A DNA stretch of 64,000 nucleotides. Origin: Spiribacter sp. 2438 (GTDB lineage Bacteria; Pseudomonadota; Gammaproteobacteria; Nitrococcales; Nitrococcaceae). Positions 1-64,000 of the stretch are shown here, piece by piece. The translations under genes were made by a program, and so were the position numbers. The notes below the pieces were generated by a model. It saw nothing but the letters and a program-made list of their open reading frames with translations. It had not been told where the DNA came from and did not search any database. Position 1 is the first letter of the stretch, and every line of letters begins with the position of its first letter. Location: assembly GCF_009676705.1 (NCBI RefSeq), contig NZ_CP046046.1, positions 248,001-312,000 on the forward strand. Direction: 5' to 3'.

Positions 1-1626
1 GATCAGGGTCTGAAGCAGTGGGTGCTCGGGTTGGTGCGTCTGAATGACCACCTCGCCGGGACGCTCGGCCCGCCCTGCCCGCCCGGCCACCTGAATCACC
101 AACTGGGCAAGCCGCTCCGGGGCCCGGAAATCGGCGCCAAAAAGCCCCTGATCCGCATCGATCACCGCCACCAGTGTCACCGCCGGTAGATGGTGTCCTT
201 TGGCGAGCATCTGGGTGCCCAGAAGCAGCCGGGACTCGCCGCTCAGCGCCGAGGCCATTTGCCGCTCAAATTCGCCGCGCCGGCGGGTGCTGTCCCGATC
301 GATACGAATCAGGGGAGTATCCGGCAGGAGAGTCTGCAGCGTCGACTCGACCCGCTCGGTGCCAAGTCCCAGGGGTCGCAGATCCACACTGCCACACTCG
401 GGGCAGGCTCGGGGAACCCCGGTTTCGCGGTCACAGTGATGGCAGTGCAGGCGCGAACGCCCGCGATGGTAGGTGTAGCGGGCATCACACCGATCGCACT
501 CGGCAATCCAGCCGCATTCGTGACAGATCAGCGTGGGGGCGTAGCCTCGACGGTTAAGGAACAGCAGCACCTGACCATCCGCCTCAAGGTGTTCGCGCAC
601 GGTCCGGATTAACGGCTCGGACAGCCCCTCGATGGTGGGTTGGCCCCGCATGTCCATCAGCCTCAGCCGAGGTGGAGCTGCACCGCCGGCGCGCTGGGTC
701 AGGCGCACGGTCTGGTAGCGTCCGCTCTCGGCGTTGGCCAGACTTTCCAGCGAGGGAGTGGCGGAGCCCAGCACCACCGGCAGATCCAGCTGGTGGCCCC
801 GGTAGACCGCCAGGTCCCGGGCCGAATACCGAAATCCTTCCTGTTGCTTGAGGGAGGGATCGTGTTCCTCATCCACCACAATCAGGCCCGGCCGCGCCAG
901 AGGCACGAAAATCGCCGAGCGCGTACCGATAATCACGTCCGCTTCGCCATTGGCCGCCGCCAGCCAGGCGTTGAGCCGCTGGCTGTCCGACAGGCCGGAG
1001 TGCAACACCGCCATGTTGCCGGCCAGTCGCTGCTGAAAGCGCTGCACCAGCTGGGGGGTGAGTCCGATCTCCGGCACGATGACCAGAACCTGAAGACCCA
1101 CTGCCAGAGCCCGGTGGATGGCGTCGAGATAGACTTCGGTCTTGCCGCTGCCGGTGACGCCCTCAATCAGAATCACCGCGTGGCCTTGTTGAATGGCAAT
1201 GGCCGAGGAGGCCGCGCGCTGCTCTGAATTCAGTTCGGGTACGGGGTGTTCGGCATTGCCCGCCACCAGCGCCTTGCGGCGGCCGCTGACCACGGCCTCC
1301 CGACCCTGGCGCAGGCGGGTGGGCAGCGCCGTGGCGAAGCATTCGCCAATGGGGTGGTGGTAGTACCCGGCGGCCCAGTGAATCAGATTCCGGAGGGAAT
1401 CCCCCAGCAGCGGCGAGGCATCCAGTACGTCCTGGATCCGTTTCAGCCGGGTACCGGCCACGGTGGCCGGGCGGGGAGGCCCCGTGACAATGCCCACCAC
1501 CTGGCGACGACCCAGGGGGACTCGCACCCGGGTGCCCGGTAATGGCGGCGTGCCCGTCCCGGGCGGCAGATAGTCAAGGGGATCGGTGAAGGGGCCTGGC
1601 ACCGCCACGGGAATGGTCTCGGTCAT
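1..1626 (-). CDS. priA: Primosomal protein N' (PriA replication-restart helicase), 3' end cut by window
   Basis: PriA is the 3'-to-5' DExH helicase that recognises stalled forks and loads DnaB through PriB/DnaT. The reading frame is open from ATG at 1626 to base 1, giving the first 542 residues; the C-terminus lies outside the window. Reading the minus strand shows a Walker A motif (EGVTGSGKTEVY), the DEEH Walker B box, the GSATPS motif III, then a zinc-binding insert with paired CxxC motifs (CHEC, CDRC, CHHC, CPEC at about 360-520 bp) that is diagnostic of PriA, and helicase motifs V-VI (LLLGTQMLAKGHH, VAGRAGR). It is divergent from the TIGR02444 gene with 65 bp between starts. Identity is near certain. 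Confidence 0.96.
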   Translation of the reverse strand, partial: MTETIPVAVPGPFTDPLDYLPPGTGTPPLPGTRVRVPLGRRQVVGIVTGPPRPATVAGTRLKRIQDVLDASPLLGDSLRNLIHWAAGYYHHPIGECFATALPTRLRQGREAVVSGRRKALVAGNAEHPVPELNSEQRAASSAIAIQQGHAVILIEGVTGSGKTEVYLDAIHRALAVGLQVLVIVPEIGLTPQLVQRFQQRLAGNMAVLHSGLSDSQRLNAWLAAANGEADVIIGTRSAIFVPLARPGLIVVDEEHDPSLKQQEGFRYSARDLAVYRGHQLDLPVVLGSATPSLESLANAESGRYQTVRLTQRAGGAAPPRLRLMDMRGQPTIEGLSEPLIRTVREHLEADGQVLLFLNRRGYAPTLICHECGWIAECDRCDARYTYHRGRSRLHCHHCDRETGVPRACPECGSVDLRPLGLGTERVESTLQTLLPDTPLIRIDRDSTRRRGEFERQMASALSGESRLLLGTQMLAKGHHLPAVTLVAVIDADQGLFGADFRAPERLAQLVIQVAGRAGRAERPGEVVIQTHQPEHPLLQTLI

Positions 1627-1691
1627 GCCCCGATTGTTGGGCGGGGGGAGGGATTGCGCAACCCTGCTGTTCCCGCTGCTAGACTGATGGG

Positions 1692-2264
1692 ATGACGGAT
1701 GAGGCAGAACGGCGGTCGGCGGATTCACTGACCGAGGCGGTGTGGCAACTCACGCTTAAGTGGTACGCCGCCGAGGGGGTGCAGCCCGCCTGCCTTGCGC
1801 TGCAGGATCGTCACGGCATCGGTGTCAGCGCGTTGTTTGCCCTGGCGGGAACCGCCGCGCTCGGGGCACCGGCCCTGAGTGCCGAGGCCATGGAACGGAC
1901 GCTGGACCGTGCCGAGCGCTGGCAGCGTCAGGTCATTGAGCCTCTTCGCCAGGCGCGCCGGGCAATCCGTCCGGCGGCGCCGGATGAGCCGGCTCTCCAT
2001 GCGGAGGCCGAGGCCCTGAGGAAGGCATTGCTGCAGCGGGAAATTGCCGCCGAACGGCTCCAACAGGCGCTGGTGGTGGCCGACTATTCGCACTCAACCA
2101 CCGAGCCGGGAGTGAGCCGCAGCCTCGATGCCGATGCGGCCACTGTGACAGCGAAAGTCTACATGGACCGCCATGTGGCGTGCCTGTCTGCAGCCGATCA
2201 GCGGCACCTCGAAGCGATCATGGCGCCACTGACCCGTGGCACCCTGACCGACCCGCGGCACTAG
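1692..2264 (+). CDS. TIGR02444 (DUF2390) family protein
   Basis: This is a 190-residue soluble protein of unknown function. The N-terminal half (WQLTLKWYAAEGVQPACLAL followed by HGIGVSALFALAG) fits the TIGR02444/DUF2390 family of gammaproteobacterial proteins: a short region with aromatic residues and a repeated 'W..q.i.pLR..RR' helix (RWQRQVIEPLRQARRAI). The rest is predicted helical and rich in Ala and Glu, with no membrane segment or signal peptide. Family members are usually about 150-180 residues, so the C-terminal 40 residues are slightly long. The gene is divergent from priA and its last four bases overlap the end of the convergent gene at 2261-2686. The family assignment rests on recognised pattern only. 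Confidence 0.7.
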   Translation: MTDEAERRSADSLTEAVWQLTLKWYAAEGVQPACLALQDRHGIGVSALFALAGTAALGAPALSAEAMERTLDRAERWQRQVIEPLRQARRAIRPAAPDEPALHAEAEALRKALLQREIAAERLQQALVVADYSHSTTEPGVSRSLDADAATVTAKVYMDRHVACLSAADQRHLEAIMAPLTRGTLTDPRH

Positions 2265-2686
2265 CGCAGCTGGATGCCACCGCCGGGGGCGCCACCGCCA
2301 CCCGGCATGCCGCCACCGGGCATGCCGCCACCGCCCATCTGGTCCGGCGTCATGATCCGCGACGCCTGCTCCCGCTGCATTTCCTTGAGCTGCTCCATGG
2401 TCTGCTCAAGGGCTGCATAGGCCGCCTCCGGGAAAGCCGCCAGCGCCGCGTCCAGACTGTCGACCTCCAGCTCGAAGGTCAGCGGCAGTGCGCCTGCCGG
2501 CGTCATTACCTGGGTGGAGCCCACGTACAACACAGACCGGCTGGAGTCGACGCTGCCGTCGCGGGTCACCGGTGTCAGCCGCTGAATGCTGCCCACCCGA
2601 CGGTCGGTGAAGTTCTCTTCATGGTAGAGACCGTCAGTGTCCAGCTGCAGCTGCTCAAGAGTCTGAGTTCTCTCGTCGTCGCTCAT
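2261..2686 (-). CDS. Hypothetical protein with Gly/Met/Pro-rich tail, last gene of pnt operon
   Basis: This is a 141-residue protein that I do not recognise. It has no signal peptide. The first 115 residues look like a compact alpha/beta domain (DGLYHEENFTDRRVGSIQRL, then a beta-rich stretch and a long helix containing EQTMEQLKEMQRE). The last about 28 residues are a low-complexity run of GGGMPGG repeats. It starts 19 bp after the pntB stop on the same strand, so it is probably cotranscribed with the transhydrogenase genes. The C-terminal tail resembles flexible tails of cytosolic scaffold or chaperone-like proteins, but no function can be assigned. The stop overlaps the end of the TIGR02444 gene by 4 bp. 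Confidence 0.75.
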   Translation of the reverse strand: MSDDERTQTLEQLQLDTDGLYHEENFTDRRVGSIQRLTPVTRDGSVDSSRSVLYVGSTQVMTPAGALPLTFELEVDSLDAALAAFPEAAYAALEQTMEQLKEMQREQASRIMTPDQMGGGGMPGGGMPGGGGAPGGGIQLR

Positions 2687-2704
2687 TGTTGCTCCTGTCT
2701 GCCG

Positions 2705-4198
2705 TTACAGGCCCTTGACGGCCTGGACCATGCCCGCCGCCACTTTCTGGCCATCGCCAAAGACCATGCGGGTGTTGTCGGTGAAGAACAGCTTGTTCTC
2801 GACACCCGAGAAGCCGGCGCCGCGACCCCGCTTGATCACGAAGACGTTTTCGGCCTCGTCGACATTGAGAATGGGCATGCCGTAAATCGGGCTGGTTTCA
2901 TCGTCCCGAGCCGCCGGGTTGACCACGTCATTGGCCCCGATCACCACGGCCACATCGGTGGCGGAGAACTCCTCGTTAATGTCTTCCATGTCGAAGATCA
3001 TGTCGTAGGGCACTCCCGCTTCCGCCAGCAGAACGTTCATGTGTCCGGGCATCCGGCCCGCCACCGGGTGAATGGCGAATTTCACTTCGACGTCCCGATC
3101 CTGAAGCAGTTCCACCAGCTCCCAGATCTTGTGCTGAGCCTGAGCCACCGCCATGCCATAACCCGGGACGATGATCACCCGCTCGGCATAGGCCATCTGG
3201 ATGCCGGCGTCCTCTGCGGAGATGTCTTTCATCTCGCCACCGGAATCTTCGAGGACGGCGCCATCTTCGGTACCCCAGGCCGCAAACAGCACATTGGTCA
3301 GCGGTCGGTTCATGGCCTTGGCCATGAGCTGGGTCAGCAGCGTGCCGGCGGCACCCACCACGGTACCGGCAATGATCATGGCCGGGTTGCCAATGGCGTA
3401 GCCTTCGAAGGCCACGGCCAGGCCGGTGAGGGCGTTGAACAGGGAAATCACCACCGGCATGTCGGCGCCGCCAATGGGCACCGCCACGAACACGCCGAAC
3501 AGCAGGCTGAGGGCGAAGAAGATGGCCACCACCGCCAGGCTGTCTGTGAAGAACGTCATAACGCCAAACACCACCACCAGAGCAAAAACGATCATGTTGG
3601 CGATCTGCTGGGCGGGCACCAGGCTGCTGCGCTTCATGCGCCCGTCGAGCTTGGCCCAGGCCACCAGCGAACCGGAGAAAGCCACGCTGCCGATCACGCC
3701 GCCGAGAATGGCGAGAATCGCCACGTCGGTGCCCAGCACGGTGCTGACGCTGGCGCTTCGTGCACCCTCTGCCATCAGCGCCGCTTCGGCCGCGGACACG
3801 CTGATGCCCGCCTCCGAGGCCAGCGCCTGCGCCTGAACCTGCAGGTCGTCCGGCAGAGTGCGCAGGGCACGCATCATCTCGACGCCGGCAATGGCTGCCG
3901 CGGCACCGCCGCCCATGCCGTTATAGAGCGCCACCATCTGTGGCATTTCGGTCATCTGCACCCGGCGGGCGGACCACCAGGCGAGACCACCGGCCAGCAC
4001 GATGGCGATAACAATCAGGGTGTAGTTGGCAACACCACGGACTTCCGGGTGCAGGAAGGTGATCAGTGTGGCAAGCACCATGCCGACGCCCGCCCACATG
4101 ATGCCGCTGCGGGCGGTGCGGGGGGAGCTCATGGCCTTGAGGCCCCCGATAAAGAGGACCGCCGCGATGAGGTAACTCAGTTGTATGACGAGATTCAT
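2705..4198 (-). CDS. pntB: NAD(P) transhydrogenase subunit beta
   Basis: PntB is the membrane subunit plus NADP(H)-binding domain III of the proton-pumping transhydrogenase, which uses the proton-motive force to make NADPH from NADH. The 497-residue length is normal. The N-terminal about 290 residues are a series of hydrophobic helices (for example LIQLSYLIAAVLFIGGLKAM). Domain III has the signature VIIVPGYGMAVAQAQ, then the NADP motif region (AGRMPGHMNVLLAEAGVPYD, VVIGANDVVNPAAR, KRGRGAGFSGVENKLF). It follows pntAB with a 4-bp ATGA overlap, indicating translational coupling in an operon of three pnt genes. Confidence 0.97.
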   Translation of the reverse strand: MNLVIQLSYLIAAVLFIGGLKAMSSPRTARSGIMWAGVGMVLATLITFLHPEVRGVANYTLIVIAIVLAGGLAWWSARRVQMTEMPQMVALYNGMGGGAAAAIAGVEMMRALRTLPDDLQVQAQALASEAGISVSAAEAALMAEGARSASVSTVLGTDVAILAILGGVIGSVAFSGSLVAWAKLDGRMKRSSLVPAQQIANMIVFALVVVFGVMTFFTDSLAVVAIFFALSLLFGVFVAVPIGGADMPVVISLFNALTGLAVAFEGYAIGNPAMIIAGTVVGAAGTLLTQLMAKAMNRPLTNVLFAAWGTEDGAVLEDSGGEMKDISAEDAGIQMAYAERVIIVPGYGMAVAQAQHKIWELVELLQDRDVEVKFAIHPVAGRMPGHMNVLLAEAGVPYDMIFDMEDINEEFSATDVAVVIGANDVVNPAARDDETSPIYGMPILNVDEAENVFVIKRGRGAGFSGVENKLFFTDNTRMVFGDGQKVAAGMVQAVKGL

Positions 4199-4503
4199 CC
4201 CTTGGCCCCTTTCTTCTGCTCATCCTTGCTCTTGAACATCTCGAGCATCCGCTCGGTGACGACATAGCCACCGACCGCGTTGCCGGCGCCGAGCACCACG
4301 GCGATAAAGCCGACGATCTGCTCGCCCACGGTCTCGGCGTGGCCAAGCACCACCATGGCGCCAACGATCACCACGCCATGGATGAAGTTCGAGCCGGACA
4401 TCAGGGGCGTGTGCAGGATGACCGGCACCCGGGTGATGACTTCAAAGCCGGCGAATGCAGCCAGCATGAAGATATAGATTGCGACAAAGCCTTCGATCGC
4501 CAT
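4195..4503 (-). CDS. pntAB: NAD(P) transhydrogenase subunit alpha, membrane part
   Basis: This 102-residue protein is the separate C-terminal membrane piece of the alpha subunit in three-subunit transhydrogenases (as in Rhodospirillum). It has three to four hydrophobic helices (GFVAIYIFMLAAFAGFEVI, HTPLMSGSNFIHGVVIVGAM, GFIAVVLGAGNAVGGYVV) and a charged cytoplasmic end (ERMLEMFKSKDEQKKGAKG). The TPLMSGSN segment is highly conserved in the family. The start codon shares one base with the pntAA stop (TAATG), and the stop overlaps the pntB start by 4 bp. It acts in the inner membrane with PntB to form the proton path. Confidence 0.96.
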   Translation of the reverse strand: MAIEGFVAIYIFMLAAFAGFEVITRVPVILHTPLMSGSNFIHGVVIVGAMVVLGHAETVGEQIVGFIAVVLGAGNAVGGYVVTERMLEMFKSKDEQKKGAKG

Positions 4504-5633
4504 TATTTGTCTCCTTCCAGACGTTCGCGGGTGGGCGCGTGGCGCACCTCGCCGTCATGGGTCAGGCAGCTGTCGGCCACCACCTGGTCATCCCAGTCCA
4601 GATTGATTTCGCCATCCTTGATGATCAGGCCCAGCAGGTTGTTCAGGTTACGGGCGTACATCTCGCTGGCATGGGTCGCTGCCATGCTGGGAATGTTCTT
4701 CGGCCCCGCGATGATGACCGAGCCGTGGCGGACTTCCTTGCCGGCCTCGGTGAGTTCGCAGTTGCCACCGGTTTCCGCGGCCATGTCGACGATCACGGAT
4801 CCGGCCTTCATGCGATCCACGGTGGCGCGGTCGATGATTTTTGGCGCTGGCCGCCCGGGAATGGAGGCCGTGGTGATCACGGCATCCGCCATCGCGATGT
4901 GCTGAGCCAGAACCTCCGCCTGTTGCTCCTTTTCCTCGTCGGTAAGCTCTCGGGCATAGCCGCCCTCACCCTCGGCGCTGACGCCGGTTTCAATGAACTT
5001 GCCGCCCAGGGACTCCACCTGCTCCCGGGTGGCCGAGCGAACATCATAGGCCTCGACGATGGCACCGAGACGTTTGGCGGTGGCGATGGCCTGAAGGCCG
5101 GCGACGCCGGCCCCGACCACCACCACGCGAGCCGGCTTTACGGTGCCAGCGGCGGTGGTGAGCATGGGAAACAGTTTCGGGCTGAGGTGAGCCGCCAGCA
5201 GCGCACACTTGTAGCCGGCCAGGTTGGCCTGGGAGGACAGCGCGTCAATCCCCTGGGCTCGGGTGATGCGCGGCACCAACTCTAGTGAAAAGCTCGTGAC
5301 CCGGCGCTTGCAGAGGTTGCGGATGCGGGCATCCCCCTCGTGGGGCGTCATGAACCCGAGCAGCAGCGCACCCTCCGGTAGCTTGCCTGCCTCTTCAGCA
5401 CTGGGCGGCTGGACTCTGAGGATGACGTCAGCGCCCTTGTACAGGGAGGCGATGTCGTCTGCCCAGCTGATGTCCCCATACTCCTCGTCCGGGAAGCCGG
5501 CAGCCTCTCCGGCGCCCCGCTGCATGCGGACCTGAACGCCGAGCTTGTCGAGCTGCTTGAGCACGCTGGGTGCCATGGCAACCCGGCGTTCGCCGTTGGC
5601 CGTTTCCTTCGGGACGGCAATGGTGATGCTCAT
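4503..5633 (-). CDS. pntAA: NAD(P) transhydrogenase subunit alpha, NAD(H)-binding part
   Basis: This is the soluble domain I of transhydrogenase, which binds NAD(H) and exchanges hydride with PntB domain III. It has 376 residues, the expected size for a split alpha subunit. Visible family marks are the N-terminal VPKETANGERRVAMAPSV, the PPSAEE and PHEGDARI stretches, the RITRAQGIDALSSQANLAGY loop and the dinucleotide-binding fold VVVGAGVAGLQAIATAKRLG with an acidic residue at the end of the second strand (EAYDVRSATREQVESLGG). It is first in the operon pntAA-pntAB-pntB-2261. An AGGAG-like ribosome binding site lies just upstream of ATG 5633. Confidence 0.97.
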   Translation of the reverse strand: MSITIAVPKETANGERRVAMAPSVLKQLDKLGVQVRMQRGAGEAAGFPDEEYGDISWADDIASLYKGADVILRVQPPSAEEAGKLPEGALLLGFMTPHEGDARIRNLCKRRVTSFSLELVPRITRAQGIDALSSQANLAGYKCALLAAHLSPKLFPMLTTAAGTVKPARVVVVGAGVAGLQAIATAKRLGAIVEAYDVRSATREQVESLGGKFIETGVSAEGEGGYARELTDEEKEQQAEVLAQHIAMADAVITTASIPGRPAPKIIDRATVDRMKAGSVIVDMAAETGGNCELTEAGKEVRHGSVIIAGPKNIPSMAATHASEMYARNLNNLLGLIIKDGEINLDWDDQVVADSCLTHDGEVRHAPTRERLEGDK

Positions 5634-5835
5634 CGGGTTTTCTCCTGTCCTTAGACTGGCCGTATGTCAACCGGCGGACGGCAGATTCTACAGCATCTGT
5701 TTTTTGAATCATCCCCAACGCGGCGCTTTGCATGACCAATCACTGTGTTGCGCTTGCACATTTTCTCGCGGCGATGGATGATCAGAATTCAAGCGAGCTT
5801 CGGCCGTTGCCGTCGCATGATGGAGGGGCCCCGGC
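5634..5835. other. Intergenic region between divergent pntAA and HNH gene
   Basis: This 202-bp gap is the longest non-coding stretch of the window and must hold the promoters for the pnt operon (minus) and the HNH gene (plus). On the minus strand TAGAAT at 5690-5685 is a fair -10 box, but I find no convincing -35 at 16-18 bp. On the plus strand no clear sigma70 pair stands out. A GGAGGGG ribosome binding site precedes the GTG at 5836. No tRNA-like or terminator-like structure was seen. Confidence 0.5.
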
Positions 5836-6456
5836 GTGATAACGCTGCAGCACCACATCCTGCGAACCGACGTCTCTGGCATGCCCCTGGAGTGGATCAC
5901 CTACCAGGACGCGGTTCGTCTTTACTACCTGGACCAGGTGGCCTACACCTGTGGCCGCGGGCTGTATCGGGTGCGCGGCGGCTACAACGCCATCAGCGGG
6001 CAGCGCAGCGTGATCGAAGTCAATTCGATCATCGCCACCGCCGGCGCCATGCAGGCCAGCCTCAAGGGTAATCCGGCCTATGTCCCGCCGCTCAACAACG
6101 CCACGCTATTCCGGCGGGATGACCACCTCTGTCTCTACTGCGGCGAGCAGAAACGGACCCGGGAGCTCTCCCGGGACCACATCAAACCCATCAGTCGGGG
6201 CGGCGAAGACACCTGGACCAACGTGGTTAGCGCCTGTAAACGCTGCAATAACCTCAAGGGCAATCGAACCCCGGAGCAGGCCGGGCTGCAGCTGCTGGCA
6301 GTGCCGTTTGCGCCCACCCATGCCGAGTACGTCTATCTGCAGGGGCGCCGCATTCTGGCGGACCAGATGGATTTCCTTCGCGCCCACTTCCCTCGGCGCA
6401 GCCCCCTGCGGCAGCGACTGGAACGTCTGGTGGCCGAGGCGGCGGGCCGGAAATGA
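5836..6456 (+). CDS. HNH endonuclease family protein
   Basis: This 206-residue protein carries a classical HNH nuclease domain of the McrA-like/TIGR-type family: CLYCGEQKRTRELSRDHIKPISRGGEDTW followed in the same domain by CKRCNN, that is two CxxC zinc-binding pairs around the D-H-I and N residues of the beta-beta-alpha metal finger. An N-terminal about 90-residue extension (PLEWITYQDAVRLYYLDQVAY) and a C-terminal helix with FLRAHFPRRSPLR flank it. Translation starts at GTG with a well-spaced GGAGGGG. Related proteins are common single-copy chromosomal genes in gammaproteobacteria; the substrate is unknown. It is not next to a methylase or other defence gene. It ends 1 bp from the convergent mlaA gene. 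Confidence 0.85.
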   Translation: MITLQHHILRTDVSGMPLEWITYQDAVRLYYLDQVAYTCGRGLYRVRGGYNAISGQRSVIEVNSIIATAGAMQASLKGNPAYVPPLNNATLFRRDDHLCLYCGEQKRTRELSRDHIKPISRGGEDTWTNVVSACKRCNNLKGNRTPEQAGLQLLAVPFAPTHAEYVYLQGRRILADQMDFLRAHFPRRSPLRQRLERLVAEAAGRK

Positions 6457-6457
6457 T

Positions 6458-7225
6458 TCAGGGCGCCATCTCCTCGTCCCATTCATCGAAGAAATCGCTG
6501 TAAGGGTCATCTTCGAGGGGCGGCTCGCCATCGTAGACCTGATTGCGGCGGAATTGCCGGTAGGCACTGCGGGTGAAGACGTAAGGATCCACCGCGGCCT
6601 CGTCCCGGGCCCTGATGGCACCCTCCGCCCGGGTCCGGGCATTGACCACGTTCACCGCGGTGAGTGTTCCGAAGGTGGCGGTGTCCAGCACCACGTAGGT
6701 CAGGACATTGGTGTAGTACGCCACCGGGTACCGGGTCGCGTCCCGGGTGCTGGAAGGCCCGAGTAGCGGCAACACCAGGTAGGGGCCGGCGTCCACACCC
6801 CAAACCCCCAGGGTCTGTCCGAAGTCCTCACTGCGTGGCTCCAGCCCCAGCCATGCCTCGGCCGGATCAAAAAAACCCAGCAGACCCACGGTGCTGTTCA
6901 TGATGAACCGTGTTGTCTGGACGCCGGCGCCGGCGGGCTTGCCCTGGAGAATGTCATTCAGGATGTAGCCCGGCGCCTGCAGGTTGTCGAAAAAATTGTG
7001 AACACCCTGACGCATGCCATCGGTGGTCACCCGGGTCCAGCCCCGGCTGGCCGGCGCCAGGGCATAGGTGTCCACGGTCTCGTTGAAGGCATAGACATTG
7101 CGATTGAACCCCTCCAGCGGGTCATGGGGCTCGCCGGGGGGCGGGCTGCTGGCGCAGCCGACCAGAAGAACCGCCACCAGTAGTGGCCAGAGCCACTTCC
7201 CTTTCTGGTCGTTTGCCACTGCCAT
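6458..7225 (-). CDS. mlaA: MlaA/VacJ family outer-membrane lipoprotein
   Basis: MlaA removes mislocalised phospholipid from the outer leaflet of the outer membrane and passes it to MlaC for return to the inner membrane. The 255-residue protein has a type II signal with lipobox LVGC, so the lipidated Cys is residue 24. The family marks DPLEGFNRNVYAFNETVD, the RETTRFIMNSTVGLLG-like stretch (TTRFIMNSTVGLLGFFDPA), EDFGQTLGVWGVDAGPYLVL and PLLGPSSTRD are all present. The C-terminus is very acidic (PLEDDPYSDFFDEWDEE), as often in halophilic relatives. The other mla genes are not in the window. It is the last gene of a minus-strand series after the ubiD/reductase pair, 14 bp away. Confidence 0.94.
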   Translation of the reverse strand: MAVANDQKGKWLWPLLVAVLLVGCASSPPPGEPHDPLEGFNRNVYAFNETVDTYALAPASRGWTRVTTDGMRQGVHNFFDNLQAPGYILNDILQGKPAGAGVQTTRFIMNSTVGLLGFFDPAEAWLGLEPRSEDFGQTLGVWGVDAGPYLVLPLLGPSSTRDATRYPVAYYTNVLTYVVLDTATFGTLTAVNVVNARTRAEGAIRARDEAAVDPYVFTRSAYRQFRRNQVYDGEPPLEDDPYSDFFDEWDEEMAP

Positions 7226-7239
7226 CCTCCGGTGCCGCC

Positions 7240-8253
7240 CTAGTCGCGTCCGGGCTCGAAGGAGTCGTAAAACAGACGGTCAGCGGGTAGCCCGGCGGCG
7301 ACGAAGCCTTCCCGGGCGGCGTTGATCATCGGCGGCGGCCCGCTCATGTAGACGTCGTATCCACTCAGGTCCGGGTAGTCCGCCAGCACCTGCTCGTGGA
7401 CGAAGCCCTGCGCCCCTTGCCACTCATCCTCGGGGGCCGGCTCGGAGAGCACGGGGGTAAAATCCACCGACGGATGAAGCTTCTCCCAGTGCCGTGGCAG
7501 GCTCTCCAGATAGAGGTCCTGGCGGCTGCGAGCGCCCCAGTAGATGTGCATGGGGCGGGCGACGCCGATGTGCAGGGCGTGTTCGACGATGCCCTTGATG
7601 GGCGCAAAGCCGGTGCCGCCGCCCATCAGGATCATGGGGCGGTCGCTGTCTTCACGCAGGGCAAAGTTGCCCAGCGGCCCTTCAAATCGCAGCAACGCGC
7701 CGGCCTGCATGTTGGTGAAAACGTACTCCGAAAAGATGCCGCCGGGCATGTGCCGCACATGCAGTTCCAGGAGCTCGTCGTCATGGGGAGCGTTGGCCAG
7801 CGAGAAGCTGCGGCGGTGGCCGCCCCGCAGCAGAATGTCAATGTACTGCCCGGCGAGGAATGGCATTCGCTTATCCCGGGGCAGCTTCAGAAACACCCGC
7901 CGAACATCCGGCGCGCAGTCGTCGACCCGCTCCACGCGGGCCGGCAGGCGCTGCGGCTGGATGTCCCCCGCTTCACGCACCTCGGCCACCCGAATGACCA
8001 GATCACTGACCGGTCGGGCCTGGCAGAACAGCGCCTTGCCTTCGCCCTCTTCATCGGCATCGATGGCCGGCGGTAGACCGTCGGGGTATTGAATGGCCCC
8101 CTGGATGACTTCGCCCTTGCAGGTTCCGCAGGTGCCACTGCGGCAGCTGTAGGGCAGCATCAGCCCGGCCCGCGTGGCCGCGGCAATGACGTTTTCGCCC
8201 TCTTCGGCCTCGAACGCGTGTTCGGTGCCTTCGATGCGTACCTGATATGTCAT
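7240..8253 (-). CDS. 2Fe-2S ferredoxin-FNR type flavin/NAD(P)H reductase next to ubiD
   Basis: This 337-residue electron-transfer protein joins an N-terminal plant-type ferredoxin domain ([15 protein letters not shown] ... LFCQARP, the C-x4-C-x2-C...C cluster ligands) to a ferredoxin-NADP reductase module. The FAD-binding [10 protein letters not shown] (RxYS-type) motif, the NAD-binding [13 protein letters not shown], and the C-terminal GPPPMINAA and EPGRD-like end ([10 protein letters not shown]) are seen. Homologues are often annotated as CDP-6-deoxy-glucoseen reductase (AscD/RfbI), but no deoxysugar gene is nearby. It overlaps ubiD by 4 bp. E. coli has the flavin reductase fre directly after ubiD, so I infer a comparable role in supplying electrons or reduced flavin; this is untested. 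Confidence 0.85.
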
Positions 8254-9728
8254 TGATCCTCCAAATCGATACCCAGATCGGGCCAGAGCTCGTCGACCCG
8301 TGCCTTGACCGTGTCATCCATGGCGATCGCCCGACCCCACTCGCGGTCGGTTTCGCCCGGCCACTTGCTGGTGGCGTCCAGACCCATCTTCGAGCCCAGT
8401 CCCGAGACCGGCGACGCGAAATCCAGGTAATCGATGGGGGTGTTTTCCACCATCACCGTGTCCCGGGCCGGATCCATGCGGGTGGTCATGGCCCAAATGA
8501 CATCTTCCCACTCCCGGGCGTTCACATCGTCGTCCACCACAATGATGAATTTGGTGTACATGAACTGTCGCAGGAATGACCAGACCCCCATCATGACCCG
8601 CTTGGCGTGGCCGGGATACTGCTTGCGCATGCTGACCACGGCCAGCCGGTAGCTGCAGCCCTCGGGGGGCAGATAGAAGTCGACAATTTCCGGGAACTGG
8701 CGCTGCAGGATCGGCACGAAGACTTCGTTGAGCGCCACGCCCAGCACCGCCGGTTCGTCCGGCGGCCGTCCCGTGTAGGTGCTGTGGTAGATGGGGTCAT
8801 CCCGATGGGTGATCCGGTCGATGGTGAACACCGGAAAGTCATCCACCTCATTGTAATAGCCCGTGTGATCGCCGAAGGGGCCCTCCGGCGCGCGGTCATC
8901 GGGATGGATGTGGCCCTCCAGCACGATTTCCGCCGAGGCCGGCACCTGCAGGTCGGAGCCCATGCAGTTGACCAGTTCCGTGCGGCTGCCCCGCAGGAGA
9001 CCGGCGAAGGCATATTCCGAGAGGCTGTCCGGCACCGGCGTGACCGCACCCAGCAGGGTCGCCGGGTCGGCGCCCAGCGCCACCGCGATGGGAAAGGGCT
9101 CTCCCGGATGCGCTTCGCGCCAGTCCCGGAAATCCAGTGCGCCGCCTCGATGGGACAGCCAGCGCATGATCACCCGATTGCGGCCGATGACCTGCTGGCG
9201 GTAGATGCCCAGGTTCTGGCGCTTCTGGCCCGGTCCCCGGGTGATGACCAGCGCCCAGGTAATCAGTGGACCTGCGTCTCCCGGCCAGCAGGTCTGAATG
9301 GGCAGCTGCCCCAGATCCACGTCCTCGCCCTCCAGGACATTTTTCTGACAGGGCGCGCTGCGCCGCACCTTGGGCGCCATGTCCAGCACCTTGCGAAAAA
9401 TCGGCAGGTTGTTCCAGGCATCCCGCATGCCCTTGGGGGGCTCCGGCGACTTCAGGAACGCCAGCAGCTCACCGATCTCCCGCAGGGCCTCGACGCTTTC
9501 CGCCCCCATGCCCAGGGCGACCCGCTCCGGGGTGCCGAACAGGTTGCCCAGCACCGGCGTTTCATGGCCCTTGGGGTTTTCAAACAGAATGGCAGGCCCC
9601 CGGCGTCTCAGGGTCCGGTCACAGATCTCGGTCATCTCCAGATGGGGATCCACCGGCGTTTTGACCCGCTTGAGTTCGCCGCGGGCCTCCAGCTGCTCGA
9701 TAAAGTCACGCAGGTCGCGATACTGCAT
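8250..9728 (-). CDS. ubiD: 4-hydroxy-3-polyprenylbenzoate decarboxylase
   Basis: UbiD is the prenylated-FMN-dependent decarboxylase of ubiquinone synthesis, acting after UbiA. The 492 residues match the usual length. Family motifs seen: [19 protein letters not shown] at the N-terminus, [18 protein letters not shown], the [16 protein letters not shown] region that contacts prFMN and metal, [15 protein letters not shown]-like stretch ([14 protein letters not shown]), and [20 protein letters not shown]. The last stretch is typical of UbiD rather than of other family members such as VdcC. ubiC and ubiA occur far away in this window (52883-54311). It is 27 bp after xthA on the same strand and is coupled to the reductase gene. 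Confidence 0.97.
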
Positions 9729-9755
9729 GCGGCCTCCTGTTCGGGTTGAGCGGGC

Positions 9756-10526
9756 TTAGGGGCCCTGAAATTCAGCCACCACCGGTGCGTGGTCCGACGG
9801 CCGCTCCCGGGCGCGGGGGTCAGCGTCAATGGTGCTGGTCACCAGGTCGCGGGTCAGCGCCGGGCTGGTCAGGATCAGATCAATGCGCAGGCCCCGATTG
9901 CGCTTGAAATTGTTCATGCGGTAATCCCACCAGGAAAAGGCCGCCTCGGGCTGTTCGAAGCACCGGTAGCTGTCGCTGAAGCCCAGATCAAGGATGGACG
10001 CCAGGGCCTCCCGCTCCGGCGTGGAGCAGAGAATGGTCTCCTCCCATTCCGCCGGGTCGTGGACATCCGCATCCGCCGGCGCAATGTTGAAATCACCGAC
10101 CACGGCCACCCGTCGGTGGCGCTCCAGCTCATCCTCCAGCCATGCCTTCAGGTGGGCCAGCCAGGTCAGTTTGTACTCGTATTTGTCGGTGCCGACGGCC
10201 TTGCCGTTGGGCACGTACAGGTTGATGAAGCGCAGGTCACCCACAGTGGCCGCCAGTACCCGGCGCTGCGGGTCCTCAAACCCTGGGATGTCGAGCATCA
10301 CCTGCTCCGGTGGGGTGCGGGCCAGCACCGCGACCCCGTTGTAGGTCTTCTGACCCGCGAAGGCCACCTGGTAGCCCGCCGCCTGAATCGCTTCCACGGG
10401 AAACTTTTCGTCGGTCAACTTGGTTTCCTGCAGACCCAGCACATCGGGGCGGGCCTCGGCCAGCCAGTCCAGGACATGGGGTAGGCGCACGTTCAGGGAA
10501 TTGACGTTCCACGAGGCGATTTTCAC
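9756..10526 (-). CDS. xthA: Exodeoxyribonuclease III (AP endonuclease)
   Basis: ExoIII cleaves 5' to abasic sites and degrades duplex DNA 3'-5' in base excision repair. I chose GTG at 10526, giving 256 residues that begin [14 protein letters not shown], the conserved N-terminus; GGAG lies 9 bases before it. An upstream in-frame start at 10562 would add 12 unrelated residues. Catalytic marks are all present: the metal-binding Glu in [12 protein letters not shown], Tyr in [21 protein letters not shown] (Asp/Asn pair), [14 protein letters not shown] and the terminal SDHAPV His. It follows egtD after 75 bp on the same strand. Confidence 0.96.
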
Positions 10527-10601
10527 AGGCGGTGGCTCCAGTGGGTCAGCGGCAGAGCCCATGGATTGTAACCCCTGCGTGTGCGGGACGCAGCGGGCTC
10601 A

Positions 10602-11561
10602 TCATCCCCCTCCGTCGCCGCACAGCAGCAGCACCGCGAAATATCCGTCGGGATCGCTCCAGTGGCGATCCAGAGACCAGCCGGCGGCGGCGGCAAGTGT
10701 TTGGAAATACGCCAGGCTGTATTTATGCGAGGTTTCCGTGTGGAGGCTCTCGCCGGCGGCCAGCGTGAAAGCCTCTCCCGCCACTTCCACGGTGGTGGTT
10801 TTCCGGCAGACCAAATGCATTTCAATCCGTGGGGGGTTCGAAAAATACCGCGCTTCATGATCGAAAGCCTCCGGGTCGAACCCGGTGCCAAGTTCGCGGT
10901 TGATCCGGGTCAACAGGTTGCGATTGAAGGCGGCGGTTACGCCCTCCGGGTCATCATAAGCCGGCATCAGGATCTCCGGCGATTTTTCCAGATCGACGCC
11001 GACCAGAAAGGCGGCGTCATCGCCCAGCAGCCGTCGGCAGCGGCGCAGCAAAACAACCGCATCGCCTTCCCGCAGATTGCCGATGGTGGACCCCGGGAAA
11101 AACCCGACACGGCGAGTGTGGGGCGGTAGCCCCGGCGGCAGGTCGAAATCGCGGGTGAAGTCGGCGACCCGGGGATGCACGGGTACCTCCGGCACCCGGG
11201 CGCGCACTTCCTCAACGGCATCGGCAAGGTAATCGGCGGAGATGTCCAGCGGCACATAGCCCGCCGGTGCCGAAAGGGACTGCAGCAGGGGAACGGTTTT
11301 GCGACTCGAGCCGCTACCCAGTTCCACCAGCAGGCAACCCGCCGGCAAGGCTGCTGCGATGGCGCCCCGGTGGGCATCGAAAATGCCAAATTCGGTGCGG
11401 GTCGGGTAATAGCTCGGCAGTCGGGTAATGGCCTCGAAAAGCTCGGAACCGCGCTGATCGTATAGCCAGGTCGGCGGAATGCTGTGATACGGGTCACGAA
11501 GCGCGCTGATCAGGTCATGCTGAAGACGGGTATTCATGGGGTTGGCTCGCTCTGCCGTCAC
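10602..11561 (-). CDS. egtD: L-histidine N-alpha-methyltransferase (hercynine synthase) of selenoneine cluster
   Basis: EgtD trimethylates the alpha-amino group of histidine with three SAM to give hercynine (histidine betaine), the shared precursor of ergothioneine and selenoneine. The 319-residue protein has the DUF2260-type Rossmann methyltransferase fold: TWLYDQRGSELFEAIT and LPSYYPTRTE at the N-terminus, the SAM loop LVELGSGSSRKT, PLDISADYL, and FFPGSTIGNL, all hallmarks of EgtD. The C-terminal ETSHKYSL belongs to the histidine pocket. The first codon is GTG at 11561 overlapping the permease stop by 4 bases; ATG at 11537 is an alternative. It is the last gene of the operon senA-SBP-ATPase-permease-egtD. 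Since no egtB/egtC/egtE is present nearby, its hercynine most likely feeds SenA. Confidence 0.95.
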   Translation of the reverse strand: MTAERANPMNTRLQHDLISALRDPYHSIPPTWLYDQRGSELFEAITRLPSYYPTRTEFGIFDAHRGAIAAALPAGCLLVELGSGSSRKTVPLLQSLSAPAGYVPLDISADYLADAVEEVRARVPEVPVHPRVADFTRDFDLPPGLPPHTRRVGFFPGSTIGNLREGDAVVLLRRCRRLLGDDAAFLVGVDLEKSPEILMPAYDDPEGVTAAFNRNLLTRINRELGTGFDPEAFDHEARYFSNPPRIEMHLVCRKTTTVEVAGEAFTLAAGESLHTETSHKYSLAYFQTLAAAAGWSLDRHWSDPDGYFAVLLLCGDGGG

Positions 11562-13078
11562 GGGGTTTGCGGCGTGGACGCTTCCGGACTGGTACGAAGT
11601 TGCAGATGCCTGCGCATTCGTCGGGCCACGGCGTCAACGGCCATGTTCAATAACGCGGTAATCAGGATGAGCACCATGGCGCGATCAAATCGCATTTGCT
11701 GAATGGCGCTGTCGACATAAAAGCCCAGGGAGGCGATGCCAAGGATTCCCAGTATGGCTGTCTCCCGCATGATGATTTCCCAGCGATAGAGCAGGAACGC
11801 GAGAAACGGCCGGTAGAGGCGTGGCACCACCTCATGGGTGTAGCGATCGACCCCGCCGACGGCGTCTGGCCGCAGCGACAGTTCGTTGCTTTGGCGCCCC
11901 ACCAAATGACCGATGATTGCCCCATTGTGAATGGCAAGGGCCACCACCGCGGGCAGCACGGAGGGCCCCCAGAGCTGGAGCAGAATGTAAGCCAGCAGGT
12001 ATTCCGGGGTTGAGCGGCCGATGATCAGCAGGCTGTGGCCACCCAGACGGGCGATTCGGCCAGCGAAAAGCCGCGAAATCAGGGGGAAGGCCACCAGGGC
12101 CAGAGCACCGGTCACCACCAGGGCGATTTGCGTGAGGACCAGGGTGGCGGCGATGCCCGGCAGCGCCTGATGCATCAATAGATCGGTGAGCCATGGTCCA
12201 AGCCCGGCCAGCCCCTCGCCATGGCGCAGCGGGGCCGGGACGATGTCCTCGGTGAAGAACCGCTGGGCATTGCCCCAGACAATGGGCAAGCCGGTGCCAA
12301 GGAACCAGGGCGCAGCCAGCAGGTACAGGGGCACCAGCCGCGGCCGGACCCAGAGGCGGAGGCTGGCGATGAGTGCGAAAAACAGCAGCAGGAGCATGCC
12401 CACTTCACCGTAGACCCCCTCGCCGTAGGCGGTTTCCAGGTAAAAGCCCAGCGTGGGCATGCCCACAAACCCGAGGATCGCGCTGGAGCGCATGCCGCAC
12501 TCCAGCCGATAACTGGTGTAGGCCATGAGGTTGGCCCAGACATCGGGCACTCGGGCATACCAGAAGGTGGAGATCAGGCCGCTGCCGGCGGGCAGGGTCC
12601 GGGCCGGACGGTCATCTCCCTCTTCGAGGATCTCGCTGTAGACCCGGGCAAAAATGGCGGCGTAGGGGAGCGCGATGGCGAGCACGCCGGTGAGGGGGTG
12701 AAGGCCAAAAAACTGAAGAAAAATCAGCGCCCAGAAGAGCTCATGAATGCCCCGCAGGAAGGCGCAGGCACCCCGAACCAGCCGACTGTGAAAAATCAGC
12801 GCCAGGCCCATGCCCACCACCGCCGCCAGACCCACGCCGGTGAAGGCGAAGGCAACCGTGCGCAACAGAGCGACCGCGGCTGTGTCCAGGGTGGTGAAGT
12901 CCGGCTGGATCAGGCCCCGCGCAAAGCGGCCCAGTTCCGCCCAGGGAGAAATGGAGCGAATTTCGAAATCCGCCAGCGCCACGCAGATCAGCGCCACCAC
13001 CACCAGCCAGACGCTGGTGCGGACCGTGGAGGACGTCCATGCCGCGCCGTCCCCCGGCCGAGGGTCAGTAAAGGGCAT
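11558..13078 (-). CDS. PhnE-like ABC transporter permease, tandem-fused, predicted selenium oxyanion importer
   Basis: This is a 506-residue inner-membrane permease built of two PhnE-type halves in tandem. The first half contains a TM1 of about VWLVVVALICVALADF and an EAA-type coupling loop near ARVPDVWANLMAYTSYRLECGMRSSAILGFVG split over two lines of helix; the second half repeats the same plan with VVPRLYRPFLAFLLYR and MRETAILGILGIASLGFYVD. PhnE proteins are usually single units of about 260 residues that dimerise, so this is a natural fusion. I place the start at ATG 13078, which overlaps the ATPase gene end by 14 bp; an in-frame upstream ATG at 13159 is inside the ATPase gene. The next gene egtD overlaps by 4 bp. 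The substrate is inferred from neighbours only. Confidence 0.85.
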   Translation of the reverse strand: MPFTDPRPGDGAAWTSSTVRTSVWLVVVALICVALADFEIRSISPWAELGRFARGLIQPDFTTLDTAAVALLRTVAFAFTGVGLAAVVGMGLALIFHSRLVRGACAFLRGIHELFWALIFLQFFGLHPLTGVLAIALPYAAIFARVYSEILEEGDDRPARTLPAGSGLISTFWYARVPDVWANLMAYTSYRLECGMRSSAILGFVGMPTLGFYLETAYGEGVYGEVGMLLLLFFALIASLRLWVRPRLVPLYLLAAPWFLGTGLPIVWGNAQRFFTEDIVPAPLRHGEGLAGLGPWLTDLLMHQALPGIAATLVLTQIALVVTGALALVAFPLISRLFAGRIARLGGHSLLIIGRSTPEYLLAYILLQLWGPSVLPAVVALAIHNGAIIGHLVGRQSNELSLRPDAVGGVDRYTHEVVPRLYRPFLAFLLYRWEIIMRETAILGILGIASLGFYVDSAIQQMRFDRAMVLILITALLNMAVDAVARRMRRHLQLRTSPEASTPQTP

Positions 13079-13715
13079 CCAGCGCCCCGCTGTCGACATG
13101 GTCCGCTGGCGTATCCAGGGCAATCCGCCCGTCACTGATGCCCACCAGCCGCCCGGCATATCGCCGGGCCAGGCTCAGGTCATGCATGGCGATTACCGCG
13201 GTTTCGTATTGATCCGTGAGGGCATCCATGACCTGCTCGGCGCGGGGGCCATCCAGCGCCGACACCGGCTCGTCGGCGAGGAGGATCTGTCCACCCTGGA
13301 AAAGCGCCCGGGCCACCGCCACCCGTTGTCGTTGGCCACCGGACAGCTCACCGGCCCGGGCCCAGAGGGTTTCGGTCATGTCGATCCGCTCGAGCACTGC
13401 CATCACCCCGACTATTTCCCGCCGGAACGGCCGCACCAGGTTGGCCAGGTTGTAGGCGGCGGAGTGCTCCCGCAGCTGGCCCATGTAGACGTTGTGAAAC
13501 ACGCTGAGGGTGTTCACCAGGCCCAGATCCTGGGGCATCAGGGCCATCTCCGGGCGCTGGCGATCATGCAAAAGCGCCAGCAGGGTGGACTTGCCCGCTC
13601 CACTGCGGCCCACCAGGGCGACGCGCTCGCCAACGGCAACCCGCAGGTTCAGCGGCCCCAGGACGGTCCGCCCGCCGTAGCGGGCCAGGGCGTCCCGAAG
13701 AGTCAGTGCGTCCAT
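13065..13715 (-). CDS. PhnC-like ABC transporter ATP-binding protein, predicted selenium oxyanion importer
   Basis: This 216-residue ATPase powers the importer formed with the genes on either side. Walker A is GRSGAGKS (residues 36-43), the Q-loop Gln is about residue 62 (LMPQDLGLVNTLSVFHN), the signature LSGGQRQRVAVARAL starts at 124, Walker B ILLADEP is 144-150, and the H-loop is in IAMHDL. The NTLSVFHNVYMG stretch is typical of PhnC (which has 'NvltgRlg'). The distance from Walker A to Q-loop is only about 20 residues instead of about 40, so this is a shortened ABC domain. The start shares a base with the stop of the binding protein gene (TGATG), showing coupling. Confidence 0.88.
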   Translation of the reverse strand: MDALTLRDALARYGGRTVLGPLNLRVAVGERVALVGRSGAGKSTLLALLHDRQRPEMALMPQDLGLVNTLSVFHNVYMGQLREHSAAYNLANLVRPFRREIVGVMAVLERIDMTETLWARAGELSGGQRQRVAVARALFQGGQILLADEPVSALDGPRAEQVMDALTDQYETAVIAMHDLSLARRYAGRLVGISDGRIALDTPADHVDSGALDALY

Positions 13716-14569
13716 CAGTCAATCAGGCCGATGGCGCGGGCGGTCTCTCCCAGTTCTTCGTAATCCTCGTTGGTGACCGGCACGAACTCTCGCCGGGGAA
13801 AGCGCTCCAGCAGATCCGGGTCATCCATGCCGAGCAGGGCCTCTCGAACCTGCTCGGTAAAGCCCTCGCCAAAGCGCTGATCCACGTCACCGCGGATGCT
13901 CCACTGATAATTCAGGTAGCCCGGGGTCTCCCAGATCACCTGTACCGCCTCCGTGTCGATGTTGCCGGCGGCCAATTCACGCTCCCAGACGGCGTAATTG
14001 AGAACGCCCACCTCGTAGCTACCGCTCTCCACCAGCCGCAGGGTCCGGCTGTGGTTCCCGCTGTAGCCCACCCGGGCGAAAATATCGTCGGGGGATTCAC
14101 CAAAGCGTTCCCGGAGATGAAATTCCGGCATCAGTCGGCCCGATGTGGACACTCTGGAACTGAAAGTGAAAGTCCGATCCCGCAGTGCCTCATCCAGCTG
14201 TTCGCTGGGCTCAAGGCCGGTGCTGGAATTGGCGATGAAATAGGAGCGAAACCCCTCGTCTTCGGCTCCCCGGGCGAGGGCTTCGGAGCCGGGCACCCGT
14301 GCCCGCGCCTGCAGACCGGTCAGACCGCCGAACCAGGCCAGTTGAACTTGGTTGTTACGAAACGCGCTGACCGCGGCGGCGTAGGATTTCACGGGCACAT
14401 AGCGCACTTCCACCTCGAGGGCATCCGCCAGATAGTCTCCCACGGCGTCAAACCGCTCCTGAAGGCGGCTTTCATCCTGGTCCGGGATGGCGGTGAAGAC
14501 GAATACGTCAGCTTTGGCTGGCAGAGCGATAACCAGTGCCAGCAGGGCCAACATGATGAAACGTCGCAT
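13715..14569 (-). CDS. PhnD-like periplasmic binding protein of predicted selenate/selenite ABC transporter
   Basis: This 284-residue protein begins with a Sec signal peptide (MRRFIMLALLALVIALPAKA, cleavage near residue 20) and is a PhnD-family periplasmic binding protein. The mature start DVFVFTAIPDQDESRLQE, the VQLAWFGGLTGLQARARVPG region and SYFIANSSTGLEP match the group annotated as putative selenate ABC transporter substrate-binding protein (TIGR04553-like), which is known to occur beside selD-type genes. PhnD relatives bind phosphonate or phosphite; selenite has a similar trigonal oxyanion shape, so import of a selenium oxyanion is a reasonable inference from family and neighbours. It lies 27 bp downstream of senA and one base from the ATPase gene. 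Confidence 0.86.
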   Translation of the reverse strand: MRRFIMLALLALVIALPAKADVFVFTAIPDQDESRLQERFDAVGDYLADALEVEVRYVPVKSYAAAVSAFRNNQVQLAWFGGLTGLQARARVPGSEALARGAEDEGFRSYFIANSSTGLEPSEQLDEALRDRTFTFSSRVSTSGRLMPEFHLRERFGESPDDIFARVGYSGNHSRTLRLVESGSYEVGVLNYAVWERELAAGNIDTEAVQVIWETPGYLNYQWSIRGDVDQRFGEGFTEQVREALLGMDDPDLLERFPRREFVPVTNEDYEELGETARAIGLID

Positions 14570-14596
14570 TGGAGACTCCTTGTCGTCGGGTTGAGA

Positions 14597-15922
14597 TCAG
14601 TTCTGGCGGGCGCAGGTCCGGAAGCCGGCGATGATGTCGTTGCGTCCGGGCGGGAAGAAATTGCGGGTATTAATGTTCAGATGCCGACGCCGGGTGGCCC
14701 AGCTGCCGCCGCGCAGCACCCGGCGATTGTCCTCGAACCATGGGGCCGAGTAGTCCGCGTAAAGATCGGCGCTGAAACCCGGGTAGGGTCCGAAGGGTGA
14801 GGCGGTCCACTCCCAGACGTTGCCCAGCATCTGCCGGCAGCCCAGGGCGCTGTCGCCATCGGCAAGACCTGCCACATCGACACAGCCGAGACGGTAACCA
14901 TCGGTGTTGGCATGATGCAGTTGCCCGGCGTCCTGTCCCCAGGGGTAGAGGCGCTTGCCATCGGCCAGGCCATTCACGGCGGGGGCACGGCTGGCCGCAA
15001 CTTCCCATTCCACTTCGCTGGGCAGCCGCCGCCCGGCCCAGTCACAGTAGGCCTGCGCTTCGTGCCAGCTGACATGGGCCACCGGCGCATTCGGCTGCAT
15101 GGGTAGCCAGCGGTCGAAATGGCGCACCTCCCAGCCCTGGGGCCCGGTCCGCCAATACACCGGTGCCTCGAGCTCGTTTTCCTGAAGCCAGGCCCAGCCG
15201 GCCGCCGACCAGAAGCTCGCTGTTTGGTAGCCGCCCGCCTCGACGAAGGCCGCAAATTCCGCCTGGGTTACCGGTGCGCGGGCAATTCGAAAGGGCGCCA
15301 CGTCAACCGTGTGACAGGTCTTTTCGTTATCAAATCGAAACGGGACCGTCTCATCGGCCCCCAGCGCATGGGTTCCGCCGGGTACCGTCACGTCGCCGGG
15401 GAGGGGGCCATCGCCGGGATCCGGGAGCGGCTGCGGCAACGTCAGCACCGGGGCGGCGTCCGCCAGGGTCTGGCGAGTGTAGGCAAACGCCTCGCCATGC
15501 ATGTCTTCATGAAAAACCGCCAACTGCCAGACATAGCTGGTGGCCGCATCGGCGGTGCCTGATGGCAGCCGCGCCGCCATTTGATCGCGAACCTGCCGCA
15601 GGTAGGTCAGGGTGTCATCCATGGTGGGCAGGGAAAGCTCCCAGCGGTCATCGTGCTCGACGCCCATGGAGTCATAGAGGCGTTCGGCGTCGGCGATCTG
15701 ATAATCCGTCTCGCCGTGCAGCTGATGGAGGAAGAAGTGATCATAGAAAAACCCGACATGGCCGATCTCCCATTGCGGAGGATTGACGATGCTAAGCTTC
15801 GGGCCGAGCCGACGTTCCGCTGGCAGGTCACCGGTGAGCTGCCGGGTCCGCTGGCGGGCGTCATCGAGCATGGCGAGCAGGGTTTCGGAGGCGACAGGAT
15901 GAGTCGGTGGTGTCTGAATCAT
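14597..15922 (-). CDS. senA: Selenoneine synthase (EgtB-like non-haem iron C-Se bond-forming enzyme)
   Basis: SenA couples a selenosugar to the imidazole of hercynine and removes the sugar to give selenoneine. The 441-residue protein has the EgtB architecture: an N-terminal DinB-like domain with a three-His iron site (H55 in WEIGHVGFFYDHF; H138 and H142 in VFHEDMHGEAFAYT) and a C-terminal FGE-sulfatase-type domain (GGTHALGADE, LPSEVEWEVAA, GNVWEWTASPFGPYPGF, RVLRGGSWATRRRH, AGFRTC). EgtB itself has the same His spacing, so the SenA call comes from the context: senB is 26 bp away in divergent orientation and a SelD fusion is next. AGGAG with a 6-base gap precedes ATG 15922. It heads the operon with the transporter and egtD. 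Confidence 0.88.
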   Translation of the reverse strand: MIQTPPTHPVASETLLAMLDDARQRTRQLTGDLPAERRLGPKLSIVNPPQWEIGHVGFFYDHFFLHQLHGETDYQIADAERLYDSMGVEHDDRWELSLPTMDDTLTYLRQVRDQMAARLPSGTADAATSYVWQLAVFHEDMHGEAFAYTRQTLADAAPVLTLPQPLPDPGDGPLPGDVTVPGGTHALGADETVPFRFDNEKTCHTVDVAPFRIARAPVTQAEFAAFVEAGGYQTASFWSAAGWAWLQENELEAPVYWRTGPQGWEVRHFDRWLPMQPNAPVAHVSWHEAQAYCDWAGRRLPSEVEWEVAASRAPAVNGLADGKRLYPWGQDAGQLHHANTDGYRLGCVDVAGLADGDSALGCRQMLGNVWEWTASPFGPYPGFSADLYADYSAPWFEDNRRVLRGGSWATRRRHLNINTRNFFPPGRNDIIAGFRTCARQN

Positions 15923-15948
15923 CGCGGGCTCCTGGTCGACGGTGGTGC

Positions 15949-16914
15949 ATGAAAATCGGATTGATCACACCGGCGGCGCCCCGCTCCCGGGCGGGGAATC
16001 GGGCCACGGCCACTCGCTGGGCCCGCCTGCTGCGGGAGGCAGGTCATCGGGTCAGTGTCCGGGAGGCCTGGCGGCCGGGAGACCCCGGCTTTGATGTCAT
16101 GCTGGCCCTGCATGCCTGGCGAAGCGCAGAGAGCATTGCGGCCTATGCCGCCCGCTGGCCCGGGCGGCCACTGATTGTGGTGCTCACCGGCACCGATACT
16201 TACCGGTTTCAGCACAGCGACCCCGGCGTGACCCTGGCGAGTCTTGAAAAAGCCCATGGACTGATCGGTCTTCACGACCATGTTCATCGCGACATCCCGG
16301 CCCGATTTCACGACCGTCTGGCGATTGTCCGCCAGTCGGCGACTCCGCTGCCGGCGAGTTACCGCCGGCCCTCGGCGGGCGCCTTCGATGTCTGTGTCGT
16401 TGGCCATCTGCGGGAAGAAAAGGACAGCCTGCGGGCGGCCAGGGCCGCGCGGGATCTGCCGCCGGAGTCCCGCCTTCGCATCCGGCAGGCCGGCCGGGCG
16501 CACAGCCCCGACTGGGCAGCAGCGGCGGAAGCGGAAATGCGCATCAACCCGCGTTTTGTCTGGCATGGCGAGATTGGTCAGGGTGGCGTCCGGCGTCTCT
16601 ACGCCCGCAGCCGGGCGATGGTGATCAGCTCGGTGATGGAAGGCGGTGCCAATGTGGTCTCTGAAGCCTGCGTGGCGGGATTGCCGGTGCTGGCCAGCCG
16701 GATTCCCGGCAACACCGGGCTCCTGGGAGACGACTATCCGGGGTTCTATCCGCCCCGGGACACCCTGGCGCTCCGTGTTCTGATGCAGCGGGCGGAACGG
16801 GAGCCCGATTATCTGCAGCAACTGACGGCTCACTGTCGGGCAATGGCGGCGCGGTTCACGCCCCGGGCGGAGAGGTTGGCCCTCAGGCGGGCGATTGATC
16901 AGGCCATGCGATAA
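15949..16914 (+). CDS. senB: Selenosugar synthase (TIGR04348-type glycosyltransferase)
   Basis: SenB is a GT4-like glycosyltransferase that replaces UDP of a UDP-sugar with selenophosphate-derived selenium to form a 1-seleno-sugar. The 321-residue product starts MKIGLITPAAPRSRAGNRAT; this start at 15949 aligns with the family and removes a 14-residue junk extension. Seen features are GNRATATRWARLLREAGHRV (N-terminal Rossmann), VLTGTDTYRF, VVGHLREEKDSLRAARAARDL, and the C-terminal SSVMEGGANVVSEACVAGLPVLAS with the E-x7-E-like donor-binding region. It is divergent from senA and convergent with senC (2 bp between stops). The sequence has long been called a putative glycosyltransferase in selD neighbourhoods; the SenB role was established for homologues in Variovorax. 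Confidence 0.88.
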   Translation: MKIGLITPAAPRSRAGNRATATRWARLLREAGHRVSVREAWRPGDPGFDVMLALHAWRSAESIAAYAARWPGRPLIVVLTGTDTYRFQHSDPGVTLASLEKAHGLIGLHDHVHRDIPARFHDRLAIVRQSATPLPASYRRPSAGAFDVCVVGHLREEKDSLRAARAARDLPPESRLRIRQAGRAHSPDWAAAAEAEMRINPRFVWHGEIGQGGVRRLYARSRAMVISSVMEGGANVVSEACVAGLPVLASRIPGNTGLLGDDYPGFYPPRDTLALRVLMQRAEREPDYLQQLTAHCRAMAARFTPRAERLALRRAIDQAMR

Positions 16915-16916
16915 CG

Positions 16917-19196
16917 TCATGGATTGAGTTGAATGGGCTCCAGGCCCTCTCCCTGAGCGCTCACCTGACCAATCACCGCGGTGTGGGGATAGCCCAGGGA
17001 CCTGAGCTCACGCACACAGGCGTCGGCCCGGTCCGCCGGAATGCTGGCCAGTAGCCCACCAGCGGTCTGGGGGTCGAACACCAGAGGGTAGCGGGGGTGA
17101 TCCTTCACCGCACCCGGGTTACGGATGGCCCGCCGCAGTCGAACGTTGGCCGGTTGCAGAGAGCTGAGAATGCCCGCGGCCACCGTCTCTTCGGCACCGT
17201 CCAGCACCGGCAGCGAGGACAACTCCAGCGTTGCGTCGACTCCGGAAGGTCGTGTCATCTCCACCAGATGCCCCAGCAGGCCGAAGCCGGTGAGATCCGT
17301 GCAGGCAGTGGCCCCCTGCTGATGCAGGCACCCGGCGGCCTGGCGATTGGACTGGCGCATGGACTGCAGCGCGCCGTCGATCCATCGCCCGCGCGTGGCC
17401 AGTCGAGCATGAGCGGCAAACAGGGTGCCCGTGCCGATGGGCTTGGTCAGCACCAGCGCATCGCCGGGCTGCATGCCGCTCTTGCGCATGATGTCTTCCG
17501 CCCGATCATCAATCAGGCCATTGACGGCAAACCCCAGCGCCAACTCCTGCCCCTCGCCGGTGTGTCCGCCCACCAGAGCGCAGTCGGCATCGTTAAGGAT
17601 CTCCAGAGCGCCGGCCATCATCTGGTAGACGGTGTCCTCCACCTTGGCTTCCAACCCCTGGGGCACGGTTGCCACGGCGGTGGCGGTCTGCGCTTCCGCG
17701 CCCATGGCAAAAATATCGCCAAGCGCGTGGTTGGCGGCGATCTGGCCGAAGATATAGGGGTCGTCCACAAAGGCGCGGAAAAAATCCACGGTGTGGACCA
17801 GCGCTTTGCCCGGGGGAATTCGCACCACGGCGGCGTCATCCGGGGCATGCAAGCCGATCAGCACGTCATCCCGTTCAACCGGCTGAAGCGCACCCAGCGC
17901 CCGCGACAGCGTGGAGGCGCCCACTTTCGCGCCACAGCCGCCACACCGCATGGCGACTGCCGATAGGGCCTGTCGTGCTTCCTCGCCTTCCAGCGCGACC
18001 CGGGATCGCGGCCCGGAGGATTCGCTCTCCTCCATCGGGGGCAGGTCGCTGAAACGCGCCATGAACCGCCGATCGATCCAGTCTTTCCAGTGCCAGAGCG
18101 CCCGGCCCTCGGCACCCAGGGCACCCCGGGATGCCACCGCGTAGCGATCGCCGGTGCTGATCAGCGCCAGCCAGCGCCGCTGCGGCCGATAGGGCCGGGG
18201 CTCCCGATCCTCCACGGAGAACCTCAGGTTGCGAGCCAGGGGCGGTCCCTGTCGGACGGCGAAAACGCCGGCTTTCTCCCGGGGGTGGTTGATCATGGTG
18301 GCGATGTCCCCGGCGGCAAACACTGCCGGGTCGGTGACGGTCTGCAGGGTGTCCGTCACCTGAATGAAACCGTTGTCGTCCAGGGCCAGCCCGGTGTCCC
18401 GAAGCCAGGGGGCTCCGCCCGCCCGGGTGACCCAGACCACCTCATCCGCCGGGTACTGCTGACCGTCGCGGGTCTGCAGACCGCTCGCCTCGACGGCGGT
18501 GACCTCGGCGTTGCAGTGCACGGCCACACCGCGCTCTGCGAGGACACGGGCAAACCGCTGGCGGACATTGGCCGCATGGGTGGGCAGCACGCTCTGGCCC
18601 CGGGTGAACAGGGCGAACTGCAGCCGATCCGGATTCTGTCCCCGGGCCTGCATTTCACTTCGCAGCCGGTACTGCATGGCCAGCAGCAGTTCGACGCCGC
18701 CGGCGCCACCGCCCACCACGGCAATGCGAAGCCCGTTGGTGGCCGAGCGCACGCGCTCGAGCAGCGCCAGCCAGCGATGGTTGAACCGGTGGATGGGCTT
18801 GACGGCGACGGCATGATCCGATGCCCCGCTGGCGCCGGCCAGTTGCGGCGTCGAGCCGATGTTGATGGACAGTCGGTCGTAGGGCACCGGCGGCCGATCG
18901 CTGCAGAGCACCTGACCGGCCTGGCGGTCCAGCCCGACGGCCTCACTGGAGAGGAAGCGGGCGCCGGCAAACTCCGCCAGACGGCGCAGATCGATGTGCA
19001 CGTCGTCATAGCCGTAGTGGCCCGCCACATAGCCGGGCAGCATGCCCGAGTACGGGGTGTGGGTATCCCGGCAGATCAGGGTCAGACGCACCCCCGGGGC
19101 GGGCTTCATGCCAAAACGTCTGAGAACGCCCACGTGGCTGTGGCCGCCTCCCACCAGAACGATGTCCCGGAGGACCGGCTGTGAAGAATGCTGCAT
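16917..19196 (-). CDS. selD: NADH-dehydrogenase-like flavoprotein fused to selenide, water dikinase (SenC/SelD)
   Basis: This 759-residue fusion makes selenophosphate from selenide and ATP, the selenium donor for SenB. Residues 1 to about 385 are an NDH-2-like FAD/NAD oxidoreductase: VLVGGGHSHVGVLRRF (14-29), the second Rossmann VVGGGAGGVELLLAM (160-174) and VFAAGDIATM (292-301). Residues about 415-759 are SelD: CGGCGAKVG with catalytic Cys421 and Lys424 (E. coli C17 and K20 positions; the second Cys, C19, is Ala), then VHTVDFFRAFVDDPYIFG, HALGDIFAMGA and DLTGFGLLGHL. The active residue is Cys, not Sec. It follows prlC by 15 bp and ends 2 bp from senB. The flavoprotein domain might supply reduced selenium, which is an inference. 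Confidence 0.95.
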   Translation of the reverse strand: MQHSSQPVLRDIVLVGGGHSHVGVLRRFGMKPAPGVRLTLICRDTHTPYSGMLPGYVAGHYGYDDVHIDLRRLAEFAGARFLSSEAVGLDRQAGQVLCSDRPPVPYDRLSINIGSTPQLAGASGASDHAVAVKPIHRFNHRWLALLERVRSATNGLRIAVVGGGAGGVELLLAMQYRLRSEMQARGQNPDRLQFALFTRGQSVLPTHAANVRQRFARVLAERGVAVHCNAEVTAVEASGLQTRDGQQYPADEVVWVTRAGGAPWLRDTGLALDDNGFIQVTDTLQTVTDPAVFAAGDIATMINHPREKAGVFAVRQGPPLARNLRFSVEDREPRPYRPQRRWLALISTGDRYAVASRGALGAEGRALWHWKDWIDRRFMARFSDLPPMEESESSGPRSRVALEGEEARQALSAVAMRCGGCGAKVGASTLSRALGALQPVERDDVLIGLHAPDDAAVVRIPPGKALVHTVDFFRAFVDDPYIFGQIAANHALGDIFAMGAEAQTATAVATVPQGLEAKVEDTVYQMMAGALEILNDADCALVGGHTGEGQELALGFAVNGLIDDRAEDIMRKSGMQPGDALVLTKPIGTGTLFAAHARLATRGRWIDGALQSMRQSNRQAAGCLHQQGATACTDLTGFGLLGHLVEMTRPSGVDATLELSSLPVLDGAEETVAAGILSSLQPANVRLRRAIRNPGAVKDHPRYPLVFDPQTAGGLLASIPADRADACVRELRSLGYPHTAVIGQVSAQGEGLEPIQLNP

Positions 19197-19211
19197 GGAT
19201 TGCTCGGTTGC

Positions 19212-21251
19212 TCAGGCAGTCAGGCCACTGGCTTTGAGTAGCGGCTCGATGCTGGGTTCCCGACCCCGGAAGTCGCGGAACAGTTTGGCCGCGTCCTCCG
19301 ATCCTCCCTTCTCCAGAATGTGCTCCAGGAAGGCGCGACCCGTGACCGGATTGAAAATGCCTTCCTCGGTGAATCGCGCAAACGCGTCAGCGGACAGGAC
19401 TTCCGCCCACTTGTAGCTGTAGTAGCCCGCGGCATAGCCGCCCGCAAAGATGTGCGCAAAGCTGTTGGGGAAGCGATTGAACGCCGGGGGCCGAACCACC
19501 GCCACCTGGTCGCGCACCTCATCAAGCAGCGGGAATATCCGCTCGCCGGCGGTGCGGTCGTGTTCGACATGCAGGCGCAGATCGAACAGCGAAAATTCCA
19601 GCTGACGGACCATCTGCATGGCTGCCTGAAAGTGACGGGCGGCGGTCATGCGCTCGAAGAGGGACGCGGGGATCGGTTCGTCGGTCTGGTAATGGCGGGC
19701 AAAGAGATCCAGCGCTTCCCGTTCCCAGCACCAGTTCTCCAGGAACTGGCTGGGCAGCTCCACCGCGTCCCAGGCCACGCCGCTGATGCCGGCGACGCTG
19801 GCGGCGTCCACCCGGGTGAGCATGTGGTGGAGCCCGTGACCGAACTCGTGGAACAGCGTCTCCACCTCGCCGTGGGTAATGAGCGCCGGCTGTCCTCCCA
19901 CCGGGGGCGTGAAGTTGCAGGTCAGAAATGCCACCGGCGTCTGCACCTCACCCTCATGGTTCATGCGCCCCCGCGCCGTGGCCATCCAGGCCCCACCCCG
20001 CTTGTGGGAGCGGGCGTAAAGGTCGGTATAGAACTGGCCCCGCAGTTCGCCATTGGCGTCGTGGATCTCATAAAAGCGCACCTCATCGTGCCAGGTGTCG
20101 ACGTCGTCCCGGGGGGTGATGTGAATGCTGAAGAGCCGCTCTACCACGTCGAACAGCCCCGCCATGACCCGATCGGCCTGAAACCAGGGGCGCAGATCCT
20201 CCGGCGAGAGGCGATGCCGGGTCTCCCGCAACCGCTCACTGTAGTAGCCCACATCCCAGGCCGGCAGCGATTCAATGCCGTCGCGCTCGCTGGCAAAGGC
20301 TGTCAGCTCGGCGTATTCCCGCTCGGCTGCAGGTTTTGCCCGCGTGGCGAGGTCCTCGAGAAAATCCACTACCTGCCGGGCCGAGTCCGCCATCTTCGGG
20401 GCCAGCGACAACTCGGCGTAGTTGGGATAGCCCAGCAGCTCCGCCTGCTCCTGGCGCAGATCCAGGATCTCGCTCATGATCGGATGGTTATCCCAGCGAC
20501 CGCCATGGGGGCCCGCGTCCGAGGCCCGGGTGGTGAAGGCTTCGTAAACTTCCCGTCGCAGGGCGGGGTTGTGGGCATGCGCCAGCACCGCCTGGACCAC
20601 GGGCATGTCCAGACTGATGCGCCAGCCGTCGGCCCCGGCCGTCTCGGCGTTCTGCCGCATGACACCCAGCGCGGACTCGGGGATGCCGGCCACCTCGTCC
20701 GGGTCGCTGGTGTCCCGATGCCAGGCATCGGTGGCATCCAGCAGATTTTCCTGGAATTTGGACGCCAGCTCGGCCAGACGGGCGGCAATGGCGGCGTATC
20801 GCTGCTTGGCCGATGCCTCCAGCGCAACCCCGGCCAGCTCGAAATCGCGCAGCGCATTGTCGACGCTCTGACGCTGGGCCTGATCCAGCCGCGGGTATTC
20901 ATCGCCGTCGCGAAGCTGCCGAAACGCCGCATAAAGATCGGTGTTCTGACCCATCTCGGTGGAATAGGCGGAGAGCAGTGGCAGACAGGCGTTGTAAGCC
21001 TCCCGCAGGGCTTCGCTGTTCATGACCGCATTCAGGTGGGACACCGGCGACCAGACTTTCTCCAGCCGGTCCTCCAGGCGCTCCAGTGGCGCCACCAGAC
21101 CCTGCCAGGTGGCAGGCACCGGGTCGGTGGTGAGCTCGGCAATGGCCGCCCGATTGTCCGCCAGTACCTGTTCGATGGCGGGTTTGACGTGTTCCGGGCG
21201 AATGTCGGAGAAGCGGGGCAGGTCGGATTCAGCCAGCAGCGGATTGGTCAT
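19212..21251 (-). CDS. prlC: Oligopeptidase A (M3 family zinc metallopeptidase)
   Basis: PrlC degrades cytosolic peptides, including cleaved signal peptides. The zinc site HEFGHGLHHML (HExxH form, with downstream Glu in the SGVAWDAVELPSQFLENW stretch) is clear. I start it at ATG 21251, giving 679 residues beginning MTNPLLAESDLPRFSDI, in agreement with the 680-residue E. coli enzyme; an AGGAAAG lies about 10 bases upstream. Earlier in-frame starts up to 21347 would add 32 unrelated residues and overlap the divergent gor start. The gene is followed by senC with only 15 bp in between, so readthrough into the selenium gene is likely. Confidence 0.96.
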   Translation of the reverse strand: MTNPLLAESDLPRFSDIRPEHVKPAIEQVLADNRAAIAELTTDPVPATWQGLVAPLERLEDRLEKVWSPVSHLNAVMNSEALREAYNACLPLLSAYSTEMGQNTDLYAAFRQLRDGDEYPRLDQAQRQSVDNALRDFELAGVALEASAKQRYAAIAARLAELASKFQENLLDATDAWHRDTSDPDEVAGIPESALGVMRQNAETAGADGWRISLDMPVVQAVLAHAHNPALRREVYEAFTTRASDAGPHGGRWDNHPIMSEILDLRQEQAELLGYPNYAELSLAPKMADSARQVVDFLEDLATRAKPAAEREYAELTAFASERDGIESLPAWDVGYYSERLRETRHRLSPEDLRPWFQADRVMAGLFDVVERLFSIHITPRDDVDTWHDEVRFYEIHDANGELRGQFYTDLYARSHKRGGAWMATARGRMNHEGEVQTPVAFLTCNFTPPVGGQPALITHGEVETLFHEFGHGLHHMLTRVDAASVAGISGVAWDAVELPSQFLENWCWEREALDLFARHYQTDEPIPASLFERMTAARHFQAAMQMVRQLEFSLFDLRLHVEHDRTAGERIFPLLDEVRDQVAVVRPPAFNRFPNSFAHIFAGGYAAGYYSYKWAEVLSADAFARFTEEGIFNPVTGRAFLEHILEKGGSEDAAKLFRDFRGREPSIEPLLKASGLTA

Positions 21252-21339
21252 GGTGTGAATCGTCTTTCCTTCAATGTCATCACCGTCAGGGTCTGTCAGA
21301 ATGAGGGATCCCAACACAGCGAGCAACCGGGGTTTGACC

Positions 21340-22704
21340 ATGACCAAAGGGCAGGGCGCCTACGATCTGATCTGCATTGGCGGCGGTAGTGGCGGCATTG
21401 CCACGGCCCGGCGGGCGGCGGCCCACGGGGCGCGCTGCGCGGTGATCGAGTCGGACCGGCTAGGGGGCACCTGCGTCAACGTGGGCTGCGTGCCCAAAAA
21501 GGTGATGTGGCAGGCGGCCCATGCCGCCGAGGTCATGGAGCGGGCCGGTGACTACGGCTTCTCCGGCGTTTCGCCTCGGCTGGACTGGGGGGCGCTGGTG
21601 AGTGCCCGGGATGCCTACATCCGGCGACTGAACGGCATCTACGAGCGCAATCTCGACAAGTCGGAGGTGGACTTCATCAGCGGGTATGCCCGCTTTGTTG
21701 ACGCCCACACCGTAGCGGTGGACGGGCAGCACTATCAGGCGGAACGATTCGTAATCGCCACCGGTGGAGTGCCGGGTCGGCCGGGGATTCCGGGGGGTGA
21801 CCTGGGGATCGATTCCGACGGCTTCTTCGCCATGCCAGACCGACCGGAAAAAGTGGCTGTGGTGGGCGCGGGCTACATCGCGGTGGAGCTCGCCGGCGTG
21901 CTGCATCAGCTGGGCAGTGACGTCTCGCTGGTGGTGCGACGGGAGCGGCCCCTGCGCAGCTTTGACGAGGCCATTCAGGAGGCTTATGTCCACAGCACCA
22001 CCCAGCATGGTCCCACCCTGGTCAATCACTTCACCCCCAGTGGGCTGGAGGCCGCCTGGGGGGGATACACCCTGCATGCCGAGGACGGCCGAACCCTGGA
22101 GGGGCTGGACCAGGTGATCTGGGCGGTGGGACGGCTGGCCAACACCGACGAACTGGGCCTGGAGGCCGCCGGTGTCCGCACCGGCGACGGCGGCATTATT
22201 CCCGTGGACCCGTGGCAGGCCACCAACCAGCCGCACATTTTCGCCCTGGGGGATGTCACCGACAATCCCTATCCCCTGACGCCGGTGGCCATTGCCGCCG
22301 GCCGCCGGCTGGCGGATCGCGTCTGGGGTGGCCACGCAGAACGGCGCCTGGACTACCGCGACGTGCCGACGGTGGTGTTCACCCATCCCCCCATCGGCAT
22401 GGTGGGAATGACCGAGGCCGAGGCTCGAGAGCAGCACGGTGACCAGGTACGGATCTATCAGGCGGGATTTGTGCCCATGGACTTCGCCCTGGCGCCCGCC
22501 GAAGCCAAGCAGCGCAGCACCATGAAGCTGGTCTGTGTCGGTGCCGAGGAGCGGGTGGTGGGTATCCACCTGTTTGGTGTCGGCAGCGATGAGATGCTGC
22601 AGGGGTTCGCGGTGGCGTTGCGCATGGGGGCCACTAAAGCCGATCTGGATGACACCGTCGCCATCCATCCCACGGCCGCCGAAGAACTGGTCACCATGAC
22701 CTGA
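21340..22704 (+). CDS. gor: Glutathione-disulfide reductase
   Basis: Gor reduces GSSG to GSH with NADPH. The 454-residue protein starts at ATG 21340 ([16 protein letters not shown]), with the FAD fold [14 protein letters not shown], the redox disulfide [14 protein letters not shown], the NADPH-binding [18 protein letters not shown] with Arg in [19 protein letters not shown] and the C-terminal active-site His region [13 protein letters not shown]. These separate it from lipoamide dehydrogenase (GGTCxxxGCxPSK). An upstream ATG at 21274 is possible but adds 22 residues that do not fit the family. It is divergent from prlC. GSH is the usual cellular reductant of selenite, which links it loosely to the neighbouring selenium genes. 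Confidence 0.95.
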
Positions 22705-22720
22705 GCCGAGGGAGGCGTTC

Positions 22721-23239
22721 ATGATCGAACCGTTCGAAGGCATTCACCCGCAGATCCCGGACTCCGCCTGGATTCACGACGCGGCGGTGGTCATCGGCGA
22801 CGTCCGTCTGGGCGAGGCGGTGTCGATATGGCCCACGGCGGTTCTGCGTGGCGATGTACACACCATCGAGGTGGGCGGGCAGACCAATATTCAGGACGGC
22901 GCCGTGGTTCATGTGGCCCACGAGGGGCCCTATCAGAAAGGCCATCCGGCGGTGATCGGCGAGCAGGTGACCGTCGGGCACCGTGCCGTTGTGCACGCCT
23001 GCCGGATCGGCGATCGGGTGCTGGTGGGCATGGGGGCCATCGTGCTGGACGGTGCCGTGGTCGAGGATGACGTGATCATCGGTGCCAACACGCTGGTGCC
23101 GCCCGGGCAGCGCCTGGAGAGCGGCCATCTCTACCTGGGCACCCCGGCCCGGGCGGTGCGGGCGATCACCGACACCGAGCGGGAGCAGCTGCCCTACTCA
23201 GCCGAGCATTATGTGCGGTTAATGAACCGGCACCGCTAA
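22721..23239 (+). CDS. Gamma-carbonic-anhydrase family protein (YrdA/CaiE-like)
   Basis: This 172-residue protein has a left-handed beta-helix of hexapeptide repeats (IGDVRLGEAVSIWPTAVLRGDV, VTVGHRAVVHACRIGDRVLVGMGA), typical of the YrdA branch of gamma-carbonic anhydrases. The metal-binding His residues are in VVHVAHE (first), VTVGHRAVVH (second and third), as in active Cam homologues. It likely forms a zinc- or iron-bound trimer; in E. coli YrdA the enzymatic activity is uncertain. It starts 16 bp after gor and is convergent with aroE (4 bp gap). In many gammaproteobacteria the gene is next to aroE, so its position here is conserved. Confidence 0.92.
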   Translation: MIEPFEGIHPQIPDSAWIHDAAVVIGDVRLGEAVSIWPTAVLRGDVHTIEVGGQTNIQDGAVVHVAHEGPYQKGHPAVIGEQVTVGHRAVVHACRIGDRVLVGMGAIVLDGAVVEDDVIIGANTLVPPGQRLESGHLYLGTPARAVRAITDTEREQLPYSAEHYVRLMNRHR

Positions 23240-23243
23240 ACGG

Positions 23244-24062
23244 TTACGGCCGGGTGTCGTGGCGCAACGCCTCGATCACCGGCTCGGTGCTGGGACGGAT
23301 CCGCCGCCACAACTCGAACGAGGCCGCGCCCTGCTCGACCAGCATGCCGAGGCCGTCGCGGCTGCGAAAGGCCCCATGGGCGCTGGCCCAGCGCAAAAAC
23401 GGGGTGGGCTCGGCGCCATAGAGCATGTCATAGGCCGTGGCCCCCTCCGCCACAATCGAGGCCGGCAGATCCGGCACTTGGCCGTCCAGCCCGCTGGAGG
23501 TGGCGTTAATCACCACCTCGAAGCGCTCGGACGCCAGGTCTTCGAGCCCGCAGCCCTCGATGCTGCCCAGATCGTCAAACTCCGCCGCCAGTTGCCGCGC
23601 CCTGGTCGGCGTGCGGTTGGCCACCACCAGGGTGGCGGGCTGCTCCGCGAGCAACGCCCCGACCACGCCGCGGGCTGCGCCCCCGGCCCCCACCAACAGC
23701 AGGCGCTTGCCGGCGAGCCCCACCCCCAGGTTATTGCGCAGATCATTGACCAGGCCTTCCCCGTCGGTGTTGTCGCCATAGATGACCTCGCCGAGGATTA
23801 GCGTGTTGACGGCGCCAGCCCGCTCGGCCCGTTCACTGCGCTGTCCCGACAGGGACCAGGCCTCCTGCTTGAACGGCACGGTGACGTTGGCACCGCTGCC
23901 GCCGGCGGCCTGGAAGTCGGCTACCGCCTGGGCGAAACCCTCCAGCGGTGGCTCAATGCGCTCGTACTCCAGCTGCTGGGCGGTTTCCTCGGCAAACAGC
24001 TGATGGATGCGGGGTGAAAGGGAATGGCCAACCGGATGGCCAAAAACGGCATAACGATCCAT
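23244..24062 (-). CDS. aroE: Shikimate dehydrogenase (NADP+)
   Basis: AroE reduces 3-dehydroshikimate with NADPH. The 272-residue protein opens with YAVFGHPVGHSLSPRIH, which holds the two Ser residues that bind shikimate, followed by NVTVPFKQEA with the catalytic Lys, TDGEGLVNDL (Asn/Asp), and the NADP fold LLLVGAGGAARGVVGAL with NRTPTRARQ as the phosphate-binding NRTxxR motif. The C-terminal PLVFD-like Gln motif is degraded to MLVEQGAASFELW, also typical. It is the last gene of the long minus-strand run and lies 24 bp after hemB. aroK and aroB occur further up the same strand. Confidence 0.96.
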   Translation of the reverse strand: MDRYAVFGHPVGHSLSPRIHQLFAEETAQQLEYERIEPPLEGFAQAVADFQAAGGSGANVTVPFKQEAWSLSGQRSERAERAGAVNTLILGEVIYGDNTDGEGLVNDLRNNLGVGLAGKRLLLVGAGGAARGVVGALLAEQPATLVVANRTPTRARQLAAEFDDLGSIEGCGLEDLASERFEVVINATSSGLDGQVPDLPASIVAEGATAYDMLYGAEPTPFLRWASAHGAFRSRDGLGMLVEQGAASFELWRRIRPSTEPVIEALRHDTRP

Positions 24063-24086
24063 GGAATACCTCGCGATGGGCGGGTT

Positions 24087-25178
<1,092 letters not shown>

Positions 25179-25616
25179 TCAGGCGGCGGGGCGACGGGGT
25201 AGCCGTTGCAGCGCCCAGTCCAGCACCTGCTTGACCCTCGGGGCGGCCAGTCGGTAGGCAGTGGCCTCGTCCACCCAGCGCCATTCGTGGTGCTCCGGGG
25301 TGCCCAGTTCCGGGGCGATGCCCAGAACGACGGCTTCCGTGCGGGTTTCCGCCAGGTAGTATCGGGCCACCTTGCCCCGGGCATAGGGGCCGGTTTCGGT
25401 GTAGTCCTCGCCCCAGCTGAAGCGCAAGTCAATGATGCCGGTTTCTTCCCGGACTTCCCGGCGGGCGGCCTCCAGCGGGGTTTCGCCGGATTCCTGACGG
25501 CCTTTCGGGAAATCCCAGTACTGGTAGGCCCGCAGCAGGAGATAGCGCCATTCGTTGCCCTCCGGGCGCACCGTAATGACGCCACAGGAGAGCACACGAC
25601 GGCGCCGGTTATTCAT
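25179..25616 (-). CDS. NUDIX hydrolase (diadenosine tetraphosphatase type)
   Basis: This 145-residue protein shows a full Nudix box: [22 protein letters not shown] (positions about 40-61; G-x5-E-x7-REVREETG). The surrounding sequence ([48 protein letters not shown]) is close to the NudA/Ap4A hydrolase (MutT-like) group that has [11 protein letters not shown], which cleaves Ap4A or related nucleotides. It overlaps hemE by 8 bp at its start and sits between hemE and hemB, in the same direction. A housekeeping role in removing toxic or alarmone nucleotides is likely; the precise substrate cannot be read from the sequence. Confidence 0.85.
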
Positions 25617-26673
25617 GGAGGGCGGGGCTCAACTCATGGACCGCGTCCACCATGGCCCTGACGTGGTCCGGCGGGATCTGCGGGTGAACGCCATGCCCCA
25701 GATTGAAGACATGGCCGCTGCCGGCGCCGAACTCATTCAGGACCCGCCGGACTTCGTCCCGGATGGTGGCTGGACTGGCGTAAAGGGTGCTGGGATCAAG
25801 ATTGCCCTGCAGGGCCACCCGATCACCGGTCCGGCGTCGAGCTTCATCCAGGGAAATGGTCCAGTCGAGACCCAGTCCGTCAGCGCCGCAGTCGGCGATT
25901 CGCTCGATCCAGAGGCCACCGCCCTTGGTGAAAAACACCACCGGCACTCGCCGGCCATCGTGCTGCCGGATCAGTCCGTCGATGACCTGACGCGCATAGG
26001 CCAGGGAAAACCGCTCATAGGCATCATGGGCCAGCGCGCCGCCCCAGGTGTCGAAAATCATCAATGCCTGGGCGCCGGCTTCGACCTGGGCGTTCAGGTA
26101 GTCGGTCACCGCCCGGGCGGTCTTGTCCAACAGCTCATGCAGTACCGCTGGCTGGTCATAGGCCAGCGCCTTGATATGGCGAAAGTCCTTGCTGCTGGCG
26201 CCTTCGACCATGTAAGTGCCCAGCGTCCAGGGGCTGCCGGAGAACCCGATCAGCGGCACCGACCCCGCCAGCTCACGGCGGATCCGGCTGACCGCGTCGG
26301 TGACATAGCGCAGTGACTCGTGGACGTCGGGCACCGGCAGAGCCCGAACCGCGGCAGCGTCCCGCACCGGGCGCTCGAAGCGGGGGCCTTCACCCGGCTC
26401 GAAATAAAGCCCCAGACCCATGGCGTCGGGCACCGTCAGGATGTCCGAAAAAAGAATGGCGGCGTCCAGGTCGAAGCGGCGCAGCGGCTGCATGGTGACT
26501 TCGCAGGCCAGCTCCGCATTGCGACAGAGATCCATAAAACTGCCGGCTTCGGCGCGGACTTCGCGGTATTCCGGCAGATAGCGGCCGGCCTGACGCATGA
26601 TCCAGACCGGTGTGCGGTCCACCGGCTCGCGACAAAGGGCCCGCAACAACCGGTCGTTGAGGAGATCGCTCAT
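25609..26673 (-). CDS. hemE: Uroporphyrinogen decarboxylase
   Basis: HemE removes four carboxyl groups from uroporphyrinogen III to give coproporphyrinogen III. The 354-residue length is typical. Signature 1 [17 protein letters not shown] (with substrate-binding Arg residues) and signature 2 [16 protein letters not shown] are present, as is the FDTWGGAL metal-free active-site Asp/Tyr region and [15 protein letters not shown] near the end. It starts 16 bp after the gltD stop and overlaps the nudix gene by 8 bp. gltB-gltD-hemE is a conserved order in gammaproteobacteria. Confidence 0.97.
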
Positions 26674-26689
26674 CCGCTGCGCCGGCGTT

Positions 26690-32570
<5,881 letters not shown>

Positions 32571-32614
32571 GCGAGCTGCCTCTCTGTTGGTTGCAGGGAG
32601 CGGTGCATAAGTCT

Positions 32615-32636
32615 CCAGGCCGCCTCGCGGCGCTGG
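32615..32636 (-). other. Inverted repeat in gltB leader
   Basis: Between the gltB promoter and start codon a 22-base inverted repeat occurs (minus strand CCAG-C-GCCGC-GAG-GCGGC-CTGG: nine paired bases with one bulged C and a three-base loop). It has no U-tract, so it does not look like a plain terminator. It may fold in the leader RNA and take part in control of gltBD, or be a chance product of high GC content. Confidence 0.4.
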
Positions 32637-32718
32637 ACTCTCCCCGTCTTTGTGCTGGATTAGCGGGCTTCAGGCCGAGGCCCGACCGCGCCCCATGTCT
32701 ATGGGCAAATGGCCAACC

Positions 32719-32747
32719 AATATAGCGATCATGGGCTTTTCAGGCAA
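32719..32747 (-). promoter_or_regulatory. Sigma70-type promoter of gltB
   Basis: Reading the minus strand gives TTGCCT at 32747-32742, a spacer of exactly 17 bases, and TATATT at 32724-32719. Transcription would start near 32712, leaving a leader of about 140 nt before gltB. The -35 box lies 3 bp from the dgt stop. This is one of the best -35/-10 pairs in the window. Confidence 0.65.
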
Positions 32748-32749
32748 CT

Positions 32750-33922
32750 TCAGGTGAGCCGGCCGGGGTTGGTCAGGCGCTCGTGCTCGTCAATGGCAAA
32801 CCGGTCGGTCATGCCGGCGACATAGTCCGCCACGACACGAGCGCGGCCCCGCGGGCCACGTTCCGCCTCACGGGTTTCGGCGGCTTGGCGGAATTGGGGA
32901 GGCAGTAGCTGGATGTCTTCAAAAAAAGCGCCGAAAAGGGACTCCACCACCCGCTTTGCCTTGGTGGTCATGCGATGCACCCGGTGATGCCGGTAGAGGT
33001 TCTCGTGGAGGTAGGCCTTCAGAGTCCGGTGACGCTGCTGCATGGCGGGACTGAACCCGATCAGCGGCGATTTGAGGGCACGAACCGCATCCGGATCGGT
33101 GGGCGAATGGTTCTGAATGGCCGTTTCGCTGAAGCGGATCAGATCCTGGACCTGATCGGCAATAAGATCCCGAACAATGCGATAGACCAGGCGCCGCCCG
33201 CCCAGCTGCGGATAGCGTTGCACCGCCGCCCGGCGCAACTCGTGAATCCACTCCACCTCGGCCAGTTGATCCAGGCTGATCAGGCCGGCCCGCAGGCCGT
33301 CGTCCACATCATGGCTGTTATAGGCGATCTCGTCGGCGATGTTGGTGAGCTGGGCTTCCAGCGAGGGCTGGGTGCCCTCCAGAAAACGGCGTCCGACTTC
33401 CCCCAGGCGCTCGGCCTGGCTGGCGGGGCAGCGCTTGACCAGCCCTTCCCGGGTTTCGAAACTCAGATTGAGTCCGTCGAAGTCCGGATAACGTCCCTCT
33501 AATAGGTCGACCACGCGCAGGGACTGCAGGTTGTGCTCGAAACCGCCCCAGGGCTGCATGCAGGCATCCAGCGCCTCCTGGCCGGCGTGCCCGAACGGGG
33601 TGTGGCCCAGGTCATGGGCGAGGGCAATGGCTTCGGTGAGGTCTTCGTTGAGCCCCATGGCCCGGGCGATGGTGCGGGCGATCTGGGCGACTTCGAGGCT
33701 ATGGGTCAGCCGGGTGCGAAACAGGTCACCCTCGTGATTGACGAATACCTGGGTTTTGTATTCCAGCCGCCGGAACGCCGCACTGTGGATGATTCGGTCC
33801 CGGTCCCGCTGGAAGGCATTGCGCAGATCGGCGCCGGATTCGGGATAGCGCCGTCCGCGGCTGAGGGATGGGCGGGACGCCCACGCCGCCAGGCCCGGCG
33901 TGTCGGTCTTCGCATCAACCAC
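32750..33922 (-). CDS. dgt: dGTPase-like HD-domain triphosphohydrolase
   Basis: This 390-residue protein is a deoxyguanosinetriphosphate triphosphohydrolase-like enzyme that hydrolyses dNTPs to deoxynucleoside and triphosphate. The HD domain is seen as RRLEYKTQVF, RTRLTHSLEVAQIART (His), ALAHDLGHTPFGHAG (HD pair), followed by NLQSLRVVD and DEIAYNSHDVDDGLRAG (Asp). The length and sequence fit type 2 Dgt-like proteins rather than the 505-residue E. coli enzyme. It overlaps the aroB stop by 8 bp and is convergent with nothing, that is it lies within the aroK-aroB-dgt run. The position next to aroB is conserved in related bacteria. Confidence 0.94.
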   Translation of the reverse strand: MVDAKTDTPGLAAWASRPSLSRGRRYPESGADLRNAFQRDRDRIIHSAAFRRLEYKTQVFVNHEGDLFRTRLTHSLEVAQIARTIARAMGLNEDLTEAIALAHDLGHTPFGHAGQEALDACMQPWGGFEHNLQSLRVVDLLEGRYPDFDGLNLSFETREGLVKRCPASQAERLGEVGRRFLEGTQPSLEAQLTNIADEIAYNSHDVDDGLRAGLISLDQLAEVEWIHELRRAAVQRYPQLGGRRLVYRIVRDLIADQVQDLIRFSETAIQNHSPTDPDAVRALKSPLIGFSPAMQQRHRTLKAYLHENLYRHHRVHRMTTKAKRVVESLFGAFFEDIQLLPPQFRQAAETREAERGPRGRARVVADYVAGMTDRFAIDEHERLTNPGRLT

Positions 33923-35009
33923 CGGTGTAGGCCTCGAGGGTTTCAGTGAGGGCCGCTTCGGTGTAGCCGTCGGTGACCACGGCGTTGCCGATGCCCTGCA
34001 TGAGCACCAGACGCAGGGTTCCGTCCCGGTTTTTCTTGTCCCGGGCCATGAACTCCCGGAACCGCTGCGGGCCGATGTCAGCGGGTGGCCGTAGCGGCAG
34101 CCCTACCCGCCGGATCAGATCCTCCGCCCGAGCCTGCTCCGCTGGGCTGATCCAGCCGAGTCGACGGGACAGGTCGGCGGCCATGCACAGGCCGGCGCCG
34201 ATGGCTTCGCCGTGGAGCCAGGTGCCGTAGCCGGCAGCGGCTTCAATGGCGTGGCCGAAGCTGTGGCCCAGGTTCAGTAGCGCCCGCTGCCCGGACTCCC
34301 GTTCATCGGCGGCGACAATGGCCGCCTTGTTGCGGCAGGAGCGCTGAATGACGGTGCCAATGGCGTCGCTGCGCCGGGCCATGACATCGTCCAGATGGGT
34401 CTCCAGCCACTCCAGGAAAGCCGGGTCGCCCAGCAGCGCGTATTTGACCACCTCGGCCATGCCGGCCCGCAGCTCCCGGTCGGGCAGCGTATCCAGCACC
34501 GCCAGATCGGCGATCACCGCCCGGGGCTGATGAAAGGCGCCGATCATGTTCTTGCCGCGGGGGTGATTGACGCCAGTCTTGCCGCCCACCGAGGAGTCCA
34601 CCATGGCCAGCAGAGTGGTGGGCACCTGAATGAACGCGACGCCGCGCTGATAGGTGGCCGCGGCGAAACCGGCGATGTCGCCGATGACTCCGCCGCCGAG
34701 GGCGATGATCTGGCAATCCCGCCCGAAGCCCCGCACCAGCAGCTCGTCAAACACCGGCAGCAGCGACTCGAGCTTTTTTTCCTGCTCGCCGTCCGGCAGG
34801 TTGACCACCGCCAAGTCCCGGTCCTGGAAGCCGGCCAGCAGGGGTTTAAGGTACAGCGGCGCCACGGTTTCATTGCTGATCACCAGGATCTGGCGGGCGG
34901 TGATATGGCTCGCCAGCAGCCTGTTATCGTTGAGCAGGTCCCGGCCGATGGCGATGGGGTAGCGGCGCTCGCCGAGCTCCACCTGTACGGTTTCGATCGC
35001 CTCAGTCAT
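33915..35009 (-). CDS. aroB: 3-dehydroquinate synthase
   Basis: AroB cyclises DAHP to 3-dehydroquinate using NAD and a divalent metal. I start at ATG 35009 (MTEAIETVQVELG), 364 residues, with GGGAGAG about 8 bases upstream; a longer in-frame opening to 35186 lies inside aroK and does not fit. Motifs: LPDGEQEKKLESL, ALGGGVIGDIAGFAAATYQRG (NAD), PTTLLAMVDSSVGGKTGVNHP, KNMIGAFHQP, and the metal ligands E in AEVVKYALL, and H residues in LNLGHSFGHAIEA and LHGEAIGAGL. It overlaps aroK by 8 bp and dgt by 8 bp, a tightly packed operon. Confidence 0.97.
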   Translation of the reverse strand: MTEAIETVQVELGERRYPIAIGRDLLNDNRLLASHITARQILVISNETVAPLYLKPLLAGFQDRDLAVVNLPDGEQEKKLESLLPVFDELLVRGFGRDCQIIALGGGVIGDIAGFAAATYQRGVAFIQVPTTLLAMVDSSVGGKTGVNHPRGKNMIGAFHQPRAVIADLAVLDTLPDRELRAGMAEVVKYALLGDPAFLEWLETHLDDVMARRSDAIGTVIQRSCRNKAAIVAADERESGQRALLNLGHSFGHAIEAAAGYGTWLHGEAIGAGLCMAADLSRRLGWISPAEQARAEDLIRRVGLPLRPPADIGPQRFREFMARDKKNRDGTLRLVLMQGIGNAVVTDGYTEAALTETLEAYTGG

Positions 35010-35535
35010 GGCGAACGCTCTCCCTGTGTCGAATGCGGTCGGCAAGCTCAGCGGCCAACCGATCGGGGCTCCCATCTTCGGTGTCCACGCCGAGATCGGC
35101 AACCGACTCATACAGCGGACCGCGTTCCGCGAGCAGTGCGCGCAGACGGGCTTCGGGGTCGGCATGCTGCAGCATGGGGCGGTCACTGCCGCGGGTTCGG
35201 TTCAACTGGGTGGGAATACTGGCCCGCAAATAGATGACGAATCCCCGGCCACCGAGATAGCGTCGAGTGTCCGCGTCCAGAATGGCGCCTCCACCGGTGG
35301 CGAGGACGGTCTTCTGCCGTTCGGTGAGTTCGGCCAGCAGATTGGCCTCGCGTCGCCGGAAGCCGCTTTCTCCCTCGATGTCGAAAATTCGGGGAATGTC
35401 CACGCCGGTGCGGGCTTCAAGTTCACTGTCCACGTCGATGAAGTCAAAACCCAGGCGACGGGCTAGCCGCCGGCCAATGGTGGTTTTGCCAGCCCCCATG
35501 GGGCCAATCAGAAATACACGCTCAATTCGACTCAT
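35002..35535 (-). CDS. aroK: Shikimate kinase
   Basis: AroK phosphorylates shikimate at the 3-position with ATP. The 177-residue protein starts with FLIGPMGAGKTTIGRRLARRLG (Walker A), followed by FIDVDSELEARTG (DxD, binding Mg and shikimate), FRRREANLL (Arg that holds shikimate), LATGGGAILD and the lid RTRGSDRPML with catalytic Arg. It follows pilQ with a 4-bp overlap at its start, and its end overlaps aroB. The order pilQ-aroK-aroB is conserved across gammaproteobacteria. Confidence 0.97.
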   Translation of the reverse strand: MSRIERVFLIGPMGAGKTTIGRRLARRLGFDFIDVDSELEARTGVDIPRIFDIEGESGFRRREANLLAELTERQKTVLATGGGAILDADTRRYLGGRGFVIYLRASIPTQLNRTRGSDRPMLQHADPEARLRALLAERGPLYESVADLGVDTEDGSPDRLAAELADRIRHRESVRHD

Positions 35536-36662
35536 GGCCGAAATTCTAGCGCGTTCAGGCCGGTTTCCGGGGCTTCGATGATTCGGGGGGTGACGAAGAC
35601 CAGCAGTTCGCTGCGGTCATCCACCCGAATGCGCCGCTCGAACAGCCCACCCATGACCGGGATGTCCGCCAGCAGCGGCACACGCCGGTATCCCTCGCGG
35701 CGGGTCTGCTCGAACACACCCCCCAGGACCACGGTTTCGCCGTCCGCCACTAACACATTGGTCCGGACCGCCTGGGTGTTGATGGCAGGGCCTTCCGGGG
35801 TTTCCTCACCGCGGCTGTCCTGATTGACCGCCAGTTCCAGCTGCACATGGTCATCCGGGGTGATGCGCGGTGTCACCACCAGGCCGAGCACGGCCTCACG
35901 AAAGGTGATGCTGGTGGCGCCGCTGGACGTGGCCTGTTCGAAAGGGATCTGCACGCCCTGTTTGATTTCCGCCTGCTGGTTACTGGCGGTGACCACCCGG
36001 GGGCTGGAGACGATTTCGCCACGATTTTCGCTTTCCATGGCCGAGAGCTCCAGCTCCAGCAGATAGCTCCCCACCTTGCCGATGGCAACACCGGCGGCAC
36101 CAGCGGCATTGCCCGTGGGCAGGTCCACCAGCAGGCCATCGCGCCCCAGGCTGCCGCCCGCGGACACGGAACTGCCTCCCACGGAGCCTTCTCCAGCGAG
36201 GCCGAACTGCACGCCGATTTCGTCGCTGAAGTCCTCGCTGGCGATGACGATCCGGGCCTCGATCAGGACCTGGCGAACCGGGACATCCAGCCGCTCCACC
36301 ATCATCCGCGCCCGGCGGATTTCCTCCGGCGTACCGCGGACCACCAGGGTGTTGGTGCGCTCGTCCACCCGCGCTTCCGGGGCGTCCAGCAGCGGGGCCA
36401 GCCGAGCGGCGTCCGCGTATTTCACGGCGATGAAATGCATGGTCCTTTCTGCGACCTCGGAAGGCGCCTCGTCGGCCCCGTCGACGACGGTGTCATCGCC
36501 CCTGGTCAGCGGCTGATCGGTGAGGGCATCCACGTGGTCCAACAGCTCTTCCAGGGACATGTCACGGACATCGATGCGAACCGAATCGGATAGTGCCGGG
36601 CTGCTCATGGACAGGACAGCCAGCGCGCACAGCAGGCAGGGCAACCGGGTCAGGCTACGCAT
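35532..36662 (-). CDS. pilQ: Short PilQ/HofQ-type secretin
   Basis: PilQ forms the outer-membrane channel for type IV pili or for DNA uptake. The 376-residue protein has a signal peptide (MRSLTRLPCLLCALAVLSM ... cleavage near residue 25), a single N0-like/STN stretch (SVRIDVRDMSLEELLDHV), an N1/KH-like module (MHFIAVKYADAARLAPLLDA ... RTNTLVVRGTPEEIRRA), and the secretin core ending RSELLVFVTPRII, with the typical GVFEQTRREGYRRVPLLADIPVMGGLF. Typical PilQ has about 700 residues with AMIN repeats; these are missing. In size it is like E. coli HofQ (412). It is the fourth gene of pilM-N-OP-Q. Confidence 0.93.
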   Translation of the reverse strand: MRSLTRLPCLLCALAVLSMSSPALSDSVRIDVRDMSLEELLDHVDALTDQPLTRGDDTVVDGADEAPSEVAERTMHFIAVKYADAARLAPLLDAPEARVDERTNTLVVRGTPEEIRRARMMVERLDVPVRQVLIEARIVIASEDFSDEIGVQFGLAGEGSVGGSSVSAGGSLGRDGLLVDLPTGNAAGAAGVAIGKVGSYLLELELSAMESENRGEIVSSPRVVTASNQQAEIKQGVQIPFEQATSSGATSITFREAVLGLVVTPRITPDDHVQLELAVNQDSRGEETPEGPAINTQAVRTNVLVADGETVVLGGVFEQTRREGYRRVPLLADIPVMGGLFERRIRVDDRSELLVFVTPRIIEAPETGLNALEFRP

Positions 36663-36665
36663 GAA

Positions 36666-37583
36666 TCAGTCGCGTTTCTCGCGGTGGGTGGTGACCAGCG
36701 GCAGTCGTATGGGGGGTTCGCCGCTGACATCATCGGCGAACTGCAGGTAGAGGGCGTCCGGCATGATCTGCTTGATCCGAAAACGCTGGTGATGGAGCGG
36801 CGGCGCCAGCTCATCGCCGGCCCGGACCGGGTAGACCGACTGCTCGAGTCCTCGCAGCAGGGCCCAGCGCGCTTCACGGGTCTCAATTCGCCCCAGATAG
36901 GTCGGCAGCCCGCGATCGCGCCGGAAAGGGTCCAGTCGAAGGCTCGCTGGCAGCGCCGGCGGCACCGGCCTGTCCGCGGCGGCCATCGGCGGGACCGCCT
37001 GATGGGCCAGTTCCGGCCCGTGCTCCTGCCAGACCGCGTCCAGGGAGAGCTCCAGTCGCAGTCCCTCGAGCCGGGCCTCCGACGTGGCCTGAGTGAACTC
37101 CAGGCGGCCGAGATGGAGAAAGCGGGCCTCCTGGCTCAGGGCTGTCAGGAAAGCCAGCAGGCCCGGCCAGGCTCCCCGCAGACCCACGGTCACGGACTGG
37201 CGTTGATGATTTGCCAATGAGAGGGCCTCGCCGGGCTGAAAGCGTTCCAGGGTCAGGTCATGCCGGTCAGCGGCGGCTGACAAGCTGGCCAGCAGCCCGG
37301 CCAGGTCGTTTGTCGCGGGCAGCCGCGAGTAGGATTGACGCACCTCGGTGGCGAGGCCTTCGACCACGCCCTCCAGCTCGGCGCGGACCGTGATCCGCGC
37401 CTGTTGTTGCCGGACTTCCGCCTCGAGGGCCACGGCGGCGCTTCGGCCTGTTTCCAGGGCCTCCATGGCGGGTCGCAGCATCATCCAGGCCCCTGCCAGC
37501 ATGCCAAGCGTCAGCGAGCCGGCCAGCGCCAGGCAGAATCGGCCCCGCCGGTTCGGGGGATCGGGCAACGCCAGGCCAGCCAT
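36666..37583 (-). CDS. PilO-PilP fusion pilus-assembly protein
   Basis: This 305-residue protein appears to combine two alignment-complex proteins. Residues 15-36 are a TM helix, 38-90 a coiled-coil, and 90-190 a ferredoxin-like PilO domain (SYSRLPATNDLAGLLASLS, LTLERFQPGEAL, LRGAWPGLLAFLTALS). After a Pro/Ala-rich linker (196-214) a PilP domain follows: the LRLDPFRRDRG motif (DPF 218-220), YLGRIETREARWALLRG, VYPVRAGDELAPPLHHQRF and ALYLQF, which mirror the 'RDPF ... MvGtL... ALI ... V..Gd.lG...g.v..I' pattern. No separate pilP follows; pilQ starts 3 bp after the stop. Usually PilP is a separate lipoprotein, so the fusion ties it to the membrane by the PilO helix. Confidence 0.8.
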   Translation of the reverse strand: MAGLALPDPPNRRGRFCLALAGSLTLGMLAGAWMMLRPAMEALETGRSAAVALEAEVRQQQARITVRAELEGVVEGLATEVRQSYSRLPATNDLAGLLASLSAAADRHDLTLERFQPGEALSLANHQRQSVTVGLRGAWPGLLAFLTALSQEARFLHLGRLEFTQATSEARLEGLRLELSLDAVWQEHGPELAHQAVPPMAAADRPVPPALPASLRLDPFRRDRGLPTYLGRIETREARWALLRGLEQSVYPVRAGDELAPPLHHQRFRIKQIMPDALYLQFADDVSGEPPIRLPLVTTHREKRD

Positions 37584-37587
37584 TGGT

Positions 37588-38145
37588 TCAGGGTTCCTCC
37601 CCGTGCCGGGAATTCAGGCGGACGCCGATCCGGAAGTGCTGCCGACCCTGGCGGTTTTGCGTCGGCACCAGATTCTCCAGGCGGGCTTGGTCGAACGCCG
37701 GCCGCGACTCCAGCTGATCCAGGTACCGCGCGAGGGTGGCGGGCGACGGGCTGGTGCCCGTCAACTGCAGGCGGGAAGCGTCCCCGGTGAGCCGCTGCAG
37801 CACCGTTCCCTCCGGCAGCTCGGCCAGCAGATCCGTCAGAGTGTCCATGGGGTCGGGGCGCTCGGCGTTCAGGGACTCGAGAACGTCCAGGCGCTGCTGA
37901 TACGCGGCCATGCGATCTTCCAGCTGCCGAATGGTCTCCAGTTCTTCCCGGATCTGGTCGGCCTGTGCCTGGAGTTGCTGATGGTGCTGGCTGGCCGCCT
38001 GGGTGCGATGCTCGATGGCCTTAGCCCCCGCGGCGCTGACCGCGATGCCGATCACGAAGGCACCGACCAGCTGCCGGCTGAACCGCCGACGCCGGGAGCG
38101 AGCAGCCTGTTGCCGCCAGGGCAGCAGATTAACGCCAGTGGGCAT
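37588..38145 (-). CDS. pilN: Type IV pilus inner-membrane protein PilN
   Basis: PilN joins PilM and PilO in the alignment complex. I start at ATG 38145 (MPTGVNLLPWRQQ), since the NLLPWR motif, which binds PilM, must be close to the N-terminus and AGGAG is 6 bases upstream; this gives 185 residues. One TM helix (LVGAFVIGIAVSAAGAKAI, about 27-45) is followed by a coiled-coil region (HHQQLQAQADQIREELETIRQ) and a ferredoxin-like periplasmic domain (LPEGTVLQRLTGD, LTGTSPSPATLARYLDQLE). It overlaps pilM by 17 bp and leads to the PilO-P fusion 4 bp later. Confidence 0.9.
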   Translation of the reverse strand: MPTGVNLLPWRQQAARSRRRRFSRQLVGAFVIGIAVSAAGAKAIEHRTQAASQHHQQLQAQADQIREELETIRQLEDRMAAYQQRLDVLESLNAERPDPMDTLTDLLAELPEGTVLQRLTGDASRLQLTGTSPSPATLARYLDQLESRPAFDQARLENLVPTQNRQGRQHFRIGVRLNSRHGEEP

Positions 38146-39118
38146 GCGGATCTCCTGCGTGGAGGGCAAGCCCGATGGCCACCGCCAGCCGTCGGTATCG
38201 GCCTGCCAGCGCCGCCGTCTGCAGATGCGGCGGGACTTCCAGGCCTGTCAGGGTTTTCAGATCAACCGGCATGGCGTCCAGGCTTTTCATCAGGTCATTG
38301 CCATCTCGGCCAATATCTCCGCCCATCAGCCAGACGTGGTCCGGCTGTCGCGCGTCGGGGCTCCCCTCGTAGCGATCGAGCGCCCGCTCGGCCACGTCTG
38401 CCGGATCGCTGTCCGGCTCCATTGGCTGATTCTGTGCATGCATCGGCTCGCCCTGATCAAAAACATGCAGCCCGATGCGCCGGTGACCCACGTCGATCAC
38501 CGCTTCCACGTTGCCCGAGTTAGCGGATGGCGATGCCGCGCCGGTCAATGCCAGGGTCCGTGCCATGGCGCGATCTTCAACATCCACCACATCGCAGCGG
38601 ATCCGGGCCCGACGCAATGCCGCCCGTCGGGCCTCGACCACTTCACGCCGGCAAGCCACCAACAACAGATCAAGGCGGCTGGAGTCCTCCGGGGACGGTC
38701 CCAGGGCGCGAAAGTCGTAATGCAGTTCATCCGGTGGCTGATGCAGCTGATCTTCCAGGGACAGAGCGACGTGAGCGGCGAGGGCACCATCCTTCAGGTG
38801 AGCGGGTACGCTGATCCGGCGGGCGATGGCCTCAGCGGTGGGAATAGCGGCGGCGACCACGGCAGGTCGGCGCCGGAGACGCCTGGCCGCGGTGCGCAGG
38901 GCGACGCGCGTTCGGGTGTTTCGGTCCGCTCCATCGTCGAGGTCGACCACCGCATAATTCAGGAGCCGGATCGGCGTGCGGCTCAGGTCGAGTGCCACGG
39001 CCTTGACGCTGGCGCTGCCGATATCGATACCCACGGCAGCGCCGGCTTGCCGGCCAATTCCGGGGAGCTGGCCACGGAACTTTAATGCGCCGGTGGTAAA
39101 CTGACTGAAGATGGCCAC
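38129..39118 (-). CDS. pilM: Type IV pilus actin-like ATPase PilM (divergent)
   Basis: PilM is the cytoplasmic actin-like protein that binds the PilN N-terminus. The 329-residue version shown begins at GTG 39118; ATG 39148 and TTG 39154 are in-frame alternatives that overlap the divergent mrcA start. The phosphate 1 motif VGIDIGSASVKAVAL and DVGHRRIGLHVFDQG (phosphate 2) are visible, and the ALSLEDQLHQPPDELHYDF stretch matches PilM ('e.e..ipf...e...D'). The adenosine region VWLMGGDIGRDG is divergent from the standard 'lsGGgs'. It opens the pil operon; the position opposite mrcA is conserved in gammaproteobacteria. Confidence 0.86.
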   Translation of the reverse strand: MAIFSQFTTGALKFRGQLPGIGRQAGAAVGIDIGSASVKAVALDLSRTPIRLLNYAVVDLDDGADRNTRTRVALRTAARRLRRRPAVVAAAIPTAEAIARRISVPAHLKDGALAAHVALSLEDQLHQPPDELHYDFRALGPSPEDSSRLDLLLVACRREVVEARRAALRRARIRCDVVDVEDRAMARTLALTGAASPSANSGNVEAVIDVGHRRIGLHVFDQGEPMHAQNQPMEPDSDPADVAERALDRYEGSPDARQPDHVWLMGGDIGRDGNDLMKSLDAMPVDLKTLTGLEVPPHLQTAALAGRYRRLAVAIGLALHAGDPHAHWR

Positions 39119-39137
39119 CGGGTAACCAGACCGTTTT

Positions 39138-41543
39138 ATGTCTCGCATCCTCAAGCGCTCCCTGCAGCTTCTGGCTGGCCTTTCGGCCCTGGCACTCAGC
39201 GCCGCCGGTGTTCTGGTGGCGGCTTACATGGTGCTGGCACCCGGCCTCCCGTCCGTGGAGCAGGTGCGCAATGTGCAATTGCAGGTGCCTCTGCGGGTCT
39301 ACACGGCGGAAGGCAAACTGATCGATGAATTCGGCGAGCGGTGGCGCACTCCGGTGCAGCTTGATGACGTTCCCGACACGCTGATTCAGGCGTTTCTGGC
39401 CGCCGAGGATCGCCGCTTCAGGCAGCATCCGGGAGTAGATTATCAAGGGCTGATGCGGGCGGTCTGGTACCTGGTTCGCACCGGTGAAATCGGTCCGGGT
39501 GGCAGCACGATTACCATGCAACTCGCCCGCAATCTGTTCCTGACCCGGGAGCAGACTTACATCCGCAAGATCCGCGAAATTTTCCTGGCACTGCGCATCG
39601 AGCGCGAACTCGACAAGGACACCATCCTCGAGCTGTATCTGAACAAAATATTCCTCGGGCAACGGGCTTATGGGGTGCAGGCGGCAGCCGAGGTTTATTA
39701 CGGGCGGTCGCTCAGTGATCTCACCCTGGCGGAGCAGGCCATGATTGCCGGCCTGCCCAAGGCGCCCTCAACATGGAATCCCATTGCCAGCCAGCCCAGT
39801 GCGCTGCAGCGCCGGGCCTACGTGCTCGGGCGGATGCGGGCCGAGGGTTTCATCGACGAAGCCCGGTACCAGGAGGCCATGGAGGCGCCAGTCACCGCCC
39901 GCCGTCATCGCCGTGACCGGGAGGTCTCGGCCCCTTACGTCGCCGAAATGGCCCGGCAATGGGCGGTTGATCGCTACGGCGCCGAGCAGGCCTACACCGG
40001 GGGTTATCGAGTATTCACGACCATTTCCGCGGAACGCCAGGCACACGCCAGGGCCGCGGTGCGGCGAGGGCTGCACGCTTACGACGAGCGGCACGGTTAC
40101 CGAGGGCCGCTGGATAACCTCGAGCCCGTGGACGCCGAGGTGGACGAAACCCCGCTTTTCGAGCGTCTGGCGGCCTACCCCCGTCCGGGCGGGTTGCAGA
40201 CCGGGCGTGTTCAATCCGTCGATGAGCGCTCGGTGGAGGTTTTCACCGCCGAGGGCGAGGTCGTCACCATCCCCTGGGGCGGGCTGTCCTGGGCTCGGCC
40301 TCACCTCGGTCGCAATGCCCTGGGCCGCAATCCGGACGTGGCCGGTGACATTCTCACCGAGGGCGATGTCATCCATCTGCGCCAGACCGACAGCGAATGG
40401 CGTCTCGCCCAGGTCCCCGAGCCCCAGGCCGCGCTGATATCGCTGGCGCCGGAGGATGGGCGCATGGAGGCCGTCATCGGGGGCTATGACTTCGCCGACA
40501 GCCGTTTCAATCGGGCCACCCAGGCCCGCCGCCAGCCGGGGTCGGCGTTCAAGCCACTGGTCTATTCCGCGGCGCTTGAGGCCGGGATGACGCCGGCCAC
40601 TTTGATTAACGACGCGCCGGTGGTGTTTTCCGACGCGGCCCTGGAGAGTGTCTGGCGGCCGGAGAACTACAGCGGCCGCGTATTCGGGCCCACCCGACTT
40701 CGGGAGTCGCTGATTCATTCCCGCAATCTGGTGTCCATTCGGGTGTTGAGAGAGATCGGCGTGGGTCGTGCCATCGATCACATGAAACGTTACGGTCTGT
40801 CCGAGGAAGCCCTGCCCGCCAACCTCTCGCTGGCGCTGGGGTCCGGGAGCCTGACGCCACTGGAGCTCGCCAGGGCCTATGCCGTGTTTGCCAACGGCGG
40901 CTATCTGGTGGAGCCGTATTTCATTGACCGTGTGGAGCAGACGGGGAAGCCGGTTTACGAGGCCTACCCGACCCGGGCCGCCGATCCCGGGGACATGCCG
41001 CCCGCCGCGGCATCAGAGGCCGGACCGCTGCGCCCGGCGGCGCGCCCGGCGGAACGAATCATCAGTGAGCGCGACGCCTGGCAGATGCGATCCATGCTCG
41101 AGGACGTGGTGACAAGTGGAACGGCTCGATCCGCCCGGCGTCTGGGGCGCTCGGATCTGGCCGGCAAAACCGGCACCACCAACGAGCAGATCGATGCCTG
41201 GTTCGCCGGATTCAACTCCGCACTGGTGACCAGTGCCTGGGTGGGATTTGACGAGCTTGAGACTCTGGGGCAATTCGAAACCGGCAGCCGGGCTGCGCTG
41301 CCCATCTGGACCGATTTCATGGGTCGGGCCCTCAGTGGTGTCCCCGAGGCGCAACCCAGCCGGCCGGATGGCCTGGTGACGGTTCGCATTGACCCGGAGA
41401 CCGGCAATCTCACCGGCAGTCATGACACCAGCGCCATTTTCGAAACATTCCGCGAGGAGTACCTGCCGGCCGGGTCCACGGGCAATGGCAGCGGTGATGA
41501 ATCCGACAACGCCCGCGGCAGCGACGGACAGCCGATCTTCTAA
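39138..41543 (+). CDS. mrcA: Penicillin-binding protein 1A (bifunctional transglycosylase/transpeptidase)
   Basis: PBP1a polymerises and cross-links peptidoglycan. The 801-residue protein has an N-terminal TM helix (LLAGLSALALSAAGVLVAAYMV), the GT51 glycosyltransferase (AAEDRRFRQHPGVDYQGLMRA with catalytic Glu, GGSTITMQLARN, RKIREIFLALRIEREL, KIFLGQRAYGVQAAAEVYYG), an OB-like insert, and the transpeptidase with SAFKPLVYSAA (SxxK), SRNLVSIRVL (SxN) and KTGTTNE (KTG). It is divergent from the pil operon with little or no gap. Length and domain order are standard for class A PBPs. Confidence 0.97.
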   Translation: MSRILKRSLQLLAGLSALALSAAGVLVAAYMVLAPGLPSVEQVRNVQLQVPLRVYTAEGKLIDEFGERWRTPVQLDDVPDTLIQAFLAAEDRRFRQHPGVDYQGLMRAVWYLVRTGEIGPGGSTITMQLARNLFLTREQTYIRKIREIFLALRIERELDKDTILELYLNKIFLGQRAYGVQAAAEVYYGRSLSDLTLAEQAMIAGLPKAPSTWNPIASQPSALQRRAYVLGRMRAEGFIDEARYQEAMEAPVTARRHRRDREVSAPYVAEMARQWAVDRYGAEQAYTGGYRVFTTISAERQAHARAAVRRGLHAYDERHGYRGPLDNLEPVDAEVDETPLFERLAAYPRPGGLQTGRVQSVDERSVEVFTAEGEVVTIPWGGLSWARPHLGRNALGRNPDVAGDILTEGDVIHLRQTDSEWRLAQVPEPQAALISLAPEDGRMEAVIGGYDFADSRFNRATQARRQPGSAFKPLVYSAALEAGMTPATLINDAPVVFSDAALESVWRPENYSGRVFGPTRLRESLIHSRNLVSIRVLREIGVGRAIDHMKRYGLSEEALPANLSLALGSGSLTPLELARAYAVFANGGYLVEPYFIDRVEQTGKPVYEAYPTRAADPGDMPPAAASEAGPLRPAARPAERIISERDAWQMRSMLEDVVTSGTARSARRLGRSDLAGKTGTTNEQIDAWFAGFNSALVTSAWVGFDELETLGQFETGSRAALPIWTDFMGRALSGVPEAQPSRPDGLVTVRIDPETGNLTGSHDTSAIFETFREEYLPAGSTGNGSGDESDNARGSDGQPIF

Positions 41544-41560
41544 AAGCAGAGCAGCACAGC

Positions 41561-42172
41561 ATGGCAAGGGGTAAAGCAAGTCGGGACGCGCGCATGCGCG
41601 AGCGCATCGCGCAGGAAGCGGCTCGTGTCATGGCCACCGAAGGCGTCGAAGACTTTTCGTTGGCCAAGCGCAAGGCCGCGCTCCATCTGGGTGCCCCCGG
41701 CACCACCAACCTGCCCCAGAACCGCGAGATCCAGGCGGCCCTGCAGGACTATCAGCGTCTCTTCGGCGGTGAGCGCCAGTTATCCGCCCTGCAGACGCTT
41801 CGCGAGGCGGCCCTGGAGGCCATGAGTTTTTTCGCGTCCTTCCGGCCCAGACTGACGGGACCGGTGCTGGATGGCACGGCGGGTCCGGACACCGCCGTGG
41901 ATCTGCATTGTTTTGCCGACACGCCGGAGGACGTGGTGTTGTTCCTCATGGAGCAGGGCATCCCGTTTGATACCGAGGAGCGGCGGCTGCGCTTCGACGA
42001 CGAGTATCTGTTTGTGCCGATGCACCGGTTCGTCGCCGGCGATGTCCCGGTTCACCTGACGGTTTTCAGCGAGCGCGATCGCCGTCATCCGCCGCGCAGC
42101 CCAGTGGACGGGCGTCCCATGCGGCGGGCGGGCAAAAACGAGGTGGCGGCGTTGATCGAGACCGACGCCTGA
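41561..42172 (+). CDS. Conserved protein of unknown function downstream of mrcA
   Basis: This 203-residue protein is not confidently recognised. It starts 17 bp after mrcA, on the same strand. The N-terminus is strongly basic (MARGKASRDARMRERIAQEAARVM) and helical, followed by HLGAPGTTNLPQNREIQAAL and a helix around RQLSALQTLREAALEAM. The C-terminal half (TAVDLHCFADTPEDVVLFLM, GIPFDTEERRLRFDDEYLF, VPVHLTVFSERD) has an Asp and several beta strands that recall a nucleotidyltransferase-like fold, though the GS-x(n)-DxD motif is absent. The end GRPMRRAGKNEVAALI is well defined. No signal peptide is seen. Similar unnamed proteins occur in related bacteria. Confidence 0.75.
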   Translation: MARGKASRDARMRERIAQEAARVMATEGVEDFSLAKRKAALHLGAPGTTNLPQNREIQAALQDYQRLFGGERQLSALQTLREAALEAMSFFASFRPRLTGPVLDGTAGPDTAVDLHCFADTPEDVVLFLMEQGIPFDTEERRLRFDDEYLFVPMHRFVAGDVPVHLTVFSERDRRHPPRSPVDGRPMRRAGKNEVAALIETDA

Positions 42173-42199
42173 CGCCGGTCCGTGATCGATGATTCCTGA

Positions 42200-43498
42200 T
42201 CAGCCGCGGCGGTGCAGCGGGACGTAATCCCGTCGGGCCGCGCCGGTGTAGAGCTGCCGGGGACGCCCGATCCGCTGCTCGGGGTCGGTGAGCATCTCCA
42301 TCCACTGGGCCACCCATCCGGGGGTGCGGCCGATGGCGAAAAGTACTGTGAAGAATTCGGTGGGAATGCCCAGCGCGCGGTAGATAATGCCGGAGTAGAA
42401 GTCCACGTTGGGATAGAGCTTGCGCTCCACGAAGTAGTCGTCGGCCAGGGCGATTTCCTCGAGGGCCATGGCCAGTTCCAGCTGCGGATCATCGCCCACG
42501 CCCAATTCGTCGAGCACTTCGTGGCAGGTCTTGCGAATGATGGTGGCGCGGGGGTCGTAGTTCTTGTAGACCCGGTGTCCAAAGCCCATCAGACGGAATG
42601 GATCATTCTTGTCCTTGGCCTTCTCGATGAACTTCGGCACCTGATCGACGCTGCCGATTTCACTGAGCATGTTCAGCACGGCCTCGTTGGCCCCGCCGTG
42701 GGCCGGCCCCCAGAGTGCGGCGCAGCCGGAGGCAATTGCGGCAAATGGGTTGGTGCCGGTGCTGCCCGCCAGGCGAACCGTGGAAGTGCTGGCGTTCTGC
42801 TCGTGGTCCGCATGCAGAATCAGCAGCTGATCCAGCGCCTTTTCCGCCACCGGGTTGATCTCGTAGTCCTCGCTGGGGCGGGCAAACAGCATGTTCAGCA
42901 GGTTGCCCGTGTAGGACAGCCGGTTCAGCGGATGGACGAATGGCTCACCCACCATGTGCTTGAACGCCGCCGCTGCAATGGTGGGCATCTTGGCGATCAT
43001 TCGGTGGGCGCAGAGGAGCCGGTTGTCCGGGTCGTTGATGTCGATGGTGTCGTGATAGAACGCCGACAACGATCCCACCACACCGGTCAGCATGGCCATG
43101 GGGTGGGCGTTGTAATGAAAGCCGTTGAAGAAAATGCGCAGGCTTTCGTTGACCATGGTGTGACGGGTAATGGCCTGCTCGAATTCCTCCAGCTCGGCCT
43201 TACTGGGCAGCTCGCCGTGAATCAGCAGACGGCTGACCTCCAGAAACGAGCTTTGCTCCGCCAGCTGCTCGATGGGATACCCGCGATAGAGCAGCACGCC
43301 CTGCTCACCGTCGATGTAGGCGATGTCGCTCTGACAGCTGCCCGTGGAGCTGTAACCCGGATCGTAGGTGAAATAACCCAGTTCGGAGTGGAGGCTGCGG
43401 ATGTCGACCAGATCTGCCCCGTGGGTGCCCTGCCGGACCGGTAGTTCGACGTTGTTACCGGTGGCGTTATCGGTGACGGTTACGGTCTTGTCGGCCAT
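42200..43498 (-). CDS. gltA: Citrate synthase (type II)
   Basis: GltA condenses acetyl-CoA and oxaloacetate in the first step of the TCA cycle. The 432-residue protein is a type II hexameric enzyme (ATP/NADH-sensitive group) with N-terminal extension and the catalytic triad: His in [13 protein letters not shown], His in [11 protein letters not shown], and Asp in [28 protein letters not shown] binds citrate. GHG-free N-terminus [22 protein letters not shown] is conserved. It lies after rpmE on the same strand, with a 81-bp gap that holds a small hairpin at 43550-43567. It is convergent with the unknown gene at 41561 (27 bp gap). Confidence 0.97.
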
Positions 43499-43549
43499 CG
43501 CTGAGCTCTCCTGTATTGGCTCCGTCGCGGCAGTGCCTCGAACAAATCC

Positions 43550-43567
43550 GGCCGCGATACGGCGGCC
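43550..43567 (-). terminator. Possible terminator hairpin after rpmE
   Basis: A perfect 6-bp stem (GGCCGC ... GCGGCC) with a 6-base loop lies 13 bp past the rpmE stop. On the minus strand it is followed by GGATTTGTT, a weak T-rich tail. It could end rpmE transcription before gltA, but the tail is too poor for certainty. Confidence 0.35.
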
Positions 43568-43579
43568 ACGCCGGCGGGC

Positions 43580-43843
43580 CTAGCCGCGCCCGCCCTTGGC
43601 CCGGGCGCCGTAGCGACGACGGAACTGATCCACGCGACCACCGCTGGACAGCACGCGCTGCTTGCCGGTGTAGAAGGGGTGACTGGCGCTGGAGATTTCC
43701 ACTTTGACCAGCGGGTACTCTTCGCCGTCTTCCCACTTGACGGTCTCGTCCGTCCGGATCGTCGAGCGGGTCAGAAATGAGAAATCCGAGGAAATGTCCT
43801 GGAACACAACCTGACGGTATTCGGGGTGAATGTCTTTTTTCAT
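43580..43843 (-). CDS. rpmE2: 50S ribosomal protein L31, type B (zinc-free)
   Basis: This is a large-subunit ribosomal protein of 87 residues, starting [16 protein letters not shown] at ATG 43843; the longer in-frame stretch from 43921 lies over the promoter. It lacks the CxxC zinc-binding pairs of ordinary L31 and carries the type B signature [36 protein letters not shown]. Type B paralogues often replace the zinc form in zinc starvation under Zur control; I see no Zur-like palindrome here but a strong constitutive-looking promoter. It may be the organism's only L31. Confidence 0.95.
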
Positions 43844-43878
43844 GGCGCTTCTCGGGCCGTTGGGATTTGGAGCGCGGT

Positions 43879-43907
43879 ATATTAGGCCCTTGCCGTCGCC
43901 CGTACAA
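43879..43907 (-). promoter_or_regulatory. Sigma70-type promoter of rpmE2
   Basis: On the minus strand TTGTAC (43907-43902), a 17-base spacer and TAATAT (43884-43879) form a strong -35/-10 pair, 36 bp before the rpmE2 start codon. No zinc-uptake-regulator palindrome overlaps it, which suggests constitutive expression of the zinc-free L31. Confidence 0.7.
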
Positions 43908-44009
43908 GGGAGATGCTGCACTGCGATGCCCCGAAGGCCGGTTGGCAGCGCCCGGAGCGGCGGTTAAGATCCGCCCGGTGTCATCCGATCACTCTGGAAT
44001 ACGGTGCCC

Positions 44010-44387
44010 ATGTACGACGGCCTGAAGCATCTCCACACCACACTGATCACGTTGACGGTGTTGTTTTTTATCGTCCGCTGGGGCTGGACCGTGTCCGGGT
44101 CCGCGATGATCCAGCGTCGCTGGGTGAAAATATCCCCCCACGTCATCGACACGGCTCTGCTGGTGAGCGCGCTGAGCATTGCCTGGATGGGCTGGCGCTG
44201 GCCGGTGGTGCCCCATGACTGGATCACCGCCAAAGTGATCGCGCTGTTGCTCTACATCGGGCTGGCGACGTTTGCCCTGAAAAGGGCGTCGACCCCGGTG
44301 GGCAAGACGGTGGCCTTCGTCGGTGCGCTGGCGGTCTACGGTTACATGCTCGCCGTGGCCCTCGCCAAGACACCCGTTCCGGTGTAG
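44010..44387 (+). CDS. SirB-like (SirB2) inner-membrane protein
   Basis: This 125-residue hydrophobic protein has four predicted TM helices (HTTLITLTVLFFIVRWGW, VIDTALLVSALSIAWMGW, WITAKVIALLLYIGLATFAL, TVAFVGALAVYGYMLAVAL) and matches the SirB family, named for an invasion-gene regulator in Salmonella but of unknown biochemical function. The KHLHTTLITLTVLFF and IVRWGWT stretches are characteristic. The start is ATG 44010; GTG at 44004 is an alternative. It is divergent from rpmE2 and convergent with the CPXCG gene (14 bp between). Confidence 0.86.
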   Translation: MYDGLKHLHTTLITLTVLFFIVRWGWTVSGSAMIQRRWVKISPHVIDTALLVSALSIAWMGWRWPVVPHDWITAKVIALLLYIGLATFALKRASTPVGKTVAFVGALAVYGYMLAVALAKTPVPV

Positions 44388-44401
44388 GCCCGGCCGCGGT
44401 T

Positions 44402-44581
44402 TCAGTCGTCATCCCGGCGGGCGTAGAGCACTGGGCCATCGACGGTGATTTCCAAATGGATTTCGATAGGACGACAGCAGACCTCGCAATCCTCGATGTA
44501 ATCCTGATCACCGGCGGACGCGTCCACCAGCGTGGTGTAGGACTCCCCGCAGTACGGGCAATCAATCATCAGCTCGTCCAT
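44402..44581 (-). CDS. CPXCG-motif small zinc-ribbon-like protein
   Basis: This is a 59-residue protein, missed easily because of its size. Minus-strand translation gives MDELMIDCPYCGESYTTLVD ... EDCEVCCRPIEIHLEI, with two Cys pairs (CPYC and CEVCC) that can bind one zinc atom, matching the 'cysteine-rich CPXCG' family of small gammaproteobacterial proteins. It starts at ATG 44581 and overlaps the hemW stop by 13 bp, so it is probably cotranscribed with hemW. Function unknown; a zinc ribbon role is inferred from the Cys pattern. Confidence 0.82.
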   Translation of the reverse strand: MDELMIDCPYCGESYTTLVDASAGDQDYIEDCEVCCRPIEIHLEITVDGPVLYARRDDD

Positions 44582-45750
44582 TGCTCACCTCCGCCGTCGC
44601 TCATGAACAGGCCCAGCAGGTCATTCAGGTAACGCTGCCCGTCCTCGGTGGGCGCCAGACGCTCAGGATCCCGCCGGAGCCACCCCCGCCGCCGGGCCTC
44701 GGCGACACCATCGGCAAAAGCCTCCCAGCCAAGACCGGTGCGCTCAAGGGCCTCCTGGACCGGCGCGCCATCGGTGAGCCTGAGCGCATTCATCAAGTAC
44801 TCGAGAGGCAGCTCGTCCTGTGGTACCGGATGTTGCTCGGCGACACTGGCCGGTGTTCCCGCCAGGGCCAGGTACTGGCGGGGCAGGTGCACCAGTCGGT
44901 AGCGCAGGATCCGGCCGTCCGTGAAAGTCAGCTTGCCATGGGCGCCGGCACCCACCGCCAGGTAGTCTCCGAATCGCCAGTAGTTGACGTTATGGCGGCA
45001 CTCTTCGCGAGGCCTGGCCCAGGCCGATATCTCGTGCCGGTGCAGACCCGCCGCCGCTATCCGATCAGCGCAGGCGGCCTCGATTTCGGAGAGTTCATCA
45101 TCATCCGGCAGTACCGGCGGCCGGTAATGAAACGGGGTGCCGGGCTCCAGCGTCAGCTGGTAATAGGAAAGATGACCCACCGCCAGGGACAGGGCCGTGT
45201 CCACGTCGTAAATCGCTTCTTCCACGGTCTGGCCCGGCAGGCCATGCATCAGATCGACGTTTATGCGCTCAAAACCGGCCTGGCGGGCGGCCTGGATGGC
45301 ATCGATGGACCCGGCACCATCGTGGATTCGCCCCAGTGCCTGCAGGCAGCGGCTGGAAAAACTCTGGGCACCAATGGACAGGCGGTTGACCCCTGCCCTG
45401 AGAAAACCTTCGAAGCGGCTCGCGTCCACGGTCCCGGGGTTGGCCTCGAGGGTGATTTCCATGCCCGGCGTGAGGGTCAGGGTCTGCCTCAGGCCCGCCA
45501 GCAGCCGTGCGATGGCTTCCGGACTGAAGAGGCTGGGGGTGCCACCGCCAATGAAAAGACTCTGTACGGGACCCGGCGTCCACTCCCGGGTCAGCTGCTC
45601 GGCATCCCGCAGCAGCGCGTCCACATACTCGAATTCCGGCAGGTCGCCCCGCAGGGCGTGGGCGTTGAAATCGCAGTAGGGGCATTTCTGGACGCACCAG
45701 GGGAGGTGCACATAAAGCCCCAGGGGCGGTGGAGTCAGACGCCCCGCCAC
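44569..45750 (-). CDS. hemW: Radical SAM family haem chaperone HemW
   Basis: HemW is a radical-SAM-type protein that binds and delivers haem; it is often misnamed coproporphyrinogen III oxidase (HemN-like). The 393-residue protein has the N-terminal CVQKCPYCDFNAH cluster motif (CxxxCxxC), GGGTPSLF, ITLEANPGT and the RLSIGAQSFSSRCLQALGR stretch, DLMHGLPGQT, and the C-terminal HemN-type domain (EYLMNALRLTDGA). The extra Cys that HemN has after the cluster is absent, which fits HemW. It starts inside the end of rdgB (16-bp overlap) in the rph-rdgB-hemW run and is followed by the CPXCG gene. Confidence 0.94.
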   Translation of the reverse strand: MAGRLTPPPLGLYVHLPWCVQKCPYCDFNAHALRGDLPEFEYVDALLRDAEQLTREWTPGPVQSLFIGGGTPSLFSPEAIARLLAGLRQTLTLTPGMEITLEANPGTVDASRFEGFLRAGVNRLSIGAQSFSSRCLQALGRIHDGAGSIDAIQAARQAGFERINVDLMHGLPGQTVEEAIYDVDTALSLAVGHLSYYQLTLEPGTPFHYRPPVLPDDDELSEIEAACADRIAAAGLHRHEISAWARPREECRHNVNYWRFGDYLAVGAGAHGKLTFTDGRILRYRLVHLPRQYLALAGTPASVAEQHPVPQDELPLEYLMNALRLTDGAPVQEALERTGLGWEAFADGVAEARRRGWLRRDPERLAPTEDGQRYLNDLLGLFMSDGGGEQWTS

Positions 45751-46349
45751 AGCGCCTCCATGCGCGAGCGCAGGTGGCCCAGGGCCTGACCCCGGTGGCT
45801 AAGCCGGTTTTTGGTGGCGGCATCCAGTTCGGCGGCGGTGCAGCCCTGCTCTGGTAGGTAGAAATGGGGGTCATAGCCGAAGCCCCCGGTGCCTCTTGGC
45901 TGATCAGTCACCTCACCCACCCAGTGGCCTTCGGCGATTAACGGCGCCGGATCATCGCCATGGCGCATGTAGACCAGAACGCAGCGGTACAGGGCGGTGC
46001 GCTCGTGGGGCCCGAGGTCGATGAGCTCGTCGCAGAGCCGGGCGTTATTGGCGGCCTGGTCGGCATCGTCCCCGGCCCAGCGGGCAGAGCGAACACCGGG
46101 GGCCCCGTCCAGTGCCGGAATTTCCAGGCCGGAGTCATCGGCCACCGCGGGCAGGCCGGTGTGTGCCGCCGCATTGCGCGCCTTGATGATCGCGTTCTCG
46201 ATGAAGGTGGTGCCGGTCTCCGCCGCCTCGGGAACATAGTAAAAGGACTGCGGCCGTATCTCGGCCACCAGCCCATGCAGCAATGACTGGAGTTCACTGA
46301 CCTTGCCGGGGTTGCCGCTGGCCAGTACCAAGCGTTCCACCACGGCCAT
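45735..46349 (-). CDS. rdgB: XTP/dITP diphosphatase (non-canonical purine NTPase)
   Basis: RdgB removes ITP, dITP and XTP from the nucleotide pool. The 204-residue protein starts at ATG 46349 (MAVVERLVLASGNPGKVSEL), one base after the rph stop; the upstream open stretch lies inside rph. Motifs are LASGNPGKVSELQSLL, ETGTTFIENAIIKARNAA, PAVADDSGLEIPALDGAPGV (metal-binding Asp), and FGYDPHFYLPEQGCTAAEL with the catalytic Lys/Asp region near the C-terminus. rph-rdgB-hemW is a conserved gene order in gammaproteobacteria. Confidence 0.96.
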   Translation of the reverse strand: MAVVERLVLASGNPGKVSELQSLLHGLVAEIRPQSFYYVPEAAETGTTFIENAIIKARNAAAHTGLPAVADDSGLEIPALDGAPGVRSARWAGDDADQAANNARLCDELIDLGPHERTALYRCVLVYMRHGDDPAPLIAEGHWVGEVTDQPRGTGGFGYDPHFYLPEQGCTAAELDAATKNRLSHRGQALGHLRSRMEALWRGV

Positions 46350-46350
46350 G

Positions 46351-47067
46351 TCAGGCCTCCAGGGCTGCCCGCTGAGCGAGCACCAGTTCGGCGATGCCGG
46401 CTTCCGCCAGATCCAGCATGCCGGCCAGCTCTTCGCGTCGGAACGCATGCCCCTCGGCGGTTCCCTGGACCTCGATGAAGTGGCCGGCGTCGTTCATGAT
46501 CACGTTCATGTCTGTCTCCGCCTCCGAGTCTTCGGCGTAGTCCAGATCCAGCACCGGCGTGCCCTGATAAATGCCCACCGAGACCGCGGCGACCTGGCCA
46601 TGCAAGGGATTGCGACGCAGCTGACCCGTGCGGCGCAAATGGCCGATGGCATCCGCCAGCGCCACGTAACCGCCGGTGATGGCCGCGGTGCGGGTGCCGC
46701 CATCGGCCTGCAGCACATCACAGTCAATCACCACCCGTCGCTCGCCCAGGGCTTCCAGGTCAACCACGGCCCTCAGGGATCGGCCGATGAGACGCTGGAT
46801 CTCGACAGTGCGCCCCTGCTGACGGCCCCGGGCCGCCTCCCGGTCGGTGCGGCTGCCGGTGGCCCGGGGCAGCATCCCGTATTCCGCTGTGACCCAGCCG
46901 CGGTTGGTGTTGCGCAGCCAGGGTGGCACCCGGTTTTCGACGGACGCGGTGCATAGCACCTGAGTGTCACCGAACTCCACCAGCACCGACCCTTCGGCGT
47001 GGCGGGTAAAACCGCGGGTCAGACGAGTCGGGCGAAGCGCGTCGGGGGATCGGCCGCTGGGGCGCAT
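46351..47067 (-). CDS. rph: Ribonuclease PH
   Basis: RNase PH is a phosphorolytic 3'-5' exoribonuclease that trims tRNA 3' ends. The 238-residue length equals the E. coli enzyme. Start [20 protein letters not shown] at ATG 47067 has AGGAG at a 6-base distance. Seen motifs are [34 protein letters not shown] (phosphate-binding Arg/Thr), [37 protein letters not shown] and [18 protein letters not shown]. It is divergent from gmk and heads rph-rdgB-hemW. Confidence 0.97.
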
Positions 47068-47128
47068 GAAGGTCTCCTGAGAGTTGTCACTGATGCGAAA
47101 AAAGGCCGATGAGGGTAGCATTATCGCC

Positions 47129-47770
47129 ATGGAACAGGGCATGGGTGGCACCCTTTACATCGTTTCCGCGCCGTCCGGTGCCGGCAAGACATCGCTGCTT
47201 CGTGCGCTCATGGAGCGCGACCCCCAAATGGTCTTCTCGGTCTCCCACACCACCCGTGCCCCGCGGCCGGGCGAGGCGGATGGCCGCGATTATCATTTCG
47301 TTGATGATGAAGCGTTTCTGGCGCTGATCGAGGCGGGGGCCTTTCTGGAGCACGCTCGGGTCTTTGATCGGCGCTATGGCACGACCCATGCCGCCGTTGC
47401 CGCGGATGTTGCCGCCGGCCGTGACGTCCTGCTGGAAATCGACTGGCAGGGCGCCCGGCAGATCCGTGCCCAGTGGCCGAACACGGTGTCGGTGTTTGTG
47501 TTGCCGCCCTCTCTGGAGGCACTGGAAGAGCGCCTGCGGGGCCGCAATCAGGACAGTGACGCGGTGATTGCCCGCCGCATGGCGGCCGCTGTCAGTGAAA
47601 TGGCCCATGCCGCTGAATACGACTACCTGGTCTGGAACAACGATTTTGTTACCGCACTGTCCGACTTTGAGGCGATTGTTCGGGCCCGGCGATTGACCGT
47701 TGGCCGCCAGATGCTGACCCACGGCCCCGCCCTCGAGGCGCTGACCGCCGCCGAGCCCCGGAGTCGGTAA
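47129..47770 (+). CDS. gmk: Guanylate kinase
   Basis: Gmk phosphorylates GMP to GDP with ATP. I use ATG 47129 (213 residues, [20 protein letters not shown]); ATG 47141 is also plausible, and an upstream start at 47084 would overlap the rph leader. The P-loop [11 protein letters not shown], the GMP-binding [20 protein letters not shown] and [14 protein letters not shown] stretches, and [12 protein letters not shown] are clear. It is divergent from rph and is followed by an AT-rich gap and rpoZ. The gmk-rpoZ-spoT order is standard. Confidence 0.96.
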
Positions 47771-47802
47771 ATTTTTTAATCAGCGTTTTTTCGCGCTAAA
47801 CT

Positions 47803-47830
47803 GAAAAATCATAACGTTATTCAATTTTTC
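47803..47830. repeat. AT-rich inverted repeat upstream of rpoZ
   Basis: The gap between gmk and rpoZ is unusually AT-rich for this genome and holds a near-perfect inverted repeat: GAAAAAT-C-ATAAC (47803-47815) followed directly by GTTAT-TCA-ATTTTTC (47816-47830). The core ATAACGTTAT is a 10-bp perfect palindrome. It ends at the rpoZ ribosome binding site (GGAGG). It may be an operator, a protein-binding AT-rich site, or an RNA hairpin. Confidence 0.5.
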
Positions 47831-47844
47831 TGGAGGTTGCCGAC

Positions 47845-48186
47845 ATGGCACGAGTCACGGTCGAGGATTGCCTCGATACCATCGACAATCGCTTCGAGCT
47901 GGTCCTGGCGGCGACGCGGCGTGCCCGTCAGGTTGCTCGGGGAAGGCAGCCATTCGTTGAGTGGGAAAACGACAAGCCCACCGTGGTTGCGCTTCGCGAA
48001 ATTGCCGAGGGGCACGTGACGGTAGACATTCTGGATGTCGAGGCCGAGGCGGCCGAGGCGCTTGGAGCCCTCGATGACGCCCATGCAGCGGAAGCGCAGG
48101 CGGACGAGGCAACCGAGAACCCGGAGGCCGAAGGCAACGGTGAAGCACCAGGCGGCAACGGAATCGAGGAAAAACCGGAAGAGTAG
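47845..48186 (+). CDS. rpoZ: DNA-directed RNA polymerase omega subunit, with long acidic tail
   Basis: Omega assists folding of beta' and takes part in ppGpp binding to RNA polymerase. The 113-residue protein starts [20 protein letters not shown], with [14 protein letters not shown] and [13 protein letters not shown], all matching the family. The C-terminal about 45 residues ([20 protein letters not shown] then Glu/Asn/Gly-rich to the end) are an acidic low-complexity extension; the E. coli protein has 91 residues. It lies before spoT with a 10-bp gap, so the ppGpp target and synthetase are cotranscribed. Confidence 0.95.
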
Positions 48187-48196
48187 TCCGGTTTCC

Positions 48197-50365
48197 ATGG
48201 CAAGCGATAGCGCATCGGTTGCCAGTGAGCCCGCCGGGGCGGATGCGGCGGTTCGGGCGACCGAGCTGTGCTCGCTCCTCGAAAATTATCTTGAGCCGCG
48301 GCAGGTTCAAACCGTCCATCAGGCCTTCCTGTTTGGCGAGAAAGCCCACTCCGGCCAACGGCGGCTCTCCGGTGAGCCCTACATCACTCACCCACTGGCA
48401 GTAGCGCGAACGCTGGCGGAAATGGGGCTCGATGCCGAGAGTCTCTGCGCCGCGATCCTTCACGACGTCATCGAAGACACCCCCACGGCCAAGGCCGAGA
48501 TCGCCGACGCCTTCGGTGTCGAGGTGGCCCAGTTGGTGGACGGGGTCTCCAAACTCACCCAGATCAACTTTCGCAGCAAGGCCGAGGCCCAGGCGGAGAA
48601 CTTCCGCAAGATGGTGCTGGCGATGTCCCAGGACATCCGCGTCATCCTTATCAAGCTGGCGGACCGGCTGCACAACATGCGCACCATCTGGGTCATGCCG
48701 CGTAGCAAGCGCGCCCGCATTGCCCGGGAAACCCTGGAAATCTATGCCCCCATCGCCCAGCGGCTGGGCATTAACAGCGTCCGCATCGAACTTGAGGACC
48801 TGGGGTTTGCCGCGCTCTACCCCATGCGCTATCGGGTGCTCAAGGAACGGGTGCGCCGTCAGCGCGGGACCCGCCGGGAGCTTCTCGACACCGTCGCCGA
48901 TGCCCTCCAGGACAGCCTCGCCGGCGCCGACATCGATGCCCGAATCATCGGTCGGGAGAAGCACCTCTGGAGCATCTATCAGAAGATGCGCAGCAAGCAG
49001 GCGGGGTTCCACGATGTGTTCGACATCTATGGATTTCGGGTGGTGGTGGACGACGTGGACACCTGCTACCGGGTGCTGGGGCACTGTCATGGTCTTTACA
49101 AGCCGTTGCCCGGCCGTCTCAAGGACTACATCGCCATCCCCAAAATCAACGGCTACCAGAGCCTGCACACCACGCTGGTCGGACCGCGCCGCATTCAGGT
49201 GGAAGTGCAGATCCGCACCGCCGAAATGGATCGGGTGGCCGAGTCGGGGATTGCGGCCCACTGGATTTACAAGGAAGACGGGGCCGCCAGCAGCGTGGCC
49301 CAGACCCGGGCTCGGGAGTGGGTCCATGGCCTGATGGAAATGCAGGAGAATGCCGGCAACTCCCTGGAATTCATTGAAAACGTCAAAATCGATCTGCTGC
49401 CCGACGAAATTTACGTGTTCACGCCCAAGGGCGAGATCTTGGAAATGCCCAAAGGCGCCACCGTGGTGGACTTTGCCTACGCCGTCCACTCGGATGTGGG
49501 TGATGCCTGCATCGCCGCCAACATTGATCACCGCCTGGCACCGCTGAGAACGCCGCTTGAGACCGGTCAGACCGTGGAGATCATCACCGCCCCGGTGGCC
49601 CGGCCCAACCCGGCCTGGCTGGATTTCGTGGTCACCGCCAAGGCCCGAACCGCCATTCGTCATCGCCTCAAGCGCTTGCAGAGCCGGGAGGCGGAGCACC
49701 TCGGGCGTCGTCTGGTGGAGCAGGCGCTGGACGCCCTGGGCATGACCGTCGATGACATCAGCGACAGGCAGACCCGGACGGTGCTCGAGGAGCTGGGCGC
49801 CGATCAGCTGGACACCGTATTTGCCGAAGTCGGTCTCGGCAAGCGCATGCCATGGCTGGTGGCCCGGCGTCTTTCAGGGATATCCGGCGAGTCCCGGGAG
49901 ACCGGCCTGGATGGGCGCCCGGGGCCCATGCAGGTGCGCGGCAACGAGGGGACGGTGGTCACCTTTGCGCGTTGCTGCCGGCCGATTCCTGGCGACTCCA
50001 TCGTGGGTTTTGCCAGTGCCGGCCGCGGCGTGGTCATCCACGACCAGAGTTGCAACAACATTCGTGAATACCGCAACCATCCCGAGAAGTGGGTGGATGT
50101 TCAGTGGGACGCCATGGCCGAGGGCGAATACCCGGTGGCGATTACCATTGAGGTCATGAACCGGCGGGGGGTGCTGGCCAGCGTGGCCGCTGTGATCTCC
50201 GATCTCGATTCCAATATCGATGCGGTTGAAATCGAAGAAAAGGAAGGCATGATTGCGATCATGCGGCTGGTGCTGAGTGTGCACGGCCGTGTCCATCTGG
50301 CGCGAATCATGCGTCGTCTGCGAGGGCTGTCCGCGGTCCTGCGCATCAATCGCCGCCGCGGCTGA
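48197..50365 (+). CDS. spoT: Bifunctional (p)ppGpp synthetase/hydrolase
   Basis: SpoT makes and degrades (p)ppGpp in the stringent response. I start at ATG 48197, 722 residues; a longer in-frame opening lies within rpoZ. Hydrolase HD domain: SGEPYITHPLAVARTLAEMG (H65) and ILHDVIEDTPT (H89-D90), so the hydrolase appears intact. Synthetase: YGFRVVVDDVDTCYRVLG, RLKDYIAIPKINGYQSLHT and EVQIRTAEMDRVAESGIAAH. The regulatory half has TGS (DEIYVFTPKGEILEMPKGAT), a ZFD-type region with CC and HDQSCNN (FARCCRPIPGD) and a C-terminal ACT domain (EVMNRRGVLASVAAVISDLD). It belongs to gmk-rpoZ-spoT-ridA-recG. Confidence 0.97.
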   Translation: MASDSASVASEPAGADAAVRATELCSLLENYLEPRQVQTVHQAFLFGEKAHSGQRRLSGEPYITHPLAVARTLAEMGLDAESLCAAILHDVIEDTPTAKAEIADAFGVEVAQLVDGVSKLTQINFRSKAEAQAENFRKMVLAMSQDIRVILIKLADRLHNMRTIWVMPRSKRARIARETLEIYAPIAQRLGINSVRIELEDLGFAALYPMRYRVLKERVRRQRGTRRELLDTVADALQDSLAGADIDARIIGREKHLWSIYQKMRSKQAGFHDVFDIYGFRVVVDDVDTCYRVLGHCHGLYKPLPGRLKDYIAIPKINGYQSLHTTLVGPRRIQVEVQIRTAEMDRVAESGIAAHWIYKEDGAASSVAQTRAREWVHGLMEMQENAGNSLEFIENVKIDLLPDEIYVFTPKGEILEMPKGATVVDFAYAVHSDVGDACIAANIDHRLAPLRTPLETGQTVEIITAPVARPNPAWLDFVVTAKARTAIRHRLKRLQSREAEHLGRRLVEQALDALGMTVDDISDRQTRTVLEELGADQLDTVFAEVGLGKRMPWLVARRLSGISGESRETGLDGRPGPMQVRGNEGTVVTFARCCRPIPGDSIVGFASAGRGVVIHDQSCNNIREYRNHPEKWVDVQWDAMAEGEYPVAITIEVMNRRGVLASVAAVISDLDSNIDAVEIEEKEGMIAIMRLVLSVHGRVHLARIMRRLRGLSAVLRINRRRG

Positions 50366-50398
50366 TTCATTGCCGCGGCTCAACCGGGGGAGCGTTTC

Positions 50399-50791
50399 AT
50401 GGCCCGAAAGATTATTCAGACCGATCAGGCGCCGGCCGCCATCGGCCCCTACGCCCAGGCGGTGCGCGCCGGTGACCTGGTGTTCGTTTCCGGACAGATT
50501 CCCCTGGACCCGGTCACCATGGAAATGGTGGACGGCGGCATTGAGGAACAGACGCGGCGGGTGTTCGACAACCTGCAGGCCCTGTGCCTGGCCTCCGACG
50601 GCGGTCTCGAAGACGTCTGCAAGATGACGATTTACCTCACCGATCTCTCTCACTTCGCCACCGTCAACGCCATCATGGCGGAGTACTTCGAGGGCTCCAC
50701 GCCGGCGCGGGCCGCCATCGGGGTGAACGAACTGCCGCGCTCGGCGCTGGTGGAAATCGAGGCGATCCTGAGTCTGGCTGATCGCGACTAG
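50399..50791 (+). CDS. ridA: RidA (2-iminobutanoate/2-iminopropanoate deaminase)
   Basis: RidA hydrolyses reactive enamine/imine intermediates formed by PLP enzymes. The 130-residue protein has the YjgF family signature: PAAIGPYAQAVRAGDLVFVS near the N-terminus, SGQIPLDPVT, CKMTIYLTDLSHFATVNAIM, and the C-terminal PARAAIGVNELPRSALVEIE with the conserved Arg (iminium carboxylate binding) and Glu. It lies 33 bp after spoT and 3 bp before recG, a conserved position in gammaproteobacteria. Confidence 0.96.
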   Translation: MARKIIQTDQAPAAIGPYAQAVRAGDLVFVSGQIPLDPVTMEMVDGGIEEQTRRVFDNLQALCLASDGGLEDVCKMTIYLTDLSHFATVNAIMAEYFEGSTPARAAIGVNELPRSALVEIEAILSLADRD

Positions 50792-50794
50792 CCG

Positions 50795-52870
50795 GTGGCC
50801 AGCGCGGACAGCCCGGGAACCCCGCTGACCCGGCTCCCGGGCATCGGTCCGCGACTGGCGGAGCGGCTGGGGCGCCTCGGTCTTCGGCGGGTGGAGGATC
50901 TGCCTTTCCATCTGCCGTTGCGCTACGAAGATCGCACCCGGGTGCGCCGGGTGGGCGAACTGGAGCCCGGCCTGGGTGCTCTGGTGGAGGGCACAGTCAC
51001 CGCCAGCGAGGTGGTGAGCGGCCGTCGCCGTCGACTGGTCTGCCGGCTCAGTGACGGCACCGGCAGTCTGGAGCTGGTCTTCTTCCACTTTTACGCCAAC
51101 CAGGCACGCCAGCTGGCCCGTGGCACCCGTTTGCGGGTTTTTGGCGAGGCCCGCCCGGGGCCAGTCACCCTGCAGATGGTTCACCCGGACTGGGAGGCGG
51201 TGAGCGAGGATGCCGATCCGCCGGCGGGCGGGTTCGTGCCGGTGTATCCCGCCACCGAGGGAATCAACCAGCCATCCCTTCGACGGGCCATCAGCGCCGC
51301 CCTGGCCTGGTCCGGGTCAGTAACCGAGTGGCTGCCGGCGCAGCTGCTGGTCGATCTCGGCCTGCCAACGCTGACGGCGGCGCTGCAGCGCGTCCACGCT
51401 CCGTCGGCCGACACCGATGTTGAAGCGCTATTGGCCGGCGACGATCCGGCTATTCAGCGGCTGGCCTACGAGGAATTGCTGGCCCACCGCCTGAGTCTGC
51501 TGCGGCTTCGGGCCGAGCAGCGATCGCTGGCGCCGGCGCCGATTCTGCAGGAAGGCAAGACGCTGACACGGGATCTGCTCACCTCGCTGGGGTTCGCGCT
51601 CACCGGCGCTCAGCAGCGGGTGGATGGGGAGGTAAGTGCCGACATGGGCGAGCGCCGTCCCATGCTGCGTCTCGTCCAGGGGGATGTGGGCTCCGGCAAG
51701 ACTGTCATTGCCGCGCTGGCGGCGCTGCGGGCCATCGGCTCTGGCTGGCAGGCGGCGGTGATGGCGCCCACGGAGTTGCTGGCGGAGCAGCACCTGCGAA
51801 GTTTCCGCGCCTGGCTGGAGCCCCTGGGCCTGACCGTGGGCTGGCTGTCGGGCCGGTCCACCGCCGCCCAGCGACGGCCGACGCTGGAGGGCCTTCAGGC
51901 GGGGGACATTCCCCTGGTGGTGGGCACCCATGCCCTGTTTCAGGAGCGGGTGGTGTTCCGCGGCCTCGGGCTGGTGGTGGTTGATGAGCAGCACCGGTTC
52001 GGCGTGCATCAGCGACTGGCGTTGCGCAACAAGGGCGCCGGCGGGGTGCAGCCCCATCAATTGGTGATGACCGCCACCCCCATCCCCCGAACCCTGGCCA
52101 TGACCGCCTACGCGGACCTGGACGTCTCGGTCATTGACGAGCTGCCGCCGGGGCGGACGCCAGTGACCACCGTGGCCATGCCGGACACCCGGCGTCAGGA
52201 AGTGGTGGACCGAATCCGTCATGCCTGCGCGGCCGGGCGTCAGGCCTATTGGGTCTGCACGCTGGTGGAGGAATCCGACGTGCTGGAGGCGGAGGCCGCC
52301 GAGGCCACGGCCAGTCGGCTCGCCGAGCAACTGCCGGAACTGCGTATCGGGCTGGTTCACGGACGGCTGGCGGCGACGGCCAAGGAGGCGGTCATGCGCC
52401 GCTTCGAGGCGGGGGAGGTGGATCTGCTGGTGGCCACCACGGTGATCGAGGTCGGAGTCAACGTGCCCAACGCGTCCCTCATGATCATCGAAAATCCCGA
52501 GCGCCTGGGCCTGGCCCAGCTTCACCAGCTGCGGGGCCGGGTGGGACGTGGCGAGACCCGAAGCAGTTGTGTGCTGCTGTATCATGGCCCGCTGGGAGAA
52601 ACGGCCCGGGCGCGCCTCGGTATTCTGCGTGAAAGCAACGACGGTTTTCGTATCGCCCGACGGGATCTGGAGATTCGGGGCCCCGGGGAGGTACTCGGGA
52701 CCCGGCAGACCGGCGCGCTGACCTATCGGATCGCCGATCTGCTCCGCGACGGGCATCTGCTGGAGCGCGTGCAGGCGTCAGCGCCGGGCCTTCTGAACGA
52801 TCACCCGGAGGCGGTCACGGCGCTGATCCGGCGCTGGGTGGGAGAAGGTGAACGCTATGCACAGGTCTAG
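50795..52870 (+). CDS. recG: ATP-dependent DNA helicase RecG
   Basis: RecG drives fork regression and branch migration of Holliday junctions. The 691-residue protein begins at GTG 50795, with LTRLPGIGPRLAERLGRLGL (helix-hairpin-helix), the wedge OB-fold (LPFHLPLRYEDRTRVRRV), and two RecA-like domains: RLVQGDVGSGKTVIAALAAL (Walker A), VVVDEQHRFGVHQR (DEQH), MTATPIPRTLAMT, VHGRLAATAKEAVM, LLVATTVIEVGVNVPNA, and HQLRGRVGRGETRSS. It is 3 bp after ridA. Confidence 0.97.
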   Translation: MASADSPGTPLTRLPGIGPRLAERLGRLGLRRVEDLPFHLPLRYEDRTRVRRVGELEPGLGALVEGTVTASEVVSGRRRRLVCRLSDGTGSLELVFFHFYANQARQLARGTRLRVFGEARPGPVTLQMVHPDWEAVSEDADPPAGGFVPVYPATEGINQPSLRRAISAALAWSGSVTEWLPAQLLVDLGLPTLTAALQRVHAPSADTDVEALLAGDDPAIQRLAYEELLAHRLSLLRLRAEQRSLAPAPILQEGKTLTRDLLTSLGFALTGAQQRVDGEVSADMGERRPMLRLVQGDVGSGKTVIAALAALRAIGSGWQAAVMAPTELLAEQHLRSFRAWLEPLGLTVGWLSGRSTAAQRRPTLEGLQAGDIPLVVGTHALFQERVVFRGLGLVVVDEQHRFGVHQRLALRNKGAGGVQPHQLVMTATPIPRTLAMTAYADLDVSVIDELPPGRTPVTTVAMPDTRRQEVVDRIRHACAAGRQAYWVCTLVEESDVLEAEAAEATASRLAEQLPELRIGLVHGRLAATAKEAVMRRFEAGEVDLLVATTVIEVGVNVPNASLMIIENPERLGLAQLHQLRGRVGRGETRSSCVLLYHGPLGETARARLGILRESNDGFRIARRDLEIRGPGEVLGTRQTGALTYRIADLLRDGHLLERVQASAPGLLNDHPEAVTALIRRWVGEGERYAQV

Positions 52871-52882
52871 CCAAAGGCGTCC

Positions 52883-53449
52883 ATGAGTCAACCCGGCATC
52901 CACAACTGGCGGCCCATGACCCGGCCCGTGGGAGGCCGGATCCCGGTGGGCCTGCGCCCCTGGCTGGAGGAGCCGGGGTCTCTGACTCGCCGGCTGCGCG
53001 GCCTCGCCGGCGATGCTTTCCGGGTGGCGGTGGTCTCGGAGGCCTGGCGCCGGGGCTGGCGGGATGAACGCCGCCGCCTGGGGCGCACCGGCGCTGACTG
53101 GCTCTGGGTTCGGGAGGTGCTGCTGTGCCGGCACCGGGAGCCCCTGGTGTACGCCCGTAGCGCCATTCCGGCGAGTAGCCTGAGTGGTCCGCTGCGCCGC
53201 CTGCGCCGACTGGGTGGCCAGCCCCTGGGCAAGCTCCTGTTCGGGCGGTATCCGGTGCGCCGCGGAGACATCGAAGTCGCCCCGGTCACGCCGCACAGCC
53301 GGCTTGGGCAGCGTGCCCTGGAGTGTGGCGGTACCCCGGCCTGGGCGCGTCGCTCGGTGTTCCGAATCGCCGGGCGCCCGCTGCTGGTCACGGAAGTCTT
53401 CCTGCAACCGCTGGTGGAGGAGTGTGCGCATGTCCGCGACCGGCATTGA
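52883..53449 (+). CDS. ubiC: Chorismate lyase
   Basis: UbiC releases pyruvate from chorismate to give 4-hydroxybenzoate, the first step of ubiquinone synthesis. The 188-residue protein has [20 protein letters not shown] and [39 protein letters not shown], and [20 protein letters not shown], matching UbiC, including Arg in VYARSAIP and Glu in LLVTEVFLQ. It starts 12 bp after recG and overlaps ubiA by 20 bp. Confidence 0.93.
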
Positions 53450-54311
53450 CTGGTCCCAGCGCCTGGTGTTGTACGCGCGGCTGGCGCGACTGGACCGGCC
53501 CATCGGCAACTTCCTGCTGCTCTGGCCCACCCTGTGGGCCCTCTGGCTGGCGGCGGACGGGCTGCCCCGGCTGGACGTGCTGGCGATATTCGTCGCTGGT
53601 GTCCTGGTGATGCGGGCTGCGGGTTGCGTCATTAATGACTACGCCGACCGACACCTGGACCGCCATGTGGAGCGAACCCGCAATCGGCCCCTGACCACGG
53701 GTCAGGTCAGCGAGCGTGAGGCATTGGCACTGTTCGTGGGGCTCTGTCTAATGGCGTTCGGGCTGGTGCTGCTGACCAACCGCCTGACCATCATGCTGGC
53801 GCTGGTCGGAGTGGCGCTGGCCGCCACCTATCCTTTCATGAAGCGCTACACCTACCTGCCCCAGATCCACCTGGGAGCCGCGTTCGGCTGGGCGGCGCCG
53901 ATGGCGTTTGCGGCCCAGGCGGGGGTTATCGAGCCGCTGGCCTGGTGGATCTTTGCCGCTGCGGTGGTCTGGGCCACCATTTACGACACCCAGTACGCCA
54001 TGGTGGATCGTAACGATGACCTGAAGGTCGGGATCAAATCCACGGCCATCCTGTTCGGCCGCTTCGACCGCCCGATCATCGCCCTGCTGCAGCTGTTAAT
54101 GACCGTGTTGCTGCTGGTGATCGGGGTTCGGGCGGGGCTCGGCGTTGCCTGGTATGCGGGCGTCGCGCTGGCAACGCTGCTGTTCGTCCATCAGCAGCGG
54201 CTGATTCGGAATCGCGAGCGGCAAGCCTGTTTCCGGGCGTTTCTCAGCAACAATGTCTACGGTGGCATCGTGTTTGCCGGCCTGGTGATTGACACATTGC
54301 CCGGCGTTTAA
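53430..54311 (+). CDS. ubiA: 4-hydroxybenzoate octaprenyltransferase
   Basis: UbiA transfers the polyprenyl tail to 4-hydroxybenzoate in the inner membrane. I start at ATG 53430 ([20 protein letters not shown]), 293 residues, with GGAGGAG 7 bases upstream. The two aspartate-rich motifs [20 protein letters not shown] and [20 protein letters not shown] are typical; multiple TM helices follow ([35 protein letters not shown]). It is the last gene of gmk...ubiA, ending in a 4-bp tail-to-tail overlap with comF. UbiC feeds it with substrate. Confidence 0.97.
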
Positions 54312-55000
54312 AGCGCCCGGGCCAGAACCACCACATCAATGCGGCGGCAGCCGGCGCGCAGGCAGTGGGCCACTTCCGTCAGGCTCGCGCCGGTGGTCAT
54401 GACATCGTCCACCAGGGTGACGGCGGCGGGTGGACGACGGCAGAGCCGGAACGCGCCTTTCAGGTTATGACACCGCCCTTCGGCATCCAGCCGGCGCTGG
54501 GGTGGCGTATCCCGATGACGGATCACCAGCGGTTTCCTGACGACGGGGCCCAGCCAGCTGGCGATGAGCGCGGATTGATTGAAGCCGCGCCGGCGTCGCC
54601 GGCGAGGGTGCATGGGCATGGCCATCAGCGGTCCGGGGCAGGGTGTCTGCCGGGTGCCAAGTTCACGGGCAGCCAGACGGGTCAGCAGCCGTCCGGCGGC
54701 CAGGTCGCCATGGAGCTTGAAGCGCCGGATCAGGGTTTCGATGCCCGCTTCATACCGCCACAAGGCGACGGTGTGATCGAACGGGGGCGGGTGGCTGAGA
54801 CAGGCCGCGCAGACCGGGGCACCGGAGGCCAGCGGCAGGCCGCAGCGCCGGCAGCTGGCCGTGATCCACGGCAGGTCTTCATGGCAGCCGCTGCACAGCC
54901 CGTCGCCGGTGGCCGGGGCACTGCAGAATCGGCAGTGGCCGCTGAACAGGGTATCGAGGGTTCGAGCCAGAAAGCCGGGATGCTGCCAGGAGCTGATCAT
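54308..55000 (-). CDS. comF: ComF family phosphoribosyltransferase-like protein
   Basis: ComF-type proteins are needed for DNA uptake in competent bacteria; the biochemical role is still unclear. The 230-residue version starts at ATG 55000 ([20 protein letters not shown]), since the next block has N-terminal zinc-finger [17 protein letters not shown] and [18 protein letters not shown], which should be near the start. A PRTase-like domain follows with [34 protein letters not shown] and [17 protein letters not shown] (PRPP-binding). It is divergent from bioC, as in many proteobacteria. Confidence 0.92.
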
Positions 55001-55086
55001 CACCCCATCCTGTCGGAGGTGGCGCCGCGGGAAAATGCGGTGTACTGCGCCTGCCGACCGACGGATGGATATGGCAGCATGGGCGG

Positions 55087-55989
55087 ATGAACACGGCAAC
55101 TGATGACCCCCTGCGCCTGGACTCCGGCCAGCTTCGACGCCGCCTGGAGCAATGCGCGCCCGTTTTTGACGAGGCGGCGGTATTGCATCGTGAGGTCGCC
55201 CGGCGACTGGTGGAGCGGCTCGACTACGTCCGGGTGGAGCCCACCGCGGTGCTGGACCTCGGCTGCGCCACCGGCATCAGCGCATCCGCGCTGCGGCAGC
55301 GCTATCCGCGGGCGCGGCACGTGGCCATGGACCTGGGGCTTGCCCTGGTGGCCCGCGCCCGCCGTCAGGGCCGTCGCTGGCGTCGCATGCCGGGGGTCTG
55401 CGCGGCGCTGGATCAGTTGCCGTTCGCCAATGACAGCTTCGACCTGATCTTCTCCAGCCTGGCCCTGCACCGGGTCCCCGACCTTCGAGCCACGGCGCGG
55501 GAGCTGCAGCGCGTACTTCGTCCGGAGGGCGTGTTGATGTTTGCTACCTTCGGGCCGGACACCCTCACCGAGCTGCGGGGGGCGTGGGCGGCGGTGGACG
55601 ATACCCCCCACGTACACGGATTCGTGGACATGCACGATATCGGTGATGCGCTGGTGGGCGCCCGAATGGCGGATCCGGTCATGGACATGGAGCATTTCAC
55701 GCTGACCTATGCCGACGTGAAGTCATTGATTGACGACCTCACCCATCTGGGTCTGAGAAATGCCCTCGTGTCTCGGCGACGGGGCCTCACCACGCCGCGG
55801 CGCTGGGCGGCGATGGAGCAGGCCTATGGGCGTCTGGCGGACTCGGAGGGTCGTCTTCCGGCGACCTGGGAGGTCGCTTATGGGCATGCCTGGGGGACCG
55901 ACGCGCAACTGCAGATCAGTGGCGACCAGGGCGAGGTTCGGGTGCCCCTGGACAGTCTGTCCGTGCCTCGACGGCGGCGGAATGGATGA
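55087..55989 (+). CDS. bioC: Malonyl-ACP O-methyltransferase BioC
   Basis: BioC methylates malonyl-ACP so that it can enter fatty acid synthesis as primer for pimelate, the start of biotin synthesis. The 300-residue protein has the SAM-binding motif VLDLGCATGISASALRQRYP, motif III region DLIFSSLALHRVPDLRATAR, LQRVLRPEGVLMFATFGPDT, and the C-terminal AWAAVDDTPHVHGFVDMHDIG stretch shared by BioC proteins. No other biotin gene is in the window, so the rest of the pathway must be elsewhere. It is divergent from comF. Confidence 0.93.
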   Translation: MNTATDDPLRLDSGQLRRRLEQCAPVFDEAAVLHREVARRLVERLDYVRVEPTAVLDLGCATGISASALRQRYPRARHVAMDLGLALVARARRQGRRWRRMPGVCAALDQLPFANDSFDLIFSSLALHRVPDLRATARELQRVLRPEGVLMFATFGPDTLTELRGAWAAVDDTPHVHGFVDMHDIGDALVGARMADPVMDMEHFTLTYADVKSLIDDLTHLGLRNALVSRRRGLTTPRRWAAMEQAYGRLADSEGRLPATWEVAYGHAWGTDAQLQISGDQGEVRVPLDSLSVPRRRRNG

Positions 55990-55993
55990 GCGA

Positions 55994-56032
55994 ATTGGAC
56001 CCGGCGGCTTCCCACGAGGCCCGGAGTCCAAT
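55994..56032. repeat. Inverted repeat between bioC and the cox operon
   Basis: ATTGGACCCGG (55994-56004) is answered by CCGG-A-GTCCAAT (56021-56032): an 11-bp stem with one bulge and a 16-base loop, 4 bp after the bioC stop. The right arm overlaps a possible -10 TAAACT (56032-56037), with TTCCCA at -35 (56009-56014, 17-bp spacer). It can be a bioC terminator without a T-tract or an operator for the DUF2244-cox operon. Confidence 0.45.
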
Positions 56033-56076
56033 AAACTGCCAGTCCATCGAGTAAATCCGTTGACGCGGGCAACGTT

Positions 56077-56664
56077 ATGAGCACTCGGTCCACAATCGAT
56101 TCTGAACAGCAACGCTGCTTCGTCCTGGCGCCCAACCTGGCGCCGGACTGGCGGCAGAATGTCCGGTTTTTCGCCGTGACATCGGTGGTGGTTCTTGGGA
56201 TTGCCCTTGCGTTTACCTGGCACGGGTTCTGGCCGATTCTGCCCTTTGCCGGGCTCGAGCTCATGGCACTGGGGGCGGCGCTGTATCTATCGGCGCGCCG
56301 ATCTCTCGACCGCGAGGTGATTTACATCAGCGACAGTCGGATCTGCGTGGAGAAGGGCCGGGGCCGGGTTCAGCAGCGTTGGGAAATGCAGCCGGCCTGG
56401 ACCGAAGTGGTGCTGCGGCAGCTGCCCCGGCGCTGGGAACACACCCAGCTGGTCCTTCGCACCCGCGAGACCGAGCTGGAACTTGGCAGTTTTCTGGATG
56501 CCGACGAGCGCAAAAGCCTGGCCAGAGAGCTGGCCCGGTGTGTCGGTCCCATCGGAAGCAGCGGGATTACGCAAAGCCGGCTCGGGTCGGCCACCGTACT
56601 CCGCGAGGCGGAGGGTTCCACCGGGTCCCTCGACAAGACAAGGCTTGGAGACAGAGCAACATGA
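56077..56664 (+). CDS. DUF2244 family membrane protein
   Basis: This 195-residue protein has a DUF2244 domain: two TM helices (FFAVTSVVVLGIALAFTW and FAGLELMALGAALYLSA) followed by a cytoplasmic domain (DREVIYISDSRICVEKGRG, LPRRWEHTQLVLRTRETELE, GSFLDADERKSLARELA). Family members are 150-170 residues; the last 30 (SRLGSATVLREAEGST) are extra. The gene sits directly upstream of coxB with a 4-bp overlap (ATGA). DUF2244 genes often accompany cox operons; the role is unknown. Confidence 0.85.
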   Translation: MSTRSTIDSEQQRCFVLAPNLAPDWRQNVRFFAVTSVVVLGIALAFTWHGFWPILPFAGLELMALGAALYLSARRSLDREVIYISDSRICVEKGRGRVQQRWEMQPAWTEVVLRQLPRRWEHTQLVLRTRETELELGSFLDADERKSLARELARCVGPIGSSGITQSRLGSATVLREAEGSTGSLDKTRLGDRAT

Positions 56665-57536
56665 CAAGCAGGACCGGGAAGGCAGGGATCGGCTCGACTT
56701 TGGGTGCACTGATGCTGTTTGCATCGCCGGCATCAGCGGACTGGTCACTGATCAACATGACCCAGGGGGTCACGCCCTGGAGTAATGCGGTCTACGATCT
56801 GCACATGACGGTGTTCCTGATCACCGTGGCCATTGGCGTCGTCGTCTTTGGCGCCATGTTCTATTCCATTTTCCGGCACCGAAAATCCCGGGGCGTCAAG
56901 CCCGCCAAGTTTCACCACAGTACCGCCGTGGAAATTGTCTGGACAGTGATCCCGGTGTTCATTCTGGTGGCCATGGCCATCCCGGCGACCCGGGTGCTAA
57001 TTGATTTCGAGGACACCAGTGACACGGAAATGACCGTCAAGGTGACCGGTTACCAGTGGTTCTGGGGATACGAATACATTGACGAGGATGTTCAGTTCCT
57101 GAGCCGGCTCGACCGGGACAGCGACCGGGCGCGGCAGCGGGGATCCGGCATTGAACCGGCGTCGGTGGAGAACTACCTGCAGGAAGTCGACCAGCGTCTG
57201 GTGGTGCCAGTGGACACTCGAATCAAGTTCCAGATCACCGCGGCGGACGTCATCCATTCCTGGTGGGTGCCGGATCTGGGCTGGAAGCGGGACGCCATTC
57301 CGGGCTTTATCAATGAGGCCTGGACTGAAATTCAGGAGCCGGGCATCTATCGCGGTCGCTGCGCGGAGCTTTGTGGCCGTGACCACGGCTTCATGCCCAT
57401 CGTGGTGGAAGCCCTGGAGCAGGATGAGTTCCAGCAGTGGCTGGCTGGTCAGCGTGGCGAGGATCTCGCCGAGACCACCGCGGGCGCTGATGGCGCCGAG
57501 GACAACGACGACAACGCCGAACTGGCATCTCGTTAA
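56661..57536 (+). CDS. coxB: Cytochrome c oxidase subunit II
   Basis: Subunit II takes electrons from cytochrome c through the CuA centre. The 291-residue protein starts at ATG 56661 with a signal-like N-terminus (IGSTLGALMLFASPASADWS), two TM helices (MTVFLITVAIGVVVFGAMFYS, VEIVWTVIPVFILVAMAIPA), then a cupredoxin domain with CuA ligands: H in VIHSWWVPDLG, and CAELCGRDHGFM (two Cys, His, Met). The linker RLDRDSDRARQRGSGIEPAS and acidic tail are longer than in many homologues. There is no fused cytochrome c domain. It is 31 bp before ctaD. Confidence 0.96.
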   Translation: MTSRTGKAGIGSTLGALMLFASPASADWSLINMTQGVTPWSNAVYDLHMTVFLITVAIGVVVFGAMFYSIFRHRKSRGVKPAKFHHSTAVEIVWTVIPVFILVAMAIPATRVLIDFEDTSDTEMTVKVTGYQWFWGYEYIDEDVQFLSRLDRDSDRARQRGSGIEPASVENYLQEVDQRLVVPVDTRIKFQITAADVIHSWWVPDLGWKRDAIPGFINEAWTEIQEPGIYRGRCAELCGRDHGFMPIVVEALEQDEFQQWLAGQRGEDLAETTAGADGAEDNDDNAELASR

Positions 57537-57567
57537 AGCGAACATTGCCTAAGGGGAGATTGGAGCA

Positions 57568-59145
57568 ATGACGGCAGCGACCCACGAAGCAGAAGGCCAT
57601 CACGCCGCCGAGCCGACCGGCATCAGGCGCTGGATCCTGACCACCAACCACAAGGACATCGGGTCCATGTACCTGCTGTTCTCGCTGGCCATGTTCCTGG
57701 TGGGCGGCGCCATGGCGCTGGTCATCCGGGCCGAACTGTTCCAGCCCGGCATGCAGCTGGTTGATCCCTACTTCTTCAACCAGATGACCACCATGCATGC
57801 GCTGGTGATGATTTTCGGGGCGGTCATGCCGGCCTTCACCGGCCTCGCGAACTGGATGATACCCCTCCAGATCGGTGCGCCGGACATGGCGCTGCCGCGA
57901 ATGAACAACTGGAGTTTCTGGTTGCTGCCGTTCGGCTTTGCCATTCTGCTTTCCACGCTGTTCATGCCGGGGGGTGGCCCGGCCGGTGGCTGGACCATGT
58001 ATCCGCCGCTCATGCTGCAGACCGGCACGGCATTCCCGTTCGTGATCTTTGCGATTCACGTGCTCGGCATCAGCTCCATCATGGGGTCCATCAACGTCAT
58101 CGCCACCATTCTGAACATGCGGGCGCCGGGCATGAGCCTGATGAAAATGCCGCTGTTCGTCTGGACCTGGCTGATCACGGCCTACCTGATGATTGCGGTG
58201 ATGCCGGTGCTCGCCGGTGCGGTGACCATGCTGCTCACCGACCAGTATTTCGGCACGGCGTTCTTCGATGCGGCCGGCGGCGGTGACCCGGTGCTCTACC
58301 AGCACATCTTCTGGTTCTTCGGGCACCCCGAGGTCTACATCCTGATTCTGCCGGCCTTCGGCATCATCTCGACGATTATCCCGGCATTCGCCCGCAAGCC
58401 GCTGTTCGGCTACAGCTCCATGGTCTATGCCACGGCGGCGATTGCCTTCCTGTCATTCATCGTCTGGGCTCACCACATGTTCACGGTGGGCATGCCGCTC
58501 GCCGGGGTGTTGTTCTTCATGTACGCCACTATGCTGATCGCCGTGCCCACCGGGGTGAAGGTGTTCAACTGGGTGGCCACCATGTGGCGGGGCGCGATGA
58601 CCTTCGAGACGCCGATGCTGTTCGCCCTGGCGTTCGTGTTCCTGTTCACCATTGGCGGGTTCTCGGGAATCATGCTGGCCATCGCGCCGGCGGACTTCCA
58701 GTATCACGACACGTACTTCGTGGTGGCGCATTTCCACTACGTCCTGGTGACGGGTGCGGTGTTCGCCATCCTGGCGGCGGCCTACTACTGGCTGCCCAAG
58801 TGGACGGGGCATATGTACAGCGAGCGTCTGGGTCAGTGGCATTTCTGGCTGTCGGTGATCTTCGTGAACGTGCTTTTCTTTCCGCAGCACTTCCTCGGAC
58901 TGGCTGGCATGCCCCGCCGGATCCCGGATTACTCGGTGCAGTTCGCGGACTGGAACATGATCTCGAGTATCGGCGCCTTTGGTTTCGGCTTCGCTCAGCT
59001 GATTTTCGTCTGGTTGCTGATCAAGTGCATCCGTGGCGGTGAAAAGGCCGAAGCCCGGGCCTGGGAAGGTGCTCAGGGTCTGGAGTGGGAAGTGCCGTCG
59101 CCGGCGCCTCACCACACCTTTGATACGCCGCCGGTGGTTCGCTGA
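57568..59145 (+). CDS. ctaD: Cytochrome c oxidase subunit I
   Basis: The catalytic subunit of aa3-type oxidase. The 525-residue protein has about 12 TM helices. Haem and copper ligands lie in [14 protein letters not shown] (haem a His), [17 protein letters not shown] (CuB His, cross-linked Tyr and the A1-type Glu), [12 protein letters not shown] (CuB His-His), and [16 protein letters not shown] (haem a and a3 His). The GHPEVYI motif with Glu marks an A1-type oxidase with D-channel. A long [15 protein letters not shown] start is standard. It follows coxB and is followed by a 38-residue protein and coxC. Confidence 0.98.
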
Positions 59146-59147
59146 CT

Positions 59148-59264
59148 TTGGTCATAAACCGGAATGTCGATCGCCGCACCCGGCGCCGGATACGCTGGAC
59201 CGTGTTCATTCTGGCGCTGGTAGTGCTGGCGATTTATGTGGGGGTTTTCCTGGAGCAACAATAG
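59148..59264 (+). CDS. 38-residue single-TM protein between ctaD and coxC
   Basis: A very short open frame starting at TTG 59148, two bases after the ctaD stop: MVINRNVDRRTRRRIRWTVF then ILALVVLAIYVGVFLEQQ. It has a basic N-terminus and one TM helix ending with a short acidic tail, as expected for a small 'cytochrome oxidase assembly' protein often found between subunits I and III. It occupies the place where ctaG (Cox11) is usually found. There is no recognisable Shine-Dalgarno; coupling with ctaD would be needed. Confidence 0.6.
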   Translation: MVINRNVDRRTRRRIRWTVFILALVVLAIYVGVFLEQQ

Positions 59265-59289
59265 CTCCGGGCGGGGAGAGGATAAGCGC

Positions 59290-60150
59290 ATGGCGCAGGC
59301 AGAAGGCGGGTATTACGTACCCCATTCCAGTTGGTGGCCGATCATCGGCAGCGTGGGCGTCACTGCCCTCGTGGTGGGCATCGCGATGTGGCTCGAGGGC
59401 ATGGGGGCCAGCCTCTGGGTAACGGGCATCGGCGCGGTCATCACCTTGATCATGGTGATCGGCTGGTTTGGCGATGTGGTTCGGGAAGGCGTCAAGGGTC
59501 TCTACAGCGATCAGGTGGACCGTTCACTGCGCTGGGGCATGATCTGGTTCATCTTCTCCGAAGTGATGTTCTTTGCGGCCTTCTTTGGCGCGCTTTTCTA
59601 CGCCCGGGTCTTTTCGGTGCCGTGGCTCTCCGGTGAGGATCCGGCCACCAGCCGTCTGCTGTGGGATTCCATGGTGCTCAGCTGGCCCACCGCCGGTCCC
59701 GGTAACGTGGGGATGGAATTCCAGCCCATGGGGCCCTGGCCGCTGCCCACCATCAACACGCTGATCCTGCTGACCTCCGGCGTCACCCTGACCATTGCCC
59801 ATCATGCGCTCAAGGCCGGCAACCGCGGCCGCCTGGTGACTTACATGTGGTTTACGGTGGCGCTGGGTCTGCTGTTCACCGGGTTGCAGGGCTATGAGTA
59901 TTACGAGGCCTATGCCCACCTTAATCTGCGCCTGGACACCGGCATCTACGGGTCGACGTTCTTCATGCTCACCGGTTTCCACGGGGTCCACGTGGTGATT
60001 GGCACCCTGATGCTGGCGGTTATCTCGCTGCGATGCATGAAAGGGCATTTCAGCCCGGATTCACATTTCGGGTTCGAGGCTTCCGCCTGGTACTGGCATT
60101 TCGTGGACGTGGTCTGGCTCGGGGTGTTTATCTTCGTCTACGTGCTCTAG
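59290..60150 (+). CDS. coxC: Cytochrome c oxidase subunit III
   Basis: Subunit III stabilises subunit I and feeds protons to it. I start at ATG 59290 (MAQAEGGYYVPHSSWWP), 286 residues, with GGAGAGGA upstream. Seven TM helices are seen (WPIIGSVGVTALVVGIAMW, GMIWFIFSEVMFFAAFFGAL, LPTINTLILLTSGVTLTIAHHAL, YGSTFFMLTGFHGVHVVIGT, FVDVVWLGVFIFVYVL). HFVDVVWLGVF is the conserved C-terminus. It is convergent with the DUF2909 gene by 3 bp. Confidence 0.97.
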   Translation: MAQAEGGYYVPHSSWWPIIGSVGVTALVVGIAMWLEGMGASLWVTGIGAVITLIMVIGWFGDVVREGVKGLYSDQVDRSLRWGMIWFIFSEVMFFAAFFGALFYARVFSVPWLSGEDPATSRLLWDSMVLSWPTAGPGNVGMEFQPMGPWPLPTINTLILLTSGVTLTIAHHALKAGNRGRLVTYMWFTVALGLLFTGLQGYEYYEAYAHLNLRLDTGIYGSTFFMLTGFHGVHVVIGTLMLAVISLRCMKGHFSPDSHFGFEASAWYWHFVDVVWLGVFIFVYVL

Positions 60151-60153
60151 CCA

Positions 60154-60372
60154 TCAGGCGAGGGGGCTCGGATTCGGTGCGATGGCACCGGTGAAGAGCC
60201 CCAGTAGGATCAACAGAAACAACGTCACTGACAGAACGATGCGCAGCGTGAGTGCATTCAGCGTTCGGCGGGATTCCCCGCGGTCTTTCATCAGGTAAAA
60301 TAGTCCGGATCCGAGACTGGCCAGGATCACCAGCAGAGTGATGACAATGGCGATCTTGATTAAAAGGTCCAT
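60154..60372 (-). CDS. DUF2909 (twin transmembrane) protein
   Basis: This 72-residue protein has two TM helices (IAIVITLLVILASLGSGLFYL and IVLSVTLFLLILLGLFTGAI) joined by KDRGESRRTLNALTLR, the core of DUF2909, a family encoded beside cox genes in gammaproteobacteria and thought to take part in oxidase assembly. Here it is on the minus strand, convergent with coxC and divergent from surf1. Function unknown. Confidence 0.88.
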   Translation of the reverse strand: MDLLIKIAIVITLLVILASLGSGLFYLMKDRGESRRTLNALTLRIVLSVTLFLLILLGLFTGAIAPNPSPLA

Positions 60373-60413
60373 GCGCGTGGTTCCTGATCAGTTTTGTAGA
60401 GTGTAAATGAATT

Positions 60414-60434
60414 GAGCGGCACTCTCAGCCGCTC
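60414..60434. repeat. Perfect 7-bp inverted repeat upstream of surf1
   Basis: GAGCGGC (60414-60420), loop ACTCTCA, GCCGCTC (60428-60434). The site is 17 bp before the surf1 start and in the 79-bp gap shared with the divergent DUF2909 gene. It may be an operator or a leader hairpin next to the surf1 ribosome binding site. Confidence 0.4.
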
Positions 60435-60451
60435 CCGGAGTCTGAGATCCG

Positions 60452-61204
60452 ATGCGAATCGCCGGCTTCGTTTTTTCACCCACACCCGTGCCGACGGTGG
60501 CGTATCTGGTGATTCTGACGTTGCTGGTGTCGCTGGGTTTCTGGCAACTGGATCGGGCCGAGGCGAAACGCACCGAGATGACTGAGCGGGCCGCGGCCTT
60601 TCGCGCGCCAGTGTTAGATTTGACGGAAACAACGGCGTCTCTGACGTCCCATGAGTTTCGGCGCGCCCGGGCCAGTGGCAGCTACGATTCCGAGCATCAG
60701 TTCTACCTGGACAACACGGTTGAAGACGGACAGGTGGGTTACCGGGTGCTGACGCCACTCAGGCTCGACGGCAGGGATGAGGCGGTGCTGGTGGACCGCG
60801 GTTTCGTTGCGATAACCGAGGGACGCGAGACGCTCCCCACGCCGCCACCGGTGGGCGATAACGCCGAGGTGGCCGGTCAGATCGGTCGGGGCCCCTGGGT
60901 GGGACTCCGTCTCGGTGAACCCTCGGACAACCCGGGCCAGTGGCCCCGTCGGGTGCAGTACATGGACATGCAATACAAAGGCGATGCACTGGATTACCCG
61001 CTGGCCGATTTTTTGCTGGTGGAGGGCTCATTGGCGACGGATGCGGTGATGCAGGACGTCGCAGTGCGGGATGCCTGGCGCTTTGGGCCGGAGCGGCATG
61101 AAGGCTATGCGTTCCAGTGGTTCGCCCTGTCCGCCACGCTGACCATTATCTGGCTGGTGGTGAATACCCGCCGGCTCAACAGCAACGAGGATTCCGCCGG
61201 ATGA
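60452..61204 (+). CDS. SURF1 family cytochrome oxidase biogenesis protein
   Basis: SURF1 helps insertion of haem a into subunit I. The 250-residue protein has TM helices at both ends (VAYLVILTLLVSLGFWQLDRAEAK at the start, and FQWFALSATLTIIWLVVNTRR at the end) around a periplasmic beta-rich domain (FRRARASGSYDSEHQFYLDN, VLTPLRLDGRDEAVLVDRGF, VGLRLGEPSDNPGQWPRRVQ, GFWQLDRAEAK motif). It overlaps the next gene by 4 bp, and is divergent from DUF2909. Confidence 0.93.
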   Translation: MRIAGFVFSPTPVPTVAYLVILTLLVSLGFWQLDRAEAKRTEMTERAAAFRAPVLDLTETTASLTSHEFRRARASGSYDSEHQFYLDNTVEDGQVGYRVLTPLRLDGRDEAVLVDRGFVAITEGRETLPTPPPVGDNAEVAGQIGRGPWVGLRLGEPSDNPGQWPRRVQYMDMQYKGDALDYPLADFLLVEGSLATDAVMQDVAVRDAWRFGPERHEGYAFQWFALSATLTIIWLVVNTRRLNSNEDSAG

Positions 61205-61791
61205 AGTCGTTAAAAGGGCGGTGGCAGTTCATCGCCATCGTGGCGCTGTTTTTCGTGCCCACCATTGGCGCCATGATCATGGTTTTCAGTGACTGGCGTC
61301 CGGCCAGCTTCACCAACAATGGTGATCTCGTGCAACCCGCCGAGGCCATCGCACCCGAGCAGTGGACACGGGTTCGAGCCGCCTCCGAGCCCCTGGCCGG
61401 GACCTGGCTGCTGGTGGTGCCGCAGACGGAGGCCTGTGGTGACGCCTGCGTTGAGCGCCTGGATCTGTTGACGCGCCTGCGGGTGGCCCTGGACCGGAAC
61501 ATCGACCGGGTGCGCCTGATTCTGCTGCAGCCGGATGACGGCCCGGTGCAAGCGGACTCGGTGCCCGGTGGTTTCGAATTAATGGAAACCAGTGCCGCGG
61601 GGCTGGAGCCACTGCTGACTCATGGTGGCGCGGCCATGGCCGCCCACATCGTTGATTACCGGGGGTTCCACGTCATGCGCTACGCGGAGCCGCTGGACGC
61701 GCCGGGACTGCTGGATGATCTGGAGAATCTGCTCAAACTCTCCAAAGAAGAAGCCGAACGACGTACCCGTGAGGAGGCCGCCGCACAATGA
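61201..61791 (+). CDS. SCO-like membrane-anchored protein with CxxxC, oxidase assembly
   Basis: This 196-residue protein starts at ATG 61201 (overlap ATGA with surf1). One TM helix (FIAIVALFFVPTIGAMIMVF, about 10-29) is followed by a thioredoxin-like domain: GTWLLVVPQTEACGDACVER with CxxxC at Cys79 and Cys83, the spacing of copper-binding SCO1 proteins, and His141/His149 in LLTHGGAAMAAHIVDYRGFHV, one of which may be the third Cu ligand. Related unnamed proteins occur between surf1 and ctaA in many gammaproteobacteria. A role in CuA delivery is an inference. Confidence 0.8.
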   Translation: MKSLKGRWQFIAIVALFFVPTIGAMIMVFSDWRPASFTNNGDLVQPAEAIAPEQWTRVRAASEPLAGTWLLVVPQTEACGDACVERLDLLTRLRVALDRNIDRVRLILLQPDDGPVQADSVPGGFELMETSAAGLEPLLTHGGAAMAAHIVDYRGFHVMRYAEPLDAPGLLDDLENLLKLSKEEAERRTREEAAAQ

Positions 61792-62792
61792 AATCCAATC
61801 CCTGGTTCTTCTGGCTGGCGCTGTTGACCACCGGCATCACATTGACCGTGGTGGTCCTGGGCGCCTGGGTTCGGTTGACGGATGCCGGCCTGGGTTGTCC
61901 GGACTGGCCGGGCTGCTATGGCCATCTGGACGTGCCCCGGACCCCCGAGGCAATTGCCGCTGCCAATGCCGCCTTTCCGGAACGGCCCGTCGAGGTCAAC
62001 AAGGGCTGGCGGGAGATGATCCATCGCTACGCGGCGGGCATCGTCGGGCTGCTGATCGCCGGCATGGGGTATTACGCCTGGCGTCGGCGCCACATCCCCG
62101 GCCAGTCCTGGAAGGTGCCGCTGTTTCTGATCGCCCTGGTGACGGTACAGGCCACTCTGGGGGCCTGGACGGTGACCTGGCAGCTCAAGCCGGCGGTGGT
62201 CACTGCTCATTTGCTGGGCGGCCTGGCGACGTTGTCGCTGCTCTGGTGGGTAACCCTACGGACCAATCGGCTCGGCGGTGCTGGCCGGCTGGCCGGCCGC
62301 CGAGGGCTGAATGCGCTCCTTGCCGCCGGCCTGGTGGTGGCCATCGGCCAGATCACCCTCGGGGGTTGGGTCAGCACCAACTATGCGGCCCTGGCCTGTA
62401 ATGAATTTCCTGCCTGTAGCCTCGGTGAATACTGGCCCGAACGCGCCGATTTCTCCGAGGGCTTCGTGCTCTGGCGCGGGCTTGGCGTGAACTATGAGTT
62501 CGGGGTCCTGGATCACCCGGCACGCATGGCGGTGCATCTGGTTCACCGGGCCGGGGCCATTGTCGCCGCCCTGGTGCTGGGTGCCCTGGCCTGGTGGCTG
62601 TGGCGGGCCGGGGGCATTGGGCGCGGCATCGGCGTCGCGCTAGGCGTGGTGCTGGTGGCGCAGATCGGCATCGGCATTGGCAACGTGGTCTACAGCTTGC
62701 CTCTGTCACTGGCGGTCGCGCACAATGCAGGCGCTGCGTTGCTCATGATGGTGCTTGTCACCGCCATTCATTTGATTCGACCGCTGAGATGA
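61788..62792 (+). CDS. ctaA: Haem A synthase
   Basis: CtaA (COX15) oxidises the methyl group of haem O to give haem A. The 334-residue protein has eight TM helices. Conserved marks are [70 protein letters not shown], and [12 protein letters not shown]; the His in these are the haem ligands. It starts in a 4-bp overlap with the SCO-like gene and overlaps ctaB by 4 bp, ordered assembly genes after the oxidase genes. Confidence 0.96.
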
Positions 62793-63748
62793 CCATGAGC
62801 CGGACCCTGGAAGCCACCACCAACTCCGCCGCGGAGGATGCCTCGGGGCTGAGGCACCTGGCCCGGCATTGGCGGGACTACTACGAACTGACCAAGCCGG
62901 GCGTGGTGGCGCTGATGGTGTTCACCGCGGTGGTGGGCAACCTGTTGGCCAGTCCTGGAACCATTCCCTGGAACGCTTTGCTGGTGGGTAACCTCGGTAT
63001 CGCGCTGGCGGCCGGTTCCGCCGCCGCCATTAACCATCTGGTGGATCGAGGGGTTGACGGGCGCATGAAGCGCACCGAAGGCCGTCCACTACCCACCGGC
63101 CATCTGCGCACCAGTCATGCGGTGACCTTTGCCGGGGCGCTTGCCGCGGCCGGGCTCGGACTGCTGTATTTCGCGGTCAACCCCCTGACCGCCTGGCTTA
63201 CCTTCGGTTCACTGATCGGTTATGCATTCATTTACACGCTGTTCCTGAAGCGGGCGACGCCCCAGAACATCGTGATTGGCGGTGCTGCCGGTGCCGCACC
63301 ACCGGTGCTTGGCTGGGTGGCGGTCACCGGCAGCATCGACCCCCATGCGCTGCTGCTTTTCCTGATTATTTTCACCTGGACGCCGCCGCATTTCTGGGCA
63401 CTGGCGATCCACCGCCGCGAAGAGTACGCCAAGGTAGAAATTCCGATGCTGCCGGTTACCCACGGCGACCGGCATACGCGTTGGCAGATTCTTTTTTATA
63501 CCGCGTTACTGGTGGGGGTGACGTTGTTGCCGTTTGCCACGGGCATGAGCGGGCTGATCTACCTGGCGGCGGCCCTGGCGCTGGGCGCCCGGTATCTCTG
63601 GTTCGGGATTGCCATGCTGCAGAAGCCCGAAGAGCGTTCACTGCCCATGCGCTCCTTCGGCTTTAGCATTGTGTACCTGATGGCGCTTTTCGCGGCGCTG
63701 TTAACGGACGCCTATCTGCCAATTTTTGCCGGTTTGCTGGTGGGGTAG
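62789..63748 (+). CDS. ctaB: Protohaem IX farnesyltransferase (haem O synthase)
   Basis: CtaB (CyoE) adds farnesyl to protohaem to give haem O. The 319-residue protein starts at ATG 62789, overlapping the ctaA stop (ATGA); ATG 62795 is an alternative. [18 protein letters not shown], the Asp-rich [20 protein letters not shown] (DxxxD), [20 protein letters not shown] and [20 protein letters not shown] are typical. Nine TM helices are likely. It ends the oxidase assembly run, 30 bp before lipA on the other strand. Confidence 0.97.
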
Positions 63749-63758
63749 CCCCCACCAG

Positions 63759-63771
63759 CCGGCATCGCCGG
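63759..63771. terminator. Possible bidirectional hairpin between ctaB and lipA
   Basis: CCGGC-ATC-GCCGG forms a 5-bp stem with extension by an A-T and G-T pair (AGCCGGC / GCCGGTT), between the convergent ctaB and lipA stops. There is no T-run on either side, so termination is only possible. Confidence 0.3.
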
Positions 63772-63778
63772 TTCGGGT

Positions 63779-64000
63779 TCAGCTGCCGCCGGCGACCTTG
63801 TCCAGCCCCACGTTGTTTTTCTCCAGCACCCGGTCAGCGCGATAGCTGGAGCGGACCAGCGGCCCGGACACCACTTCCAGAAATCCCTTGCCCAAACCGA
63901 TCTCGCGGAAGCGGTTGAACTGCTCGGGGGTGACGTAGCGGTCCACGGGCAGGTGGTTCACCGTCGGGCGCAGGTACTGACCGAACGTGACGATATCCAC
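63779..64000 (-). CDS. lipA: Lipoyl synthase, C-terminal part (5' end outside window)
   Basis: LipA inserts two sulfurs into octanoyl groups to form lipoate, using two 4Fe-4S clusters and SAM. Only the last 73 residues are visible; the start codon is beyond base 64000. The C-terminus [20 protein letters not shown], then [13 protein letters not shown] and [14 protein letters not shown] is highly characteristic; the SGPLVRSSY Ser binds the auxiliary cluster. It is convergent with ctaB. Confidence 0.95.

Follow-up and report, generated by a model that had tools for sequence, protein, structure and literature searches.

An all-or-none gene block predicted to make selenoneine in Spiribacter sp. 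2438, with a linked candidate selenium importer

Within the window, the whole 64,000-nucleotide stretch of Spiribacter sp. 2438 DNA that was analyzed, positions 10602-19196 hold an 8.6-kb, seven-gene block assigned to selenoneine, in which every ORF is open and full-length. From egtD onward, the order runs PhnE-PhnE permease, PhnC, TIGR04553 binding protein, senA, senB (encoded on the other strand) and senC, which is a SelD fusion. Families were called with NCBIfam models (release 20) scored against curated cut-offs, and the features of the block and its two boundaries are as follows.

9756..10562, minus strand: xth, exodeoxyribonuclease III (TIGR00195), left boundary, outside the block
10602..11561, minus strand: egtD, L-histidine N-alpha-methyltransferase, predicted hercynine source; GTG start (TIGR03438 358.5 bits, cut-off 290.9; PF10017)
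11558..13159, minus strand: permease made of two PhnE-like domains fused in tandem (PhnE model TIGR01097 matched in two stretches, 200.4, below the cut-off of 216.7)
13065..13715, minus strand: PhnC-like importer ATPase (PhnC model TIGR02315 160.1 bits, below the cut-off of 266.1; PF00005)
13715..14569, minus strand: periplasmic binding protein of family TIGR04553, with a selenium oxyanion as putative ligand (399.4 bits, cut-off 250)
14597..15922, minus strand: senA, predicted non-heme iron selenoneine synthase (NF041186 500.1, cut-off 420; trees; residues H55/H138/H142, Y391, N421, F422)
15923..15948, no strand: 26-bp spacer separating the start codons of the divergent genes senA and senB (from the sequence)
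15949..16914, plus strand: senB, predicted selenosugar synthase, a Se-glycosyltransferase (TIGR04348 395.0, cut-off 300)
16917..18011, minus strand: SelD half of senC, selenophosphate synthetase (TIGR00476 295.3, cut-off 125; alignment with SelD chain 3u0o)
18042..19196, minus strand: N-terminal FAD/NAD(P) oxidoreductase half of senC (TIGR03169 513.5, cut-off 310)
19212..21347, minus strand: prlC, oligopeptidase A (NF008159 942.4, cut-off 927), right boundary, outside the block

The senB gene is embedded between senC and senA, both on the minus strand, and starts at ATG 15949; its profile search was run from 15952, one codon short of that ATG. The exact start of the permease is uncertain, and its gene overlaps that of the ATPase. 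The identical gene order recurs in other genomes, which is more than chance would give. Approximate dN/dS values, from one congener and with dS near saturation, are 0.07-0.19 for six of the seven block genes (permease not computed) and 0.08-0.09 for the flanks. A scan for sigma-70 promoters (none found, 1.8 expected) and for terminator-like sites (8 found, 6.6 expected) was uninformative. Altogether, the first-pass annotation was right to place egtD, an importer, senA, senB and a SelD fusion side by side here, with a hercynine source of the block's own. It had also supposed that automatic pipelines would probably label the region as ergothioneine and phosphonate genes, which NCBIfam release 20 does not bear out: the names that its models give over cut-off are SenA, SenB, SelD, EgtD and putative selenate binding protein, and phosphonate-like annotation is limited to the permease and the ATPase.

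Inheritance of the block in the genus is all-or-none. SenA, SelD, EgtD and the TIGR04553 binding protein co-occur in the same four of 14 genomes, that of strain 2438 included, and none of them was found in the other ten. The prlC gene is present in all 14, and xth flanks the site in relatives both with and without the block. At the PrlC-Xth site of six block-less genomes, only the oxidoreductase half of SenC remains, a remnant that points to loss of the block. Recent horizontal gain in the genus is unsupported, given a GC content of 65.7% for the block versus 65.2% for the window, a relative outside the genus whose own PrlC-Xth site also holds the block, and left-over oxidoreductases that nest among fused SenC. 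SelD was found in eight of ten SenA-positive relatives; G029 and G051 (many contigs) had none over threshold, although one end of senC is present at the edge of a contig in G051. Searches for SelA and SelU gave no match in any of the 14 genus genomes, and no selenium trait other than the block was found in the 1.9-Mb genome of strain 2438. The description of the block as self-contained is strongly supported.

Linkage of the importer to selenium genes is also seen in wider samples. The TIGR04553 protein is over cut-off in 10 of 59 genomes (own included), exactly those with SenA over cut-off, and in a class-wide sample SelD occurs in all 13 genomes with TIGR04553 versus 68 of 303 overall (p 1.4e-9, uncorrected for kinship). 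Genomes with a weaker best PhnD-like match (100-250 bits) show no such link (SelD in 6 of 26, p 0.55). Five of the 13 TIGR04553 genomes are without senB, and in five of the 13 the TIGR04553 gene was not seen near senB or selD. Many sen loci lack the importer within the DNA examined, which counts against the reading: it is present in 16 of 80, or in 11 of 29 among those with senB and enough flank; its permease fusions are 65-86% identical in seven loci (L021-L027). That the block has its own importer is supported, and there is good indirect evidence that selenium is the cargo.

The chief alternative is that the importer carries phosphite, phosphate or phosphonate and that its place in the block is incidental. 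The nearest solved structure to the binding protein is picocyanobacterial PhnD1 (7s6g, 240 bits), a disputed phosphite/phosphate binder, and the nearest solved relatives of the binding protein bind phosphite at 0.05-4.3 uM and phosphate at 7-182 uM (Table 1, in the available portion of PMC10284923). The PhnD1 pocket residues Y, STS, H and Y are conserved in the binding-protein alignment, and compared with 7s6g and 5lq5 the window protein keeps Tyr44, STS, His156 and the capping Tyr204, with Val for Ser123 and Asn for the proton acceptor Asp203. This Asp-to-Asn change was rejected as a general mark of selenium specificity, as Asn occurs in only 10 of 38 rows and Asp in the other 28. Against a phosphorus cargo, SelD accompanies TIGR04553 in the class-wide sample and shows no link with the weaker PhnD-like proteins, the binding protein is found in none of the ten block-less genus genomes, and a search of the block's seven genes gave no phosphonate or phosphite catabolic gene. 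On this balance, a phosphorus importer is considered unlikely.

A broader reading of the selenium importer can be proposed, in which the TIGR04553 PhnDCE-like transporter would be a dedicated selenium importer with hydrogen selenite as likeliest cargo, and in which the picocyanobacterial PhnD1-C1-E1 would be this same transporter, supplying the SelD fused to an NADH dehydrogenase that is reported in Prochlorococcus and Synechococcus. Both parts taken together, this is a tentative and rather doubtful proposal. Hydrogen selenite is favored as ligand because it resembles phosphite, the preferred ligand of PhnD1, in being pyramidal and carrying a single proton. In one study, all 97 genomes had kept PhnD1-C1-E1, and its substrate is disputed; the system is assigned to phosphate or phosphite, and its genes adjoin tesA (PMC10284923, available portion). 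Selenium goes unmentioned in the available portions of the papers on PhnD1, and PMC3597751, judged on an excerpt, was a false lead on picocyanobacterial selenium.

The first-pass annotation gave H55, H138 and H142 for the EgtB-like iron enzyme of the block, and these three histidines of the iron site are indeed invariant in the alignments. No second EgtB/OvoA-like protein was matched in the genome with the SenA model (E <= 0.001). The NF041186 score is weak on its own because OvsA passes the cut-off as well (428.2), and the NCBIfam name was rejected as proof of SenA, since L076, a member of a senB-less clade, passes too; among eight genes scanned, the neighbours of that clade had no common theme. 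In a quick tree (129 rows), the 84 senB-adjacent rows, among them that of the window, all fall together with Variovorax SenA in a single branch (SH-aLRT 78), and the EgtB and OvoA rows lie apart from it. In a careful tree (70 rows), the window enzyme again lies among senB-adjacent enzymes and outside the EgtB clades, but no branching order is resolved among the clade of the window enzyme, the biochemically proven SenA of Variovorax and the group that contains OvsA. The suggested phylogenetic placement is therefore upheld with respect to EgtB, and only the quick tree sets the enzyme with Variovorax SenA. Taken together, these data support its prediction as SenA, not EgtB.

Kayrouz et al. reportedly described the OvsA ovoselenol pathway in Nat Chem in 2024 (PDB 8u41/8u42), and an OvsA that selenates histidine, with ovoselenol as product, has to be weighed here. 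The best PDB match of the window enzyme is OvsA, phmmer scores OvsA higher (300 bits) than Variovorax SenA (225 bits), the window enzyme and OvsA belong to one superclade with HxxMH and HxxRW stretches, and a branch shared with OvsA is compatible with the careful tree. However, the window enzyme carries the Y391, N421 and F422 of Variovorax SenA where OvsA chain 8u41 has M, Q and A (chain 8ux5 carries Y/N/F instead), within the genus egtD and the block are inherited together, and an ovothiol-type methyltransferase has no match in any of the 14 genus genomes, although the same search finds one beside the OvsA of G018. In that genome, moreover, SenA-type and OvsA-type enzymes are separate proteins 10 kb apart. 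Because of the residues, the egtD linkage and the lack of the methyltransferase, SenA is preferred, and OvsA is regarded as very unlikely. An apparent SenA-less sen cluster in G269 was rejected, as farther along the contig, at a distance of about 10-13 kb from senC, there are a SenA and another enzyme that resembles OvsA. That the window enzyme works with sulfur and makes ergothioneine is as improbable as the OvsA reading. It has its fold family and iron triad in common with EgtB, and the EgtB model TIGR03440 gives 334.1 bits, but this is below the model's cut-off of 360, and the enzyme is outside the EgtB clades. Its H90, W94 and M141 recur in every one of the 84 senB-adjacent rows, in Variovorax SenA and in OvsA, and 18 EgtB rows, the EgtB of M. 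thermoresistibile and four OvoA rows lack them; SelD, moreover, shares its inheritance in the genus. R93 was rejected as a SenA/OvsA mark, since EgtB rows carry it too.

The core selenoneine pathway and the sen cluster (senA, senB, senC) are said to have been described in Variovorax paradoxus DSM 30034 by Kayrouz et al. in Nature in 2022. The window block has SenA, SenB and SelD functions, the SenB catalytic Lys and donor-site Asn/Thr, and the SenA RNFF motif in common with the Variovorax cluster (PMC9814287; available portions of PMC10891094 and PMC10903977), and, set against the three Variovorax sen genes, it differs in having SelD joined to an oxidoreductase, senB antisense-embedded, and egtD and an ABC importer alongside. 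Window SenA is about 41-43% identical to a partial Variovorax sequence. Window SenB keeps the equivalents of Variovorax K158 (the catalytic Lys), N20 and T23 in alignment (residues named in the available portion of PMC10891094). For the SenB motif EGGAHV, the window protein has EGGANV, which counts against the reading. Aligned with 3u0o, the SelD half of SenC keeps the equivalents of Cys17 and Lys20 and has Ala for Cys19; we take Cys17 and Lys20 to be important residues of SelD. The model TIGR04369 ('fusion, not SelD') gives 459.2 for SenC, below its cut-off of 700. Relatives of the N-terminal half are type II NADH dehydrogenase and sulfide:quinone reductase, and the stand-alone oxidoreductase left after block loss suggests that this half also works outside selenium. 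In Halomonas, Litchfieldella, Aquisalimonas and Litoricola (L034-L049), senC, senB, senA, importer and egtD stand together in 8 of 16 loci, with egtD on the other side in Halomonadaceae compared with the window; in the other eight, the importer or egtD is not within the DNA examined.

The reactions of SenA, SenB, SenC and EgtD are known from other organisms, and it is probable that the block is a complete selenoneine module, from import of a selenium oxyanion through the SenA product. The binding protein would capture a small selenium oxyanion, hydrogen selenite being a guess, and the PhnC/PhnE-like ABC importer would bring it in. General thiol chemistry, possibly aided by the oxidoreductase half of SenC, may then reduce it to selenide, from which the SelD half would make selenophosphate and SenB a selenosugar. 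EgtD would supply hercynine, and SenA would join it to the selenosugar using iron and oxygen, the resulting selenoxide collapsing to selenoneine. The first-pass proposal of a pathway from oxyanion to selenoneine in one locus is retained for the importer, EgtD, SenA, SenB and SenC, but not for reduction, as the NCBIfam profile search gave no selenate or selenite reductase match among the seven genes.

Selenoneine is an antioxidant. The available portion of a 2026 review (PMC13188914) says that a specific system for high-affinity selenium transport has yet to be identified in prokaryotes. The transporter of this block, which follows an all-or-none pattern together with the sole selenium trait found in a 1.9-Mb genome, offers a clean test case, for which the block-less sister species are natural controls, and should the binding protein accept selenite, the dispute over what PhnD1 does in marine picocyanobacteria would be reopened. 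The core pathway is already known; what points to a testable selenium importer in bacteria is the all-or-none inheritance of the block together with the transporter linked to it.

The block at 10602-19196 sits between prlC and xth, and the seven reading frames that the first-pass annotation had proposed for it were found in place. Curated models identify them as EgtD, a permease of PhnE type, an ATPase of PhnC type, the TIGR04553 binding protein, SenA, SenB and a fusion of an oxidoreductase with SelD (SenC); five of the seven pass the curated cut-off, the matches of the permease and ATPase to PhnE and PhnC falling under it. The genes from senA to egtD and senC lie on the minus strand and senB, opposed to the rest, on the plus strand; the start codons of senA and senB are separated by 26 bp, the ends of senB and senC by 2 bp. 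The antisense embedding of senB between senC and senA (15923-16916) is not a local arrangement. Among 80 named loci with a SenA alignment, the best 80 of 565 confirmed, senB is present in the available DNA of 61, on the strand opposite to senA in 53 of these; the order senC> <senB senA> is found in 33 of the 41 having both senB and a SelD domain, and 40 of the 53 divergent pairs have 19-80 bp between the aligned ends of senA and senB. A transcript running from senC to senA would cross senB antisense. Two genes from senC, a glutathione reductase gene (21274-22704) adjoins prlC in block-less relatives also and is therefore placed outside the block; its product could be a helper in selenite reduction.

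The proposal that the locus is self-contained and brings its own hercynine source is strongly supported by co-occurrence. SenA over cut-off, SelD, EgtD and TIGR04553 are all present in the same four of 14 genus genomes, own included (G000, G001, G002, G005); the other ten, five of which reach 90% completeness or more, yielded none of them. Searches of the 14 for SelA, SelU and the ovothiol-type methyltransferase gave no match. In this genus, then, neither a selenium trait nor a hercynine source was found apart from the block. A second match to the SenA model was not found in the own genome at E <= 0.001, so this genome is taken to be without EgtB or OvoA. Across a broader set of 59 genomes, own included, SenA and TIGR04553 exceed their cut-offs in exactly the same ten genomes; EgtD is present in all ten (adjoining the block in five) and SelD was found in eight, the remaining two being fragmented assemblies. 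The SenC-type fusion is not exclusive to sen, as three genomes (G016, G023, G049) combine it with SelA and have no SenA over cut-off.

The reactions of SenA, SenB and SenC are established in Variovorax (PMC9814287; PMC10891094, PMC10903977). With the NCBIfam SenA model (cut-off 420), the window's enzyme scores 500 and the partial Variovorax SenA 516; the OvsA of genome G018 (408) and an EgtB adjoining egtD (350) fall under the cut-off. Because the model also passes OvsA (428) and the enzyme of a beta-proteobacterial locus without senB (L076, 489), trees were built. In a quick tree of 129 rows, the window falls within a 74-row set (SH-aLRT 95) in which senB is adjacent in 73, window included, and an 88-row branch (SH-aLRT 78) takes in the remaining senB-adjacent rows and Variovorax SenA, leaving outside 18 EgtB rows, the M. 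thermoresistibile EgtB, four OvoA and the OvsA rows. In a careful tree of 70 rows, the window belongs to a 31-row group (84/95; senB in 30) inside a 59-row SenA/OvsA superclade (88/98) that excludes EgtB. The expected placement of 14597-15922 with SenA rather than EgtB thus stands as regards EgtB, which lies outside in both trees; Variovorax SenA joins the window in the quick tree, and in the careful tree the window group, Variovorax SenA and the OvsA-containing group are not resolved relative to one another. H90, W94 and M141 occur in each of the 84 senB-adjacent rows as well as in Variovorax SenA and OvsA, and the EgtB and OvoA rows lack them; R93 was rejected as not distinctive. Two OvsA structures, PDB 8u41 and 8ux5, differ within the aligned part at three positions (M/Q/A vs Y/N/F). 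As the natural OvsA-like enzyme of G018 also has M/Q/A, 8ux5 may be read as an OvsA variant made SenA-like; the window's enzyme carries Y391, N421 and F422 there, in agreement with Variovorax SenA.

A further clade of SenA-like enzymes (L053, L058, L062, L073, L076, L077, L080, L085, L091, L097, L098, L099, L101) has the SenA/OvsA residues, with senB absent from the available locus DNA. L076, the sole member scanned, exceeds the SenA cut-off, and a shared theme was not found among eight neighbour genes scanned. SenA-like genes also occur in records labelled Planctomycetota, Poribacteria, Acidobacteria and Bacillota (L036, L053, L062, L081, L111), the Planctomycetota one sharing 64% identity with that of the window; some of these cases are therefore likely to reflect transfer or binning error.

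In a sample of 303 genomes drawn evenly from the class, TIGR04553 exceeds its cut-off in 13, with a clear score gap (347-399 vs 240 and less). SelD is present in all 13, vs 68 of 303 overall (p 1.4e-9, kinship ignored), and SenB in 8, vs 19 of 303 (p 5e-8, kinship ignored); no such SelD link is seen where the best PhnD-like match is weaker, at 100-250 bits (6/26, p 0.55, kinship ignored). In 8 of the 13, the TIGR04553 gene is on the same contig as, and at most about 20 kb from, senB or a SelD domain. Genome G159, which contributes the careful tree's nearest row to Variovorax SenA, encodes a TIGR04553 protein and egtD no more than 8 kb from senA. G018 holds a SenA module and OvsA with its ovothiol-type methyltransferase within 15 kb (L021 5090-7254 and 13908-19276). 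In G269 (L141, L167-L169), one senB and one importer are surrounded, over 31 kb, by SenA, a second SenA-related enzyme, egtD and an ovothiol-type methyltransferase; the second enzyme, 35% identical to the window's and beside a SelD, appears OvsA-like by context. Both arrangements are what one would expect of an importer that feeds selenium into either pathway. After the importer genes of the G269 sen locus come a PatB-family C-S lyase and a methyltransferase (L141 9570-11596), which could act on a selenium compound.

Among solved structures, the binding protein (13715-14569) is closest to picocyanobacterial PhnD1 proteins (240 and 192 bits); the physiological ligand of PhnD1 is a matter of dispute. 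In the available text of PMC10284923, PhnD1 prefers phosphite over phosphate in vitro, two Synechococcus strains tested did not grow on phosphite, phosphite-use genes are missing from most strains, the transporter genes are unresponsive to phosphate stress, phnD1 is kept in all 97 genomes, and the authors conclude that the system is a phosphate transporter. Words beginning 'selen' do not occur in the text available of PMC10284923, PMC8786288 and PMC5700983. A SenC-like SelD fusion is reported in picocyanobacteria: in the accessible part of a 2005 survey, the Prochlorococcus and Synechococcus SelD homologue bears an N-terminal NADH-dehydrogenase-like extension, and cyanobacteria are counted among YbbB-bearing organisms (PMC1273633). 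All 38 rows compared (window and 37 loci) keep Tyr44, the STS motif, His156 and capping Tyr204 of the pocket; at the acceptor position, Asp203, Asn is found instead in the window, in its three congeners and in six more rows. At neutral pH, the shape and charge of hydrogen selenite are similar to those of phosphite, and for this reason selenite is favoured over the selenate of the family name as the putative ligand.

NCBI already names the TIGR04553 family a 'putative selenate' binding protein. Such a gene is listed in Modicisalibacter and read as export in the available text of PMC13077682, and an ABC ATPase is one of three genes picked near selD in a 2016 survey that covered 26 orphan-SelD organisms, including Prochlorococcus, as far as its accessible text goes (PMC5029168). 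Titles and abstract openings of literature pairing 'selenoneine' and 'ABC transporter' contain no selenium importer of a sen cluster; this search covered literature other than subscription papers, and priority cannot be claimed.

A complete block occupies the same prlC-xth site in G017, from another genus of the family. Among the ten block-less genus genomes, a stand-alone relative of the SenC oxidoreductase half lies at this site in six (L114, L115, L117, L119, L122, L124), prlC and xth are directly adjacent in three, and a contig end hides the site in one. The stand-alone proteins are 57-69% identical to the SenC oxidoreductase half and end about where it ends. In a 59-row tree, they group with the genus SenC and three fused SenC, from Litoricola, a gammaproteobacterium and an Alcaligenaceae MAG (13 rows, 100/99); G017 lies immediately outside that group (89/92), and the 45 rows that remain are fused too. 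The simplest reading is an ancestral block, repeatedly lost, at times sparing the oxidoreductase half, and transferred to other lineages. If the block is ancestral and its loss spared the oxidoreductase half, the retained half should have a use outside selenium. Among solved structures, this half is nearest to type II NADH dehydrogenases and sulfide:quinone reductases.
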